DNA of 64,000 nt from positions 1,061,332 through 1,125,331 of the forward strand of contig AZIN01000001.1 of the NCBI GenBank assembly GCA_000511875.1, in the 5' to 3' direction. Below are positions 1-64,000 of the stretch, one piece after another. The first letter of the stretch is position 1. Each line of letters opens with the position of its first letter. A program made the position numbers and the translations under genes. The notes under the pieces were generated by a model. The model worked only from the letters and a program-made list of their open reading frames with translations, did not search any database and was not told the DNA's origin. The stretch comes from Gammaproteobacteria bacterium MOLA455. Its GTDB lineage: Bacteria > Pseudomonadota > Gammaproteobacteria > Pseudomonadales > Porticoccaceae.

Positions 1-535
1 GGCCTGTAGGCAGCAGGGCTCCGCACTGGGCGCCGGCAGTTCCAAAATAGCGTTGCAGCACAGGCGCATGGGACCCGGGCACACCGTCAATTTTAGCCTC
101 GCCCTCATAGGTCACACTGCCGTCTGGGGTCTGCACAACCAGTTCTGCATAGGCATCAGAGTTCACCATATGCACGCGCACTACTGTTTGCCCAATATCC
201 GCGATCACCAGGCCACGCTCAATAGCAAATGGACCAACCGCGGCGAGCATATTGCCACAGTTCTGGGCCACTGAAATCGAGCCAGTTTCTGGTGTTACCT
301 GCAAGAATAGATAGTCAACATCCACATCAGCACGCTCAGAGGGCGACACTATAGCAACCTTGCTTGTGAGAGGATGCGCGCCGCCTAAACCATCGATTTG
401 ACGGGCATCGGGGGATCCCATAATTCGCAGTAGTATTTGATTGCGAGCTTCTACATCGGCCGGCAAATCCCGTGCGAGAAAAAACGGCCCTTTGGAGGTA
501 CCGCCACGCATTAGCATGCAGGGAATTCCACTCAC
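1..535 (-). CDS. ligU: 4-oxalomesaconate tautomerase (PrpF fold), 3' part missing
   Basis: This is the N-terminal part of a PrpF-fold isomerase of the GalD/LigU type. The family moves the double bond of 4-oxalomesaconate so that it can be hydrated in protocatechuate or gallate meta-cleavage. Reading leftwards from a GTG at 535 gives a protein opening [16 protein letters not shown]. The MRGGTSKG motif, the later GSPDARQIDGLGGA and the NCGN motif are family hallmarks. About 178 codons are present; the rest lies beyond the left edge. The GTG overlaps the stop of ligI as GTGA, which suggests translational coupling. The isomerase role is known for the family, and the lig context supports this substrate over PrpF in propionate metabolism. 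Confidence 0.85.
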   Translation of the reverse strand, partial: MSGIPCMLMRGGTSKGPFFLARDLPADVEARNQILLRIMGSPDARQIDGLGGAHPLTSKVAIVSPSERADVDVDYLFLQVTPETGSISVAQNCGNMLAAVGPFAIERGLVIADIGQTVVRVHMVNSDAYAELVVQTPDGSVTYEGEAKIDGVPGSHAPVLQRYFGTAGAQCGALLPTG

Positions 536-1437
536 ACTAAATGATCCGACCAGTAAAGGGACATCGGATTGTCGACTAACAACTTGCGCTGTAACTCGAC
601 AGTGGGCGCAATAAATGGAATGCGATCCACAAGCTCACCGTCATCTGCAATATGTGTTTTCATATTGGGGTGCGGCCAGTCGGTACCCCAGAGCACTCGA
701 TCCGGGAAGCGTTCAACCAGCGTTCGGGCAAAAGGCGTGACATCATCGTAGGGCGGGCCAGTGACTGACAACCGTTCGGGGCAGGATACCTTGACCCAAA
801 AGTTTGGATTGTCATCCATTAATTTTACGAAACGTAAAAATTGCGGATGGGTTGCGGTCAAACTGATATCGGGGCGACCCATATGGTCAATAACCAGGAT
901 GGTAGGAATTGACTCAAGGAAAGGGGCAATGTCGTCAAGTTCCTCAGCCTCGAAATAGACCACGACGTGCCAGCCCATTTTGGCAACTCGCTGTGCGATG
1001 TTGAGATAGTCAGATTTTGGCGTTGGGTCCACCAGACGCTTCAAAAAGTTAAATCTCACTCCCCTCACGCCGGCAGCGTCAAGCGCTTGTAATTCATCAT
1101 CCGATATTGCGGGATCAACAATGGCTACACCCCTAGCCTTGCCGCCTGATTGGTTGAGGCAATCAACCATGGCAGCGTTATCCTTGCCGTGACAGCTGGC
1201 TTGAACCAAGACGTTTTTATCAAAACCCAGATGATCACGAAGGGCAAATAACTTGGCCGCAGGCGCATCGTGAGGGGTGTATTTTCGAATCGGCGAATAG
1301 GGAAATTTATCTGAGGACCCAAACACATGGCAGTGAGCGTCCACTGCGCCCGGAGGTACAATAAAATCAGGTTTTTTGGGGCTGGGGTGCACATCGAGCG
1401 CACCTGGCGTCGGTGGCTGAGATTGGAGGCTAGGCAT
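532..1437 (-). CDS. ligI: 2-pyrone-4,6-dicarboxylate hydrolase LigI
   Basis: This amidohydrolase-superfamily enzyme opens the lactone 2-pyrone-4,6-dicarboxylate to the oxalomesaconate/4-carboxy-2-hydroxymuconate form in the cytoplasm. The 301-residue length matches LigI. Visible landmarks are DAHCHVFG (His35, His37), the QASCHG stretch near residue 80, IDHMGRPD (His185) and GTDWPHPN (Asp253). These match the barrel active site of LigI, which, unlike most of the superfamily, works without a metal. It is the middle gene of ligK-ligI-ligU: its start overlaps the end of ligK by 8 bases and its stop overlaps the start of ligU by 4. The cluster makes PDC hydrolase much more likely than a generic amidohydrolase. 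Confidence 0.93.
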
Positions 1438-2113
1438 CAGTGTATTTCAACCCTTTTTCTGCGAGCCGTTCACGCATTCCGTAAACGTCTAGTCCAAGTT
1501 CACCGGCGGCAAATTTAGCCCGATTGCGCGCCTCTTTCTCCTCTCGAGCTCGCGCATTCGCCAGTACATCTGTTGCAGTTTCCCGAGGCACTACACAGAC
1601 CCCATCATCATCTGCAACGATTACATCACCAGGCCTAACACCTTGCCCTGCACAGATGATGGGTATGTTGACTGAACCTAGGCTCTCCTTAACCGTGCCT
1701 GTTCCCTGAACATATTTTGACCATACCGGAAAGTCCATTTCTTGCAGCTCAGCGAGATCACGCACACCCCCCTCAATAATGAGCCCGCGAACACCACGGT
1801 ATTTCAGAGCTGTGGCAAAGAGATCACCAAAATAGCCTGCGTCGGACTCAGAGGTCGGCGAAATCACCAAGATATCGCCTTCCTGGCACTGCTCAACCAC
1901 CACGTGAATCATCCAGTTGTCCGCCGGCGGAATAGAGACGGTCACCGCATTGCCTGCGATGCGAGCGCCCGGATAAATGGGCCGCATATAGGGCTTCATA
2001 CAACCTGTTCTGCCCTGCGCTTCTGAAACCGTGGAGACCCCACAAACCCCTAAACCATCGACAGTCCCTAGATCGACACGGTCAATATTTTGCACAACAA
2101 CATGCTCAGCCAT
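1430..2113 (-). CDS. ligK: 4-carboxy-4-hydroxy-2-oxoadipate aldolase / oxaloacetate decarboxylase
   Basis: This RraA-fold class II aldolase cleaves 4-carboxy-4-hydroxy-2-oxoadipate to pyruvate and oxaloacetate, the last step of the 4,5-cleavage pathway, and usually also decarboxylates oxaloacetate. The 227-residue length fits LigK/GalC. The GGVRD motif places Arg118 and Asp119 at the substrate- and metal-binding positions known in this family, and a [11 protein letters not shown] segment lies further on. It is the first gene of the minus arm, about 100 bases from the LysR gene, which is also on the minus strand upstream. RraA itself lacks the surrounding lig genes and is shorter, so the aldolase call is preferred. 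Confidence 0.92.
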
Positions 2114-2212
2114 AAAAAAATCCCGGATAAAAAATAATGACTTAGTATTGTTTTCTTAGCGCTGCATTTCCAGATTGAAGTCAGTTCAGGTTATAAGAAA
2201 ATACGAACCCAT

Positions 2213-3361
2213 TTAGCTGACTGACTGCAAAATCTCGATAAAGCGCCGATGGGAGCCAGTCGGTCGCCAGTCTTGCCTGCAGGTGACGCCAATCGTGCGG
2301 TTTAATTGTGGAGGAAGGGGACAAAGGACTGACAACCAACCTGCTTCCAGCTCAACGACGATCTGATCTGGCGACAAAATTGCCAGACAATCTGTCCTCA
2401 GCAGAATCTGACGATTTACGATTACCGAGCCACATTCCACAGAAATCCGAGGTAATGCCAGACCTTCCGCGGTAAACAGTTGCTCCCACTTATCGCGCAG
2501 TGGCGCGCCAGAATGCGGCACGCACCAGGCAAACTCACTGAGCGCTCTGATCGTAGTGTCGGACGATGGTCGATCAAATAATGGGTGCCCCGCCCTAGCG
2601 ACAATCACCGGAGCGTCCTCAAAAAGCGGGGTCTGAACCAGATCCGGGCCCGGGTTTGGCTCGCGAAGGGCGCCGATGACAAAGTCTAGCTGACCGGTCA
2701 AAAGTGGCTCTATTAGCTCTGTGAATGAGCCCTCAGAGATACGTATATCAACGTTCGGATAGGATGCTTGAAATTCAACTATGGCTGCTGGCAGAACTCG
2801 GGCACGGCACAGTGGCATGGCGCCGATCACAAGTGACCCAGATGCTATACCTTTGAGGGCCATGAGATCATTGATCATATATCGCAACTCAGCCCCCGCA
2901 AGACTAAACCGCCGAGCTTGAGCCTGCCCGAAATCGGTCAAGGCAAGTCCTCGGCCTTTCCGCCGAGTCAGGTCCTGTTTGAGAAAAATTTCCAGGTCGC
3001 GGATAGCTCGATGCAAGGATGCGGAAGAGAGTCCGGTGCTCTTAGAGGCCTCAGCAAAATTTCCACGCTGGGCCAGCGCGAGAAATGCTTTTATCTGTGT
3101 ATGGGTGACATTTTTGCGACCAATGTATTTAAGGGTTTCAATAACCCGAGGATAAATTAACCGCGCTGCGCTGGTTGGCACCATGCCGCCGTTATGGCGG
3201 TCAAACAGACGAACATCCAATTGATCTTCAAGTTTTACAATTGCCTGAGTCACTGCGGACTGGGAAAGATTAACCGCCCGTGCCGCTGCAACTGAGGTCC
3301 CCAGCTCCACGGTTTTCAAAAATGCCCGCAAATGTCTGATGTTATAGCGCCATATATCCAT
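2213..3361 (-). CDS. LysR-type regulator with tandem HTH domains
   Basis: This is a probable regulator of the flanking lig genes. It is 382 residues long, against about 300 for a normal LysR protein. The extra length is a second winged HTH. The first spans residues 9-66, with recognition segment SQSAVTQAIVKLEDQL. The second spans about 87-144, with SSASLHRAIRDLE, and is followed by a linker helix. The effector-binding domain starts near 176 (GSLVIGAMPL) and keeps the ELIEPLLTGQLDFVIGAL stretch. It is divergent from ligJ, with 104 bases between the starts, and lies upstream of ligK. Aromatic responsiveness is inferred from position; the inducer cannot be read from sequence. The call as a LysR protein is firm. 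Confidence 0.9.
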   Translation of the reverse strand: MDIWRYNIRHLRAFLKTVELGTSVAAARAVNLSQSAVTQAIVKLEDQLDVRLFDRHNGGMVPTSAARLIYPRVIETLKYIGRKNVTHTQIKAFLALAQRGNFAEASKSTGLSSASLHRAIRDLEIFLKQDLTRRKGRGLALTDFGQAQARRFSLAGAELRYMINDLMALKGIASGSLVIGAMPLCRARVLPAAIVEFQASYPNVDIRISEGSFTELIEPLLTGQLDFVIGALREPNPGPDLVQTPLFEDAPVIVARAGHPLFDRPSSDTTIRALSEFAWCVPHSGAPLRDKWEQLFTAEGLALPRISVECGSVIVNRQILLRTDCLAILSPDQIVVELEAGWLSVLCPLPPQLNRTIGVTCRQDWRPTGSHRRFIEILQSVS

Positions 3362-3465
3362 GGCCTTATATTAGCATTTCCTTATATCAAACATACACTC
3401 CTAATTCGTTGTGCAATGATAATGTGGTTACAATGTTCGAAAGACATTTTTAGGCGAATATCAGT

Positions 3466-4506
3466 ATGAGTCTCATCATAGATTGTCACGGACACCAAAC
3501 GCTAGTCCCCCAGGCACACCTTGATTTCCGGAATGCCCAGCTTGCCCGGCTCAAAGATCCCTCAAAACCACGCCCCAGTCTGCCTGTGTATGCAGACTCG
3601 GAGCTGCAGGAGATTATCTCAAATAACCAGCTCCGGCTGCAGCAGGAGCGCGGCGCAGACATTACCATTTTTTCACCGCGGGCTTCAGTGATGGAACCCC
3701 ACATTGGTGATAGCGAAACCTCTGTTGACTGGGCCAGGGCCTGCAACAATATGATCAAGCGAACGGTTGACCTTTTCCCCGATAACTTCGTCGGTGTCTG
3801 CCAGCTGCCTCAGCAAATGGCAAACAACAAACCCGTTGGCCTTGAGGATGCTATTGAAGAACTTGAACGCTGCGTACTCGAGCTTGGATTCGTCGGTTGC
3901 AATCTAAACCCCGACCCTTCCGGAGGACACTTTTCAGCACCACCTCTGACAGACCGCTACTGGTATCCCCTCTACGAAAAGATGGTCGAGCTTCGCGTGC
4001 CGGCCATGATCCATGTTTCGGGCTCTTGCAATGCATGTCTCCATGCAACCGGATCCTACTACATGGCCGCCGACACCAATGCGTTTATGAACCTCATTAC
4101 CGGCGATCTATTTTCCGATTTTCCTGAACTGAATTTTATTATCCCCCATGGCGGAGGGGCAGTGCCCTATCATTGGGGACGATACCGCGGCCTGGCCGAT
4201 ATGCTCGGCAAGCCAAGCCTAGATACACATCTGATGCAAAACGTCTATTTCGACACCTGTGTGTACCATCAGCCCGGTATTGACCTGCTATGCGAAGTGA
4301 TAGATCCGAAAAATATCCTCTTCGCATCCGAGATGATTGGCGCTGTGCGGGGTATAGATCCGCAGACCGGCTTTTACTTCGACGATACTAAGCGCTACGT
4401 GGAAAATCTCAATCTGCCCGCTGATGTTCGTCACGACATATTTGAAGGCAACGCCCGACGTATTTATCCGCGACTCGACGAACTGCTTAAAGGGCGTGGT
4501 TTGTGA
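3466..4506 (+). CDS. ligJ: 4-oxalomesaconate hydratase LigJ
   Basis: This amidohydrolase-family hydratase adds water to oxalomesaconate to give 4-carboxy-4-hydroxy-2-oxoadipate. The protein is 346 residues and opens MSLIIDCHGHQT, giving the metal-binding HxH at His8/His10. Further landmarks are MIHVSGSCN, IPHGGGAVPYHWGRYR and a C-terminal FASEMIGAVRGIDP segment, all typical of LigJ. It is not related to the PIG-L-like hydratase GalB, so the lig-type route is used here. It starts the plus arm, divergent from the tandem-HTH LysR gene. A 111-base gap follows before ligA, so ligABC may have an additional promoter. Confidence 0.92.
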   Translation: MSLIIDCHGHQTLVPQAHLDFRNAQLARLKDPSKPRPSLPVYADSELQEIISNNQLRLQQERGADITIFSPRASVMEPHIGDSETSVDWARACNNMIKRTVDLFPDNFVGVCQLPQQMANNKPVGLEDAIEELERCVLELGFVGCNLNPDPSGGHFSAPPLTDRYWYPLYEKMVELRVPAMIHVSGSCNACLHATGSYYMAADTNAFMNLITGDLFSDFPELNFIIPHGGGAVPYHWGRYRGLADMLGKPSLDTHLMQNVYFDTCVYHQPGIDLLCEVIDPKNILFASEMIGAVRGIDPQTGFYFDDTKRYVENLNLPADVRHDIFEGNARRIYPRLDELLKGRGL

Positions 4507-4617
4507 GTTGTTATAGGCAATGGTTGGCATATAACCCAGCTATGTTAAGGGCGGGTCAAAGTTACTCGTCCGGCGGTCATGCTAGATCTATTACTGCTAA
4601 ATTGATGGGCATCGACA

Positions 4618-6810
<2,193 letters not shown>

Positions 6811-6861
6811 CCTGTTAAGGACTGTAGCCGGCAGCAGCTGGGGTTATTAGCATAGCCCCGG

Positions 6862-8601
6862 TTAGCCACCCTTTGGCGGCGGCCCTGGAACAAACACACC
6901 GTTCTCAAGCGCATAGGCATGCCAAGCGGATACAAGGCGCTCAAGAACCTCGGCATTTTCGCCGCTGACATCACGGCTCTCCGCCACGTCATTTGCGAGA
7001 TTGTATAGCTTCCAAGTTGACGGAGATTTACGGTCGCCATTATCTTTGTTGTAGACCGCTTTCCAATCCCCCACTCGAATACCGCGCTGGAAGTGTAACT
7101 CCCAGGCAAGTGCATCAGTATCTGAGCGCACAGAGTCACGCGATCCGTCTAAAATGGGCTGCCATGACTTTCCAGACGGCGTAGCAATCTCACCAGCCAC
7201 TGGCTCTGGGCTATTTGAGACTTGACCAACAGAAGCCTGTGCAATATCCACAACTGTTGGCATAACATCTCGAACCGATAGAGCACTGGAAATAATTCTC
7301 TGACCTTTGATACTGGGCCCAGAGATAAAGGCGGGAACTCTCACGCCACCCTCTTCTGCATCTCCCTTGGTCTTGCGAAATGGTGCCATTGCGGCTTGCG
7401 CCCATTGGCTGCCATAGGTAATAAAGCTTTCTCCCGTTCCCATCTTTGATAAATCAGCGTTGGCTGATTCTACCGTCGCGAGAACCTTGGCTTTATAGTG
7501 CTGGGGAGTCGAGCTGGCCGTCCTCGTTATAAGAGATCTAGCTTCGATACCCTCAGCACCGTTGTCCGACATAAAAATGACAACTGTATTGTCGAAGTCG
7601 CCGTTGGCACGAAGCTCTTTTAGCACCTTACCAACATTCTGATCCAACGAGTCCACCATGGCCGCGTAAATTTCCATATTGCGCGATTCAATCTTGCGCT
7701 GGCTCTCGGGCAAAGCCTCCCAGTCATTAAGAACTGCAAAACTCGACGTTAGGACAGAATCATCAACTAGCCCCAAGCTTTTCATTCGCGCCAAACGAGC
7801 GGAACGCAGCGCCGCGGGACCAGCATCGTAACGACCCTGATATTTTGCAATCAGATCGGTTGGCGCCTGCAGTGGCCAGTGCGGTGCAGTAAAGGCCAAA
7901 TAGGCAAAGAATGGCTGGTCTGATTCAGCGTCGTCGTTGATATAATCGATAAGGCGTTGGGTAAAAAAATCACTCGAATAGGCACCCACTGGAAATTCAG
8001 CCGGACGCCCGTCCTCTGTGTAAGTCGCAGACTGCAACACTGGATCGCCATTTTGCCCAGCACCAAAATGATCGGCACCACCGTCTAACAACGCAAATGC
8101 TCGATCAAAGCCATGCTCTGTAGGTTGCTGATCAGGCTGATGACCAAGATGCCACTTACCGCTCATTAGTGTTCTGTAGCCGGACTTGGAAAGTACTTCG
8201 GCAATAGTGGTGGTTTCCTGTTTAAGATACCCCTCATAACCAGGCCGTCCTTTCAGCATCGGAAATGAGCGCAGAGCTTCAGCCATAGCACCTATCCCGG
8301 CACGATGATTATCCTGGCCCGTCAGGAGCATGGACCTAGTGGGCGAGCAGGTCGCCGCTGCATATAAATTTGTCATCCGAATCCCCGATGTCGCGAGGGC
8401 ATCAAGGTTTGGCGTTTCGATTTCTCCACCAAAGGCGCCCAGGTCAGAAAATCCCAGGTCGTCAGCAACGATAAGAAGAATATTTGGCGCGCCACCATCA
8501 ACCGAATTCTCGGAGACTCTATCATCAGGGGCAGATGCAATAACGGCCGCCGAACAGGCCAGAGCAATTATAACGAAGACGGCGCTGGTGATATTTTTCA
8601 T
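6862..8601 (-). CDS. Secreted type I sulfatase (arylsulfatase family)
   Basis: This is an alkaline-phosphatase-fold sulfatase that hydrolyses sulfate esters, likely in the periplasm or outside the cell. The 579-residue protein has a Sec signal peptide (hydrophobic residues 6-22, likely cut after the ASA near 24). Metal-ligand motif VADDLGFSDLG lies at 45-55, and the CSPTRS motif at 85-90, whose Cys is matured to formylglycine. GKWHLGH and MSDNGAEG complete the active site. No maturation enzyme (FGE or anSME) is encoded in the window. It is convergent with ligC and downstream of a TonB-dependent receptor on the same strand, which suggests uptake and processing of a sulfated compound. Whether it acts on aryl or sugar sulfates cannot be told. 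Confidence 0.9.
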   Translation of the reverse strand: MKNITSAVFVIIALACSAAVIASAPDDRVSENSVDGGAPNILLIVADDLGFSDLGAFGGEIETPNLDALATSGIRMTNLYAAATCSPTRSMLLTGQDNHRAGIGAMAEALRSFPMLKGRPGYEGYLKQETTTIAEVLSKSGYRTLMSGKWHLGHQPDQQPTEHGFDRAFALLDGGADHFGAGQNGDPVLQSATYTEDGRPAEFPVGAYSSDFFTQRLIDYINDDAESDQPFFAYLAFTAPHWPLQAPTDLIAKYQGRYDAGPAALRSARLARMKSLGLVDDSVLTSSFAVLNDWEALPESQRKIESRNMEIYAAMVDSLDQNVGKVLKELRANGDFDNTVVIFMSDNGAEGIEARSLITRTASSTPQHYKAKVLATVESANADLSKMGTGESFITYGSQWAQAAMAPFRKTKGDAEEGGVRVPAFISGPSIKGQRIISSALSVRDVMPTVVDIAQASVGQVSNSPEPVAGEIATPSGKSWQPILDGSRDSVRSDTDALAWELHFQRGIRVGDWKAVYNKDNGDRKSPSTWKLYNLANDVAESRDVSGENAEVLERLVSAWHAYALENGVFVPGPPPKGG

Positions 8602-8660
8602 AGGTGGGTGCTCTTCTTATTATCAATTGGAGGAGAGGAGTATTCAGTTTACTTTAACCT

Positions 8661-8708
8661 TGTAAAAAAAATAAACCCCGCTCAAGACTGCAAAGTCATG
8701 AGCGGGGT
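8661..8708 (-). terminator. Rho-independent terminator after the TonB receptor
   Basis: A perfect 10-bp stem (8675-8684 with 8699-8708, ACCCCGCTCA in its arm) is followed on the minus strand by a T-rich run with eight consecutive T. It sits just past the stop of the receptor gene and before the sulfatase start region, so the sulfatase probably has its own promoter. Confidence 0.85.
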
Positions 8709-8734
8709 CCATTAATATCTACATCTATTACTTA

Positions 8735-11254
8735 CTAAAAGTTAGCCATCAACCGAACACCGTAAGTGCGTGGCGGTGAATAGATTCCGTAATTAAGGCC
8801 GCGGTTTGACACGTTGGTGTTAGCAATGAATTGCTCGTCGGTCACATTTCTTACGAAGGCGGAGACAGACCAACCACCATCATCGACGAAGAGCGTCGCG
8901 TCCAGGTTAAGCGTGGTGTAAGAATCCGACTTGGTTTCATCCAGTAACAGGAAGTTTGTTTGCTGCTCTGCTCTGTGTGACACCCTAGCGGTAAGAGACA
9001 GTTCGTTACCTGACATATCGATGACGTGATTTATATCAAAATCAGCACCAATTTCAGGCGAATAGAGCATATCGTTACCTGAACAGTCATAGCTTTCTAC
9101 ACCATCAGTAACACCAGCTGAAGCACAGCCAAATCGTCCCACACCCGGATCAGAAATCAACGTCAGCTTGTCATAAGCGGCATCTAAATACTGCAGGTTT
9201 AAGCCGAATGTTGTGCTGCCCGTGGCCGCCCAAATAATATCAACATCGAGCCCCTGAATGGTCGCATCGGCATTCGCAATGGGGAAAGCTGAACCACCGT
9301 CGAGCGTAGTAAAGTACGTTACCTGTTGGCCATCATACTTCCACAGGAAAAGCTCGGCGTTGACTTGCAATGTGTTGTCCAAAAAGCGGTTTTTAGAGCC
9401 AATCGTAAACGCGTCAATGTATTCTGGATCATAGGTCGGCGCATCAGTCGCTAGGTCGACACCGCCAGCGCGGTAGCCAGATTCAAAAGTGGCGTATAAA
9501 AGATTGCTTTCAGCCCAATCCCATTCAGCGCCGATTCTATAGGTGGTCTCACTGTAGCTGAGGTCAGACGCTAACGCACCATCGCCAAGATTTACAATGG
9601 CTCCAAGATTCGGACTCGGGTATCCAGTAGGATCAACATGAGCAATATTGTAGACTGGAGGGGGCCCCATACCGGGAACCGTTGCTACAGAATCTGCTGC
9701 AATCAGACCATTATCGACAAAATATTGAATAAATGCGTCGCGGTCACCAGTGATCGGATGCGCTGGCATTGCGCCAGACGCACAGCCATTGGCAAAACTG
9801 TTGGATGGCGGCGGTCCTGGGGTTAGGAAATTACTAGGCTCCCCATTCGGCCCCGGCGCCGGCGCACCACCACAGAAGGTTAAGAATGTGTCGCTGATGC
9901 CATCAACAAACTTGTTGTCTTCCGTATAGCGAACACCTGCATTCAGACGGAAAGTTTCGGAAACATCAAATGTACCCTGTCCGAAAACCGCCCAGCTATC
10001 ACCGCCGTTATCGTAGTTTTGAATCGGCGAGGCGTAGTTTTGTGCAAACACAGAACTGGTGCTAATCTCTTCCTCGATATAGAAGGCGCCGAGGATACCA
10101 TTTAGAGGGCCGTCTAAGTCAGTTGCAAAGCGCAGCTCAAAAGAGGTTTGTTCATTCTCTTCAAGCGTTTTTGCAGGCGAAAACCCAGGGCCAGAAAACT
10201 GATAGTCCTGCTCTGATTCACGATAAGCCGGAATAAAAGTCAGGGTACCAAGATCTGCCTGATAGTTTATTTCAGCTGAGAAACCAGTCCAGCTAGCGTC
10301 TTGATAGAGATCGTCCCCATCAATCGGCTGATACGGGGCAAAAGAAGGCGTGTGCAATACACCGGCACGAATCGCATTGGCACCCGCATCTGTCGGGCCG
10401 CTATTAACCGCCAATCCAGATGGCGTATAATCTGTAATGGATCCTTGGGGAGGATTTGCATAGGTTCCCAACAGATCACCACCAGGGCCTTTGCCGTTTA
10501 TTTCAGAGTGATCGACAGCCAATCGGATCGATAACTTATCGCTCGCGTTGAACAGCAACTGCGCTCGAACAGCAGCCGAATCCTGGTCATTGGTGCCATC
10601 ATCGGAAAAACCGTCGCGGTCAACCTTATTAGCCGAGATACGAATCGCAACATCATCTGAAATGGCAATGTTTGCCGCACCCTGCAGGCCTGTTTTAGAG
10701 TAGTTGCCAACTTCGGCCTGGATATAACCGGAATTCTCACCGAGAACTGGCTTGGTCGGAAGATAATTCACAACACCGCCAGTGGCGTTTCGACCGTATA
10801 GAGTACCCTGAGGGCCCTTCAGTAATTCTACCCGCTCTAAGTCAAACATGGCCTGTCCAGCAGCACCACTTGAACGCCCTAGATAGACACCGTCAACGTT
10901 CTGAGCAATGGCTGCGTCAGTTAAAGGGTTAACGGTCAGCGCGCCGACACCGCGAACAAAAAAGCTCGCCAGTGGGCCACCGCTTGCGTTCACGCCCAAG
11001 GCAGGTGACAGTAAACCTAAATCCAAACCGGAATCTATTCCCGCTTGTTTCAGACTGTCCGAATCAAAGCTTTGGACCGGCAACGCCGCATCCTGTAATG
11101 ATTGCTCACGGCGCTGCGCCGTTACGATAACTTCGTCTATGCCAGCGCTACCACTCGCTTTAGGCTCATTGGCCGACTGCGCAAACGCAGTCTGGATGCC
11201 AACAGCCAAACTAAGGATGGTTGCGCTGGTTGCAGTAAATGCTATTTTTTTCAT
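8735..11254 (-). CDS. TonB-dependent outer-membrane receptor
   Basis: This is a 22-strand beta-barrel receptor for TonB-energised uptake. The start is set at the ATG at 11254 because AGGGGA lies 6 bases upstream and a classic signal peptide follows (MKKIAFTATSATILSL to FAQ). An upstream in-frame start 20 codons earlier lacks this. A TonB-box-like DEVIVTAQRREQSLQD is followed by the plug domain with VELLKGPQGTLYGRNATGGVVN, and the protein ends in an aromatic residue after a typical barrel strand (VRLMANF). It is divergent from a LysR gene and shares the locus with a sulfatase and ring-cleavage genes. The substrate is unknown; an aromatic or sulfated phenolic is an inference from context. Confidence 0.93.
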   Translation of the reverse strand: MKKIAFTATSATILSLAVGIQTAFAQSANEPKASGSAGIDEVIVTAQRREQSLQDAALPVQSFDSDSLKQAGIDSGLDLGLLSPALGVNASGGPLASFFVRGVGALTVNPLTDAAIAQNVDGVYLGRSSGAAGQAMFDLERVELLKGPQGTLYGRNATGGVVNYLPTKPVLGENSGYIQAEVGNYSKTGLQGAANIAISDDVAIRISANKVDRDGFSDDGTNDQDSAAVRAQLLFNASDKLSIRLAVDHSEINGKGPGGDLLGTYANPPQGSITDYTPSGLAVNSGPTDAGANAIRAGVLHTPSFAPYQPIDGDDLYQDASWTGFSAEINYQADLGTLTFIPAYRESEQDYQFSGPGFSPAKTLEENEQTSFELRFATDLDGPLNGILGAFYIEEEISTSSVFAQNYASPIQNYDNGGDSWAVFGQGTFDVSETFRLNAGVRYTEDNKFVDGISDTFLTFCGGAPAPGPNGEPSNFLTPGPPPSNSFANGCASGAMPAHPITGDRDAFIQYFVDNGLIAADSVATVPGMGPPPVYNIAHVDPTGYPSPNLGAIVNLGDGALASDLSYSETTYRIGAEWDWAESNLLYATFESGYRAGGVDLATDAPTYDPEYIDAFTIGSKNRFLDNTLQVNAELFLWKYDGQQVTYFTTLDGGSAFPIANADATIQGLDVDIIWAATGSTTFGLNLQYLDAAYDKLTLISDPGVGRFGCASAGVTDGVESYDCSGNDMLYSPEIGADFDINHVIDMSGNELSLTARVSHRAEQQTNFLLLDETKSDSYTTLNLDATLFVDDGGWSVSAFVRNVTDEQFIANTNVSNRGLNYGIYSPPRTYGVRLMANF

Positions 11255-11318
11255 GCGTTTCCCCTGGTTAAATTTATCTTTTTTGTTATTCGACTGTAGA
11301 TGCTGTATCCGCATTGGT

Positions 11319-12336
11319 AAAATTTATTGTTTTTATTATATTGCATCGAAAAATGTTATATCGTAACCACCTGACCGACACACTAAGCAGGGATACACAG
11401 GATGCGCTTCAAAGGTTTAGACTTAAATTTGCTCTTAGCACTAGATGTTTTGCTGGACGAGAAGAGCGTTTCTCGCTCCGCTGAAAGGTTGCATCTAAGC
11501 CAGCCTGCTATGAGCGCAGCCCTCCGACGGCTGCGCGAATACTTTAATGACCCCATTCTCAAGCAGCACGGTAAACAGATGATCTCCACACCTCACGCTC
11601 TGGTCATTCACGATGAGTTAAAAGGGGTTCTTGCCAACTTAGAGGCGCTGATCTCGAAAACAGCCTTTTTTGACCCTTTAACAACATCCCGCATATTTAC
11701 TATTACTGCGTCGGACTATCTAACCCAAGTCATTCTGGTGCCAATGATAAAACGCTTGCGCCGTGTCGCGCCTAAAATACAGCTCGAGATTGTCCCTCCA
11801 GCAGATTCAACCCATGAGTTACTGGCACAAGGTAGTATTGATTTAGTGATACTACCCGAACAAATGTTATCTGACGAATTTCCCTCTGAACTGCTTTTCG
11901 AAGATCAGTTTGTGGTTGTAGGCTGTAAGGAAAATCCTATTTTCGACAAAAAAATGACCGAGGAGGCTTTTTATGGCTCAGGGCATGTAGTCGTAAAGCT
12001 TGGCAGCCGCCGCCCCTTTTCAGTGTCAGACCAGCAGCTGGAAACGCGCAAAAAAGCTAGAGACAACGACATTCTGGTCAGCTCATTCCTGCTCGCGCCC
12101 GAAATGGTGGTCAGTACAGATAGATTGACCGTGATGCATGAGCGTTTAGCTGATTTTTTTGCCGCGCGCATCCCCATCGTTAAGACAGCCCTGCCTTTTA
12201 GCTTTCCCGCTATCAAAGAGCATGTGCAATACCACAGCGCACGCTCTAACGACGCAGGCATTCAATTTATACTGCAAATGATCAAAGCAGAATCCATCAG
12301 AAAAACAAATAAAAACATATAAAAACAATAAATTTT
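11319..12336. repeat. 18-bp inverted repeat flanking the LysR gene
   Basis: AAAATTTATTGTTTTTAT at 11319-11336 recurs as its exact reverse complement at 12319-12336. The two arms bracket the LysR-type gene, one in its promoter region and one just past its stop. The sequence is AT-rich, so chance is possible; no transposase or target-site duplication was found. Confidence 0.6.
11402..12322 (+). CDS. LysR-type transcriptional regulator (NahR/NodD-like)
   Basis: This 306-residue regulator opens MRFKGLDLNLLLALDVLLDE, followed by an HTH with SVSRSAERLHLSQPAMSAAL at residues 23-42. That opening is characteristic of the NahR/NodD/LinR branch, many members of which respond to aromatic compounds. The effector domain starts near residue 95 (RIFTITASDY). 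It is divergent from the TonB receptor gene, with 147 bases between starts, and lies upstream of the GST and ring-cleavage genes, so it may control both directions. The inducer is unknown. Only one HTH is present, unlike the lig-locus regulator. Confidence 0.9.
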   Translation: MRFKGLDLNLLLALDVLLDEKSVSRSAERLHLSQPAMSAALRRLREYFNDPILKQHGKQMISTPHALVIHDELKGVLANLEALISKTAFFDPLTTSRIFTITASDYLTQVILVPMIKRLRRVAPKIQLEIVPPADSTHELLAQGSIDLVILPEQMLSDEFPSELLFEDQFVVVGCKENPIFDKKMTEEAFYGSGHVVVKLGSRRPFSVSDQQLETRKKARDNDILVSSFLLAPEMVVSTDRLTVMHERLADFFAARIPIVKTALPFSFPAIKEHVQYHSARSNDAGIQFILQMIKAESIRKTNKNI

Positions 12337-12465
12337 TATAATCATAGATCATTCCCTAATAATAGCTCGGCTAATCAAGCAATTGTGTTCGATCGGCAAT
12401 GACTAGGGGAAATCTCAAGTGTCTTTTTATATCGCCCACGAAAAAAATCGTGGATGGAAAGCAGA

Positions 12466-13143
12466 ATGAGTGATCTGTGCCTGCACTTTGCGCCGGGCGC
12501 CTGCTCTAGAGTCCCATTGATTGCTCTTGAGACTATTGCCGTGCCGTTTCGCGTTCAGTTGATCCGCTTTATGAAAGGAGAGCATAAGTCTCCTCAATTT
12601 AAAAAGATGAGTCCAAGCGGCAAGATTCCAGTTCTGGTTGTCGATGGAACAGCGATACCGCAAAACGTCGCCATACTAACCTGGCTGGCGAAGACATACC
12701 CAGAGGCCAAGCTGTTACCTGAGGCAAGATCGACTCTCGCCCAGGCACAACAATTAAGCGCCCTGCTCAGATTTAGTGCGGATCTGCATCCGCTGGTCAC
12801 ACGAATCCGGATGCCACACTTTTTTTGCGATCGTGAGGGCGCGCCTGAGAGAGTTACTGAAATAGCAATAACAAATATCTCAGAGCAACTGCAACAGATA
12901 GAAAACGACTTGTTGAATCAGCCTTGGATGCTCGGCGATGACTGGTCGGTAATCGATGCTTATTTGCATTGGGTTTGGTTTCGCATCACCGGGGCTGGGT
13001 TTGACCCTTCCCCATTTGCGGCCATTACATCGCATTATGCAAGAACTCTTGAAATGCCAGCCGTTCAGCGCGCCATTTCAAGGGAGAAGGATGCGGAGGC
13101 TATCCTTGAGTCAGAAGGTTTAATGCCCCGCTTTAAAGGTTAG
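12466..13143 (+). CDS. Glutathione S-transferase family protein
   Basis: This is a two-domain GST. The N-terminal thioredoxin fold begins MSDLCLHFAPGACSRVPLIA, with the PGACS cysteine motif typical of beta-class enzymes, and continues to NPSGK-like SPSGKIPVLVVDG and the cis-Pro. The helical C-terminal domain contains WMLGDDWSVIDAYLHWVWFR, including the N-capping motif region. The ATG at 12466 is preferred over one four codons earlier because GGAAAG precedes it at good spacing. It heads the run of catabolic genes. In such clusters GSTs can act as maleylpyruvate isomerases, etherases or dehalogenases; none of these can be assigned from sequence alone. Confidence 0.85.
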   Translation: MSDLCLHFAPGACSRVPLIALETIAVPFRVQLIRFMKGEHKSPQFKKMSPSGKIPVLVVDGTAIPQNVAILTWLAKTYPEAKLLPEARSTLAQAQQLSALLRFSADLHPLVTRIRMPHFFCDREGAPERVTEIAITNISEQLQQIENDLLNQPWMLGDDWSVIDAYLHWVWFRITGAGFDPSPFAAITSHYARTLEMPAVQRAISREKDAEAILESEGLMPRFKG

Positions 13144-13204
13144 CGACATATAGGCAGCCGATTAAACGGCAGCGCAAATAGTTAAAATCTCGGAGAAATA
13201 AAGC

Positions 13205-14107
13205 ATGGCTCGCGTCAATGAAATAAGATATGTAGGGTACGGTGTCACTGACATTGAATCAGAAAAGAAATTCTACACAGAAGCCTGGCAACTGACAGAG
13301 GTGCCAAGTGATGATTCCATGGTATATCTGGTTGCGCCCGGCAGTTCAGCTACATACAGCGTCCGACTAAGACCCAGCGCAGAACCAAGAATTGATGTTA
13401 TCAGTTGGAGTGCTATTGATCGCTCTGAGGTTGATGCCCTAGCTAAGCAAGTTGAGCAAGCTGGTGGCAAAATCATCAGCCAGCCACATGAAATGAGTGA
13501 ATCTGGCGGTGGCTACGGATTCCGTTTCTTCGACCCAGTGGGATTCACGATTGAGGTATGTACGGAATTTGAAACCCGAACGCCTGAAACGTTGCAGCCT
13601 GGCGAGCCACGCCCTGAAAAAATAAGTCACGTGGTACTGCATGCGCCTAAACCTCAGGACTACGTTGAATTCTACGAAAAAGCACTGGGCTTTCGAGTAT
13701 CCGACTGGCTGGGTGATTTCATGTGCTTTTTACGCTGCAATGAATGGCATCATCGTCTCGCTATTTTGCCGGGACCGCCGTCATTCAATCACGTGGCCTA
13801 TGATGTCCCTGATGTCGACTCAGTGATGAAAGGTATTAAGCGAGTCCGCAGTCACGAAAGTGACGTATTGTGGGGACCCGGCCGCCATACTGCCGGAAAC
13901 AATATTTTCTCATACTTCGCTACTCCTGCAGGCTATGTCGTTGAATATACGTCTGAACTGGAAAGAGTCGACGACGAAAATTGGGTTGCAACTGTCCACG
14001 TTCCTAGCAAAGAAATAATGGATCAATGGGGCGTTGGTGTTGGCGGTCCTGCGACCATGCCCAAGTCGGTAACAAACACTGGGCTGTTTTCAGCTCCGGA
14101 GGCTTAG
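13205..14107 (+). CDS. Type I extradiol ring-cleavage dioxygenase (VOC fold)
   Basis: This is a two-module vicinal-oxygen-chelate protein of 300 residues. The second module carries the likely Fe(II) ligands His142 (ISHVVLH), His196 (FNHVAYDV) and Glu247 (VVEYTS). Active-site residues seen in catechol-type dioxygenases are also present: a histidine pair at WHHRL (182-183) and GRHTAGN (His228). The first module lacks these residues and is structural, as in BphC-type enzymes. GGAG precedes the ATG. It would cleave a catechol formed by the hydroxylase or oxygenase encoded downstream, and the alpha/beta hydrolase starting four bases after its stop is a plausible next enzyme. The specific catechol is unknown. 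Confidence 0.85.
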   Translation: MARVNEIRYVGYGVTDIESEKKFYTEAWQLTEVPSDDSMVYLVAPGSSATYSVRLRPSAEPRIDVISWSAIDRSEVDALAKQVEQAGGKIISQPHEMSESGGGYGFRFFDPVGFTIEVCTEFETRTPETLQPGEPRPEKISHVVLHAPKPQDYVEFYEKALGFRVSDWLGDFMCFLRCNEWHHRLAILPGPPSFNHVAYDVPDVDSVMKGIKRVRSHESDVLWGPGRHTAGNNIFSYFATPAGYVVEYTSELERVDDENWVATVHVPSKEIMDQWGVGVGGPATMPKSVTNTGLFSAPEA

Positions 14108-14110
14108 ATC

Positions 14111-15271
14111 ATGGCTTTATGTGAGTTTTTCCCCAATTATATCTGGAACCTTTCCGTTTCAATCGCCGTAGCCAGTGGCGCAGAGCTCGGCGAGATCGTT
14201 GATATGTGCGAGCCGATTAAACGTGCCGCTGATGAAGGCGCTGATGCTGGAACACCGGCATTTATGAAGGAGTGGGCGAAAAAGGCTGATACTTTGTCTG
14301 AGCTCGCCAATGAAGACTTAGAACGCGGTAGAAATTTATCCGCAGCTGAAAAATTTCGCCGAGCCAGTCTGTACTACACCACGGCAGAGAGAATGCAGGG
14401 TGCAGGGCAGCCAGGTAAAGCAGCGACCTTTGCCAAGGCCCAGTCAGCCTTTAAACAATATATCGAACTCAGCGGTGAAAATTGCACACGTGTCGAAATC
14501 CCCTACAAGGGAGCGGTTATACCAGCGCTCTTTACCCGCGCAGAAGGCGTTGATGGCCCCGCGCCCTGCGTTCTTTTTACCAATGGTCTCGATAGCAGCA
14601 AAGAACTTCTTTTTTGGTCTTGGCTTCCCCATGCACTGGCTAAAAGAGGTATATCCACGCTCTGTGTAGATCAACCGGGAACCGGAGAGACTCTGCGCCT
14701 GCACAACCTCCCTGCGACACCCTATGCGGAGGAGTGGGCAACGCCCTGTTACGAATACCTGGCTGGGCGTGATGACGTCGATGGAGAGCGTGTCGGAGTA
14801 TCCGGCATCTCTCTAGGCGGTCATTTCGCAGCGAGAGCTGCGGCCTACGAGCCGCGCTTTGCTTCAGCTGCCGTTTGGGGCGCCAATCACAACTGGCATG
14901 AAGTGCAAATTGGTCGCCTCGATAGCGAAGGTGAAAACCCAGTTCCGCACTATTGGAAACATGTCTATTGGGTCTTTGGCGCAACAGACAAAGAAGATTT
15001 TTTCAAAAAGATTGAGGGTATGGATATGAACGGTCATATGGACCGAATCAAAATGCCATTCCTAATTACCCACGGTGCCAGTGATCGTCAGATCAATGTG
15101 AAATATGCCCACCAGGCATTTGAGCAAATGACCAATTCCATCAAACCAGAACTAAAAATCTTCACTGCTAGAGAAGGCGGTGTCGAGCACGTTGGCGCGG
15201 ACAATATGTCCTATGGCAGAGATTATATTGCTGACTGGTTCGTCGATACACTTGGGGATCAAAAAGCGTAA
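14111..15271 (+). CDS. Alpha/beta hydrolase, possible C-C hydrolase
   Basis: This is a 386-residue serine hydrolase with an N-terminal helical region of about 120 residues, followed by the alpha/beta fold. The nucleophile is Ser234 in GISLGG, and the likely partners are Asp325 (HGASDRQI) and His360 (GGVEHVG). The architecture (helical N-terminus with FRRASLYY, then an IPYKGAVIPAL strand) resembles 2,6-dihydroxypseudooxynicotine hydrolase, a C-C bond hydrolase of nicotine breakdown, and the FrsA-like esterases. GGAGG lies 9 bases before the ATG. Following the extradiol dioxygenase directly, it may hydrolyse the meta-cleavage product; that role is inference. Confidence 0.8.
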   Translation: MALCEFFPNYIWNLSVSIAVASGAELGEIVDMCEPIKRAADEGADAGTPAFMKEWAKKADTLSELANEDLERGRNLSAAEKFRRASLYYTTAERMQGAGQPGKAATFAKAQSAFKQYIELSGENCTRVEIPYKGAVIPALFTRAEGVDGPAPCVLFTNGLDSSKELLFWSWLPHALAKRGISTLCVDQPGTGETLRLHNLPATPYAEEWATPCYEYLAGRDDVDGERVGVSGISLGGHFAARAAAYEPRFASAAVWGANHNWHEVQIGRLDSEGENPVPHYWKHVYWVFGATDKEDFFKKIEGMDMNGHMDRIKMPFLITHGASDRQINVKYAHQAFEQMTNSIKPELKIFTAREGGVEHVGADNMSYGRDYIADWFVDTLGDQKA

Positions 15272-15365
15272 CACTCCGCGCTCAGGTGTAGCAGAGTTAT
15301 CTGAACTGAATGCTCGGTTACCTTGGTTAGTTCTCCGGTAAACATTCCTAGAATAGGACAAGAAC

Positions 15366-15932
15366 ATGAACAGTACTCCTCCCCGCCGCATTGTAACGGG
15401 CCATAATTCTGAAGGACGAGCGATTATCCAAGAGGATGGCGCTCCAACTCGGATTCAGCGTATTGGCGGCCAGACTGGCCCAATGTTTTACGAGTTATGG
15501 AATACCACGGCTAGCCCGGCCCCAATTGATCCTGCAAGCGGAGAACCGCATGAAGACGGCATACAGCTGGTGCCACCGCAAAATGGCACTCGCATCCGTA
15601 TTCTCGATATTCCGCCAGATGATGAAAGTTTTGCAAACATGACTGCCGAAGAGCGTATTGCGCACTTTGCAGAAATAGGGGCCGGAGACGCGGTGGCCGA
15701 AGGTGGTACAAGTGAACGTCATGCTCACATGCACAAGACCGAAACCGTTGATTACGGCATTGTGCTAGACGGTGAAATTGTCCTGATCATGGATGAAGGT
15801 GAAACAGTCTGCAGAGCCGGTGACACCATCATTCAGCGGGGCACAAATCATGGATGGGCAAATCGCTCAGATAAGCCGTGCCGCATCGCCTTTGTACTAA
15901 TTGACGGCAAATATAGCCCCGAACTCGCATAG
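15366..15932 (+). CDS. Cupin-domain protein
   Basis: This is a single-domain cupin of 188 residues. The metal-binding pattern lies at about 118-135 (HAHMHKTETVDYGIVLDG), and the second motif is CRAGDTIIQRGTNHGWAN near 150-167. AGGA precedes the ATG. It is too short for gentisate 1,2-dioxygenase, which has two cupin modules. Similar small cupins next to aromatic hydroxylases and FAH-family enzymes are common but mostly uncharacterised; some are isomerases or dioxygenases. It is the third gene after the extradiol dioxygenase and lies 16 bases before the FAH-family gene. Confidence 0.8.
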   Translation: MNSTPPRRIVTGHNSEGRAIIQEDGAPTRIQRIGGQTGPMFYELWNTTASPAPIDPASGEPHEDGIQLVPPQNGTRIRILDIPPDDESFANMTAEERIAHFAEIGAGDAVAEGGTSERHAHMHKTETVDYGIVLDGEIVLIMDEGETVCRAGDTIIQRGTNHGWANRSDKPCRIAFVLIDGKYSPELA

Positions 15933-15948
15933 TCCCAGGACAGTTCAT

Positions 15949-16932
15949 ATGAAACTTGCCACATTAAGATCTGATAGCCGCGATGGCAGCCTAGTCGTGG
16001 TATCCGATGATAATCAACGATGCCTAGATGCTCAAAGCATTAGCCCCAACCTCTTAGCGGCCATTGAAAACTGGGATAATGTTGAGCATGACCTCAGACA
16101 GCTCTCAAATGCACTCAATGGGAGCGGCAGCGAGGGACAGCCTTTCGATGCACTGACCGCTGCCTCTCCACTCCCTCGCACCTGGCAGTGGCTAGATGGC
16201 TCAGCGTTTCCTCAGCATGGCAAATTAATGGAGAAAGCCTACGATCTTCCACCCATGGATACTCAGAAGCCATTGATGTACCAGGGGTTGTCGGACTGCT
16301 TTTTTGGCCCATCTGATGATATTCCTTTTCCCTCGGAGGATGGCGGTATCGATTTCGAAGGCGAATTTGGTGTGATTGTTGATGCAGTACCAATGGGTAC
16401 ATCGGCTGAGCGCGCCATGGAGCACATCAAGCTTATAGTGCAGCTGAATGATTGGAGCTTGCGCACCATAGCCGTCGCCGAAATGAAAACCGGGTTTGGT
16501 TGGGTACAGGGTAAACCTGCATGCAGTATGGCTGGTGTCGCTTTAACACCAGATGAACTGGGTGATGCATGGCGAGACGGCCAAGTTCATTTGCCACTTC
16601 GGGTCGACCTCAATGGAGAGCGATTTGGAGAAACCGTGGGTAATGAAATGGATTATGGATTTCATGAACTGGTAGCCCACGCCGCGGCGACCCGTGACCT
16701 GCCAGCCGGGACCCTTATAGGTTCTGGGACTGTATCAAATGTCGACTACAAAACAGTGGGATCCTCTTGCATCTCAGAGCGGCGGGCAATTGACCTGATC
16801 GAGTTTGGAGAGATACAGACAGCATTTATGGCGTTTGGTGATCGGGTTCGGATGGAAACCAGAGGACCCAACGATGAACCTCTCTTTGGGCCTATGGACC
16901 AACGGGTAACACAGAAAGGAACCGCAATATGA
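15949..16932 (+). CDS. Fumarylacetoacetate hydrolase family protein
   Basis: This FAH-superfamily enzyme of 327 residues cleaves or hydrates acylpyruvate-type compounds. The start is the ATG at 15949, preceded by AGGACAG; an upstream in-frame codon lies inside the cupin gene. The metal-binding core is visible as DGGIDFEGEFGVIVDAVP, then QLNDWSLR and a KPACSMAGVALTP region. GTLIGSGTVSN is the family's GDVIxTGTPxG-like motif. Its stop overlaps the ATG of the FAD hydroxylase as ATGA. In context it may process the ring-opened product, as a fumarylpyruvate hydrolase or a 2-keto-pentenoate-type enzyme; the exact reaction is not readable. Confidence 0.85.
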   Translation: MKLATLRSDSRDGSLVVVSDDNQRCLDAQSISPNLLAAIENWDNVEHDLRQLSNALNGSGSEGQPFDALTAASPLPRTWQWLDGSAFPQHGKLMEKAYDLPPMDTQKPLMYQGLSDCFFGPSDDIPFPSEDGGIDFEGEFGVIVDAVPMGTSAERAMEHIKLIVQLNDWSLRTIAVAEMKTGFGWVQGKPACSMAGVALTPDELGDAWRDGQVHLPLRVDLNGERFGETVGNEMDYGFHELVAHAAATRDLPAGTLIGSGTVSNVDYKTVGSSCISERRAIDLIEFGEIQTAFMAFGDRVRMETRGPNDEPLFGPMDQRVTQKGTAI

Positions 16933-18077
16933 GCATTAATAAACCTTCATTCCAAGGAGGCAGCCACCCTTGGAAAGTCTTAATTATTGGCGCAGGTATC
17001 GGTGGTTTATCCGCCGGTATAGCATTGCGCAGCAAGGGCTATGATGTCGAGATAATTGAAAAAGACCCTGAATGGACCGTCTACGGTGTCGGTATTATTC
17101 AGCAGAACAACGTGATCCGGGCCATGTATGAGCTCGGAGTAATCGATGACTATATTGATGCAGGCTATGGTTTTGATCATGTTAAAATTTTCGCTCCCAA
17201 TGGCATGGAAGTCGCAAAAATACCTATACCGCCCCTTGTAGAGGGATATCCGGCTAATGCCGGTATTGCCCGGCCTGCCCTGCAAAAGGTCCTTGCTGAA
17301 CGCACCAACAGCGTCGGCGCCAAGATTCGTCTCGGTCTGACCGCAGAAACTATCAATGACAGCGGCGACGTTGTCGATGTCACCTTTAGTGACGGCAGCG
17401 AAGCACAATACGATTTGGTGATTGGCGCTGATGGGATCTATTCTCAAACACGTCAGGCTATTTTCCCCCAGGCACCGCGTCCTGAATTTACCGGCCAATC
17501 TGTATGGCGCTATAACTTTAACCGGCCTGAAGGCATGGAAGGTCTTCACGTGTACAACGGGCAGGTCGGAGTGGGTCTGGTACCAATGTCTGAAGAGCAG
17601 ATATACATGTATATAACGACCTCAGAGCCGGGAAGTCCGCGCTTTGAAAAGTCAACGCTTGCGGATGAAATGAAGGCACGACTGCAGATGGCCTGCCCTA
17701 CTTTGCACCACTTCGCGAAAGAAATTACTGACAACGAAGAGGTAGTCTACCGCCCGCTGGAATGGCTCATGCTTGAAGGCGACTGGCATAAAGGCCGCAT
17801 AGCCTTATTAGGTGATGCTGTGCATTCGACTACGCCGCACTTGGGACAGGGCGCCGGACTCGCTATCGAGGACGCTCTTGTTCTAGCCGACGAACTGACA
17901 CAAGCGTCAACCCCTGAAGCGGCCTTCAAAAATTATAGAAATCGCCGCTTCGAACGCTGTGACTACATCGTTAAGAGCAGCCTTGCTATCTGCATGGGCC
18001 AACTAGGTAAAGGTCCACTGATTGATAACAGCAAAGCGACGGCTGAAAGTATCGCCGTTGTGGCCAAGCCTATCTAG
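16929..18077 (+). CDS. FAD-dependent aromatic hydroxylase (salicylate hydroxylase-like)
   Basis: This is a class A flavoprotein monooxygenase of 382 residues. It has the dinucleotide-binding motif GAGIGGLSAGIAL at residues 20-32, the DG motif VIGADGIYSQTR near 160-170, and the GD motif GRIALLGDAVHSTTPHLGQG, which contacts FAD ribose. The layout fits salicylate 1-hydroxylase and 3-hydroxybenzoate 6-hydroxylase relatives that add oxygen to a phenolic ring using NAD(P)H. Translational coupling to the FAH gene (ATGA overlap) ties it to the same pathway. It could supply the catechol for the extradiol dioxygenase. Ring position and substrate are unknown. Confidence 0.87.
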   Translation: MSINKPSFQGGSHPWKVLIIGAGIGGLSAGIALRSKGYDVEIIEKDPEWTVYGVGIIQQNNVIRAMYELGVIDDYIDAGYGFDHVKIFAPNGMEVAKIPIPPLVEGYPANAGIARPALQKVLAERTNSVGAKIRLGLTAETINDSGDVVDVTFSDGSEAQYDLVIGADGIYSQTRQAIFPQAPRPEFTGQSVWRYNFNRPEGMEGLHVYNGQVGVGLVPMSEEQIYMYITTSEPGSPRFEKSTLADEMKARLQMACPTLHHFAKEITDNEEVVYRPLEWLMLEGDWHKGRIALLGDAVHSTTPHLGQGAGLAIEDALVLADELTQASTPEAAFKNYRNRRFERCDYIVKSSLAICMGQLGKGPLIDNSKATAESIAVVAKPI

Positions 18078-18097
18078 CTGAAGCGCATCGCCAAGAT

Positions 18098-18143
18098 TTG
18101 GGGAAGCTTGCGCATCTATTAATACTGGAGGCATCTTCCCCAA
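18098..18143. repeat. Inverted repeat between catabolic genes
   Basis: TTGGGGAAG (18098-18106) pairs with CTTCCCCAA (18135-18143) across a 28-base loop, just past the hydroxylase stop. No T-run follows, so it is a poor intrinsic terminator; it could be an mRNA-stability hairpin or a regulator site ahead of the Rieske gene. Confidence 0.4.
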
Positions 18144-18280
18144 TGTCATCGATGTTATTAGCAGAGCCCCAAAAGCCTATTGGAGGCAGCATACGTTTTC
18201 TACAGGTAGCTGCAGCATAAGATGGGTATTATTAAATTCCATGTATAGTTTTAAGAGTACAACAACTGGAGGAGGAAGTG

Positions 18281-19360
18281 ATGAGAAAATCAACAATGCA
18301 TATCCCTGGCGTCAGTGACACTACGGATGAGACAAGAACTCCTTTTCCTTTGGATCAATGGTATGTTGCGGCACTCAGCAAGGAACTAACCGACAAGCCT
18401 CTGGGGCGAACCCTGCTTTGTAACAAGGTAGTAATGTTTCGCGATGGCCAGGGAGACGCATGCGCGCTTGAAGACCGCTGCTGTCACCGCGCGCTGCCCC
18501 TGTCCTCAGGTACCGTCGAGGCCTGTGGCATTCGTTGCGGATACCACGGCATGCTCTATAACGGGCAGGGTCAATGCTTGGAAATTCCCGGACAGGATAT
18601 AGTGCCACCACGTGCCAAGGTTAAAAAATATTATGTGCAGGAAAAAGACAGCATTATTTGGATTTGGTTTGGCAGCGACGAGGCCGCAGAACCTAGCCAT
18701 TCAGCGCCAGATTATGCCATCCATAGCAGCGGCGATTACATTTGGGACGGTGCCGCCTACTATTACGAGGCGCCGTATCAACTTATTCACGATAACCTAC
18801 TTGATCTGAGCCATCTCGGCTATGTTCACCTGCAAACTATTGGCGGCGACGCCAAAACTCACATGAATGCCGAGATGAATGTGACGGCAGAGGCAGACAG
18901 TGTACGTGTAGTCCGCCACATGCCGAATTCAACACCACCTCCTACCTATACTGCTGCTTATCCCTTTAGTGGTCTAATCGACCGTTGGCAGGAGATTGAG
19001 TTTCACCCTAACCATCTGCGCATATGGACTGGTGCGGTTGACGCTGGCAGCGAAGAGGTCAATGATCCGGCAAGAGGCGGCTTTCACATGCGGGGCTTTC
19101 ATGGCGTAACGCCAGAAACAGAATCCACTGCTCACTACATTTGGACTATAGCGACAAACCCCGAATCTAATCATGAGGAAGTTTTGAAGAAAGTTGTGGC
19201 TCAAACCGCCCTGACCTTCGACGAAGACAAGGTGGTTATCGAATCCCAGTATGCCAATATGCTCAGTTTCGGTGAAACGCCGTTTATAAGCATTCATGTA
19301 GATGCAGCCCCAAATCGGGCCCGTCGCATTATTGATCGGCTCAGAACCACGGCAGAGTAG
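18281..19360 (+). CDS. Rieske non-heme iron oxygenase (VanA/dicamba-demethylase type)
   Basis: This is the oxygenase component of a Rieske monooxygenase, about 359 residues. The Rieske cluster ligands are in CCHR near residue 66 and CGYH near residue 87. The mononuclear iron site follows as HDNLLDLSHLGYVH, with Asp and two His. This single-chain layout is that of vanillate and dicamba O-demethylases and related hydroxylases. The ATG at 18281 is chosen because GGAGGAGG lies 5 bases upstream; a GTG one codon earlier is less well spaced. No ferredoxin or reductase partner is encoded nearby. O-demethylation of a methoxylated aromatic towards a catechol or protocatechuate is a plausible role. Confidence 0.9.
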   Translation: MRKSTMHIPGVSDTTDETRTPFPLDQWYVAALSKELTDKPLGRTLLCNKVVMFRDGQGDACALEDRCCHRALPLSSGTVEACGIRCGYHGMLYNGQGQCLEIPGQDIVPPRAKVKKYYVQEKDSIIWIWFGSDEAAEPSHSAPDYAIHSSGDYIWDGAAYYYEAPYQLIHDNLLDLSHLGYVHLQTIGGDAKTHMNAEMNVTAEADSVRVVRHMPNSTPPPTYTAAYPFSGLIDRWQEIEFHPNHLRIWTGAVDAGSEEVNDPARGGFHMRGFHGVTPETESTAHYIWTIATNPESNHEEVLKKVVAQTALTFDEDKVVIESQYANMLSFGETPFISIHVDAAPNRARRIIDRLRTTAE

Positions 19361-19519
19361 GCCCACATTTCGCTTTTTAGACAGGCGTTAAGCCCGCAGC
19401 GGGAAACTCTCTTCGAGTAGCAGCTTACCTGCCTTTGTCATAAAACCTTCACCAATCTTTCAAATGATTGTCGTATATCAGCAATAAGCTAGGTTTTCAT
19501 CAAGTTGAGGTGACTGACT

Positions 19520-20038
19520 ATGCTTAAAACAATTAGCAATTTCGATGTCATTGGGTTTTTGTGGTTTAACCGACTACAGACCTCAGGGCCAGTACGAGGT
19601 GTTTTTAAAGCCATTTCCCACACTGGCGATGGCCATCTTTATATTGCTCTGGCCATAGCTGCGCTGCTTTCACAGAATGACCAAAACCTGTTGTGGGCGC
19701 AAGCTGTGTTGCTGGCTTTTGTTTTTGAACTGCCCTGCTTCATGTTACTCAAAGCATTTTTCAAACGAGAGCGACCATTTAATAAATTACCCTCGTGCAT
19801 ACGCGCAGTGCAGCCCTCTGATGAATTTAGCATGCCTTCTGGCCATACGGCGGCAGCATTTTTAGTGGCCAGTTTGCTTGTCCAGTTTTATGGGGACGTG
19901 GCGTTAATAGCCTATTTCTGGGCTGGTCTGATTGGTCTCTCTCGAGTGGTGCTGGGCGTACACTATCCAACCGATATTGCCGTTGGTGCCATACTTGGTT
20001 TGAGTGCAGCTTCTATTGCAACCGCTATCCTCTTGTAA
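19520..20038 (+). CDS. PAP2-family membrane phosphatase
   Basis: This 172-residue membrane protein has the three-part acid-phosphatase signature: KAFFKRERPF, PSGHTAAAF with the catalytic His, and SRVVLGVHYPTDIAVG. Several hydrophobic helices surround these motifs. The family removes phosphate from lipid substrates such as undecaprenyl diphosphate or phosphatidic acid on the outer face of the inner membrane. It ends 9 bases before a glycosyltransferase-like gene, so the two are likely co-transcribed and may act on the same lipid. The exact substrate is not indicated. Confidence 0.88.
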   Translation: MLKTISNFDVIGFLWFNRLQTSGPVRGVFKAISHTGDGHLYIALAIAALLSQNDQNLLWAQAVLLAFVFELPCFMLLKAFFKRERPFNKLPSCIRAVQPSDEFSMPSGHTAAAFLVASLLVQFYGDVALIAYFWAGLIGLSRVVLGVHYPTDIAVGAILGLSAASIATAILL

Positions 20039-20047
20039 GGCAAGTTC

Positions 20048-21064
20048 ATGAAAATTCTTTACGGAGTCCAGGGCACCGGCAATGGTCATCTATCCAGAAC
20101 CAGAGCTCTCTTACCGGCGCTCCAGCGGCCTGGTGTTGAAATCGACTTCGTGTTTTCTGGTCGCAAGCAAGAAGATTTTTTTGATATGGGGGATTTTGCA
20201 GACTTCACTGTGCTGCAAGGACTGACGTTAATATTTGAACGCGGGCGTATGCAGATCGGCAAAACAATTCTCGGTAATAATATTTTCCGACTGATCAAAG
20301 ATATCCGTCAGCTAGACCTGTCTGGGTACGATCTGGTTATTTCAGATTTTGAGCCTATTACCGCCTGGGCAGCAAGGCTTCAGGAGGTTCCCTGTATTGC
20401 AGTCAGCCACCAATGTGCTTTTTATCAAAACGTTCCCAGGGTCAAAGGGCATTTGGCCTCGCAGCTATTGATGAAATTTTTTGCTCCAAGTAAAACCTCC
20501 GTTGGCTTTCACTACCATCACTTTGATCAACCAGTGCTACCCCCTTTGATAGGGCCCCACGCAGCAGGAAAACTTCTTAAAAAGAAGATCGTTGTCTATA
20601 TGGGCTTTGAAGATCTCAATGATATTATTGCCTTTGTGGAGCCATTTACCGACTATGAGTTTGACATTTTTGCCAAGGTAGAAAACGTGCAACACCTCGG
20701 CCATATCAAGGTTAATCCTCTATCCCACACGGTCTTTCATGAGCAACTTATGAACTGTTCGGGCGTGATTAGCAACGCTGGATTCGAACTTTCCAGCGAG
20801 GCCCTGAGTTACGGTAAAAAATTACTCGTCAAGCCATTGGCCGGACAGTATGAACAGCTGTGTAATGTTTTAGCCCTTAAGAAAATGGGCCGTGCCACTG
20901 CTATGGACTGTCTTGATCAGGGTATTCTGAAGAGATGGCTGCAGCAAGATTCGGAACCGGCGTTGAATTACCCGCCAGTGGCAGAACCATTGGCGGACTG
21001 GATCCTAAATCCAAATCGACCAAGCCTGGCGACTCTGGCCAGACAGGTCTGGGGTTCCAGATAA
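20048..21064 (+). CDS. MJ1255/VC2487-family glycosyltransferase-like protein
   Basis: This is a GT-B-fold protein of 338 residues. It opens MKILYGVQGTGNGHLSRTRA, with the GxGxGHxxR loop of UDP-sugar glycosyltransferases such as MurG. The C-terminal half has NAGFELSSEALSYGKKLLVKP and QYEQ, matching the nucleotide-sugar-binding end of that fold. The family is conserved but its acceptor is not established. The pairing with a PAP2 phosphatase suggests a lipid-linked glycan. It is convergent with guaA, about 100 bases away. Confidence 0.82.
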   Translation: MKILYGVQGTGNGHLSRTRALLPALQRPGVEIDFVFSGRKQEDFFDMGDFADFTVLQGLTLIFERGRMQIGKTILGNNIFRLIKDIRQLDLSGYDLVISDFEPITAWAARLQEVPCIAVSHQCAFYQNVPRVKGHLASQLLMKFFAPSKTSVGFHYHHFDQPVLPPLIGPHAAGKLLKKKIVVYMGFEDLNDIIAFVEPFTDYEFDIFAKVENVQHLGHIKVNPLSHTVFHEQLMNCSGVISNAGFELSSEALSYGKKLLVKPLAGQYEQLCNVLALKKMGRATAMDCLDQGILKRWLQQDSEPALNYPPVAEPLADWILNPNRPSLATLARQVWGSR

Positions 21065-21160
21065 GACGGGCCTGCTCCCGACACTTTTTCTCGACACCCG
21101 CAAGTAAATCGTCTTTGTAACTGTCAGCTCGCTTTAAATCAATAGCTTACGTCTGCCCGA

Positions 21161-22738
21161 CTATTCCCACTCAATCGTCGCCGGCGGCTTGCTCGACACA
21201 TCATAGGCTACTCGAGACACATCGGATATTTCATTGATAATACGATTGGAGACTTTCTCCAGCAACTCATAGGGAAGGTGCGCCCAGCGCGCAGTCATGA
21301 AGTCGATAGTTTCAACGGCGCGCAGCGCAATAACCCACTCATAACGCCGTGCATCGCCAACGACACCGACGGATTTAACCGGAAGGAATACCGCGAACGC
21401 CTGACTGGTTTTTTGGTACCAGCCAAAATTGTGCAACTCTTCAATGAAGATTGCGTCGGCTTCACGGAGAATGGCGCAGTACTCGCGTTTCACTTCACCG
21501 AGGATACGCACACCGAGGCCGGGGCCAGGGAATGGATGACGGTAGACCATATCGTAGGGCAGGCCCAGTTCGACACCGATCTTGCGCACTTCGTCTTTAA
21601 ACAGTTCGCGCAGTGGCTCAACCAACTTTAGGGCCATGTGATCTGGCAGCCCGCCGACATTGTGATGAGATTTAATGACATGGGCTTTGCCGGTTTTTGA
21701 GGCGGCGGATTCAATCACGTCGGGGTAGATCGTACCCTGAGCGAGGAATTTCACATTGTCTATTTTACGAGACTCTTCATCAAAGATTTCGATAAAGGTG
21801 TTGCCGATGACTTTGCGTTTTTTCTCTGGGTCACTGACCCCGGCTAGGCCGTCTAAAAACTGGTCTTGAGCATTGGCGCGAATTACTTTGACGCCCATGT
21901 TTTTAGCGAACATTTCCATGACCATATCGCCTTCGTTTTTGCGCAACAGGCCGTTGTCGACAAATACACAGGTGAGCTGGCTGCCAATGGCTTTGTGCAG
22001 CAGTGCCGCGACTACTGAGGAGTCGACGCCACCGGAGAGACCCAAGAGTACATGGCTGTCGCCAACCTGTTCTTTTACCCGGGCGATCTGATCTTCGATA
22101 ATCGCGGCGGCGGTCCAGAGGCCTTCACAGCCACAGATCTGCAGAGCGAAGTGTTGGAACATACGCTCGCCCTGAAGGGTGTGAGTCACTTCAGGGTGGA
22201 ATTGAATGCCGTAGAATCTTTTCTCTTCGTTGACCATGCCGGCGATGGGGCATGAAGGGGTCGAGGCCATCAGACTAAAGCCTTCGGGCATGGCGACGAC
22301 TTTGTCGCCGTGGCTCATCCACACATCCAGCAGTGATTCGCCGTCGCTGCCGATATGGTCTTTGATGTCCTGTAGCAAGGCTGATTCGTTTTCTACCTTG
22401 ACCTGAGCATAGCCAAATTCACGCACGTCAGAGGTGTCGACTTTTCCGCCCAGCTGGCCTGCCATGGTTTGCATGCCATAGCAGATACCCAACACCGGCA
22501 GGCCCATTGTGAAGACGCAGTCTGGTGCGCGGGGCGATGATGCGCCGCCGGTGACAGATTCAGGTCCGCCGGAGAGGATTATGCCTTTGGGATTAAATTC
22601 GCGAATTTCTTCTTCGGTGATATCCCAGGCACGGATCTCTGAGAACACACCAATCTCCCGCACGCGGCGAGCAATCAGTTGAGTGTACTGGGAACCAAAA
22701 TCGAGAATAAGAATCTTTTGCGAATGTAGATCTGACAT
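21161..22738 (-). CDS. guaA: GMP synthase (glutamine-hydrolysing)
   Basis: This cytoplasmic enzyme aminates XMP to GMP using glutamine and ATP. The 525-residue protein has an N-terminal class I glutamine amidotransferase domain ([18 protein letters not shown], nucleophile in LGICYGMQ, and the His-x-Glu of QFHPEVTH). The ATP-pyrophosphatase domain follows with P-loop LSGGVDSSV, and then the dimerisation domain ending in the characteristic KPPATIEWE. guaB lies upstream on the same strand but is separated by a strong terminator, so guaA may be transcribed partly from its own promoter in the 173-base gap. Confidence 0.98.
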
Positions 22739-22819
22739 TGATGGTCTCTCTAAAATAAGCCCTTTAAAATAGAGCTTTCGATAATGAATATTTTAAAAAA
22801 CGCCTAGGCGTCTTCTCAG

Positions 22820-22858
22820 AAAAAAGAAAGGCTGCGACATTAATTGAACGCAGCCTTT
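22820..22858 (-). terminator. Rho-independent terminator between guaB and guaA
   Basis: A perfect 10-bp stem, AAAGGCTGCG (22827-22836) with CGCAGCCTTT (22849-22858), is followed on the minus strand by C and then six T. It lies directly downstream of guaB. A second small palindrome, CGCCTAGGCG, sits at 22801-22810. Confidence 0.85.
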
Positions 22859-22911
22859 TCTAAAAACACTAAAGCACTTCAACACCAAAGCACTCCAACA
22901 GCAAACAACTG

Positions 22912-24387
22912 TTATCGGCCACCGGCCGGATAGTTTGGCGCTTCTTTAGTAATCTGCACATCGTGCACATGACTCTCGTTGGTACCAGCCGAAGTCACGC
23001 GAACAAACTCGGGCTCAGTGCGCATCTGCTCAATGGTGCTGCAACCGGTGTAACCCATTGCCGAGCGTAGGCCACCCATCATCTGATGAATAATAGCTGA
23101 CACTGGACCTTTATAGGGCACACGACCTTCGATGCCTTCGGGAACTAATTTCTCGGCACCGTCGTTTACATCTTGAAAGTAGCGATCACTGGAACCCTGG
23201 TTGCGCGCCATGGCGCCCAAGGAGCCCATGCCGCGATAGGATTTGTAGGAGCGACCCTGATAGATTTCGATATCGCCCGGGGCTTCTTCAGTACCGGCCA
23301 ACATGGAACCCATCATTACGGCGCTGGCACCGGCTACAACGGCCTTGGACATATCCCCTGAATAGCGAATGCCGCCGTCGGCAATCACCGGAACGTCGGT
23401 TCCTGCGAGAGCAGCAACGGCGTCGGCGATAGCGGTAATCTGAGGTACGCCAATACCTGTGACTATGCGCGTAGTACAGATTGAACCTGGACCTATGCCG
23501 ACTTTGACGCCGTCGGCTCCGGCATCGGCCAGGGCTTTGGCACCTGCACCTGTAGCGACGTTGCCGCCAATCACCTGAACATCTGGGAAATTTGTCTTGA
23601 TCCACGTGACGCGATCGAGCACGTTCTTGGAATGGCCGTGGGCGGTGTCGACTACTAAGACATCAACGCCAGCGGCTACTAGAGCAGCAACACGCTCGTC
23701 TGTGCCCTCACCTACGCCGACTGAAGCGCCAACACGGAGTCGACCCTGATCGTCTTTACAGGCATTGGGATGCTGTTCGGCTTTGTCTATATCGGTAACG
23801 GTGATTAGACCTTTGAGTTCAAAGGCATCATTTACGACCAATACTTTTTCAATTCTATGTTCGTGGAGCAGTGCCCGCACTTCGTCGGCCTCGGCACCCT
23901 CTTTGACTGTGACTAGCTCGGCTTTGGGTGTCATCACTGAGGTCACCAGTGCATCCATATCTGTGGCAAAACGCACATCGCGACGAGTCACTATGCCCAC
24001 TAAGTTGCCGTCTTCGAGAACCGGTAGACCAGAGATGTTGTTGGCGACAGTTAGGGCATAGAGCTCGGCAAGGGTTGCTGAAGACTGAATTGTGAAGGGG
24101 TCTTTAACCACACCACTTTCATATTTCTTCACTGCCAGAACTTCTTTAGCCTGCTGTTCGATGGTCATGCTCTTGTGGATAATGCCAACGCCGCCTTCAG
24201 CTGCGATGGCAATAGCCAGGCGCGCTTCGGTGACTGTATCCATAGCCGCTGAGACCAGGGGGATATTCATGGTTATGCCACGAGTAAGCTGGGAGTGAGT
24301 CGACACGTCTTTTGCTGTAACAGCAGAGTAGCCGGGTACCAACAGTACATCGTCAAAGGTTAATGCTTCATGGGAAATGCGTAACAT
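22912..24387 (-). CDS. guaB: Inosine-5'-monophosphate dehydrogenase
   Basis: This enzyme converts IMP to XMP with NAD+, the committed step to guanine nucleotides. The 491-residue protein has the TIM barrel interrupted by two CBS domains (about residues 95-205). The catalytic loop is [11 protein letters not shown], the phosphate site is [13 protein letters not shown], and the flap has [12 protein letters not shown] monovalent-cation and C-terminal region ends with the QITKEAPNY segment. It is divergent from xseA, as in many gammaproteobacteria. Confidence 0.98.
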
Positions 24388-24394
24388 AGGGGGA

Positions 24395-24461
24395 CGCTTA
24401 CCTCAGCGAGGTTTTAAAAAGTAAGCGCTGCATTATAATTCAGCGGCTGTCTTAAGGTAAA
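24395..24461 (-). promoter_or_regulatory. guaB sigma-70 promoter and leader hairpin
   Basis: On the minus strand a -35-like TTTACC (24456-24461) and a perfect -10 TATAAT (24432-24437) are separated by 18 bases. Transcription would start near 24425, giving a leader of about 38 bases. In that leader CGCTTAC (24421-24427) and GTAAGCG (24395-24401) form a 7-bp stem directly upstream of the ribosome-binding region, which may influence translation. Confidence 0.6.
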
Positions 24462-24482
24462 CAACTATTTAGGCATCTAAAA

Positions 24483-24554
24483 GAGTATCAAAAGGAGGAT
24501 AACGAGGAGTATCAAAAGCCAGATTAAAGGGCCAGATTAAAGAACCAGATAAAA
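24483..24554. repeat. Short direct repeats upstream of xseA
   Basis: GAGTATCAAAAG occurs at 24483-24494 and 24507-24518. CCAGATTAAAG then occurs at 24519-24529 and 24532-24542, with a decayed third copy at 24545-24554. They fill most of the space between the guaB promoter and the xseA start; no function is evident. Confidence 0.6.
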
Positions 24555-24592
24555 CCGTGACTTAGAGTAGCCTGCGTACCTACAATGTACAG

Positions 24593-25942
24593 ATGAAATC
24601 CAATCCCTCAGAACGTCAAATCTTTAGCGTCAGCCAGCTTAACCGCAGCGTCCGCCATCTAATCGAAACTCAACTGCCACTACTCTGGGTGGAGGGTGAA
24701 ATTTCGAACTTTGCCCGCCCGGCTTCCGGGCATTGGTATTTGACCCTAAAAGATGACCAAGCCCAGGTTCGCTGCGCAATGTTCCGTAATTCCAATCAGC
24801 GGGTTGGCTTTAAGCCGGCCAATGGCACCCAGGTGTTGGTGCGCTGTCGCGCCGGTCTCTATGAGGGTCGCGGCGAGTATCAGCTGGTGATTGAGCATAT
24901 GGAAGAAGCTGGCTTTGGCGCGCTGCAGCGGCAGTTTGAGGAGCTTAAGCAGCGGCTTGGCGATGAGGGCTTGTTTGATAATCAGTATAAAAAACCGATG
25001 CCCGATTCAGTCTCGCATATAGGTGTGATTACCTCGGCTACCGGAGCGGCGGTTAAAGATGTGCTGTCGGTTTTGGAACGGCGCTTTCCGTCAATTAAGG
25101 TAAGTATTTTCCCTACAGCGGTTCAGGGGGAGCAGGCAGCGAAACAGATTGCCGAGGCTATTAGTAATGCCAACCAGCTGGGTCAGTGCGATGCGCTGAT
25201 TGTTGGACGCGGTGGTGGCTCTCTGGAGGATCTCTGGCCGTTTAATGAGGAGATTGTGGCCCGGGCTATTTTTGCCAGTGCAATGCCGATTGTTAGTGCG
25301 GTGGGCCATGAGGTGGATTTCACGATTGCGGATTTTGTTGCTGATTTGCGTGCGCCTACGCCCTCTGCGGCGGCGGAGCTTTTGAGTCCTGATGGGGTAG
25401 ATATCCTCGATCAGTTCGAGGGTTTTGAGATTCTGCTGACCGAGGCTGTAGGTCGCAAGATTCAGCAGTTAGGGCAGCGTGCGGATTATTTGAAGAAGCG
25501 TTTGCGTCACCCCGGGCACAAGCTGCAGGAGCAGAGTCAGCATTTGGATCATTTGGATATTCGTTTGCGTCGGGCGATCAATAGTGAACTTGAGCAGCGG
25601 CGTCAGCAGATGAATCGCGTTCAGAGCCAGCTTGCTCGGGTGCATCCCGGTGAGGCTATTGGTGATTATCACCAGCTGGTGGCTAGGTATGTGAAGCAGA
25701 TGTCGCGATCGGTTAAGCAGCAGCTTGAGATTCAGCGCAGCAAGACTGGTCAGGCGATGCATTTGCTGGATACGGTCAGTCCGCTGAAGACGTTGGGGCG
25801 AGGGTATTCAATTATTCGCAATGCGGATAATGCGGTGGTTAAGTCTGTGGCTTCTGTAAGCGAAGGGGATATTTTGCGCGGGCAGTTGGAGGATGGTGAG
25901 GTGGTTTTTGCTGTGACTGGGACTAATAGTAAGACTCTCTAA
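24593..25942 (+). CDS. xseA: Exodeoxyribonuclease VII large subunit
   Basis: XseA is the catalytic large subunit of exonuclease VII, which degrades single-stranded DNA to oligonucleotides. The 449-residue protein has an N-terminal OB fold (LLWVEGEISNFARPASGHWYLTLKD), then the nuclease core with GVITSATGAAVKDV, GRGGGSLEDLWPFNEE and SAVGHEVDFTIADFVADLRAPTPSAAAEL, and a long coiled-coil region near 280-385. The small subunit gene xseB is not adjacent. No strong Shine-Dalgarno sequence precedes the ATG. A small hairpin (CTCTCT/AGAGAG) overlaps the stop codon. Confidence 0.97.
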   Translation: MKSNPSERQIFSVSQLNRSVRHLIETQLPLLWVEGEISNFARPASGHWYLTLKDDQAQVRCAMFRNSNQRVGFKPANGTQVLVRCRAGLYEGRGEYQLVIEHMEEAGFGALQRQFEELKQRLGDEGLFDNQYKKPMPDSVSHIGVITSATGAAVKDVLSVLERRFPSIKVSIFPTAVQGEQAAKQIAEAISNANQLGQCDALIVGRGGGSLEDLWPFNEEIVARAIFASAMPIVSAVGHEVDFTIADFVADLRAPTPSAAAELLSPDGVDILDQFEGFEILLTEAVGRKIQQLGQRADYLKKRLRHPGHKLQEQSQHLDHLDIRLRRAINSELEQRRQQMNRVQSQLARVHPGEAIGDYHQLVARYVKQMSRSVKQQLEIQRSKTGQAMHLLDTVSPLKTLGRGYSIIRNADNAVVKSVASVSEGDILRGQLEDGEVVFAVTGTNSKTL

Positions 25943-25970
25943 TAAGAGAGCCTGAGTATTGGGTGCGCTA

Positions 25971-26126
25971 TAGCCCCTGGCTCTGTCCTTGAGATCGGTC
26001 CCATGGGCGCTATTATTTTCAGCGTTCGCACAACTCGCTGGCGCTCAGACAGGTGCTCTCTCTTTCTGAAAATAATTGCTCCCATAAGCGGGCTCTGATT
26101 GATCTCAAGGACAGACCCAGAGACTA
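25971..26126. repeat. 156-bp imperfect inverted repeat element
   Basis: The outer arms 25971-25996 and 26101-26126 are reverse complements with 3 mismatches in 26 (core TGTCCTTGAGATC). The inner arms around 26000-26022 and 26066-26090 match again, with ATTATTTTCAG against CTGAAAATAAT. The whole would fold into a long interrupted hairpin. No coding capacity is visible. It lies between the ends of xseA and the methionine gamma-lyase gene, a typical place for a MITE- or REP-like element. Confidence 0.7.
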
Positions 26127-26198
26127 TCTGGGCATTCGCAGTAGGCTGGGGGCAATTAGAATTTCGTTTAGAGGTTTTGGTTGAGCGGCTGTTCTCTG

Positions 26199-27398
26199 TT
26201 AATTTTCTAGGGCCTGTTCTAGGTCCGCAATAATGTCTTCGATGGCTTCTAGTCCGGCTGAAATACGCACTAGACCTTCACTGATGCCATGGGCGGCGCG
26301 TTCTTCTAATGTGTATACGGAATGAGTCATGCTAGCTGGATGTTGGATTAGAGTTTCTGCGTCCCCTAAGCTGACCGCGAGTTTGGCTAGCTTGAGTTTG
26401 TTGAGCATGCGGACACTGGCGTCGTATCCGCCTTTGAGCTCTAGGGCGATCATGCCACCGAAGTCGTCCATTTGCGTAGAGGCTATAGCGTACCAAGGAT
26501 CAGTCTTTAAGCCGGGAAAAAATACCTGATCAACCGCTGGATGCTGGTGGAGCATTTCGGCGATTGCCTGGGCGTTTTGGCAGTGGCGTTCCATACGTAG
26601 CTGAAGGGTTTTGATGCCTCGAAGGATTAGAAATACGGTCATAGGTGAGATGACTGCGCCGGTCATATCCTTTAAACCAAATAGGCGAATCTGTTGAATG
26701 GTCTCTGCATCACCGACTACTGCGCCGGCAATTAAGTCGCCGTGGCCGCCGAGATATTTGGTCGCCGAGTGGACGACCAAATCGGCTCCGAGAGTCAGGG
26801 GTCTTTGCAGTGCGGGTGTGCAGTAGGTGTTGTCGACCATTATTTTAATATCGGAACTGTAGTCTTTAACCAGGGTGCTGACTGCGGCTATATCGATGAC
26901 CCGCATATTAGGGTTCACTGGGGTTTCGAAGTAGATCACTTTGGTTTTGTCGCTGAGGTAACTTTGCAGTTCGGCATGGTCGGTGAAGTCGGCATAACAA
27001 ATATCCACACCAAACTTCTTTAGGCCATGTTCCATAAACGAAAAGGTGCAGCCGTAGAGCGTTTTGTCGACGAGAATTTGATCGCCGGGACCCACTAATG
27101 TCCAGAGCGTGGCAGTGATGGCACCCATACCTGATGCGGTTGCCAGTGCCGCCTCGCCCTCTTCTAGATCCGCCAAGCGGTTTTCGAGAATTTCTTGGGT
27201 TGGGTTGGAGATACGGCTGTAAAAGTGGCCTTTCTCTTCTCCTGAAAAACGCCCAGCACCCTGGGCCACGCTGTCAAATGAGTAGGTTGAGGTCATATAA
27301 ATTGGTGGATTGAGAGAACCTTCGTTGGCGGATGAATCATAGCCAGCGTGAACGGAGCGGGTAGCGAAGGAGAGTTTTTTTTGGCGATCAATGGACAT
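26199..27398 (-). CDS. megL: Methionine gamma-lyase
   Basis: This PLP enzyme breaks L-methionine into methanethiol, 2-oxobutyrate and ammonia. The 399-residue protein is of the Cys/Met-metabolism fold, with the PLP lysine at Lys214 in [12 protein letters not shown] and the phosphate-binding SRISNPTQ. Cys117 in LYGCTFSF is the residue that marks methionine gamma-lyases; cystathionine enzymes usually carry another residue there. [18 protein letters not shown] is also typical. It is divergent from an Lrp-type regulator, the same arrangement as mdeA-mdeR of Pseudomonas. A cystathionine gamma-synthase or O-succinylhomoserine role is less likely. Confidence 0.88.
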
Positions 27399-27530
27399 GA
27401 TATTGCTCTGTAAAAGGTAATTTATGCCACTAGAATAAACCTCCCGAACAGGTTAAATCTTACCTTATAGTTTGTTAAATTTATTTAAAATAGCTATATT
27501 CACCACATTATGAATATTTACAGGTGAATT

Positions 27531-28010
27531 ATGCCAATTCCAAAGCTAGATCGAATGGATCGTCGTATTCTTGAGGAAATTCAGACTAATGGCAGCATTA
27601 GCAATCTCGAACTGGCTGAACGGGTTGGTCTTTCGCCCTCCCCCTGCGCTCGCCGTGTAAAGCTGCTTCAAGAGTGCGGCATCATTAGTCGGCAAATTAC
27701 TCTGCTGGATCAGAAAAAGCTGGGGCTGCCGATTAGTATTTATATATCGGTGAGTTTGGATAACCAGAGCCCGGATCGATTGGCAAATTTTGATAGCAAG
27801 ATTACTAGTTGGCCTGAGGTTGTTGAGTGCTCATTGATTACGGGCAGCGATACTGATTATTTATTAAAGGTGGTTATGCCGGATATGGATTATTACCAGC
27901 GTTTCCTGCTGGATAAGCTAAATCAGGTTGCCGGAGTAAGCAGCATTAAAACCAGCTTTGTATTGCGGCAGGTGGTGCAGCGAACTGAGATGCCGCTAGA
28001 TCATATTTGA
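27531..28010 (+). CDS. Lrp/AsnC-family regulator (MdeR-like)
   Basis: This 159-residue regulator has an N-terminal HTH (LDRMDRRILEEIQTNGSISNLELAERVGLSPSPCARRVKLL) and a C-terminal RAM effector-binding domain (about 68-150) with CSLITGSDTDYLLKVV. It is divergent from megL, with a 132-base AT-rich spacer. Divergent Lrp proteins next to methionine gamma-lyase activate it in Pseudomonas, so it is probably the local activator; the methionine response is inferred. AGGTGA lies just upstream of the ATG. Confidence 0.9.
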   Translation: MPIPKLDRMDRRILEEIQTNGSISNLELAERVGLSPSPCARRVKLLQECGIISRQITLLDQKKLGLPISIYISVSLDNQSPDRLANFDSKITSWPEVVECSLITGSDTDYLLKVVMPDMDYYQRFLLDKLNQVAGVSSIKTSFVLRQVVQRTEMPLDHI

Positions 28011-28028
28011 CCGCTATCGATAGCGGTC
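28009..28028. repeat. 20-bp perfect palindrome at the Lrp-gene stop
   Basis: GACCGCTATCGATAGCGGTC is self-complementary and begins inside the stop codon of the Lrp-type gene. No T-run follows. It could act as an mRNA 3' hairpin or a protein-binding site. Confidence 0.7.
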
Positions 28029-28106
28029 GGGATAACAGGCTCTGAGCAGATAACGGACTATAAAGACCGAACAGGCTGGGCACTTCAGCACGAGATAAAC
28101 AACGCC

Positions 28107-28727
28107 CTAGCTAATTAATGTCTCGAGCTCTTTTGGGGAAGAGATAGCCAAACTGAGGTCTTTTAACAGCCCATTCTCAATACTATAAATCCACGCATGC
28201 ACTGAAAGATCCTCACCGCGCTTCCAAGCACTTTGAACCACGGTGGAATTACACACATTGGCAGCCTGCTCTAGGACATTTAGCTCACAGAGGCGCTTAA
28301 ATTTTTCGTCACCCTCCAGCTGGCTCAACTCCTCAGCATGAAAACGACTGACGTCTTTAATGTGGCCTAACCAGTTATCAATCAGACCATTTTCTTCATT
28401 GCCCATGGCAGCTTTGATACCGCCACAACCGTAGTGACCGCAGACAACAATGTGCTTAACTTTCAGTGCATCCACTGCGTATTGAATAACTGACAGACAA
28501 TTGAGATCTGAGTGCACAGCGACATTGGCAATATTTCGGTGAACGAAAATCTCACCGGGGGGGAGTGCAACTATCTGATTGGCCGGCACGCGGCTATCTG
28601 AACAGCCAATCCACAGATACTCTGGAGCCTGTTGTTTGGAAAGCTGAGTAAAAAAGTCCGGATTCTTGTCTTTAACCTCACTGGCCCACTTAACGTTTCT
28701 GTCGAACAGATGTGATAGATTTTTCAA
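28107..28727 (-). CDS. can: Beta-class carbonic anhydrase
   Basis: This zinc enzyme interconverts CO2 and bicarbonate. The Zn ligands and catalytic dyad appear as GCSDSR (Cys and Asp) and CGHYGCGG (His and Cys), with ELFVHRN-like GEIFVHRNIAN between them. LCELNVLEQ and QSAWKRG further support the E. coli Can-like subgroup. A TTG at 28727 is chosen as start: AGAGGATG precedes it, and the first residues (LKNLSHLFDRN) line up with the E. coli protein start. A GTG 23 codons upstream (28796) has no ribosome-binding site and would add a non-conserved extension. Confidence 0.92.
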   Translation of the reverse strand: MKNLSHLFDRNVKWASEVKDKNPDFFTQLSKQQAPEYLWIGCSDSRVPANQIVALPPGEIFVHRNIANVAVHSDLNCLSVIQYAVDALKVKHIVVCGHYGCGGIKAAMGNEENGLIDNWLGHIKDVSRFHAEELSQLEGDEKFKRLCELNVLEQAANVCNSTVVQSAWKRGEDLSVHAWIYSIENGLLKDLSLAISSPKELETLIS

Positions 28728-28800
28728 GACTGGTTCATCCTCTCTAGGGCTGCCATCAGGGGGTTCTTGTGACCGTATTTTACAGATAGCGGGCACAATT

Positions 28801-28837
28801 AATAGCCTGTGAGATGAATAGCCTGTGAGATGAATAG
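28801..28837. repeat. 16-bp tandem repeat
   Basis: AATAGCCTGTGAGATG occurs twice in direct succession (28801-28816 and 28817-28832), followed by a partial third copy. It lies upstream of the carbonic anhydrase gene. Confidence 0.7.
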
Positions 28838-28862
28838 TCGGCTGAATTAAATGCCCGGCGAA

Positions 28863-29975
28863 TTAAGAGCCACTGAGAAGAATCCCCGCTGGAGTAGTCG
28901 GGTCGGGACGCGCACTGGTAAAGGCGCGCATCAATGATCGACTGATATCTTCACCCAAGTACTGCGTTAGTTTTTGCTCTCGGTGTAGAGATGCATCTCT
29001 AATCATCTGAATGCCCTGCTTAGGATTCGACTTGCGCACAAAGTAGCCTTCGATCATCTGTTCCTCGCCATCCGAGATAATTTTGTAGGCCGACAATATC
29101 TGGTCGTCACTCAAATAATAGCGCTCTCCAGCCGCCTTAAACTGTACGAAACGGTTATCCAGATTGGCCAGAATTTTCAACCCGTCGCTATCACCCATTA
29201 ACTGTTTAAGCTTGTTGCGCTGGGCCATAAGAGTACTGGCGTCAAAGGCATAACCCTGCTGGCGGTTATAGATAGGCGCCAAGGCCATATAGCTATCGCG
29301 AAAGTTCTGCTCGGTAAAGCGCACCCCACTCTCAAGTAGTCTGGCGGCCAGTGATGAATAGCGCATACGATATTCTAAGGCGCCATTCTCAGTTAACACT
29401 TCAGCACTCACTAGCTCATCGACACTGGCTGCCAGCTCGTCAGCGATACTCAGCTTTTTCGACCGCAGCTGATACTCGCGCAATGCAATCTGATCTCGCG
29501 CTGACAAAAAGCTCTGATCTACCAGAGGCGAAAAGCCCTGCCCGAAAGACTTTTGCGTATAACCCTGCCCCCCAAACAAGCTCGCCATAGTGCTGCGCAG
29601 CGACCTCTCACCCTCTATTCTGGATTCAATTTGCCGAGCTAATCTATCGGCGCTTGTCGCTTGCCAATACTGAACATCAAATTGCTGTGATCTAGCGTTA
29701 TTTTGAGTAATAAGTTCCTGCAGAATAAGCATTCTTGCCTGCTCGTCGCTCAAACCAATAGCCCTCAGCTGCTTCAAGTCGCTATATTGATACGTCTGGG
29801 CCACTGCGCCAGCCTCGACTTGAGAGTCTGCGTCGCCTGAGGGATCGACTACCGATGCTACAGAATCAGTCTCAGCCGCGAGGTCATCTTCAGCATTAGC
29901 AATATAAAGAAAGCAAATCGTTGCCAGATTAAGCAGCAATGACAGAGCCAGTATTATTTTGAATTTCATATTCAC
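28863..29975 (-). CDS. Uncharacterised membrane-anchored periplasmic protein
   Basis: This is a 370-residue protein of unknown family. Residues 4-27 form a single hydrophobic segment (a signal anchor or uncleaved signal), followed by an acidic, Asp/Ala-rich linker to about residue 60. The rest looks almost wholly alpha-helical, with many Gln, Arg and Leu residues and repeated hydrophobic heptads, suggesting an extended helical periplasmic domain. I looked for the lipase-chaperone (Lif) motif and did not see it. Downstream on the same strand is the carbonic anhydrase gene, about 130 bases away; upstream is a 640-base gap. The start is the ATG at 29975. Confidence 0.75.
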   Translation of the reverse strand: MNMKFKIILALSLLLNLATICFLYIANAEDDLAAETDSVASVVDPSGDADSQVEAGAVAQTYQYSDLKQLRAIGLSDEQARMLILQELITQNNARSQQFDVQYWQATSADRLARQIESRIEGERSLRSTMASLFGGQGYTQKSFGQGFSPLVDQSFLSARDQIALREYQLRSKKLSIADELAASVDELVSAEVLTENGALEYRMRYSSLAARLLESGVRFTEQNFRDSYMALAPIYNRQQGYAFDASTLMAQRNKLKQLMGDSDGLKILANLDNRFVQFKAAGERYYLSDDQILSAYKIISDGEEQMIEGYFVRKSNPKQGIQMIRDASLHREQKLTQYLGEDISRSLMRAFTSARPDPTTPAGILLSGS

Positions 29976-30371
29976 CCTTTTATACCAAGTTAATTTCCAT
30001 ATAACCTGTAGTGAATATAGGTGAGATTTTCGAAGTCTGCCGAGGCTATCTATGACACAGCTAAGGGTTGTAGGTTAAAAGGTTCGAGAGTCAGCGCTCA
30101 ATGCTGACTACAGGTCTGCTCGGCCGCGCTAAGGGCGCCACTGTTATCAGCGTCCCAGCCCTTCGCAAAGGTGTTGGTTAGCTCAAGGAAACCATCCCCA
30201 GCGTGGCGGTTTTTCGGCGTTGCGCGCAGAGTGACCTTTCCCCCATAAACTAGACCATGACGACGATGAGATTTCCAACTAACGCGCTGGCGGCTGCTCT
30301 ACTCAGTGGCGATAAGGATTGGCCTACTTTTAACTGACAAAAGTAGTCTTTGGACATGCAGAATAAACCTG
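29976..30371. other. Long intergenic region without an intact gene
   Basis: No credible complete gene is seen here. On the minus strand a start-less reading frame (about 30098-30300) contains the EF-hand-like stretch DADNSGALSAAEQ before its stop; it may be a decayed coding remnant or chance. The right part borders a decayed DinB-family gene. Confidence 0.5.
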
Positions 30372-30644
30372 AATACAACGATAATAAAATGGATATCTGA
30401 AACGGATAAAACTGATTTCCAAAAAAAATTATCTAGAGACAGTTAAGGTTTAGAGCTTTGGAAGAGTTTCGGCGACGTTTTATCCCATCTTTTTAATCAT
30501 CAAACCCATCATCGAGGTCAAGTGAGCACATTGTTAAAGCAACTTGGCAAAGATATTGGCGTTACCGATCTTATAGCGGCTATTCCCAACAGCGAGAGAG
30601 GTGCCTTGGCAGGGCCCCTAGCTAGCACCCTGGTCATCAGATAA
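30372..30644 (+). pseudogene. C-terminal remnant of a DinB-family (DUF664-like) protein
   Basis: The plus-strand frame ending with a TAA at 30642-30644 encodes LSHLFNHQTHHRGQVSTL followed by KQLGKDIGVTDLIAAIPN. That is the conserved C-terminal metal-binding end of DinB/YfiT-type four-helix proteins (HQTHHRGQ). The frame continues upstream (TTIIKWISETDKTDFQKKL) but is broken by an in-frame TAA at 30444-30446, and the N-terminal half is not recognisable. It overlaps the end of the AI-2E-family gene on the other strand. A short GTG-started piece from 30522 has a GAGG upstream but would be only about 40 residues. Confidence 0.65.
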
Positions 30645-31700
30645 CGGCCCAACCTCGCTCTTCGGTTCATCCAGCTGCGACACTGTACCCGAGCCCAGCA
30701 ACACACCAATCCAGCGTGTCTCTTGTTGATTTTCTAGAGCTATTTTAATCATGATAGTCAGAGGGATCGACAGCAGCATTCCCACTGGGCCCAGCACCCA
30801 GCCCCAGAGCACCAAAGAAACAAAGACTACCAGCGGCGAGAGATTTAATCCCTTGCCCATCCAGCGCGGTTCAACGGCATTGCCCATCACTAGATTCACC
30901 ACAACAAACCCGGCCAGAGTTAAGCCGGCAGAAAACACGCCCAACTGAACAGTCGCCAAAAGCACTGCTGGCACTGCGGCGATAAACGAGCCCACGGTGG
31001 GCACAAAGTTAAGTAAAAAGGCCAGCAGCGCCCAGAGCACCGGATAGTCTACGCCCAAAATGGTCAGCCAGATAAAGATCAGCAGACCGGTGATCAAACT
31101 GATGCCAGTTTTAATCGCCAGGTAGCTGTGGACGCTTTCTGAAAAGCGGTTGAGCCATTCCTCTGAAACATCTTTGCCACGGGCCAAGCGCAGTTTCTCA
31201 CCGAAGCCAACATTCTCTGTGAGGATAAAAATCACTGTTAGCAAGATCATTACCGCATTAGTCATCACACTGCCAAAAGAAGCCAAGGTGCTCCCGGCAA
31301 AGGACATCACCACACTGGGGTTAAAGCTTTCTTGCCACTGCTGAGGATCTATATCTATGCCTCGCTGGCTTAGCCAGGCCTGCATGCTGACACTCAAGGC
31401 AGATAGTTTCTCCGTGTACAGAGGAATGTCCTGACGAAAGTTTTCCACTGAAGAGCCAATCACCGCAGTGAGCAACAGGCCCACGAGCATGATCAATACC
31501 ACAATCATTAGAATGGCGATGGCGCTGGGAATATTACGGTGCTTCAGCCAGCTGAGCAGCGGCGAGACAATCATGGCGATAAACACAGCCAGCAGAAAAG
31601 GCACTAATAGTGCGCCCGCCATTTTGAGCCCAGTGACCACCACGACAAAGGCCGCGGCAACAACCAAAAACCGTGCTATGGGTGAGGTTTTGTCAATCAT
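30618..31700 (-). CDS. AI-2E family transporter (PerM-like)
   Basis: This 360-residue polytopic membrane protein has about eight hydrophobic segments in the family's order. The conserved PxLxWL-like SPLLSWLKHRNIP loop follows the first helices, and the C-terminal region has FVPTVGSFIAAVPAVLLA and LSPLVVFVSLVLWGWVLGPVGMLLSIPLTIMIKIALE. Family members have been linked to AI-2 or other small-molecule export and to Na+/H+ exchange; the substrate here is unknown. It is preceded by a small membrane protein gene whose end overlaps its start by 8 bases. The C-terminal codons overlap the DinB-like remnant on the other strand. Confidence 0.88.
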   Translation of the reverse strand: MIDKTSPIARFLVVAAAFVVVVTGLKMAGALLVPFLLAVFIAMIVSPLLSWLKHRNIPSAIAILMIVVLIMLVGLLLTAVIGSSVENFRQDIPLYTEKLSALSVSMQAWLSQRGIDIDPQQWQESFNPSVVMSFAGSTLASFGSVMTNAVMILLTVIFILTENVGFGEKLRLARGKDVSEEWLNRFSESVHSYLAIKTGISLITGLLIFIWLTILGVDYPVLWALLAFLLNFVPTVGSFIAAVPAVLLATVQLGVFSAGLTLAGFVVVNLVMGNAVEPRWMGKGLNLSPLVVFVSLVLWGWVLGPVGMLLSIPLTIMIKIALENQQETRWIGVLLGSGTVSQLDEPKSEVGPLSDDQGAS

Positions 31701-32052
31701 GGTGCTGCTCCGTGGATGGCAATAATTCGTTCTTAATGCGCGTTAATATGGCGTTCAATTCATCGCGGCCCGCTGAGGAAAAGTGCACTTGCCCCTCGCG
31801 TAGGCTCATTTCCTGCTCGGCCAAGATAGCACATTGCAGCCGTATCTCATCGAGATCTGGATTATGCCGAATCGTCATACCAATAAACACATCCCAGTCG
31901 GCTTCGGTGGCCTGGCCTTCGAGCACAGCTTCGAGTAACACCTTGACATTGATTGGTTCAACTCTATAGATCGGCAGACCAATATAGCGAAACACCAGCA
32001 GTGCTGTCATGATCAGCGCGAAGGAGAGAATAAGGGTGATGATAAAGTTCAT
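31693..32052 (-). CDS. Small single-span membrane protein
   Basis: This 119-residue protein has one N-terminal transmembrane segment (residues 3-24) and a soluble, mostly helical acidic domain (EAVLEGQATEADWDVFIGM and later). No family is recognised with confidence. It is translationally coupled to the AI-2E-family transporter gene (8-base overlap) and lies 20 bases from the TSUP gene upstream, so the three are probably one transcript. It may be an accessory of the transporter; this is inference. Confidence 0.75.
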   Translation of the reverse strand: MNFIITLILSFALIMTALLVFRYIGLPIYRVEPINVKVLLEAVLEGQATEADWDVFIGMTIRHNPDLDEIRLQCAILAEQEMSLREGQVHFSSAGRDELNAILTRIKNELLPSTEQHHD

Positions 32053-32072
32053 CAGCTTAGCTTAAGCAAGAC

Positions 32073-32825
32073 TTAGACAAAGAACAATAATTTGACCGCC
32101 ATAAGCAGGGTGACGATGGTGATAACCGGCTGCACAAAACTACTACCGCGCTTCATAACCAGATTGGAACCGAGACGCGCACCGATCATCTGGGCGACAG
32201 ACATAGCGATTGCCAGCCCCCATACTACATGACCACCGGCAATAAATAGCAACGCCGAGGTGCCATTGACCACCACTATCATCAGCTTGGTTTCAGCGGT
32301 GGCGGTGACTAAATCGCGCGCCATCAGCCAGACTAGCAGGAAAGGAAATATTGAGCCCATGGCGGGACCGAAGAAACCGCCGTAAAAACCCATACCTAAA
32401 CCCGCGGTGCAGGCAAACCAGGCCTGATTTATTTTAGGTTGTGAGTTTGCCTCAGAAACTTTTGGCATCAGTAAGAAGTAGGCGGCAATGGCAATTAAAA
32501 GAAAAGGAATTAGCTTGAGAAGAATCTCGCTGTCAAGCTGCTGCACCGCCAAAGTGCCAATCACTGAGCCGATAAAACCCATCAGCAAAACAGGCAGTAG
32601 CGGTTTGATATCTATATGGCCCTGACGAAAAAAGTTCCACGCTGAGGACAGTGTGCCGATGGCGCTCTGGACTTTATTGGTCGCTAGAGCATTTAGAGGT
32701 GGCAACCCAGCCCATAGCAATGCTGGCAGAGTGAGAATACCGCCGGAACCGGCAATAGATGAGAGAAGTCCAGCAAAAAAAGCCACGCCAACCAAGCTGA
32801 CTTGAGTAACAGTTGATAAATCCAT
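32073..32825 (-). CDS. TauE/SafE (TSUP) family permease
   Basis: This is a 250-residue membrane protein with seven to eight hydrophobic helices. The first TSUP repeat contains AGLLSSIAGSGGILTLPALLWAGLPPLNALATNKVQS, and the second FYGGFFGPAMGSIFPFLLVW. This family exports or imports small organosulfur or sulfur oxyanions and other anions across the inner membrane. Nothing nearby fixes the substrate. It heads a likely operon with the small membrane protein and the AI-2E-family gene. Confidence 0.88.
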   Translation of the reverse strand: MDLSTVTQVSLVGVAFFAGLLSSIAGSGGILTLPALLWAGLPPLNALATNKVQSAIGTLSSAWNFFRQGHIDIKPLLPVLLMGFIGSVIGTLAVQQLDSEILLKLIPFLLIAIAAYFLLMPKVSEANSQPKINQAWFACTAGLGMGFYGGFFGPAMGSIFPFLLVWLMARDLVTATAETKLMIVVVNGTSALLFIAGGHVVWGLAIAMSVAQMIGARLGSNLVMKRGSSFVQPVITIVTLLMAVKLLFFV

Positions 32826-32837
32826 TTAACCAAGCCT

Positions 32838-32868
32838 TTTAATTAAGCGCTTTAATTAAGCGCTTTAA
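32838..32868. repeat. 13-bp tandem repeat
   Basis: TTTAATTAAGCGC occurs twice head to tail (32838-32850 and 32851-32863), followed by the start of a third copy. It lies upstream of the TSUP gene, in its probable promoter region. Confidence 0.7.
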
Positions 32869-32895
32869 ACAAGTCTCTCTGACATAAACCAAGGT

Positions 32896-33501
32896 CTAAA
32901 ATTGATCCGGGTACTTGCCTTGGTAGCGACCATAAAATTTCTGCAGCGTGGCAATATCAGCATCGTGATCGCCGGTGGGTTCAAACATCTGATCTAGCAC
33001 AATGCGTTTGTTAGGGAAATCCAGACCAATCAAAAATATCTTACAATCTATGGCTTCAGCAATTCGCAAAAATCCCGTTTTCCATGTCTCGACTTTCTTG
33101 CGTGTTCCTTCAGGAGCCAAACCGATAACAATACCCCTATCCTTTGCCACAAGGCGAGCAACGCTATCAACTATGGATTCAGGTTGACCGCGGTTAACTG
33201 GAATGCCACCGAGCCATTCCATAAACCATTTCACACCGGGCACGAAAATAGTGTGCTTACCGAGCCAGCGAATCTTGATATTGATAGCCAGTATCGTCGC
33301 CATGGCATAAACAAAGTCCCAGTTAGAGGTATGGGGTGCGCCAATAATCAGTAGCCGCTCATGGTTGGGAATTTTACCCTCCACATGCCAGCCAAAAACC
33401 CGCAGCACTGTTCGTCCAAACCACATAGCAAAGGCCGAACGATTGGCGCGCAGATGCACTGGCGTCATGTCCTGGCTTGCAGGTACTGTTTTATTGCTCA
33501 T
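32896..33501 (-). CDS. Lysophospholipid acyltransferase-like protein (PlsC family)
   Basis: This 201-residue acyltransferase has the HxxxxD catalytic motif (APHTSNWDFVYA), the acceptor-binding GGIPVNRGQ region, and the EGTR motif (LAPEGTRKK). It is shorter than PlsC of E. coli and lacks an obvious N-terminal membrane helix; it resembles the small PlsC-like proteins common in marine gammaproteobacteria. It probably acylates a lysolipid or a related acceptor at the inner membrane. It lies 42 bases downstream of prfC on the same strand. Confidence 0.85.
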   Translation of the reverse strand: MSNKTVPASQDMTPVHLRANRSAFAMWFGRTVLRVFGWHVEGKIPNHERLLIIGAPHTSNWDFVYAMATILAINIKIRWLGKHTIFVPGVKWFMEWLGGIPVNRGQPESIVDSVARLVAKDRGIVIGLAPEGTRKKVETWKTGFLRIAEAIDCKIFLIGLDFPNKRIVLDQMFEPTGDHDADIATLQKFYGRYQGKYPDQF

Positions 33502-33543
33502 ACTGACCTCTATTGGCGATTATTATTGTTGTGGGCGGGGCTG

Positions 33544-35130
33544 TTAGTGCTCTCTAGTAGAGCGAAATGCAATTTCAGGGTAGCGCTCTTCAGTAAGAGA
33601 CAGGTTGACCCTAGTGGGCGCAAGGTAGGTCAGATGACCACCCCCGTCCACTGCCAGATTGTCCTGGGTTTTATTCTTAAATGACTCGAGCTGCTTGTTA
33701 TCGTCGCACTCAGTCCAGCGCGCAGAATGCACATTAACCGGTTCATAGATTGCCTCAACGCCGTACTCTTCACGCAATCTATAAGCCACCACTTCAAACT
33801 GCAGCTGACCTACAGCACCAACAATAATGTCGTTGTTGCGGAACGGGAAAAACACCTGTGTACTGCCCTCTTCCGAAAGTTGGCGAATGCCATTCTGCAG
33901 CTGCTTAGCTCTGAGGGGGTCTTTTAGTCGAATGCGTTTAAACAGTTCCGGTGCGAAGTGCGGGATACCGCTAAATTTCAGATCCTCGCCCTCGGTAAAG
34001 GCATCACCAATCTGAATCGAACCGTGATTGTGTAAGCCAATAATATCGCCAGCATGGGCTTCTTCAAGTGAGACTCGCTCGCCCGCTTTAAAGCTAAAGG
34101 CATCGGCAATGCGCACAGTCTTGCCGGTGCGCACATGTTTCATTTTCATACCCTTTTTGTATTTGCCTGAGCAGATACGCAGAAAGGCGATACGGTCACG
34201 GTGTTTGGGGTCCATATTAGCCTGAATCTTAAATACAAAGCCGCTAAAAGCAGTCTCCTCGGCAACCACTTCGCGCTTGTCCGAAGCGCGCGGCTGCGGC
34301 ATAGGCGCCCAACGCACAAAGTCATCGAGCATTTCGCGGACGCCAAAGTTACCCAGGGCAGTGCCAAAAAACACAGGTGCCATGCGGCCGGCGAGAAACT
34401 CATCCATATCAAAAATATTGGTCGCGCCCTTAACCAGTTCCAGCTCTTCGAGCACGTCATCGGCATAATCTCCCAACGCTTCGCGAGCTTCTGGGGAATC
34501 CAAACCTTTAATCTGAATATCATCCATCAGCGTGTGGCCCTTGCCCTGCACATAGACATGAATGATATCGGTGTAGAGGTTGTAGACACCGCGAAAACCA
34601 CGGCCCATACCAATTGGCCAGTTAATCGGTGCGGCTCTAATTTTTAGAACGCTCTCGATCTCATCCAACAGCTCAATGGGCTCACGGATCTCTCTATCCA
34701 TCTTGTTTACAAAGGCAAAGATCGGCGTATCACGCAGACGACAGACATCCATTAACTTGATCGTTCGAGCTTCCACGCCTTTAGCCCCGTCGATCACCAT
34801 CAATGACGAATCCACCGCGGTGAGTGTGCGATAGGTATCTTCAGAGAAATCCTCGTGGCCCGGTGTATCGAGCAAATTGACCATGCAATCGTGATAGGGA
34901 AACTGCATCACAGAGGAGGTTACTGAAATTCCACGCTCTTTTTCCATGGCCATCCAATCAGATGTGGCATGGCGATCGCTCTTGCGACCCTTGACCGTGC
35001 CCGCGATCTGAATCAAATTGCCGAGCAGCAGGAGCTTTTCGGTGATCGTGGTCTTGCCCGCATCCGGGTGCGAGATGATAGCGAACGTGCGTCTCTTATT
35101 AATTTCATTGACAAAATTGCTATCAACCAT
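33544..35130 (-). CDS. prfC: Peptide chain release factor 3
   Basis: RF3 is a translational GTPase that recycles RF1 and RF2 after peptide release. The 528-residue protein has the G-domain motifs [16 protein letters not shown] (P-loop), the RGISVTSSV switch, DTPGHEDF and NKMDRE. A second beta-barrel domain starts near residue 290, and the C-terminal domain contains [21 protein letters not shown]. The length matches bacterial RF3 (about 529). The acyltransferase gene follows on the same strand. Confidence 0.97.
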
Positions 35131-35142
35131 ACCTTCAAAATC

Positions 35143-36405
35143 CTAATTTTTACGTAAATTTGTACTCATTACTGAGTTACTTTTTTTAACAATTGGAAGC
35201 GTTTCCAAATGCTGCTCGATAGCTTCAATCACACCACGGCTAAGTGCCAGATTATTTTTTTCTTTCTGCCATATCTCATGAAACAGAGAGACTGTTTCTT
35301 CTGCTGTATCCAATACCAGCTTTTCTGGCAGCCGCGCCTTTGCTGCCAAATGAGACAATTCATCCATGGTGAAATCAGCAAACTTCTTGCTCCTGCTGAC
35401 TTTCAATGCGGCGTCCTTATTCGCGAAATAAGGAATTGTTGAAACAAAATCATAGGCTGGCGCAATAGAGACTGAGCGCTTATCGTTATAGATGAGCGAC
35501 CAGTTCTTCAAATGCATATCCGCATTGCCTATGAGCGTGTTAAATACCAGCCTGCGGGTAAACTCAGCAATATCGTCTTCCTGTCCCTCTATCCCTATAA
35601 CTTCTGCGATATTGCGCATACTGGCTTTCTTGTATTTGTCGTCCGGGTAGACACCAAACACTTGCGCAAAATCTTCAACATGAACAGAGCCACCGCCGTC
35701 TATTCTATCAAACCGCTCAACGGCAAAAGCACTATATCCAAACTGCCCGATCCCATTGGGGATATTTTCAATATCCCCAATATTGAGTAATTGTGTTTTG
35801 GGAACATCCATGCCAATTTTTCGTGCCAGCTCCATCATGGAAAACTCATTTTCGGGCACGTCCTCAAACTTACTTGAGGGCAGCTTTACAATCCATGTTC
35901 CACCCATACCACTAGCAGGAATCGTCAACCCTCCTGAGGCATGTTTAACGGCGGAAAACTTTAGCTGAACGCCTGCCAAAGAAAAACGCATCGCAGCGTC
36001 TTTATTTTTTTCACTTCCATCAACTGGATCACTGACACTCGGAGGCAGCTCTTCTCCATCAGCGGGCTTAATGGTAATCGCCCCTGTTAAATCCTGGCCC
36101 AAGACCCAGAGTAAGAAGAACTCACGCTCAGGATTAACATTTGCTCTCTCAGCTAAATATCGTCGCATTTCGTCTTCGGGCAAAAGATTTGAGAAGAATG
36201 GCAAGAGCTTTGTTTGCGTAGGCTTAAAGTCCGTAATCATCTCCCCGAGAGAATCTTTAAAGCCAAGACTTAATGTCGAGCGGTCGGTATTCTCAATATA
36301 ATCTTGCGTTAACGCAAACAGAGAGCGGTCACTGCCCACGTTGGTAATAGTGCCGACCAGCTCATCATAGAGAAAAACATTGAGAGTTGAGACATTACTA
36401 CTCAT
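35143..36405 (-). CDS. hipA: HipA-family serine/threonine kinase toxin
   Basis: This is the toxin of a type II HipBA module. Known HipA phosphorylates glutamyl-tRNA synthetase and causes growth arrest or persistence. The protein of about 420 residues has the N-subdomain-1 (LNVFLYDELVGTI), the MRFSLAGVQLKFSAV segment, the GTWIVKLPS ATP-binding strand, the catalytic loop GNADMHLKNWSLIY and a PAYDFV metal-binding site. The ATG at 36405 is preferred because GGAG precedes it; one four codons earlier is possible. Either start overlaps the end of hipB, which implies coupled translation. Confidence 0.9.
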   Translation of the reverse strand: MSSNVSTLNVFLYDELVGTITNVGSDRSLFALTQDYIENTDRSTLSLGFKDSLGEMITDFKPTQTKLLPFFSNLLPEDEMRRYLAERANVNPEREFFLLWVLGQDLTGAITIKPADGEELPPSVSDPVDGSEKNKDAAMRFSLAGVQLKFSAVKHASGGLTIPASGMGGTWIVKLPSSKFEDVPENEFSMMELARKIGMDVPKTQLLNIGDIENIPNGIGQFGYSAFAVERFDRIDGGGSVHVEDFAQVFGVYPDDKYKKASMRNIAEVIGIEGQEDDIAEFTRRLVFNTLIGNADMHLKNWSLIYNDKRSVSIAPAYDFVSTIPYFANKDAALKVSRSKKFADFTMDELSHLAAKARLPEKLVLDTAEETVSLFHEIWQKEKNNLALSRGVIEAIEQHLETLPIVKKSNSVMSTNLRKN

Positions 36406-36733
36406 CGTCGTCTCCATCTAACCTGTAAGCAGGCAAGACCGCCTTAACCTCTTCGGCTGGGCTACCATGTGCCAGTGAATGACGAAGATTGCTACTACGC
36501 ACGATAGATTTCACGGCGGGAACTGTTTTCTTGGGAACAAGCTCAAGCTCTAAATCCAAAACACGCGCCAGAGCGACCAAACTAGACACCCGCAAATCCA
36601 CCGCTCCACTCTCTATCTTGGAAATATGGCTTTGCGGCACACCAGACTTGGCACCTAGCTCTCGCTGGCTAAACCCCTTTCTCTGGCGAGCCTCTCGTAG
36701 GCTCTTGAGTGTTTGGTCGTTTAAATACGTCAT
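36398..36733 (-). CDS. hipB: HipB-like XRE-family antitoxin
   Basis: This 111-residue DNA-binding protein has an HTH_3 domain (residues 8-60): LREARQRKGFSQRELGAKSGVPQSHISKIESG. It is followed by DLRVSSLVALARVLDLELELVPK, a typical HipB ending of the DNA-binding fold, and a C-terminal tail of about 40 residues that may be flexible and degraded. It is the first gene of the hipBA operon and would repress its own promoter through the palindromes located immediately upstream. Confidence 0.9.
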   Translation of the reverse strand: MTYLNDQTLKSLREARQRKGFSQRELGAKSGVPQSHISKIESGAVDLRVSSLVALARVLDLELELVPKKTVPAVKSIVRSSNLRHSLAHGSPAEEVKAVLPAYRLDGDDDE

Positions 36734-36767
36734 TTTGATCTACTTTTCTATATCGCCAGCTAGTTTA

Positions 36768-36875
36768 TGATGTACATTAATATATCTCAATGACCAATAA
36801 ACCTCAGCTTATGATATATCATAACGTATCTTATAGCCTTATATGATCTACATTAATAGATCATATAAGGCTATA
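36768..36875. promoter_or_regulatory. Palindromic operator-like sites upstream of hipBA
   Basis: There are three symmetrical elements. TGATGTACATTAATATATCT (36768-36787) is a near-copy of TGATCTACATTAATAGATCA (36844-36863). The second copy lies inside a 19-bp perfect inverted repeat (36832-36850 with 36857-36875, loop CATTAA). TTATGATATATCATAA (36809-36824) is a perfect 16-bp palindrome between them. The spacing and position suggest cooperative binding by HipB or HipAB. Confidence 0.65.
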
Positions 36876-37117
36876 CAGGTATCTAAAATACCCAAATGAA
36901 GTGTTTTTAAACAAGAGAAAGAAACACTGGTGTCAACATAGCTTTAGCCTTTGCGACTAACTAGGCGCAAGAGCTGCTTTTTAGGTCCACGAAATGCTCT
37001 CCAATAAGGACTATCCAACAGCTGACGTATATTCAGTATGAACCTGGCAACGCGCTATATCCCAATTACTGTTAGCCATAGAAAATAACCTATTACTTAT
37101 AACTGGAGAGTAAAAGT
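36876..37117. other. Intergenic region before the lipase gene
   Basis: No gene is seen. A 7-bp stem (AGTGTTT with AAACACT) lies near 36900-36931. GGAGAG lies just upstream of the lipase ATG. Confidence 0.5.
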
Positions 37118-38179
37118 ATGGCCAGACTACTCGCAGAATCCCAGACCGAGATCGAAAATCTAAACCATCTAGTTAAAAAAAAATTACCGGCTTATCGCAA
37201 AGCCTACAGCGACAGAACTAGCGGAGTTATGTCATGTATTGCTGAACTTTCCTACCTGCGTTTCAACCCCCTATTTCCAGATGGATCTCAGAAGGACTAC
37301 TTTTTAGAAGCGATAAAGAAATTGATTGATCAGAATAGCCGATCAGCGCTATCAACACTGATCGGCCTTGTGGGTTATGACGCTAAAAAAGAAGCTGCTG
37401 ATTTAGAAGAAAACCTTACACTGCTCAGTCTCAAGCTAGTGGATACGTTTGACAGGAACGGTACTCAGGCCATTATTGTCGCCAATGATGAGTTCTCAGT
37501 TCTCGCCTTTCGTGGAACCGAGGCGAGCAGTATCAGAGATATAAAAGCCGATGCCGACGCCATAGCAGTGGCCTGCCCCAGCGGTGGCAACATTCACTCA
37601 GGATTTAATGATGCCTATAACGAAGTCGCACTCGACATTCAAAGACGGCTCGATAAGGACGATCTTAAAGACTTGCCTCTGTACATTACTGGCCACAGCC
37701 TCGGCGGCGCTCTAGCCACGATCGCAGCAAAGAAAATAACCCATCCTCGCGGTGGCATTGCCGCCTGCTATACCTTCGGATCACCCAGAGTTGGCGATGA
37801 ACATTGGATTGCTAATATCAAAGCGCCCATCTATAGACTGGTTAATGCCGCAGACTGCGTCACCATGCTGCCACCTAGAGATGAAATCATTACGGTGCTG
37901 GGATGGTTAGTGCGGTGGTTGCCATACGTTGGCAAGCCGAGCCGGGCCTTTTTACTCAACAAAGTGGGTGGTTATTTGCATGCTGGCGATATGCGCTACT
38001 TGACCAACTGCTCCACAGCGGACTACAGCAGCGTTGAGCTGCTCTATTCGGTGAGCCTGTTCTATCGGATTAAGGGGCTGGTCACTAAGAAACTGCCATG
38101 GCTCAAACTTCTCAAAGACCATTCGATAAAAACTTATCGCAAAAAGTTATTAGTGATTGCTTTGCGACGCAATGCGTAA
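37118..38179 (+). CDS. Class 3 lipase family protein
   Basis: This alpha/beta hydrolase of the fungal-type lipase_3 family has 353 residues. VLAFRGTEASSIRDIKADADA contains the oxyanion region, HSGFNDAYNEV follows, and the nucleophile is in ITGHSLGGALATIAA. The catalytic Asp is likely in RLVNAADCVTMLPP and the His in GGYLHAGDMRYL. There is no signal peptide, so it is cytoplasmic unless exported by a non-Sec route. GGAGAG precedes the ATG. It is followed by a lipoprotein gene and a small helical protein gene on the same strand. The substrate is unknown. Confidence 0.88.
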   Translation: MARLLAESQTEIENLNHLVKKKLPAYRKAYSDRTSGVMSCIAELSYLRFNPLFPDGSQKDYFLEAIKKLIDQNSRSALSTLIGLVGYDAKKEAADLEENLTLLSLKLVDTFDRNGTQAIIVANDEFSVLAFRGTEASSIRDIKADADAIAVACPSGGNIHSGFNDAYNEVALDIQRRLDKDDLKDLPLYITGHSLGGALATIAAKKITHPRGGIAACYTFGSPRVGDEHWIANIKAPIYRLVNAADCVTMLPPRDEIITVLGWLVRWLPYVGKPSRAFLLNKVGGYLHAGDMRYLTNCSTADYSSVELLYSVSLFYRIKGLVTKKLPWLKLLKDHSIKTYRKKLLVIALRRNA

Positions 38180-38262
38180 CTACTGGTAGCAATAAACAAC
38201 ACTAAGTCAAAAGACCTGCAGTAGATACACCGACTATTCACTCAAGGAATGAGGAATCACTC

Positions 38263-38937
38263 ATGCAAATGCTTCAAAAAATCCGCCAATTAAGCCTTAT
38301 AAGCCTTATAAGCCTCAGCCTGCTGATCATGGGCTGCGTTTCAATTCCTCCCGAGGCTCCAGAGTTATCTGCGCAGCTTGGCAACCGAATCTCAGCCATC
38401 GAACAATCTAACCTGACACTGCTACATCGTTACTTCGATCGTAAAAAGCAGGATATTGACGACTTTATTCAACATGAATGGGTACCCGAATTTGCCAATC
38501 AGTTTTTTGCAGAACCGGCGATTGCCAATGTATGGGATCAGATCGTCGCCAGCGGTAACAGGCAGGATCGGCTTAAGTTCATTCTTAAAACCAGCCCCAA
38601 ACTGCAGCAGCAGATTAATCAAAAACGCGTGGAATTAATTCAGCCTCTAGAGGTGTTGGAGCAACGCATAGAAACCAAGCTGACCGCCGATTACGCTCAA
38701 GCAAAGGCGATAAATAACAGTATTACCGGCTTTTTACTCTCAGCCTCAAAGGTGGTGGAAAATCGTGATCGATATCTTGAGATGGCTGGCGTAGACAGCG
38801 ATGAGATAACTCAACTGATCGACACAACAGACATCATTATCTCCGATCTCCTGCAAAAATCACAAAACATAGAGGGAAAAATAGCTAAGGGCGAAAACTA
38901 CCTAAGGAGAATCAATGAGCTCCGCAACTCTCTTTAA
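38263..38937 (+). CDS. Putative lipoprotein of unknown function
   Basis: This 224-residue protein has a signal peptide with a lipobox (LLIMGC, Cys near residue 25), so it should be lipid-anchored in the envelope. The mature part is mostly alpha-helical with long charged heptad stretches (for example near 115-150 and 180-224), suggesting a coiled coil. No family is recognised. The signal region includes a short DNA repeat (AGCCTTATA repeated near 38292-38310) that duplicates SLISLISL. It lies between the lipase gene and the small helical protein gene. Confidence 0.75.
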   Translation: MQMLQKIRQLSLISLISLSLLIMGCVSIPPEAPELSAQLGNRISAIEQSNLTLLHRYFDRKKQDIDDFIQHEWVPEFANQFFAEPAIANVWDQIVASGNRQDRLKFILKTSPKLQQQINQKRVELIQPLEVLEQRIETKLTADYAQAKAINNSITGFLLSASKVVENRDRYLEMAGVDSDEITQLIDTTDIIISDLLQKSQNIEGKIAKGENYLRRINELRNSL

Positions 38938-38976
38938 CGCTTTCCAACAAAAACGCATACAGCAAGGAAGACTAAA

Positions 38977-39261
38977 ATGACTATAGACTGGGATCAATTC
39001 GACATAGATGTAGATGCCGCCGCTGAGCGCAGCGCCAATGCAACAGACGAGATATTGGCATCAAAGGTCTCCTCTCTCACCAGCATGACCGATGCACAAG
39101 TGAAAGAGCTTTTACCCCAGCCCGCCGATGTCAAAGCCTTGGGCAAACTATTAAAAGTCGTGCAGTCAGCGACGGACAGAAATGCCAAGATTAACCAGAT
39201 AGTTAATAATGCTGAGGAGTTTGCTGGCGTGATATTGGCCCTAACCAAGAAACTTATCTAA
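38977..39261 (+). CDS. Small helical protein of unknown function
   Basis: This 94-residue protein has no signal peptide or membrane segment. It opens with an acidic stretch (DWDQFDIDVDAAAERSANA) and is then predicted helical (SLTSMTDAQVKELLPQPADVKALGKLLKVV). AAGGAAG lies upstream of the ATG. It is the third gene of the lipase-lipoprotein run. I do not recognise a family; a regulatory or partner role for the neighbours is possible. Confidence 0.7.
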   Translation: MTIDWDQFDIDVDAAAERSANATDEILASKVSSLTSMTDAQVKELLPQPADVKALGKLLKVVQSATDRNAKINQIVNNAEEFAGVILALTKKLI

Positions 39262-39403
39262 CCCAAAGGCACCTGAATAGCGTTCATCCAGCCGCCCCTA
39301 GAACCCGTATACTGGCGGTCTTTATATGATTAATATTTGTCGATCCGACGCGCTTGCCGTATGGTCTCGACTTTAGAGCAATCACCGCATTCAGGAGCGA
39401 TCA

Positions 39404-40417
39404 ATGAAATATCAGGGCCAGACCGACTACGATCACCAGGGGCCTTCGCCACGTCGTGGTGTGTTGCTGTGTAATTTGGGTACGCCGGATGCGCCCAAAA
39501 CTGCTGAGTTGCGTCGCTATCTGAAAGAGTTCTTGAGCGATCCCCGGGTTGTCGAAGTGCCACGACTGCTGTGGTGGATGATTCTCAATCTGATTATCCT
39601 GCGTATTCGCCCAAGTCGTTCGGCGAAGCTCTACGCCAGTGTCTGGTCTGAGGGTGGCTCGCCGCTGATGGTGCACTGCAAAGCCCAGACCGCTGGGGTG
39701 AAAAAAATTCTCGACGAGAAATTTAATCAGGATGTGCCTGTCGCTCTAGGCATGAGTTACGGCAATCCCTCAATGGAGACGGCAATTGCCGAGTTGACCG
39801 CACAAAATGTCCGCAATATTACAGTGCTGCCTCTCTACCCCCAGTATTCAGGTGCAACTATAGGATCTACCTTTGATGCAGTGGCCAAGGTCTTCACCAA
39901 AACCCGCTGGGTGCCTGAATTGCATTTTATCGGGGGTTATCAGCAGTCTGAGGCTTATATAGATGCGCTGTGTGAAACTATTCGCAAGCAGTTTGATGAG
40001 CACGGCGAGCCGGATAAGTTGGTATTTTCCTATCATGGCACGCCACAGAGTTATCTGCACAAGGGCGATCCGTACCACTGCTTATGCCACCAGACTACAC
40101 GGCTGGTGCGCGAGCGGATGGGGCTCGACGAACACAAGATTATGACGACATTTCAGTCTCGATTTGGTCGTGAGCCCTGGTTGCAGCCCTATACTGACAA
40201 GACCATGGAAGCGCTGCCTGACCAAGGTATCAAGCATGTGGCGGTGATTTGCCCGGGCTTTTCATCTGACTGTTTGGAGACTATTGAAGAGATCAATATG
40301 GAAGCCCGCGAGTTGTTTGTTGAGGCTGGCGGTGAGACCTTTCACTACATTCCCTGCTTGAATGATAATCCAGCGCACATTAAAGCCCTGGCTGAGGTGG
40401 TTAGTAAGTACCTGTAG
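39404..40417 (+). CDS. hemH: Ferrochelatase
   Basis: This enzyme inserts Fe2+ into protoporphyrin IX to make heme. The 337-residue protein has RRGVLLCNLGTPDAP at the start, SPLMVHCKAQ, the PLYPQYSGATIGSTFD porphyrin-site region, the metal-binding SYHGTPQSYLHKGDPYHCLC and the catalytic-loop TFQSRFGREPWLQPYT. The family signature near the end (CPGFSSDCLETIEEI) is intact. It stands alone on the plus strand and is followed by an interspersed-repeat-like stretch. Confidence 0.97.
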   Translation: MKYQGQTDYDHQGPSPRRGVLLCNLGTPDAPKTAELRRYLKEFLSDPRVVEVPRLLWWMILNLIILRIRPSRSAKLYASVWSEGGSPLMVHCKAQTAGVKKILDEKFNQDVPVALGMSYGNPSMETAIAELTAQNVRNITVLPLYPQYSGATIGSTFDAVAKVFTKTRWVPELHFIGGYQQSEAYIDALCETIRKQFDEHGEPDKLVFSYHGTPQSYLHKGDPYHCLCHQTTRLVRERMGLDEHKIMTTFQSRFGREPWLQPYTDKTMEALPDQGIKHVAVICPGFSSDCLETIEEINMEARELFVEAGGETFHYIPCLNDNPAHIKALAEVVSKYL

Positions 40418-40554
40418 GCGCAGACATGCTCTGGCATCATGGGATAACACAATGCCTGTCGCCCTCAGCGCGGCGAACGGTTTACTGCCGAGTGAGGGTC
40501 TTCTGCAGGCTGGTTGAGATCCCTCGGCTGCGCTCAAAATGACAAAATAAACGC
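40418..40554. repeat. Interspersed-repeat-like spacer after hemH
   Basis: This contains a segment read as GAGATCCCTCGGCTGCGCTC followed by AAAATGACA, a pattern seen as dispersed intergenic repeats in many bacterial genomes. No gene is supported here. Confidence 0.4.
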
Positions 40555-40574
40555 TCAGAATCCTCTTGAGCGTT
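40550..40574 (-). terminator. Probable terminator of the sirtuin gene
   Basis: AACGCTCA (40550-40557) pairs with TGAGCGTT (40567-40574) across a 9-base loop that includes the sirtuin stop region. On the minus strand it is followed by TATTTTG and TCATTTT. Confidence 0.5.
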
Positions 40575-41373
40575 GCAACCAACCCTGTAAAACATCGCCA
40601 CATGAGCCCGCTACAGTAACGGTCGCAATTTCATCCGCACGTGTACTACCATCGTTAATAATCACAATAGGCTTATTCTGCCTACTCGCCCAAAGACAAA
40701 ATCGGTAGCCGGAAAAGGCTACCAGTGACGACCCCACTACCACCAACCCGTCGGCATCCTGCATCTGCCGCTCCGCATCAGCCACTCTTTGGGCTGGCAC
40801 TGAGTCACCAAAAAACACCGCATCTGGCTTCAGTATCCCGCCGCAGTTTTCACAGTCTGGCACTTGCATAGCAGAGTGGTCGAGATTGTCCACATCTGCA
40901 TCACCGTCCGGTGCTATGGCACCGGCAAGTTTGGCAAAGTCTGGATTGTTTCTTTCCAGCCAAGTTTGCAGCGGTGCCCGGGGCAGGCGCAGATTACAGC
41001 CGATGCAGGAGACTGTGTCGACACGACCATGGAGATCTATAACCTTTTGACTGCCAGCGCGCTGATGTAGACCATCGACATTCTGTGTCACTAAGCAGGA
41101 AACCACCCCGGTTTTTTCTAAATCAACCAAGGCATTGTGCGCAGCATTGGGCTGAGCATTACTCATAAATCGCCAGCCCACCAGGTTGCGCGCCCAAAAG
41201 CGCTGTCGTGCCTGATGATTGCCAACAAATTCCTGGTGGGTCACCGGCGGTTTGCGCTGCCATTCACCGCGGCGATTGCGGTAGGTTGGCACACCAGATT
41301 CCGCGCTGACCCCAGCGCCAGTAAGGACTAACCAGCGCGATTGAGAGTTGAGTAATCTGATGGCAGTTTGCAA
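40555..41373 (-). CDS. Sirtuin-family NAD-dependent protein deacylase
   Basis: This Sir2-fold enzyme removes acyl groups from lysine using NAD+. The 272-residue protein has [14 protein letters not shown] (NAD binding), the catalytic [16 protein letters not shown] with the active-site His, zinc cysteines as CIGC and CENC, and the GSSL loop ([12 protein letters not shown]). The pattern fits class II (SIRT4-like) sirtuins more than E. coli CobB. The start is a TTG at 41373 with AAGGTG upstream; no ATG is available near the expected N-terminus. It is divergent from proA. Confidence 0.9.
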
Positions 41374-41498
41374 TGATTCACCTTAGCGCTGGGCCTATTT
41401 TGAAGAGGGTTCGGGGGCAGTTTAAAGTCAGGCATTATTTATACGCTATACGTATAATGGCGGCTTTAGATTGCAATGACGCTAGCCACATAAACCTT

Positions 41499-42755
41499 AT
41501 GAATATTAAATCTTATATGCAAGCCCTAGGCAGTCAGGCTCGAGAGGCCTCTAGAATCATCGCTGCGGCGGATACTGCATTGAAAAATAGTGCCCTTTTG
41601 GCAATTGCCGAAGCTCTTAGTCATAGCCGTGAAAAACTGCTGGCAGCCAATGCTGTGGATATGCAAAACGGCAGCGCCAATGGTCTCGACGCAGCACTCC
41701 TCGATCGTCTAGAGCTTAACCCAGCACGTATCGACGCTATGATTGAAGGCTTGCACCAGGTTGCCAAACTGCCCGACCCTATAGGCGAAGTGACTGATCT
41801 GCAGGATCGTCCCAGCGGCATTAAGCTCGGCAAGATGCGCGTTCCACTGGGTGTGGTGGGGATTATTTATGAGTCGCGCCCTAACGTAACCATAGACGCA
41901 GCGAGCCTTTGTTTGAAGTCGGGAAATGCCACTATTCTGCGCGGCGGCAGTGAAGCGATTCAATCGAATCAAGCGATTGCTGCCTGTATTACCCAGGGAT
42001 TGATCGAAGTAGGCCTGCCTGAAACCGTGGTTCAGGTGATCAATACCACTGATCGCGCAGCCGTAGGTGAGCTGATCATCATGACTGAATTTGTCGATGT
42101 GATTGTTCCCCGTGGCGGCAAGGGGCTGATTGAGCGCATTAGCGCTGATGCCCGAGTGCCAGTCATTAAACATCTGGATGGCAACTGCCATGTCTATATT
42201 GACGACGAAGCCGATCTGGAAAAAGCGCTGGCCATTGCGTTGAATGCCAAGACTCACAGATACGGTGTCTGCAATGCGATGGAATCCTTATTGGTGGCCC
42301 AATCAATTGCCGCGCAGATCCTGCCAAAACTGGCGGCACTCTACGCCGAAAAGGGCGTGGAACTGCGCGGCTGCGAAAAGGCCTGTGCGATTATTCCAGG
42401 AGCCAATGCGGCCACTGAGCAGGATTGGTACGAAGAGTATCTGGCCCCTGTTCTGGCTATCAACGTGGTCGATGGACTGGATCAGGCGATTGAGCATATT
42501 AACAAGTACAGCTCCCAGCACACCGAATCTATAGTCACCGAAAACACTGCCCGCGCTGCGCGCTTTATGCGCGAAGTGGATTCCAGTTCGGTGATGCATA
42601 ATGCCTCGACACGATTTGCCGATGGTTTTGAATATGGTTTGGGCGCCGAGATCGGCATTTCCACCGACAAGATTCACGCCCGCGGGCCTGTAGGTCTCGA
42701 AGGTCTAACCAGCCAGAAGTGGGTGGTCTATGGCAACGGGCAGATTCGTCAATAA
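41499..42755 (+). CDS. proA: Gamma-glutamyl phosphate reductase
   Basis: This NADPH-dependent enzyme makes glutamate-5-semialdehyde in proline synthesis. The ATG at 41499 gives 418 residues, the usual length; the open frame extends 42 codons further upstream without conservation. Aldehyde-dehydrogenase-fold landmarks are [42 protein letters not shown], and the catalytic Cys in [15 protein letters not shown]. The C-terminus has [22 protein letters not shown]. nadD begins one base after its stop. proB is not in the window. Confidence 0.97.
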
Positions 42756-42756
42756 T

Positions 42757-43389
42757 ATGTCGCTCGCTATCTTTGGGGGTACTTTTAACCCGGTGCATTT
42801 CGGCCATCTGCGTATCGCCGTAGAACTTGTCGAACTGCTTGGCGTTGACAGCTTGCATATGATTCCGTGCTCACTGCCACCGCACCGGAAGGCATTAACG
42901 GTCTCCGCAGAGCAGCGTATGGCCATGTTACAAATCGCGCTAGCCGACTACCCTCAGCTGGTGGCCGACGATATTGAGCTAAGGCGTGGCGGCACCACTT
43001 ACACCATAGAGACACTGCGCCAAATTAGACAGCAGATTGGCAACGACACGCCGCTATATCTCTGTGTCGGCATAGATGTGTTGATCACATTAGAGAGCTG
43101 GCGAGAGTGGGAACAGCTACGTGATTACTGCCATTTAGTGATCACGGCGCGACCCGGTTATGAGCTGCCAAGATCTGGCGCGCTGGCTGATTGGATAAAT
43201 CGGCACCGCTGCGACGATTTACCGCAACTAAAACAGTGCAGCGCTGGTAAACTGTACTTTTGTGACACCACTAAGCTGGCAATCTCATCGACGCAAATTC
43301 GCGATAAGATTAAGCACGGCGATGCGATTGACTTCCTGACATCGGCAGCAGTCGTTAACTACATTCATCAATACGATTTATACGAGTAA
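42757..43389 (+). CDS. nadD: Nicotinate-nucleotide adenylyltransferase
   Basis: This enzyme adenylates nicotinate mononucleotide in NAD synthesis. The start at 42757 gives a protein opening MSLAIFGGTFNPVHFGHLR, with the HxGH nucleotidyl-transfer motif, about 210 residues as expected. The ISSTQIRDKI motif near the end is the second signature (ISSTxIR). An in-frame ATG nine codons upstream lies within proA and is unlikely. The gene is one base after proA and 10 bases before rsfS, in a conserved order. Confidence 0.95.
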   Translation: MSLAIFGGTFNPVHFGHLRIAVELVELLGVDSLHMIPCSLPPHRKALTVSAEQRMAMLQIALADYPQLVADDIELRRGGTTYTIETLRQIRQQIGNDTPLYLCVGIDVLITLESWREWEQLRDYCHLVITARPGYELPRSGALADWINRHRCDDLPQLKQCSAGKLYFCDTTKLAISSTQIRDKIKHGDAIDFLTSAAVVNYIHQYDLYE

Positions 43390-43399
43390 TTTTTTCACT

Positions 43400-43777
43400 A
43401 TGACCCAATCATTAAAAGACGTTGTAATCGCCGCGCTGGAAGACGTTAAAGCGCAAAACATTGTTGCACTGGACGTTCGTGAACTCACCGGAGTGATGGA
43501 CCATATGATCGTCGCCAGCGGCAATTCCAACCGCCAGGTAAAGTCTCTGGCCAGCAATGTTGCCGTCGAAGGCAAGAAGGCTGGCTTCAGCATTATCGGG
43601 GTTGAGGGTGACGATACCTCCGAGTGGATTCTAGTGGACTTCGGCGATGTGATTGTGCACATTATGTTGCCGGCAACACGCGCCTTTTATGACCTTGAAC
43701 GACTCTGGTCAATGCGCCCAGGGGATGCCCAAGACGATCCAGAAAATGAACGCCACCTGCTCGGCGACATCGACTAG
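43400..43777 (+). CDS. rsfS: Ribosome silencing factor RsfS
   Basis: RsfS binds L14 on the large ribosomal subunit and blocks subunit joining in starvation. The 125-residue protein has LEDVKAQNIVALDVRELTGVMDHMIVASGNSNRQVKSLA and the conserved WILVDFGDVIVHIMLPATRAFYDLERLW. Order nadD-rsfS-rlmH is the common one in gammaproteobacteria. Confidence 0.96.
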   Translation: MTQSLKDVVIAALEDVKAQNIVALDVRELTGVMDHMIVASGNSNRQVKSLASNVAVEGKKAGFSIIGVEGDDTSEWILVDFGDVIVHIMLPATRAFYDLERLWSMRPGDAQDDPENERHLLGDID

Positions 43778-43792
43778 GTACGCTGGTCAACA

Positions 43793-44263
43793 ATGAAATT
43801 AAAGCTTCTGGCAGTGGGTACTCGCATGCCCAACTGGGTTGAATCCGGTTGCACCGAATACGGCAAGCGGATGCCTCCAGAACTGCGCATCGAAACCATT
43901 GAAATTGCCTTGGGTGCTCGAGGCAAAAATCAGCCCGCTAGCAAAGCCATAGACAAAGAGAGTCAAGCTTTATTAAAAGTGATCGGCGATCAGGATTTTG
44001 TCGTTGCCCTGGATGTGCTGGGTCGCTCAATGAGCACCGAAAAACTGGCCGCTAACTTGGCTGACTGGCAAATGAATGGTCGCGATATCTGCCTGTTGAT
44101 CGGCGGACCAGATGGCCTATCAGGTGAATGTCTAGCGCGCGCCAATATGCGCTGGTCACTCTCGGAGTTAACCATGCCCCATCCACTGGTGCGCATTGTG
44201 TTAATGGAACAGCTCTACCGGGCTTGGACTATAAACGCCAATCACCCCTACCATCGCAGCTAG
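43793..44263 (+). CDS. rlmH: 23S rRNA pseudouridine(1915) N3-methyltransferase RlmH
   Basis: This SPOUT-class methyltransferase of 156 residues modifies m3-pseudouridine 1915 in 23S rRNA. The start MKLKLLAVGTRMPNWVESGCTEY, the SAM-binding knot IGGPDGLSGECLARA, and the C-terminal RIVLMEQLYRAWTINANHPYHR are all typical. It ends 28 bases before mrdA. Confidence 0.97.
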   Translation: MKLKLLAVGTRMPNWVESGCTEYGKRMPPELRIETIEIALGARGKNQPASKAIDKESQALLKVIGDQDFVVALDVLGRSMSTEKLAANLADWQMNGRDICLLIGGPDGLSGECLARANMRWSLSELTMPHPLVRIVLMEQLYRAWTINANHPYHRS

Positions 44264-44291
44264 CGACTAAGGGATACGGTGACAGAATCAT

Positions 44292-46151
44292 ATGATCGAT
44301 AATGGGGTTTTTTCAGATCCGGAACGGGAGCGAAATCTATTCGCCCGCAGACTGTTTGTCGGGACTCTGATGACACTGCTATTATCTTTAGTGCTTGGCC
44401 TAAGGTACTTTAATCTACAAATTTCTCGCTACGAAGATTTTGCTACCCAATCCAATAATAATCGTGTTTTGGTGCGACCGCTGCCACCTCCGCGGGGTTT
44501 AATTTACGATCGCTCTGGCCAGCTAATCGCCGACAATCGCCCCAGTTATAATTTGACCATAGTGCCTGAACGCAGTGAAAATGTTGAGCAACTGCTCAGT
44601 GAACTGGGCAAGCTGATTAACATTTCCGAACGTGACATCCAAAGTTTCCGCAAAAAGCTAACTCGCCGACGCCCTTTCGAGCAGACCACATTATATGTCA
44701 ACCTGAGTGAAGCAGAGCGGGCCATATTAGCTGTTAATGGCCATCGTCTGGACGGCGCCGAAACCTCTGCTCAATTGATTCGCCACTACCCTCATCGAGA
44801 TCTATATGCTCATGCAGTAGGCTATGTAGGACGTATCAATGAACAGGAAAGCCAAACTATTGAAAGTGTAAAATACAGCGGCACCGATTCGATCGGTAAA
44901 GTGGGTTTGGAAAAATTCTATGAAACGCAACTGCTTGGCACTGTCGGCAGCGAGCAGGTAGAAACAAATGCTCGGGGGCGGGCCATGCGCATACTACAAC
45001 AAACCCCTGCCCGGCCAGGTGATAACCTGACCCTGTACCTCGACACTGATCTGCAGCGCGCAGCCTTTGATGCTTTTAAAGGTGAAAGGGGCGCACTAGT
45101 GGCCATTGAAGTTGAGACCGGCGGCATTCTCGCCATGGTCAGCACGCCGAGTTATGACCCCAACTTATTTGTTACAGGCATCAGCCAAAAGAGCTACGAC
45201 GGCCTGCTCTACTCAAAAGATCGGCCACTTTTCGACCGCGCTATACGCGGACAGTACCCACCGGGCTCAACGATTAAACCGCTGTTTGGACTGATCGCAC
45301 TGCAACATAACATTGTCACCCCCAACTACCAGATTAACGACAACGGTTATTTCTATTTCGAAGGCATTGAGCGTCCCTGGCGAGATCATAACTTTGCCCG
45401 CGGGGGGCATGGAGATGGCGTCAATCTATCGAAAGCGATTATCGAGTCCTGTAATATTTACTTCTACGGCTTAGGCATTAAGACTGGCATAGATTTACTT
45501 TCAAACTATGGCTCGCAGTTTGGTCTCGGCGCCAAAACCGGCATTGATATGCCCGGAGAAAGACCCGGAATTATGCCTAATAGAGCCTGGAAAAAAGGCG
45601 CCCATGGCCAGAGTTGGTTTAATGGCGACACAATTAACACCAGTATCGGTCAGGGATTTATGCTCACTACACCATTACAATTGGCGGTCATGTCTGCACG
45701 CATTGCCAGCCGCGGTGATGTGCGTGCACCAAGGCTAGTCAAATCGATAAATGGTATAGAACAAACAGCCACGCAAGTCGCCACTAATATCGACATTGAC
45801 ACTGAGCATTGGGACTATATGCACCAAGCAATGCAAGATGTGGTGCACAGCCGCCGCGGTACTGCGCGAAGTATCAACATAGAATTAGACTACAAGATTG
45901 CCGGTAAAACCGGTACAGCACAGGCCATCAGTATTGATGCCGAAGATAAATATGACAGCAGTAAGCTAAACAAAAATCAGTGGGATCACGCGCTATTTAT
46001 CGCCTTTGCACCAGTCAAAGACCCCAAGATAGCCATAGGTCTAATTGTTGAAAATGGTGAGCACGGCGGCTCATCCGCAGCGCCCATCGCACGGGCTGTG
46101 TTTGATGCCTACATGGCATCTCAAGAATCCGTCACGCTGGTAACCAAGTGA
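44292..46151 (+). CDS. mrdA: Penicillin-binding protein 2 (elongasome transpeptidase)
   Basis: PBP2 cross-links peptidoglycan during rod elongation, working with RodA. The 619-residue protein has one N-terminal membrane helix (about 21-41), a PBP dimerisation domain (from RGLIYDRSGQLIADN), and the transpeptidase domain. The catalytic SxxK is in PPGSTIKPLF, SxN is SCN, and KTG is in AGKTGTAQ. It lies directly before mrdB, 17 bases apart. Confidence 0.97.
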   Translation: MIDNGVFSDPERERNLFARRLFVGTLMTLLLSLVLGLRYFNLQISRYEDFATQSNNNRVLVRPLPPPRGLIYDRSGQLIADNRPSYNLTIVPERSENVEQLLSELGKLINISERDIQSFRKKLTRRRPFEQTTLYVNLSEAERAILAVNGHRLDGAETSAQLIRHYPHRDLYAHAVGYVGRINEQESQTIESVKYSGTDSIGKVGLEKFYETQLLGTVGSEQVETNARGRAMRILQQTPARPGDNLTLYLDTDLQRAAFDAFKGERGALVAIEVETGGILAMVSTPSYDPNLFVTGISQKSYDGLLYSKDRPLFDRAIRGQYPPGSTIKPLFGLIALQHNIVTPNYQINDNGYFYFEGIERPWRDHNFARGGHGDGVNLSKAIIESCNIYFYGLGIKTGIDLLSNYGSQFGLGAKTGIDMPGERPGIMPNRAWKKGAHGQSWFNGDTINTSIGQGFMLTTPLQLAVMSARIASRGDVRAPRLVKSINGIEQTATQVATNIDIDTEHWDYMHQAMQDVVHSRRGTARSINIELDYKIAGKTGTAQAISIDAEDKYDSSKLNKNQWDHALFIAFAPVKDPKIAIGLIVENGEHGGSSAAPIARAVFDAYMASQESVTLVTK

Positions 46152-46168
46152 TGAAAAGGTGATGAGCA

Positions 46169-47296
46169 ATGCATAGAAGTGATTTTGTTCGCCAGCTTAA
46201 CAATCCCGGCGGTGATCGACGACCATCCAGAGTTCTGCATATCGACATTCCTCTGCTGCTACTGTTACTGGCCCTCTGTGGGATCGGCCTTACGGTGCTA
46301 TACAGTGCCAGCGGCCAAAGTATTTTCTACGTCAAACGTCAGGCCTCGTTTATGCTAGCGGGCCTGCTTGCCATGCTGATTATGGCGCAGTTTAAACCGC
46401 GATTTTGGGAGCGCGGGTCAATCCTTATTTATATTGGCGGCCTGTTATCCCTTGTGGCAGTGTTATATTTTGGCGTTGGCGCAAAAGGTGCGCAGCGCTG
46501 GCTGGATTTTGGTTTCACCCGCTTTCAGCCCTCTGAATTAATGAAAATTGCCGTTCCCATGATGGTCTCTGCCTATCTCAGCAGGCGCCATCTACCACCG
46601 CAGTTTAAACATGTTTTTATTGCCACTGTGGCAACCCTGCTACCCGTTTTTCTAGTCGCCAGACAGCCTGATCTAGGTACCTCTCTGATCATTTTTGCGT
46701 CGGGTTTTTTTGCTATTTTTCTCGCCGGACTCGGCAAGCGCTATTTGGTGGCTACGGTTCTTAGCGCCCTCGCAGCCATCCCAACACTCTGGTTTTATGT
46801 GCTGCTCGACTATCAAAAACAACGCGTGCTGACCCTACTGAATCCCGGGGAAGACAAACTCGGCGCCGGCTGGAATATTATTCAATCGACCACGGCCATC
46901 GGCTCTGGCGGCTGGAGTGGCAAAGGCTGGACTCAGGGCACTCAGTCTCAGCTCAACTTTCTCCCCGAGAGCCACACGGATTTTATTATTGCCGTGCTGG
47001 CCGAGGAGTTTGGTTTAATTGGTGTGCTCAGCCTGCTACTGGTCTATCTATTATTGATAGGTCGCTGCATGATGATCGCACTGAATGCTCAAACCCAGTT
47101 TAGTAGGCTGGTGGCAGGCACTCTAAGCCTGACGTTTTTTGTCTATATTTTTGTCAATATGGGCATGGTTTCCGGTATTTTGCCGGTGGTGGGAGCACCG
47201 CTGCCATTTATTAGTTATGGCGGCTCAGCAATTGTGACTCTATTTAGTGGATTTGGTATCCTGATGGCCATTAGCACAGAGCAGAAACGGATTTAG
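46169..47296 (+). CDS. mrdB: Rod-shape SEDS glycosyltransferase RodA
   Basis: This SEDS-family peptidoglycan polymerase is the partner of PBP2. The 375-residue protein has about ten membrane helices. Family landmarks are RWLDFGFTRFQPSELMKIAVPMM, RQPDLGTSLIIF with the essential Asp, and FLPESHTDFIIAVLAEEFG. VGAPLPFISYGGSAIVTL is the C-terminal signature. It is coupled to mrdA. Confidence 0.97.
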   Translation: MHRSDFVRQLNNPGGDRRPSRVLHIDIPLLLLLLALCGIGLTVLYSASGQSIFYVKRQASFMLAGLLAMLIMAQFKPRFWERGSILIYIGGLLSLVAVLYFGVGAKGAQRWLDFGFTRFQPSELMKIAVPMMVSAYLSRRHLPPQFKHVFIATVATLLPVFLVARQPDLGTSLIIFASGFFAIFLAGLGKRYLVATVLSALAAIPTLWFYVLLDYQKQRVLTLLNPGEDKLGAGWNIIQSTTAIGSGGWSGKGWTQGTQSQLNFLPESHTDFIIAVLAEEFGLIGVLSLLLVYLLLIGRCMMIALNAQTQFSRLVAGTLSLTFFVYIFVNMGMVSGILPVVGAPLPFISYGGSAIVTLFSGFGILMAISTEQKRI

Positions 47297-47304
47297 GAAA
47301 AACA

Positions 47305-48345
47305 TTGAAAAAATATCTCGCAACAGCATTACTCTCTCTCGCTGGCCTGACTGCACTGCCTCTGGCAAGCCTCAGTCAGGCAGACTATTCGACCCACCCA
47401 GAGGCCGCCGAATTTATCGACCTTATGGTGGAAAAGCATGAGTTTGCCCGGGACGACATTGTCAGCTGGTTGAGTGTCGCCAAACATCAAGAATCCATAG
47501 TCAAGGCTATGAGCCGACCAGCGGAGAAGGTCAAACCCTGGTACGAGTACCGCAAGCACTTTATCTCTGATCGCCGAATTAATGGTGGCGTGAAGTTCTG
47601 GCAGGAGCATAAGAAAACTCTGGAGCAAGCGGAGCGCGATTTTGGTGTAGACCCGGCGATTATTGTTAGCATTATCGGTGTCGAGACCAATTACGGTAGC
47701 AATACCGGCAGTTATAAAGTGGTAGATGCCCTCGCCACCCTGGCCTTTGACTATTACACCTATACCGACAAGCGAGAATCGCGAAAGCGCTTTTTTACCA
47801 GCGAACTGGAAAACCTTTTTTTACTCTCCCGCGAGCAAAACCAGAATCCCATTGAACTCACTGGATCCTATGCTGGCGCCATGGGCTGGGGACAGTTTAT
47901 GCCGAGCAGCTATCGCGCTTATGCGGTGGACTTCGATGACGATCAGTTTGCCGATATCTGGAACAACCCCACAGATGCTATTGGCAGTGTTGCCAGCTAC
48001 TTCTCAGCGCATCACTGGAGACAGGGTGAGACAGTGGCAGTACGCGCCAATATCAGCACTGATCCTGCGGAAGATACGCTGAACAAACTCCACCGCCCGA
48101 AACTCTCACTGACAGAGCTCGGTGCTCAGGGCTACAACGTCATTGAACAGCTTCCACCTGAGACAAAAGCTCTGCCGATGCGTTTTAGCGCCAAGTATGG
48201 CAACGAATACTGGCTCGGCATGCACAACTTTTATGTTATCAGCCGCTATAACCCGCGCACCAAATACGCTATGGCCGTCTACCAGCTGAGTGAATTGATT
48301 CGTCAAGAAATGTGCGCAGTGACAGATGCTTGCTCGCAACTATAA
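47305..48345 (+). CDS. mltB: Lytic murein transglycosylase B
   Basis: This periplasmic enzyme cleaves the glycan strand of peptidoglycan to 1,6-anhydro products. The 346-residue protein has a signal peptide (hydrophobic residues 5-22 ending near SLSQA), the catalytic Glu in IIGVETNYGSNTG, and AMGWGQFMPSSYRAYAVDFD and DIWNNPTDAIGSVASYF. The start is a TTG with AGGAA upstream, 9 bases after mrdB. The lipobox of E. coli MltB is not evident. The end overlaps the start of rlpA by 20 bases. Confidence 0.95.
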   Translation: MKKYLATALLSLAGLTALPLASLSQADYSTHPEAAEFIDLMVEKHEFARDDIVSWLSVAKHQESIVKAMSRPAEKVKPWYEYRKHFISDRRINGGVKFWQEHKKTLEQAERDFGVDPAIIVSIIGVETNYGSNTGSYKVVDALATLAFDYYTYTDKRESRKRFFTSELENLFLLSREQNQNPIELTGSYAGAMGWGQFMPSSYRAYAVDFDDDQFADIWNNPTDAIGSVASYFSAHHWRQGETVAVRANISTDPAEDTLNKLHRPKLSLTELGAQGYNVIEQLPPETKALPMRFSAKYGNEYWLGMHNFYVISRYNPRTKYAMAVYQLSELIRQEMCAVTDACSQL

Positions 48346-49195
48346 TTTTACCGTTCAGTCTCGACGCCTAGCTATCTTGCTGATCGCTCTGTGTCTCGGC
48401 GCTTGCACCCTTACGCCAGGGGTGGAAAAAGACGGCGCCGGCAAACGCATCGACATCACTGTGATACCCGACGCGACACCCAAGCCAGAACCGATTACCA
48501 ATGCAGGCAACAAAAGCCCCTACGAGGTATTTGGCAAAACCTACAATCTATTGCCCTCTAGCAAAGGTTACAAAGAGACAGGTATAGCCTCCTGGTATGG
48601 CACCAAGTTCCACGGCCGCCTGACCTCTAATGGTGAGGTTTACAATATGTACGGCATGACTGCAGCCCACAAAACCTTGCCAATCCCCTGCTATGCCCGG
48701 GTGACTAATATTGAAAATGGCAGCTCTGTGGTGGTGAGGATTAATGATCGGGGGCCCTTTCACGGCCCGCGCCTAATCGATCTCTCTTATGTAGCGGCAA
48801 TGAAGCTCGGCTATGCAGACAAAGGGACGGCGACTGTTTTAATTGAGGTAATAGATACAGAGGTCCATCCACAGACCCTGGCGAACCCGCCACTGATTGT
48901 TCAGGCTGCGCTTAAAGCCGCGGCAAAAAATAGTCCTCCAATAATACCTAAGGAACCTGTCGCGGCTGCCGACAGCGGCAACTACCTGCAGGTCGGCGCC
49001 TTCAGCGATATGGCCCTAGCCAACGAGATGCAAGGCAAGATTAGCGGCCTCACCTCAAAGCCTATAGTGGTGCGCAATCAGGACAATCTGTTTAAATTAT
49101 GGATTGGTCCTATAGCTGACCACATGGAACTGGTAACGATTAAGGCGATGCTCAAGAAGACGGTAAATCTGTCAGCCTTTTCAGTCTCACCTTAA
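48326..49195 (+). CDS. rlpA: Septal ring lytic transglycosylase RlpA
   Basis: This outer-membrane lipoprotein removes denuded glycan at division sites. The 289-residue protein has a lipobox (LCLGAC, Cys near 26), a double-psi beta-barrel domain (GIASWYGTKFHGRLTSNGE and RINDRGPFHGPRLIDLS) with its catalytic Glu/His region, and a C-terminal SPOR domain (YLQVGAFSDMALANEMQGKI and onwards) that binds denuded peptidoglycan. The ATG lies 20 bases inside the end of mltB. Confidence 0.95.
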   Translation: MLARNYNFTVQSRRLAILLIALCLGACTLTPGVEKDGAGKRIDITVIPDATPKPEPITNAGNKSPYEVFGKTYNLLPSSKGYKETGIASWYGTKFHGRLTSNGEVYNMYGMTAAHKTLPIPCYARVTNIENGSSVVVRINDRGPFHGPRLIDLSYVAAMKLGYADKGTATVLIEVIDTEVHPQTLANPPLIVQAALKAAAKNSPPIIPKEPVAAADSGNYLQVGAFSDMALANEMQGKISGLTSKPIVVRNQDNLFKLWIGPIADHMELVTIKAMLKKTVNLSAFSVSP

Positions 49196-49383
49196 ACTGG
49201 CAGCAACCTACAACCATTGCCAACTCTAGAGTCAATTCAAGAGCCAACTCAAGAGCCAACCCAAGCGCCAGTTCACTAGCCCGGTGACTTAAATTAGCCC
49301 TTAAACACACCGCAAGGGGGGCATAGCAGCGACTGAGGTGTTAAGATTACCGCTCTGCCACTTTTTCAAACCACGGTCTTATT

Positions 49384-50559
49384 ATGCTGAAAAAATACCT
49401 TGTCTCTTTTGCTGCTATCTTTATGAGCTTGCAAGGTCTGCCCGCGGTGCAGGCGCAACAACTGATTCCCGCACCACCGCAGCTGGCGGCCAAAGCCTAT
49501 ATTCTTATCGATGCCAACACTGGGCATATTCTGGTTGAGAATAATGCCGACATGCCACTGCCACCTGCCAGTCTGGCGAAGATGATGACGACCTACATTG
49601 TCTCTAACGAAATTGCCGCCGGACGCCTTACAAAGGATGATACGGTGCTGATCAGTGACAACGCCTGGGAGAAAGGCGGCGCAAAAACCGATGGCTCAAC
49701 CATGTTCCTGAGCCCCCGGACACGCGTTTCGGTCAGCGACTTAATGCGCGGTGTGATTATCCAATCGGGCAATGACGCCTCTATTGCGCTAGCAGAGCAT
49801 ATCAGTGGCGATGAAGCCGCCTTTGCCGACGTGATGAACCATCAAGCTTCACTGCTTGGCATGGACTCTACCCAATACTTTAACTCTACCGGCCTGCCCT
49901 ATGAGGGCATGGTGTCCACGGCACGTGACCTCTCGTTACTGGCGCGAGCGATTATTCAGGACCACCCTGAGCACTACAGCATCTACTCGGAAAAGTATTT
50001 TAAGTACAACAACATCAACCAGCCCAACAGAAACCGTCTGCTGTGGCGCGACAGTAGTGTCGATGGCCTAAAAACCGGCCATACCAATGCCGCTGGATAC
50101 TGCCTAGTATCCTCCGCCAAGCGTCGCGATATGCGTTTAATTTCAGTTGTTATGGGCACCGACAGCGACAAGGCGAGAGCCAGAGAAACGCAAAAACTGC
50201 TCTCCTATGGTTTCCGTCACTTCGACACTAAGACTATCTATGCCATTGGCGACATTATCAAAGAGAATGCCAAAATCTGGTATGGCAAAGAGGAATTCCT
50301 CAACCTAACCATCGCCGAAGATGTCACTCTGACCCTACCGCGAGGCGCTCAGAAAAACCTCAGTGCCAATATTTTGGTCGACGAAAAAATTAAAGCACCC
50401 ATTTCTGCCGGCCAAGAACTCGGTCGTCTGCAGGTCTCCCTAAACGATGAAATATTAATCGATACAGCACTGGTTGCCGAAAAAGACATTGATGAGTCCG
50501 GTATATTTTCGCGGTTCATTGACTGGATCCTGCTGTTTATTACTCAGCTAATGTCCTAG
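49384..50559 (+). CDS. dacA: D-alanyl-D-alanine carboxypeptidase (PBP5/6 type)
   Basis: This low-molecular-mass penicillin-binding protein trims pentapeptides in the periplasm. The 391-residue protein has a signal peptide (to VQAQQ), the SxxK motif in PPASLAKMMT, SxN as SGNDAS and KTG in DGLKTGHTNAAGYC. The C-terminal PBP5 beta domain (about 280-365) is followed by an amphipathic anchor helix (FSRFIDWILLFITQLM). The 188-base region upstream of it contains short repeats of CAAGAGCCAACTC near 49239-49264. Confidence 0.96.
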   Translation: MLKKYLVSFAAIFMSLQGLPAVQAQQLIPAPPQLAAKAYILIDANTGHILVENNADMPLPPASLAKMMTTYIVSNEIAAGRLTKDDTVLISDNAWEKGGAKTDGSTMFLSPRTRVSVSDLMRGVIIQSGNDASIALAEHISGDEAAFADVMNHQASLLGMDSTQYFNSTGLPYEGMVSTARDLSLLARAIIQDHPEHYSIYSEKYFKYNNINQPNRNRLLWRDSSVDGLKTGHTNAAGYCLVSSAKRRDMRLISVVMGTDSDKARARETQKLLSYGFRHFDTKTIYAIGDIIKENAKIWYGKEEFLNLTIAEDVTLTLPRGAQKNLSANILVDEKIKAPISAGQELGRLQVSLNDEILIDTALVAEKDIDESGIFSRFIDWILLFITQLMS

Positions 50560-50568
50560 GTGAATAGA

Positions 50569-50865
50569 GTGCCTGATCTGACTAAAATGCCCAATGCTAG
50601 AAAAGACAACGCCCCGCTGATCGAATTTCCCTGCGACTATCCAATCAAGGTTCTGGGTTCAGCGGATGCGGAGCTGCACCAGCATGTACTGCAGGTTATG
50701 GATATCCATGCCCCAGGTTTTGATCGCAGTAAAATAGCCATTCGTGACAGTAGCAAGGGCAAGTGGCAATCGATTACAGTGATTATTAGAGCCACTGGCA
50801 AACCTCAACTGGAAAAGATTTTTGCCGACCTAAAAACCAACCCACGGGTCAAGATGGTGCTCTGA
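50569..50865 (+). CDS. ybeD: YbeD-family (DUF493) protein
   Basis: This is a small protein of about 98 residues with the ACT-like DUF493 fold: ENTLIEFPCDYPIKVLG-like start and FDRSKIAIRDSSKGKWQSITVIIRATGKPQLEKI. It is conserved between dacA and lipB in many gammaproteobacteria and its function is unclear. A GTG at 50569 is chosen because AGG lies 8 bases upstream; another GTG three codons earlier abuts the dacA stop without such a site. Confidence 0.9.
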   Translation: MPDLTKMPNARKDNAPLIEFPCDYPIKVLGSADAELHQHVLQVMDIHAPGFDRSKIAIRDSSKGKWQSITVIIRATGKPQLEKIFADLKTNPRVKMVL

Positions 50866-50867
50866 GA

Positions 50868-51539
50868 ATGAGCAGCGAAACGTCATTAATCATTCGTCAA
50901 CTCGGCGTGCAGGATTACAGCACTGTCTTTGAGGCCATGAAAACCTTCAATGAGCAGCGCGATACCAGCACCTCGGATGAGATCTGGCTGCTGGAACACC
51001 ATCCAGTGTTCACTCAGGGTCAGGCCGGCAAAGAAGAATATATTCTCCTGCCGGGTGATATTCCGGTAGTCAAAAGCGACCGCGGCGGTCATGTGACTTA
51101 TCATGGTCCGGGTCAGATAACAGCATACGTGCTGGTGGATTTAAAGCGCTTAAAGATCGGTGTACGAGACCTAGTGACACTTATTGAACAGGCCCTGGTA
51201 CAGACGTTGGCCCATTGGCATATCAGTGCCGCGCCGCGCCGAGACGCACCAGGCGTTTATGTGGATAATGGCGATAAAATTGCCTCTTTGGGTTTGCGCA
51301 TTCGCAAAGGCTGCAGCTATCACGGTTTAAATTTCAATGTCAGCATGGACTTGTCCCCCTGGCTGCGTATAAACCCCTGTGGCCTCGGCGTGCCCATGAC
51401 TCAACTCGCAGACCTGGTCGATGAGTCTCCGACTATAGAGCAGGTTATGGAAAAATTAGCCGACTGTTTAAGCGCAGGTCTTGGCTATAATGAATTTCTC
51501 AGTGGCGATTCCGACGCCCTGTTACACGAACTTACATAA
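50868..51539 (+). CDS. lipB: Octanoyl-[ACP]:protein N-octanoyltransferase
   Basis: This enzyme moves the octanoyl group from ACP to the lipoyl domains. The 223-residue protein has WLLEHHPVFTQGQAGKEE, the RGGHVTYHGPGQITAYVLVDLKR signature with the substrate-binding Lys region, and the catalytic Cys/Lys pair in GDKIASLGLRIRKG and NPCGLGVPMTQL. It precedes lipA by 9 bases, as expected for the lipoate pathway. Confidence 0.97.
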   Translation: MSSETSLIIRQLGVQDYSTVFEAMKTFNEQRDTSTSDEIWLLEHHPVFTQGQAGKEEYILLPGDIPVVKSDRGGHVTYHGPGQITAYVLVDLKRLKIGVRDLVTLIEQALVQTLAHWHISAAPRRDAPGVYVDNGDKIASLGLRIRKGCSYHGLNFNVSMDLSPWLRINPCGLGVPMTQLADLVDESPTIEQVMEKLADCLSAGLGYNEFLSGDSDALLHELT

Positions 51540-51548
51540 AGGCTTGTT

Positions 51549-52529
51549 ATGACTCGAGAAACCGTTACACCACCACAGCGCACTCGTCGCCTACAACAGG
51601 GTGAAAAACTGCGTAGTGCCGACAAAGTGGAGCGGATTCCAGTCAAGGTGATTCCAACAGTGGATGTCCAACGCAAGCCCGAGTGGATGCGCATACGCCT
51701 CTCTGCCTCCCCCAAAGTGCAGACCATCAAGAATATTCTGCGCAAGCATAAAATGGCCACGGTCTGTGAAGAGGCTGCCTGTCCCAATCTGCATGAATGT
51801 TTTAGCAATGGCACAGCGACCTTTATGATTATGGGCGAGATCTGTACCAGGCGCTGCCCATTCTGTGATGTTGGTCATGGCAAGCCCAATCCTCTGGATG
51901 CTGACGAGCCGAAAAATCTGGCTCTCGCGATTAATGAAATGGGTATCAATTACGTGGTGATTACTTCGGTTGACCGGGATGATCTCCGTGACGGAGGTGC
52001 TCAGCATTTCGCCGACTGTATCCGCGAAGCCAAACTACTCACACCAAAACTACAAGTAGAGGTGTTGGTGCCTGACTTTCGTGGCCGTATGGCCCCCGCT
52101 CTCGAGATCCTTACGGCGCCGCCGCCAGATGTCTTCAATCACAATATGGAAACCGTGCCCCGCCTCTATCGGGAAGCACGCCCCGGCGCCAACTATGAAT
52201 GGTCGCTCAAGCTGCTCAAGGATTACAAAGCGCTGAACCCTAATGTACCCACCAAGTCCGGCTTGATGGTCGGCCTCGGTGAAACCAAAGAAGAATTATT
52301 GCGTACCCTGGATGATCTCCGTGCCCACGACGTGGATATGCTCACCGTGGGTCAGTATTTGCAGCCATCGGTCAATCACCTGCCCGTGGACCGCTTTGTT
52401 CATCCAGACGAATTTGCTGAGTACACTGCTTATGCTGAGAGCATTGGCTTTAAACAGGCAGCCTGCGGACCTCTAGTGCGTTCAAGCTACCACGCTGACA
52501 AACAGGCTCGCGGCGAAGACATTACTTAG
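51549..52529 (+). CDS. lipA: Lipoyl synthase
   Basis: This radical-SAM enzyme inserts two sulfurs into octanoyl groups. The 326-residue protein has the auxiliary-cluster cysteines in [12 protein letters not shown] and the radical-SAM cluster in [13 protein letters not shown]. Later landmarks are [31 protein letters not shown] and a C-terminal [13 protein letters not shown] with the conserved RSSY. It closes the proA to lipA cluster. Confidence 0.98.
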
Positions 52530-52654
52530 TATTTTTAGGGGCGTTAGTTAGAGCCTGAGATTGTCACCAGGGCATTAGGCTTTAACGGTTTTTAGATATG
52601 GCGAGAGGTTGTTAATAGTATTGCTGGGCTTGAAACACTGGCTTTGAAGTCGAT

Positions 52655-52680
52655 TGAGGCTCAATGACATTTGAGCCTCA
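52655..52680. terminator. Hairpin between convergent genes
   Basis: TGAGGCTCAA (52655-52664) pairs perfectly with TTGAGCCTCA (52671-52680), loop TGACAT. It sits between lipA and the convergent small basic protein gene. The lack of a T-run makes it a weak intrinsic terminator. Confidence 0.45.
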
Positions 52681-52702
52681 GGATTAAAAATCTCGCGGCG
52701 GA

Positions 52703-53053
52703 CTACTTTTTCTTGTCACTGGTCCACACTTCACGCACTGCCTCACCAAAATCATCATAGATAATTTTCTTGGCAACCTTGGGCGTCTTACTGACTTTTT
52801 TCGCTACAGGTTTGGTTTTCTTCTTTTTGCGGCTATCTAAAGCCGACACAACATCGTTGATGTAAGTTCGAGTCTGTCGCGGTTGGCTGCTGACAAATAC
52901 TGACTTTGCGCGCGGTTTGTCCGCAGGCTCGCCAGTTTCACCTCGATTATGTTGCTTAATTTCACCACCACGTGAGAGAAACTCTTCAGTTTTGCGCTGA
53001 ATATCATCACGAGTCTTGTTTTTACTTTCACGATCTACCACAGAAGAAGTCAC
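52703..53053 (-). CDS. Small basic conserved-type protein
   Basis: This 116-residue protein has no signal peptide or membrane helix. It has an N-terminal helical segment with EEFLSRGGEI (residues 23-32), a middle segment with RTYINDVVSALDSRKKKK, and a Lys-rich region to 95, ending YDDFGEAVREVWTSDKKK. The FLSRGGEI element recurs in small pseudomonad-type proteins of unknown role. The charge suggests a nucleic-acid-associated protein; this is inference. It lies between lipA (convergent) and dinB. Confidence 0.7.
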   Translation of the reverse strand: MTSSVVDRESKNKTRDDIQRKTEEFLSRGGEIKQHNRGETGEPADKPRAKSVFVSSQPRQTRTYINDVVSALDSRKKKKTKPVAKKVSKTPKVAKKIIYDDFGEAVREVWTSDKKK

Positions 53054-53111
53054 CTTTTTTCAATCTACCAGTTTAACAGCGTCATCACTGCTTGCCCACC
53101 AAATCATCAGC

Positions 53112-54194
53112 CTAATCAAAAAGATCTAGCTGTAGAGCGCGTCCAGGTTCGCCTGCATCAATAAACCGCACGCCCAAACCCATCAGCCGCAATGGCCGAG
53201 CACCACGCTGCCAGGCTTCATCAAAAAGGTCTTCAAAGCTCTCTAATGGTAGATTGTCAGTGGCTGCTCGCTCTAGAGTGGTACTGGTAAAATCATTAAA
53301 CTTAATCTTCAAAAACTGTTTGGTGACTATGTAATTACTGTCCACCTGACGTAAGCGACTGCGCAGTTCCAGCAACAGCTCAGGCAACTTCAACATACAG
53401 GCCGGCTGGTCCGCTAGATCACCAGAGTAAGTCCGCTCAACGCTGAGAGACTTGCGCCGACTGTTGGCATTCACCGGCCGGTTATCTATGCCTCTGCAGA
53501 GGTCGTGGAGACGCATGCCAAAGACACCGAATTTATCCACTAAATCTAAGAGCTCAAAAGCCTGCAAATCACCGCAGGTTTTAACCCCCAGGCGAGATAG
53601 TTTTTCATTGGTGACTTTGCCAACGCCATTAATCCGTTTCACCTCAAGCTGCTTAACAAAGGCAGCAATATTTTGCGGCGTAATCACATATTGACCATCG
53701 GGCTTATTCAGGTCGCTGGCGACTTTGGCGAGGAATTTATTAGAGGCGACACCGGCAGAAGCCGTAACACCAACTTCCTCGGCGATGGTGCGGCGGATTT
53801 CTTCGGCAATCAGCGTGGCACTGCCGCTGCATTGAGTACAGTCAGTGACGTCCAAAAAAGCTTCATCCAGGGAAAGAGGCTCAACTTTGTCGGTGTAACG
53901 ATAGAAAATCTGCCGGATTTTCATCGACGCATCACGGTACTTGGCCATGGTGCCAGGGACCACCACCAGATCGGGACAGAGCTTTAGCGCTTGCCCCGTA
54001 GGCATTGCCGACCTGACACCGTATTCGCGCGCCTTATAATTACAGGTAGCAACCACCCCGCGACGATCTGACTTACCGCCAATGGCAATGGGGTAATTGC
54101 GTAAAGAGGGATCGTCACGCATTTCCACCGCGGCGTAAAAGCAGTCGCAATCGCAGTGAATGATTTTTCTTGTAGGGCTAGCCACTTCCATCAA
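53112..54194 (-). CDS. dinB: DNA polymerase IV
   Basis: This Y-family translesion polymerase has 360 residues. HCDCDCFYAAVEMRDDP starts the palm with the metal ligand Asp, SLDEAFLDVT carries the second acidic pair, and ASNKFLAKVASDLNKPDG, the helix-hairpin-helix VKRINGVGKV and the little-finger domain follow. The C-terminus QLDLFD is a sliding-clamp-binding motif. A clear LexA box was not identified. Confidence 0.96.
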   Translation of the reverse strand: MMEVASPTRKIIHCDCDCFYAAVEMRDDPSLRNYPIAIGGKSDRRGVVATCNYKAREYGVRSAMPTGQALKLCPDLVVVPGTMAKYRDASMKIRQIFYRYTDKVEPLSLDEAFLDVTDCTQCSGSATLIAEEIRRTIAEEVGVTASAGVASNKFLAKVASDLNKPDGQYVITPQNIAAFVKQLEVKRINGVGKVTNEKLSRLGVKTCGDLQAFELLDLVDKFGVFGMRLHDLCRGIDNRPVNANSRRKSLSVERTYSGDLADQPACMLKLPELLLELRSRLRQVDSNYIVTKQFLKIKFNDFTSTTLERAATDNLPLESFEDLFDEAWQRGARPLRLMGLGVRFIDAGEPGRALQLDLFD

Positions 54195-54297
54195 AAGGCC
54201 TTTGATAAGGACACCGCTGTTAAAAAAGCCTTTCAGTAAAGCTTAATTTAGCAGAAGACAAGGACGTCAGGATACTAGATACGGTTGCGATAACCAA

Positions 54298-54333
54298 CTG
54301 GGTACTGGCATTATATCCAGTACCCAGCTGACT
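54298..54333. terminator. Terminator-like hairpin after the RND operon
   Basis: CTGGGTACTGG (54298-54308) pairs perfectly with CCAGTACCCAG (54317-54327). On the plus strand CTGACTTTTT follows. It lies between the end of the RND pump gene and the start of dinB. Confidence 0.6.
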
Positions 54334-54363
54334 TTTTAGAGAGCTATCTAACTAGCTAGATAA

Positions 54364-57300
54364 CTAGGCGGCGTCATTACCGAACTCATTGCTGCCCACA
54401 CGAATACCAAAATGCTTGGAGATGATTTCGGGGAGCAACAACATCGCTGGGGTTAGCAGTAGCGTCAATACAGTGGAGAGCAGCAGGCCATTGACTATGG
54501 CGCTTGCCAGAGGCTGCCACCAGGTGGAAACCATGCCGCCGGCTTCGAAGGTGCGATTAATAATATCGACACTGTAACCATTGGCTAGAGGTAGCAGCCC
54601 AACCACAGTGGTAATAGTGGTTAACATCACCGGGCGAAAGCGTGACTTAGCCGCAGAATAGACCGCCTCCGCTGCGCTCAAGCTGGTGTTACTGCGACGT
54701 AAGAAGTTATAACTATCGATTAGCACAATATTATTGTTAACCACAATCCCGGCCAGAGCGACTATGCCGACACCGGTGAGAATGGTGCTAAATATAGCCT
54801 GAGAGATCAGTAAACCAAGCATTACACCGGCGGTGGACATAACCACTGAAAACAGAATCAAGAATGCCTGATAGAAACTGTTGAACTGCATTACCAGCAT
54901 AATCAACATCAGTGACATGGCCAGAGAGAATGCCAAGCCGAGGAACTCAGCCGAATTAGACTGCTCTTCATTGGCACCACGGAATATCACCTTGATCGAC
55001 TCATCTATATCTTGAGTCGCCAACCATTCTGCAATGGCACTGGTCTGGTTATCCGAAAGATAGCCATCCTCGGTATTGGCCAAAATATAGACAGTCTCAA
55101 GCATATCGATACGTTGAATGACATCCACTCGTGGCTTGGCAACACGCTCACTGAAGCTACTAATAGGCACCGGACCGGCTTGAGTGTTGACGCGCAACTC
55201 GTCCAGAGCCGCCAGCTGACGATTCTCCTCTGGATAGCGCAGACGAATCTCAACTTCGTCGTCGGCATCGTCGGGACGGAATTCACCCAACCTTACGCCG
55301 TTAGTGACCATTTGCACCATCTGGTCAATATTAGCTACATTGACTCCAAGCATTGCAGCGTGGGGTCTGTCGACGACCATTTCCCATTGGATACCAGCCA
55401 GGGGCAGCGTATCTTCGATATCACGCAATCCTTCGACATTGATCTTTATCCAGTCGCGAATATCAGCGGTGGTCTTGTACATCAGCTCACGATCAGAGGA
55501 TGAGATCTGAATTTGAATATCCTTACCCACCGGTGGCCCAGCTTCAACTTCTTTACCGGTGACATAGATTCCCGGCATATTGGCGGTGCTCTGACGGATC
55601 TCAGCAAAAATCTCAAGACTGCCACGCTCGCGCTGGGCTCGGGGGTAGAGCTCCACCAAAAAAGAACTGATCTTGTCTCGACTTGAATCCCGCTCAAGGG
55701 TTATTGAATTGCCTTCACTAAAGCCATAGAGCTGTTGGATACCCGGAATGGTGCTGATGCGCTGCTCGACTTCTGCGGTAATTTTGCGCTGCTCTTCCAC
55801 GGAGAGGTTACCCTGAGCGCGAACATTGACCACGCCATAGCGGTTTTCAATATCGGCAAAAAATGCCTGGCCGGCCCCAAATGTCGCATAACCCAAAAAT
55901 ATGGATATTAGAAAAAATAGTGCTGCGACAGAGGCCATTGCCGGACGGGCAATAATCGGCTTGAGCATCCTCAGATAAAAATTCAGTAACGGTTGAAAGA
56001 GATTTTTTGCCGACTCTTCAGAACCATGATCCTCAGGCAGTTTTTTAGACTTGCCACGACGGCGTGAAATCACTATGCCCAGGGTCGGTGCAAAAATTAG
56101 AGCATAAGTCAGCGACCAACCCAGCACCGCAAAAACGGTAATCGGCAGATAAGACATAAATTCGCCAGAGACACCGGGCCAGAATAGCAGCGGTAAAAAG
56201 GCTGCCAATGTAGTGCCAGTAGAAGCGATAACGGGAATCGCCATACGCTTTACAGCGACCAAATAGGCTTCCCGATTGGACAACCCTTCCGAGGCTCTAG
56301 TGTTGGCGAACTCCACCACTACAATGGCGCCATCAATCAGCATTCCCAGTGACAGCAACAGGCCGAACATCACCATAAAGTTAAAACTAAAGCCAAGCAG
56401 ATAAATCACTATCATCGAACCCAGCAAGCAGAATGGAATGCCAAAACCAACCAGCAAACCCGAGCGCACACCCAGAGTTGCCACAACCAACACCAGCACG
56501 AGAGACATAGCGGTAAGAATATTACCCTGCAGCTCACTGACCATAGACTGGGCATATTCAGAGCTGTCGAAGATATAGTCGATATTGATATTTTGTGAAA
56601 ACTGCCCTTGGTGACTGGCCACAGCGGCACGCACAGCAGCCACGGTTTTAATTGCATTGGCATTGAGTCGCTTGCGCACATCAATGGCGATCGTTTTCTG
56701 ACCATTGATCGTGCTGAAACCACTGGCATCCTTAAAGGTCCGGCGTATGTCAGCGATGTCACCCAAGGTGATCACACCGTCGGCAGTGAAGCGAACCGGA
56801 AGATTGCGAATATCTTCTGTAGTCTCAATAAGGGCCGGCACCTTTATGCCAAAGCGACCCTGAGCCGCATCTATCTCACCCGCAGGGATCAGCAGGTTAT
56901 TGGCACCCACGGAGCGGAGCATTTCATCGGCGGTGATGTTGTATTGCTCGAGACGATAGGGATTCAGAACCGCCTCAACCACTTCATCGCGGTGACCAGA
57001 AATATCGGCTTTCAAGACATCGGGTAGCATCTCAAGTTTGCGCTGAAAAAACTTTGCAGTTCTGTAGAGTTCTCGCTCAGAGACCTGCTCCCCTGAAAAG
57101 GTGATCACCACTGTGGGTTCAGGGCTGGGGCTCAGCTCATTGACTATAGGTTCTTTGGTCTCTTGGGGGAATTCCGCCTTGGCGCGATCCACAGATTCTC
57201 GGACCTCGGAGACCACTTTATCTATATCTTCGCTGATATCGAACTCGGCCATAATATAAATCGCACCCTCTCGGGCAACGGCGTTGATTTCTTCAAGGCC

Positions 57301-57525
57301 ATCTAAGGTCTTCAGTTCTTTTTCTATAGGTCGAATCAGGAGCCGCGTACCGTCTTCCGGCGAGATACCGTCATGCCTGACCATAATCATAACCAATGGC
57401 AGAGTGACGTTGGGGTTAACCTCTACTGGTAGAGCGATGCGCGCCATGGTGCCAGCAAATAATACCAGCAGCATAATCGACAGCGTAGCTCTGGCATGGT
57501 CGACAATCAGATTAAGAAATTTCAT
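54364..57525 (-). CDS. RND-family efflux transporter (inner-membrane pump)
   Basis: This is a 1053-residue HAE1-type RND protein. It has the N-terminal helix, two large periplasmic loops (about 36-330 and 555-860) and the twelve-helix pattern. The GMLIDGAIVVVEFANTRASEGLS segment contains the charged residues of the proton relay in TM4, and RFRPVMLTTITTVVGLLPLA is the conserved segment in TM10-11. It is preceded by its membrane-fusion partner. No outer-membrane channel gene is present, so a separate TolC-like protein would be needed. Substrates cannot be predicted from sequence. Confidence 0.95.
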   Translation of the reverse strand: MKFLNLIVDHARATLSIMLLVLFAGTMARIALPVEVNPNVTLPLVMIMVRHDGISPEDGTRLLIRPIEKELKTLDGLEEINAVAREGAIYIMAEFDISEDIDKVVSEVRESVDRAKAEFPQETKEPIVNELSPSPEPTVVITFSGEQVSERELYRTAKFFQRKLEMLPDVLKADISGHRDEVVEAVLNPYRLEQYNITADEMLRSVGANNLLIPAGEIDAAQGRFGIKVPALIETTEDIRNLPVRFTADGVITLGDIADIRRTFKDASGFSTINGQKTIAIDVRKRLNANAIKTVAAVRAAVASHQGQFSQNINIDYIFDSSEYAQSMVSELQGNILTAMSLVLVLVVATLGVRSGLLVGFGIPFCLLGSMIVIYLLGFSFNFMVMFGLLLSLGMLIDGAIVVVEFANTRASEGLSNREAYLVAVKRMAIPVIASTGTTLAAFLPLLFWPGVSGEFMSYLPITVFAVLGWSLTYALIFAPTLGIVISRRRGKSKKLPEDHGSEESAKNLFQPLLNFYLRMLKPIIARPAMASVAALFFLISIFLGYATFGAGQAFFADIENRYGVVNVRAQGNLSVEEQRKITAEVEQRISTIPGIQQLYGFSEGNSITLERDSSRDKISSFLVELYPRAQRERGSLEIFAEIRQSTANMPGIYVTGKEVEAGPPVGKDIQIQISSSDRELMYKTTADIRDWIKINVEGLRDIEDTLPLAGIQWEMVVDRPHAAMLGVNVANIDQMVQMVTNGVRLGEFRPDDADDEVEIRLRYPEENRQLAALDELRVNTQAGPVPISSFSERVAKPRVDVIQRIDMLETVYILANTEDGYLSDNQTSAIAEWLATQDIDESIKVIFRGANEEQSNSAEFLGLAFSLAMSLMLIMLVMQFNSFYQAFLILFSVVMSTAGVMLGLLISQAIFSTILTGVGIVALAGIVVNNNIVLIDSYNFLRRSNTSLSAAEAVYSAAKSRFRPVMLTTITTVVGLLPLANGYSVDIINRTFEAGGMVSTWWQPLASAIVNGLLLSTVLTLLLTPAMLLLPEIISKHFGIRVGSNEFGNDAA

Positions 57526-57542
57526 TGATTTTGGTATTCCTG

Positions 57543-58655
57543 TTACTGACTGCCAGAGCTATCGTTAGAAGAGCTATCGAAAGAAGAGCTATTTGGAGAA
57601 GAGTTGATTTTGTAAGAAACAGAAACCTGCTCAGCTTCAGTGACATAGTTTTGCCCGACCGTGACTAAGGCCACCCTATCAGGCAATCCAGTTACCCAAA
57701 CACCGTCGCCATTTTCACCCACATTGACCACAGACAAAGTGTTGATAATGCCCTGGTCATCCACCGCGCGAACCACCAAATGACCAGCATCATCGAGCAG
57801 CACCAAACTTGAGGGAATAAGGTGCGCTGCCAGAGGCTCTAATGCAATTTTCAGACCTCCAGACATGCCCGCCAGAAAGCGTAACTGCGGATTGGCAACC
57901 GTTGCTTCAATTCGGTAACTGCGGGTCACAGGATTAGCCTGACGCGACAAATAGCTGATCGCACCGCTCAGAGTCTGACCACTAGCCAGAGTTAATTGCG
58001 CACCTCGAGCTAGAGAAACTTTACCAATCTCTTGCTCAGTGATCTCTGCAGAGACTTTTAAAGGGTTAAGCTCGACCACCTGAGCACAGAACTGACCCGG
58101 CTGAACAAAGTCTCCCACTTCAACAGGACGTCGCTCAACAATGCCGGCGAAAGGCGCTTTGATCGATAAGTTATCCAGATCAAGGGTACTGCGTTCGAGG
58201 GCCACCCGAGCGGATTCAAGCCGGGTTTTAGCCTTGGCAATAGCCAACTCTGACTGGTAGCCGCCCTGCTCAAGTTTTCGTGCACCCTGATATTCGATAG
58301 TGGCTTGTTTGAGGCCGGCTTTTGCCTGTTGAAGACGCAGCTTGCGATCTTCCTGATCCACTTCGCAAAGTGTCGCACCAGCATTGACCAGAGCTCCCTC
58401 AGCTGCCGGAACAGCGACAATTCGGCCAGCAATCTGCGCTTTGACATCCACCGAACGATTGGCTTCAGTTCGTCCACGCAAGATCAATTGCGGCTCATAG
58501 GATTGGATCTCAAACCAGTCAGCCTGCACATTAGTGAGCTTTGATTCGACTTTATTAGAGTTATTTTCAGTGGCCGGAGAGGTAAATAGTCCAGACATCA
58601 ACCACAGCCCTATGGCCAGGGCTATAATAAGTGACACACGCACATTACTGTTCAA
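57543..58655 (-). CDS. RND efflux membrane-fusion (adaptor) protein
   Basis: This HlyD/AcrA-type adaptor has an N-terminal hydrophobic segment (VSLIIALAIGLWLMSGLFT), a biotinyl-lipoyl half (RTEANRSVDVKAQIAGRIVAVPAAEGALV), an alpha-hairpin (about 100-160) and the second lipoyl half (LDNLSIKAPFAGIVERRPVEVGDFV). The beta-barrel and a short domain complete it. The tail is Ser/Asn-rich (SSPNSSSFDSSSNDSSGS). A TTG at 58655 is preferred as start because GGAAG precedes it by 6 bases; another TTG at 58757 lacks a site. It lies 17 bases from the pump gene. Confidence 0.88.
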   Translation of the reverse strand: MNSNVRVSLIIALAIGLWLMSGLFTSPATENNSNKVESKLTNVQADWFEIQSYEPQLILRGRTEANRSVDVKAQIAGRIVAVPAAEGALVNAGATLCEVDQEDRKLRLQQAKAGLKQATIEYQGARKLEQGGYQSELAIAKAKTRLESARVALERSTLDLDNLSIKAPFAGIVERRPVEVGDFVQPGQFCAQVVELNPLKVSAEITEQEIGKVSLARGAQLTLASGQTLSGAISYLSRQANPVTRSYRIEATVANPQLRFLAGMSGGLKIALEPLAAHLIPSSLVLLDDAGHLVVRAVDDQGIINTLSVVNVGENGDGVWVTGLPDRVALVTVGQNYVTEAEQVSVSYKINSSPNSSSFDSSSNDSSGSQ

Positions 58656-59021
58656 GGGTAATCTTCCAATTTTGCTAGTTACTGTTGACGCTCTGACTAC
58701 GGCAGATTCTTCTGTACAGTTTACCTTGGTTTTCACTGTGATGTTGAAAAAATGCAACTTGAATTGTCCAGATGAGAATTTCCATGGACCTAAAAGTAGT
58801 GCGCTCGGTTGGGTTTTAGACTTGAATTAGCGCTAATAAAGCGAGGTATTAATCAGCATTTAGCAACTCGCAATGTGATATCCATAACAAGTTGCCAGCC
58901 TTTAGCGTGTCGCAATTGGCATTTAAGTTTTACTTGGTTGAACTCTGCTATTGCTTAGGGACAATGGGGGTCAAGTAGGGCAGCTATTAATCCGCTGGGA
59001 CACACAAAAGGGACTTTTAAA

Positions 59022-60344
59022 ATGGACATTCAAAACACCGCCGTTGACGCAGTAAAAGCGCAACCAACAGGCAATAAACCTCTTAATCGGCCGATTAAAT
59101 TGACTTTGCAGCCAACCAAATCACTATCCTGGCTGCTTAGAGGTCTGCAAATCATCATCGCGTTAAGTCTAGCCTCAGTATCATTTGCACAAACCGAGCT
59201 AATAATGAACGGCGGCAGTATTTACACCGACTTGGGCAAAGATCAGTTTGCCGCGGCACTCTATTTAGAGACACAGCAGAAAAACCCTAACACCGCTCAT
59301 TCCATGGCAGGTGAAAAACGCATGGAAGTGCGCGTTTTAAACAATTACTCCAAACGCCGCTGGTTCAATTTATGGATGCAGAGCATCTCAATCAACAATA
59401 GCCGAGAATCCTTTTCTGAGTCTGCCCAAGACCTGATGACCCTGATGCAAGCTGCCAAGTCGGCGCCGCAAAAAGGTGATTTTATCGAGTATTTGTCGAG
59501 CCCTGATCAGGGCACATCAATGCGTTTTAATGGCACCGAACTAGTTGCAGGCTTGCCCGGGGAGGTATTCGACCTTTTACTCAACACTTGGATCGGTGCA
59601 ATCCCGCCAACTACCAGTTTTAAAGATGAGATTCTTGGCAAGCAGCGCAACCCAGAGGCAGTCGACTTGCTCGACAGAGTTACCACAGATCCACAGCGAG
59701 TGGATCTGGCGGCATCCTGGATACGGCCACCAGAACCTGTGGCTGAAATAGTTGCCAAGGTAAAGCCGGAGCCTGCCAACAAAGAGCAGCTCAAAGTCAA
59801 AACCGCGGTTTCAGCTAAGCCAAAAGTCCTTCCAGAATCTCTTGAAAACCAACCTGTAGCTCCTAAAACAGCGACAGTAGCAACCGCGGCCTTGACTGCA
59901 GATGAACCCCCTGCAGTAACACCCAAGGCTGAGGCTGACAGTAAAAACACTAAAACTGACAGCCTTGCCAAGACGTCAGCTGAAACCGCTTCGGCTGCTC
60001 AAGAAGTTGCCGCTGACACTGAAGACGAAGTCGATTTTAGCATTGCCGAGGCTCTGGCTATGCGCGACTACACGCCTTTAGTGGTTCAGGCGATCTTCAA
60101 GAAGATCCGCTATCCCAGCCGCGCTATTGATAAAGGTTATGAGGGCACCGTACGCATGTCGATAGTCGTGAATAAATCTGGCGTTCTAGAGAAAGCCACT
60201 GTAGCCCAGGAGAGCAAATACTCGATACTCAACAAAGCAGCTATCAAGGCTACCGAAAAGGCGGCACCCTTTCCTGAGTTGCCAGCTGCACTGAATACAA
60301 ATCAATTCGAAATCACCGTGCCCATAACCTTCAAACTGCAGTAA
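59022..60344 (+). CDS. Chalcone-isomerase-like / TonB C-terminal fusion protein
   Basis: This 440-residue protein appears to combine two folds. Residues about 38-57 form a hydrophobic signal that looks cleavable (SVSFAQ). Residues 60-207 match the chalcone-isomerase-like domain: FAAALYLE, KRMEVRVLNNYSKRRWFNLW, KGDFIEYLSSPDQGTSMRFNGTEL and FDLLLNTWIGAIPP. A Lys/Ala/Glu/Pro-rich linker (about 236-345) leads to a TonB C-terminal domain (350-440) with RYPSRAIDKGYEGTVRMSIVVNKSG. TonB normally has only an uncleaved N-terminal helix. No ExbB or ExbD gene is nearby. The role is unknown; an envelope anchor or receptor partner is possible. Confidence 0.8.
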   Translation: MDIQNTAVDAVKAQPTGNKPLNRPIKLTLQPTKSLSWLLRGLQIIIALSLASVSFAQTELIMNGGSIYTDLGKDQFAAALYLETQQKNPNTAHSMAGEKRMEVRVLNNYSKRRWFNLWMQSISINNSRESFSESAQDLMTLMQAAKSAPQKGDFIEYLSSPDQGTSMRFNGTELVAGLPGEVFDLLLNTWIGAIPPTTSFKDEILGKQRNPEAVDLLDRVTTDPQRVDLAASWIRPPEPVAEIVAKVKPEPANKEQLKVKTAVSAKPKVLPESLENQPVAPKTATVATAALTADEPPAVTPKAEADSKNTKTDSLAKTSAETASAAQEVAADTEDEVDFSIAEALAMRDYTPLVVQAIFKKIRYPSRAIDKGYEGTVRMSIVVNKSGVLEKATVAQESKYSILNKAAIKATEKAAPFPELPAALNTNQFEITVPITFKLQ

Positions 60345-60351
60345 CAAAGCC

Positions 60352-60374
60352 GCGGCACAGTCTCTCTGTGCCGC
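60352..60374 (+). terminator. Hairpin after the TonB-fusion gene
   Basis: GCGGCACAG (60352-60360) pairs perfectly with CTGTGCCGC (60366-60374), loop TCTCT, 7 bases past the stop. No clear T-run follows. Confidence 0.55.
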
Positions 60375-60390
60375 TAATCTGTTAAGCTAC

Positions 60391-60419
60391 TGGCCAATTT
60401 TTCAGCAAGTCGCTATAAT
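60391..60419 (+). promoter_or_regulatory. Probable sigma-70 promoter of ppa
   Basis: A -35-like TGGCCA (60391-60396) and a perfect -10 TATAAT (60414-60419) have a 17-base spacer. The expected leader to the ppa ATG is about 58 bases. Confidence 0.5.
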
Positions 60420-60483
60420 CCGCCACTGTAAAATTTAACCCTTCTCTCGGCAGTATCAATACCACTACCACGGATTTAAAATC

Positions 60484-61014
60484 ATGAGCTACAACGACGT
60501 CCCAGCAGGCAATGATCTACCCAATGATATTAATGTAATTATCGAGATTCCAGCGAATCACGATCCGATCAAATATGAAGTCGATAAAGACAGCGATGCG
60601 ATCTTTGTCGACCGTTTTGTAGCTACGCCAATGTTCTACCCAGCTAACTACGGCTATGTGCCACAGACTCTGTCAGAAGATGGCGACCCACTGGATGTAT
60701 TGGTTGTATCCCCCTACCCAGTAGTGCCTGGCGCAGTGATCCGCAGCCGTGTTGTAGGCGTTCTCAACATGACTGACGAGTCTGGTGTCGACGCCAAGCT
60801 TCTCGCCGTGCCACACACAAAACTGACTAAGATCTATGATCATGTTCAGGAGATTGCTGATTTACCTGAACTTCTGCTGAAGCAGATCGTCCACTATTTT
60901 GAAAACTACAAGGCTCTCGAGCCAGGAAAGTGGGTTAAGGTAGATGGATGGGACAACGCCGAAGCGGCGCGTGCTGAAATTATGTCATCTCGCGAGCGCT
61001 ATTTGGCGGAGTAA
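60484..61014 (+). CDS. ppa: Inorganic pyrophosphatase (family I)
   Basis: This soluble enzyme hydrolyses PPi, pulling biosynthetic reactions forward. The 176-residue length matches E. coli Ppa. [24 protein letters not shown] contains the family signature with its metal-binding Asp residues. [17 protein letters not shown] is the N-terminal landmark, and [20 protein letters not shown] the C-terminal one. It is followed by a strong bidirectional terminator facing rpoS. Confidence 0.98.
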
Positions 61015-61033
61015 TCTCTGCTTAGCGTGAAGC

Positions 61034-61070
61034 AAAAAAACCGGCATCCGTATTGGTTGCCGGTTTTTTT
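61034..61070. terminator. Bidirectional rho-independent terminator
   Basis: AAAAAAACCGGCA (61034-61046) pairs perfectly with TGCCGGTTTTTTT (61058-61070). The T-run on each strand serves both ppa (plus) and rpoS (minus). Confidence 0.92.
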
Positions 61071-61096
61071 ACGCGTTAATCTAACAAACTTACAAG

Positions 61097-62017
61097 CTAA
61101 GCTCCGTCCAATTCCTCAAACAGTACGTCACCATTTAGCCCATGCTTTCGCAGGACATCGCGCAGCCTTCTTAGAGCATCGACCTGGATCTGACGAACAC
61201 GCTCTCTGGTGAGGCCGATCTCGCGCCCAACTTGCTCCAGCGTCTCCTCCTGATGATGCAGCAGACCAAAGCGCCTAACTAACACTTCGCGCTGTTTTTC
61301 AGGTAGCTGAGTGAGCCACTTATTAAGTACTTCGGAAAGATTTTCGCCTTCGATCTGGCGCTCAGGGCTACTGGCTCCTTCCGCGGAAATGGTTTCGATA
61401 AGACTCTTCTCATTTTCAGCAACCGGTATATCGATGGACGAAATACGTTCGCTGAGACTGAATATCTTCAGTACATCTTCCACTGGCTTATCCACCTCTT
61501 CGGCAATTTCCTCCGGTGTCGGTGTATGATCGAGCTGTTGAGCTAGCTTGCGCGATGCGCGCACATAGACATTGAGCTCTTTCACTATGTGCACCGGCAA
61601 TCTAATGGTCCGAGTCTGATTCATCAGTCCGCGCTCAATAGTTTGCCTAATCCACCAGGTTGCATAGGTGGAGAAACGATAGCCCAGCTCGGGGTCGAAC
61701 TTTTCTACCGCACGCATTAGGCCAATATTACCCTCCTCGATTAAATCGAGCAGTTCGAGGCCACGATTGACATAGCGACGCGCGATTTTAACCACTAACC
61801 GCAGATTGCTTTCGATCATACGCTTACGCGCTGATTCATCACCTTTGAGGAATTTTCGAGCGAAGAAGACTTCTTCGGCTGCCGTAAGTAACGGAGCATA
61901 GCCAATCTCTTTGAGATAGAGACTGGTGGCATCAATAACCTGATGACTGACTTCCGATGAGCTTCCTTGATCGTCGTTTTGTGCTTTTCTTAAATCTACT
62001 TTTAACGCTGATTCCAT
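61097..62017 (-). CDS. rpoS: RNA polymerase sigma factor RpoS
   Basis: This is the stationary-phase and general-stress sigma factor. The 306-residue protein has region 1.2 ([21 protein letters not shown]) and region 2 ([40 protein letters not shown]). Region 3 is [12 protein letters not shown], and region 4.2 has [29 protein letters not shown]. It is somewhat shorter at the N-terminus than E. coli RpoS. nlpD lies 225 bases upstream on the same strand, the classic arrangement in which an rpoS promoter can sit within or after nlpD; that gap is AT-rich without another gene. Confidence 0.97.
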
Positions 62018-62241
62018 AACGTTATCATCCCTTTAGTGTTACTCCATGTTCCAAGCCACCATCTAGTGACCTCTCCAGAACTGTACCGCTTCCTTTTTTA
62101 CATACTGCTCTTTTTTAACTGCTATTAACTTTACTACCTACTACTTGCGTTGAGTTTGCTCAACAAGGCTGACGATGTCGCTGTCCGATTTATCAACCTC
62201 TTATCTGAATAGCCTTTTTACTTCGACAGACTCTTTCAGCT

Positions 62242-63036
62242 CTACTTTAAATAGGCTTCAGGATCCACTGGATAGCCATCTTTGCGTATCTCGAAATACA
62301 TCGTACCATCAGAACCCAGTCGAGAGATAATGTCGGTCTGTCTAACTCTCTGACCCTCTCTGACCATAATCTGGTCATTGTAGGCATAGGCGCTCAACAA
62401 TATCTCGCTGTGCTTAATGATAACCAGCTTACCATACCCGCGTAAACCCTCTCCGGCATAAACTACAATCCCCGGGGCTGAAGAGCGCACCGCTGCTCGG
62501 CTGACGGACTTAATTTTTATTCCCTTGTGGAGCTTAGGAAGGCTATACGACTCGACTATTTTGCCGTTAATAGGCCATTTCCACTGCCAATTAGTCCCAT
62601 ACACCACCGGACTGGAGGTAGATTTAGGCTTGTTAGCAAGGTTTTTTGTGACTGCTGGAGGGTTTGCAGCAACACGAGATTTGACGTTTGGCGCTGCTAT
62701 TTTAGTCTTTGCCACTGATTTGTTGACCGTCTTGGCCGCCGTGTTACTAATTTTACTGGTATCTAATAGCAGCAGTTGGCCGCGACTAATAACAAAGGGG
62801 TCTCTTATGCCATTGGCCCGCGCCAACTTGCGGAAATCCAGATCATAGCGCCAGGCGATAGAGTACAGGGTCTCTCCAGATTCAACCTGATGCACCGATA
62901 TGCGGTCGCTCGGCGGCGCTGAACGGCTGCTCACAGGCGCCGCGTTATGACTGCTACAGCCAGTCACTAAAATGATGGCTGTCAGCGCTAGAGCAGAGAC
63001 GAAACGAGAGACTAATGGTGCCGACTTGGTTGTCAA
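62242..63036 (-). CDS. nlpD: NlpD-like LysM/LytM lipoprotein
   Basis: This outer-membrane lipoprotein of 264 residues probably activates an amidase at the division site. The lipobox is LVTGC (Cys near 27). A LysM domain (about 46-92, VHQVESGETLYSIAWRYDL) and a LytM/M23 domain (about 150-264) follow. The M23 metal site is degenerate: HxGxD has become LHKGIKI (Lys in place of Asp) and the final HxH is YFEIR, so no peptidase activity is expected. This is what NlpD and EnvC show. It precedes rpoS. Confidence 0.94.
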   Translation of the reverse strand: MTTKSAPLVSRFVSALALTAIILVTGCSSHNAAPVSSRSAPPSDRISVHQVESGETLYSIAWRYDLDFRKLARANGIRDPFVISRGQLLLLDTSKISNTAAKTVNKSVAKTKIAAPNVKSRVAANPPAVTKNLANKPKSTSSPVVYGTNWQWKWPINGKIVESYSLPKLHKGIKIKSVSRAAVRSSAPGIVVYAGEGLRGYGKLVIIKHSEILLSAYAYNDQIMVREGQRVRQTDIISRLGSDGTMYFEIRKDGYPVDPEAYLK

Positions 63037-63066
63037 ATTAGACTACCTACAGAGAGTTATAGATGT

Positions 63067-64000
63067 TTAATAGGGCTCTTCCTGAAACCTTGATCCAACA
63101 TATTCTAAACCCAGGACTAAAATCAAGCCCAACAGCATAGCACTGACACTGAGCAGAGTTTGGGCATCGGCGCCAACTAACGCAGTATATTGACTTGGCC
63201 AGAGATTTTGCGACGCTAACACTATGGTCTTGCCCGAGTGGCTAAGGACTGAATCGAGCACCAATTTCCACGGCCAGATAATATTTAAACTCCCCACCAA
63301 AAAGCCGCACATGGTGGCAATAACCGAGACTTCGTAACGCGCCAAGAGCCAGGAGAGCAAGCGACTAAACAGCGCCAAACCTATGACGCCGCCGAGGGCA
63401 AATACACTGAGAATATCCAGTTGCAACCCGGCAATGGCGCCAATGAAAACTGGATAGAGTCCAAGTAGAACAAGGATAAAAGAACCTGATATGCCAGGCA
63501 AAATCATGGCACAGAGAGCAATGCTGCCGGCAAAAAACATGGTTACAAGACCACTTTCAAACTGCACAGCTGGCGCCACTGACAGAGACCAGGCGATAGC
63601 TACACCGATCACGAATAGCAGCATATCCCGCCAGCGAGCAATGCGATATTGACGCAGCAGATAGATCACTGAGCCGGCAATCAAACCAACAAAAAATGAC
63701 CACACTGGCAGCGGGTGTTGTGCCAGAAGGTACTGCATTGCCACCGCCAGAGAAAACAGACTGGTTAAGATGCCGCTGACCAAGGTAATCAGAAAATTGC
63801 CGTTAATATGTCGCCAAGCGGCGGCGAGCCCTTGAGACCTTAGGGTCTTGAGTGCCTGAAGATTCAAAGACTTAATGCTGTCAATTAGCTCCATATAGAT
63901 GCCACTGACAAAGGCTATTGTGCCGCCCGAGACACCGGGAACCACATCGGCAGCGCCCATAGCCAACCCTTTGGAGAAAAGTAACAGGTATTGTTTAAAA
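63067..64000 (-). CDS. DUF368 membrane protein (PopT-like), 5' end off window
   Basis: This is a polytopic membrane protein of the DUF368 family, linked in some bacteria to undecaprenyl-phosphate transport. The hallmark GAADVVPGVSGGTIAFVSGIY occurs near the start, and LPGISGSFILVLLGLYP is its internal repeat. The frame remains open through the right edge (KQYLLLFSKGLAMGAAD), so the true start is beyond 64000. An internal TTG at 63966 would remove the conserved first residues. It lies 30 bases upstream of nlpD on the same strand. Confidence 0.88.
   Translation of the reverse strand, partial: FKQYLLLFSKGLAMGAADVVPGVSGGTIAFVSGIYMELIDSIKSLNLQALKTLRSQGLAAAWRHINGNFLITLVSGILTSLFSLAVAMQYLLAQHPLPVWSFFVGLIAGSVIYLLRQYRIARWRDMLLFVIGVAIAWSLSVAPAVQFESGLVTMFFAGSIALCAMILPGISGSFILVLLGLYPVFIGAIAGLQLDILSVFALGGVIGLALFSRLLSWLLARYEVSVIATMCGFLVGSLNIIWPWKLVLDSVLSHSGKTIVLASQNLWPSQYTALVGADAQTLLSVSAMLLGLILVLGLEYVGSRFQEEPY

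Follow-up and report, generated by a model that had tools for sequence, protein, structure and literature searches.

A chalcone-isomerase-like domain joined to a TonB C-terminal domain in a conserved and probably exported protein family of the Pseudomonadales

The gene at positions 59022–60344 (plus strand) of the window, by which we mean the whole 64 000-nucleotide stretch of DNA from Gammaproteobacteria bacterium MOLA455 analysed here, encodes a protein that joins a chalcone-isomerase-like domain to a TonB C-terminal domain, and this pairing of Chalcone_3 with TonB_C goes far back and has been conserved throughout an order of bacteria. The reading that we favour, to which we give a probability of roughly 0.55, is that the fusion protein is exported and serves in the periplasm as an adaptor with an unenergised TonB tail.

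The fusion gene and its product

The ORF encodes 440 amino acids from an ATG start that lies 8 bases 3′ of a GGGA run (AAAAGGGA, positions 59006–59013, plus strand) resembling, by eye, a ribosome-binding site. The stop codon is followed by a terminator-like hairpin of nine pairs (60352–60374), whose T tail was scored on the minus strand; five such hairpin sites are present in the whole stretch against 1.8 expected. Both domains are identified by Pfam in the predicted product, with matches to Chalcone_3 (PF16036) at residues 52–206 (56.7 bits, cut-off 27), to TonB_C at residues 361–439 (57.3 bits, cut-off 24.6) and to TonB_2 (27.6 bits, cut-off 22), and the NCBIfam TonB family protein model is matched as well (61.9 bits, cut-off 27.1). 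When the PDB was searched with the protein using phmmer, TonB chains exclusively were found below an E-value of 0.01. Taking Pfam and predicted fold together, we assign the chalcone-isomerase-like domain to residues 57–206 (59190–59639) and the TonB C-terminal domain to residues 341–440 (60042–60341), both on the plus strand.

An AlphaFold2 model built from 21 sequences contains a helix at residues 32–52, a compact domain at about 57–233, a low-confidence linker and the tail, with pLDDT values mostly about 90 or more in blocks of both domains. Comparison of a predicted structure with the two folds had been set as a check beforehand, and both the chalcone-isomerase fold and the TonB tail were recovered. 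Chalcone isomerase 1jx1_B aligns with residues 54–209 of the model (VIA-align; Z 14.7, rmsd 2.4, 153 aligned), and the plant proteins AtFAP1 and AtFAP3 match with Z 13.8 and 13.7 respectively. The tail matches that of Helicobacter pylori TonB (6sly; residues 344–440, Z 12.2, rmsd 2.0, 92 aligned), E. coli TonB as seen bound to BtuB (2gsk; Z 9.1, rmsd 2.1, 81 aligned) and Pseudomonas aeruginosa TolA III (1lr0; Z 11.4, rmsd 5.6, 106 aligned). A model of the distant relative L055 likewise matches chalcone isomerase (Z 14.2, rmsd 3.2, 155 aligned) and a TonB tail (Z 12.0, rmsd 2.0, 92 aligned). Between the domains lies a flexible linker, residues 235–340 (59724–60041, plus strand), which is rich in A, E, P and K and is mostly modelled at pLDDT below 50; all residues but one from 242 to 336 fall below that value, as is typical of flexible linkers. 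The sequence-only reading had placed a chalcone-isomerase-like domain at residues 60–207, a linker after it and a TonB domain at the C-terminus, and all three are borne out.

Distribution and descent

Of 390 sampled genomes from the order, no fewer than 74 carry the fusion, at 82 or more loci in 20 families (the family labels of the sample, assigned by hand, reach 47). These loci were counted by hand: profile matches starting at or before position 41 and ending at or after position 362 of 392 gave 77 loci, with partial matches such as G140:C67, G097:C1:187138 and G171 dropped, and five genomes (G039, G067, G174, G229 and G286, the last with a reported stop codon) were added through double matches joined by coordinate. 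The search of the order used a profile of 15 fusions and matched 323 of the 390 genomes at 10−8, many of them by TonB tails alone. Across the class, the fusion profile matched one of 369 genomes at 10−25, namely the window's own, at a threshold that weaker or very divergent fusions could escape. Chalcone_3 matched 116 of the same 369; no match to the TonB-tail profile was found in 12 Chalcone_3 loci from 11 class genomes, chosen among those with the longest frames; other Chalcone_3 frames of 283–298 aa, and the weakly matching frame of 518 aa in G498, lay outside this set. A search for related loci returned 22, including those of the marine strain HTCC2207 (L042, best-segment identity 66 %), the SAR92 clade, other Porticoccaceae and one member of the Spongiibacteraceae.

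Of 22 relatives from the window's genus, 12 gave a match to the chalcone-like portion of the protein. A stop codon shortens the frame in G009, the fusion of G012 is split over two frames (L015/L052), and L053, from another genome, is also split; with the limited occurrence, these three interrupted copies indicate that the fusion is dispensable in the genus. We note that the interrupted loci in this genus are L017, L015/L052 and L053, and that nine genomes, drafts in which gaps are possible, had no match at all, four of 1.2–1.4 Mb (G005, G008, G010 and G014) and five larger (G003, G006, G007, G015 and G020). Such split or interrupted copies (L015/L052 of G012, L053 and L017) might suggest that the fusion is a chance join or an artefact of annotation, but this is scarcely credible for a gene of at least 74 genomes in 20 families, one of the 74 with a reported stop codon, and the 30 loci fetched by the order search all match both domain profiles in one frame (some of them also contributed to the profiles). 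We have rejected that explanation.

For comparisons of sequence, 71 fusions were collapsed on identity of the last 150 residues to 54 distinct ones, and these were set against 24 standalone domains, a non-random sample of the best-scoring and longest-frame class hits plus L022. In a tree of the chalcone-like domains of all 78, obtained by a quick search with no bootstrap and with seven long branches flagged, the fusions make up one side of a single branch (SH-aLRT 99), and the nearest neighbour of the fusion clade is L022, a standalone protein of the same order. The tree of TonB tails (58 rows and 97 columns, poorly resolved), from which 14 fusions chosen as close to others were omitted, does not unite the fusions and calls for five changes, at least three of them forced by well-supported branches. 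Tails may have been exchanged, or the tail tree may be too short to tell.

N-terminus and export

The first 56 residues (59022–59189, plus strand) form a putative signal peptide with a hydrophobic core at about residues 43–53, the sequence S-F-A at residues 54–56 and a predicted mature start at Q57, assigned from the A-x-A pattern and its conservation. The n-region is unusually long (about 38 residues), a feature that counts against the adaptor reading. An A-x-A type site ([AVSGTLI]-x-A) lies 5–20 residues past the start of the hydrophobic core in 53 of the 54 distinct fusions; L046, the sole exception, reads S-A-Y-S and may also be cleaved there. A lipobox-like match follows the core start in two of the 54, and some fusions may be lipoproteins. 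No fusion has a histidine in its 14-residue hydrophobic core, whereas six of eight conventional TonBs of the order do (L023, whose start is missing, was excluded from this control, and the local tail profile did not hit L004). A Ser-X-His motor-binding motif is quoted in PMC12204202 and agrees with histidine being part of the motif. The pattern of an uncut N-terminal membrane helix with a motor-binding histidine is thus not that of the fusions.

The A-x-A type sites and the lack of a core histidine together support export well, and the signal peptides are probably cleaved. The sequence-only reading had proposed a cleavable signal and, from that, a protein that ExbBD cannot drive as usual; pattern and conservation favour both proposals, since loss of the signal would probably make drive in the usual way impossible. 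Were the signal to remain uncleaved, the protein would be anchored in the membrane, and this is a caveat on the adaptor reading. An ExbB-ExbD-TonB gene set is seen by eye elsewhere in the window's genome (L003), so that the usual motor role is already filled.

It is quite improbable, in our estimate, that the fusion is a motor-driven TonB paralogue, with its N-terminal segment kept as an ExbBD-bound anchor and the chalcone-like domain as a periplasmic insertion. Such a protein would have the tail observed here, which in both profile and fold is that of an ordinary TonB, and linkers whose proline content resembles that of TonB. In L055, moreover, an ExbD gene does lie some 4 kb past the fusion, and L088 has a gene of the same cluster. 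The N-terminus is nevertheless difficult to reconcile with it, given the A-x-A type sites and the missing histidine (which two of the eight conventional TonBs also lack), and the site is followed at once by a folded domain, whereas in TonB the linker comes at this point. Of the ORFs at 54–64 kb of the stretch, none was recognized by eye as ExbB- or ExbD-like.

The chalcone-isomerase-like domain

The chalcone-isomerase fold is best known from plants. When six diverse fusions were scanned with Pfam, all exceeded the cut-off for TonB_C and four that for Chalcone_3, the other two scoring 25.3 and 20.3 bits against a cut-off of 27. Residue 68 occupies what we take to be the place of an arginine with which the plant relatives bind their substrate or fatty acid, as located in alignments of the fusions and standalone domains and supported by a weak profile alignment with AtFAP3. 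Arginine is found there in 15 of the 24 standalone domains and in none of the 54 fusions (tyrosine 31 times, histidine 8 times, glutamate 8 times, phenylalanine 7 times); since nine standalone proteins also lack it, its absence alone is no marker of a fusion. The fusions keep residues of their own, R112 (51 of 54), W118 (49), I124 (48), N125 (52) and N126 (49), and have D153 (54), N170 (52) and W190 (53) in common with the standalone proteins. The domain is followed by a helical cap specific to the fusions, residues 211–233 (59652–59720, plus strand), which was delimited by alignment and appears as short helices in the AlphaFold2 model; R226 is present in 53 and W233 in 46 of the 54, and residues 213–233 have no counterpart in any of the 24 standalone relatives. 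Judged by the absent arginine, the residues of its own and the cap, the fusion domain is a distinct, constrained subfamily that is unlikely to do plant-type chemistry. In L106 the fusion gene (4980–6323) is followed in the same direction by a gene for a standalone chalcone-like protein (6538–7194).

Several observations on neighbouring genes concern the possible ligand of this domain. Standalone Chalcone_3 genes of other orders adjoin, by eye, genes for MFS proteins (L120, L122 and L128), a DUF3833-like lipoprotein (L121 and L122) and a CFA-like protein (L128), hinting at membrane-lipid work. Both fetched genomes of family f4 have a TRAP operon behind the fusion and with its orientation (L055:8370–12031 and L088:4528–8312); the genes of L055 were identified as TAtT, DctP and DctM by Pfam and as DctQ by eye, and those of L088 by cluster. 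A review (PMC5812351) suggests hydrophobic substrates for TRAP systems of the TAtT type. One could suppose from these neighbours, and from a fold common to plant chalcone isomerases and fatty-acid-binding proteins, that the domain is a lipid enzyme or carrier which the tail merely places at the outer membrane. We consider this unlikely, as the plant-type arginine is absent from all 54 distinct fusions, which makes a ligand of the fatty-acid type less likely, and the TRAP linkage was seen in a single family. The fold, the TAtT-type operon and the CFA-, MFS- and DUF3833-like neighbours of standalone relatives are weak hints of a hydrophobic ligand.

Linker and tail-only relatives

The linkers of the 54 distinct fusions are 61–164 aa long and consist mostly of A, E, P, K, S and T. 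Proline makes up 10 % or more of the linker in 35, and eight contain a run of 45 or more residues free of proline and glycine; in the model of L055 a helix of 59 residues (247–305, pLDDT about 55–90) extends over a portion of the linker and the opening helix of the tail. Helix-rich and proline types of TolA spacer are both mentioned in PMC12204202. Length and flexibility seem to matter in these linkers and not sequence, and with reach kept and sequence free they are spacer-like.

Nine loci in two families (L134–L136 of f16, and L137–L142), chosen for their high tail scores in the order search, encode proteins of 128–224 aa that have, by eye, a signal-like start followed by a TonB tail; no match to the chalcone profile was found in the nine (Pfam on three). 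The mature parts of L135 and L136 start with P-R-L-N/S-G, which by eye resembles the first strand of the f16 fusions and is not seen in L134, and these two look as if the chalcone-like domain had been deleted. The tail tree places the two sets of these small proteins apart from each other and among the fusions. Their make-up, a signal-like start and a tail only, suggests that the tail can be of use even where no motor anchor is present.

Gene neighbours and the cNMP-binding partner

In the window the fusion gene is flanked by a divergent gene for an HlyD-type membrane-fusion protein (57543–58757, minus strand), which adjoins an AcrB-type RND pump gene (54364–57525, minus strand), and downstream by an inorganic pyrophosphatase gene (60484–61014, plus strand), all three identified by Pfam; an ORF at 61097–62017 was recognized by eye as coding for a sigma factor of the rpoD/rpoH type. 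Throughout the window's genus, as far as contigs reach, the genes keep the order RND pump–HlyD–fusion–pyrophosphatase, with small ORFs inserted at some loci, and among the fetched loci the pyrophosphatase gene occurs only in those of the type found in this genus.

A different neighbour accompanies the fusion in many other genomes. Twelve distinct genomes among those fetched have, upstream of the fusion and in opposite orientation, a gene for a cyclic-nucleotide-binding (cNMP-binding) protein of 214–258 aa, and four of these proteins, when scanned, had no other Pfam domain over the cut-off. Such a gene is within 3 kb at 35 of 82 fusion loci, in 35 genomes of ten families, and is head-to-head with the fusion in all 35. 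HlyD genes of the same cluster as the window's adjoin the cNMP-binding gene in L089, L092 (by Pfam) and L093 and are two genes off in L100. The wider settings of the pair differ, being HlyD-RND in f1 and f16, proS-SLT in f4 and f30 (proS by eye) and others in f47. At 10−20 the cNMP-binding protein was found in 92 of 390 genomes, 48 with the fusion and 44 without a counted fusion, a co-occurrence with an odds ratio of 11.4 (Fisher, P=7×10−18) that ignores relatedness and treats the two counts as drawn from the same 390 genomes, as equal counts and the range of handles imply. The partner is missing from 26 of the 74 fusion genomes, including those of the window's genus; the window's genome has three other cNMP-binding domains, none of which matches the partner profile at 10−20. 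By its domain the partner is presumably cytoplasmic and would make no direct contact with an exported fusion, and shared control would be the simplest link between the two genes. Members of the cNMP-binding family also occur with no fusion nearby, at L148:3692–4564 (directly before an HlyD gene), L144:3768–4400 and L147:3650–4339; neighbours were read in seven of the 11 fetched loci of this kind, L143, L146, L151 and L153 being outside the seven.

A further group of neighbours hints at a function connected with the cell wall. A gene for an SLT transglycosylase adjoins the cNMP-binding gene in L055 and L088, both of one family, and is one ORF off in L097, of another (Pfam on L055), and in one family SLT genes stand beside the tail-only loci (L137–L139, L141 and L142; Pfam on L139 and L142, the others by eye). 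TonB tails can bind peptidoglycan, and a fusion that does so might be a wall-associated factor linked to wall turnover. This strikes us as improbable, as most fetched contexts have no SLT gene next to the fusion and the setting with proS (identified by eye) and SLT may reflect no more than a gene order that was inherited. SelO (protein AMPylase) genes adjoin the fusion in L089 (6420–7889, Pfam), and, by eye, the cNMP-binding gene in L148 (2223–3692) and the tail-only loci L138–L142 of f13, and this adjacency is perhaps an old shared gene order.

Proposed function

We propose that the fusion is exported by the Sec route, after which the signal would be cut off, and that it acts in the periplasm as an adaptor, probably with no link to the ExbBD motor. 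Its TonB tail would dock on a partner in the envelope as other TonB tails do, either by adding a strand to a TonB-box-like segment of a protein in the periplasm or outer membrane or by binding to the wall, and the chalcone-like domain, on a tether of 60–160 residues, would carry or sense a partner near the docking place, perhaps a hydrophobic molecule. For many of the relatives, a link in expression with the divergently transcribed cNMP-binding protein of the cytoplasm is probable. Recovery of both folds, the signal pattern, a motor role that is already filled, the spacer-like linkers, the single clade of fusion domains, pairing with the cNMP-binding gene, the tail-only proteins and the analogy with VreA described below all speak for the adaptor reading. 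It is weakened by a tail tree that does not unite the fusions, by the fusion genomes that lack the cNMP-binding partner, by the 44 genomes that have this partner and no counted fusion, and by dispensability in the genus.

A bolder version, possible and in our opinion rather doubtful, is that these proteins are a new periplasmic signalling or carrier class of the Pseudomonadales, in which the unpowered tail is a docking foot, the chalcone-isomerase fold has become a receptor, its pocket re-made and a cap added, and the cNMP-binding protein, co-inherited head-to-head, is the inner partner. If so, such a protein might rival motor-driven TonB in binding receptors, or indicate whether these are occupied. 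The TonB tail is regarded as the part through which a motor does its work; a family of long standing and order-wide spread, in which the signal is likely to be cut and some relatives have little but the tail, would demonstrate a use for the tail without force, and would allow a direct test of what free TonB tails bind in the periplasm. The fusion would also place the chalcone-isomerase fold in an envelope role in bacteria, with the plant-type arginine not kept.

Comparison with known systems

With TonB (PF03544, TIGR01352) the fusions have in common the tail, by profile and fold, and the make-up of the spacer; unlike TonB, they lack the core histidine, have a signal that is likely to be cut and contain an extra folded domain. 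TolA resembles them in the fold of the tail and, for some relatives, in a proline-free stalk, and differs in that no membrane anchor is expected in the fusion; no tol-pal genes were recognized by eye among the ORFs at 54–64 kb. The standalone exported Chalcone_3 proteins of Gammaproteobacteria share the other domain, but the 24 members compared end within 15 residues of it and carry roughly 20 additional residues ahead of the first strand common to both groups, whereas R112, W118, the INN sequence and the C-terminal cap belong to the fusions; the arginine is kept in 15 of the 24 standalone proteins and in 0 of 54 fusions. Plant chalcone isomerase, AtFAP1 and AtFAP3 have the fold in common with the fusion domain at 11–18 % identity over the plant matches listed, and the fusion differs in being an exported bacterial protein without the arginine.

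Among the literature matches listed, we found no account of the pairing of a chalcone-like domain with a TonB tail, of its order-wide spread, of the cNMP-binding partner or of the tail-only proteins. For bacterial chalcone isomerases and Chalcone_3 there was nothing on point among the matches listed, those for Chalcone_3/PF16036 being nearly all plant flavonoid work, and the word chalcone is absent from the text of PMC12204202.

The closest analogue is VreA (PA0674) of the PUMA3 cell-surface signalling system of P. aeruginosa, which in PMC2729926 is described as having a signal, an STN domain, a short linker and a TonB/TolA tail; the tagged protein was mostly soluble, and the tail was proposed to bind an outer-membrane partner (PMC2729926). 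Compared with VreA by that description, the fusion likewise has a signal sequence, a folded N-terminal domain of another kind, a linker and a TonB/TolA-type tail, whereas it carries a chalcone-like domain in place of STN, a linker of 61–164 aa in place of a short one and a cNMP-binding partner in place of a sigma/anti-sigma set. The window protein gave no Pfam match to STN, and no ECF-sigma/anti-sigma pair was recognized by eye among the ORFs at 54–64 kb. VreA makes exported proteins that join a TonB tail to some other domain a type already described, and the suggestion in the sequence-only reading of a new envelope-protein architecture is therefore to be narrowed: the domain pairing is real, but it belongs to a family conserved across the order and not to a lone protein, and it has in VreA a precedent for its general plan.
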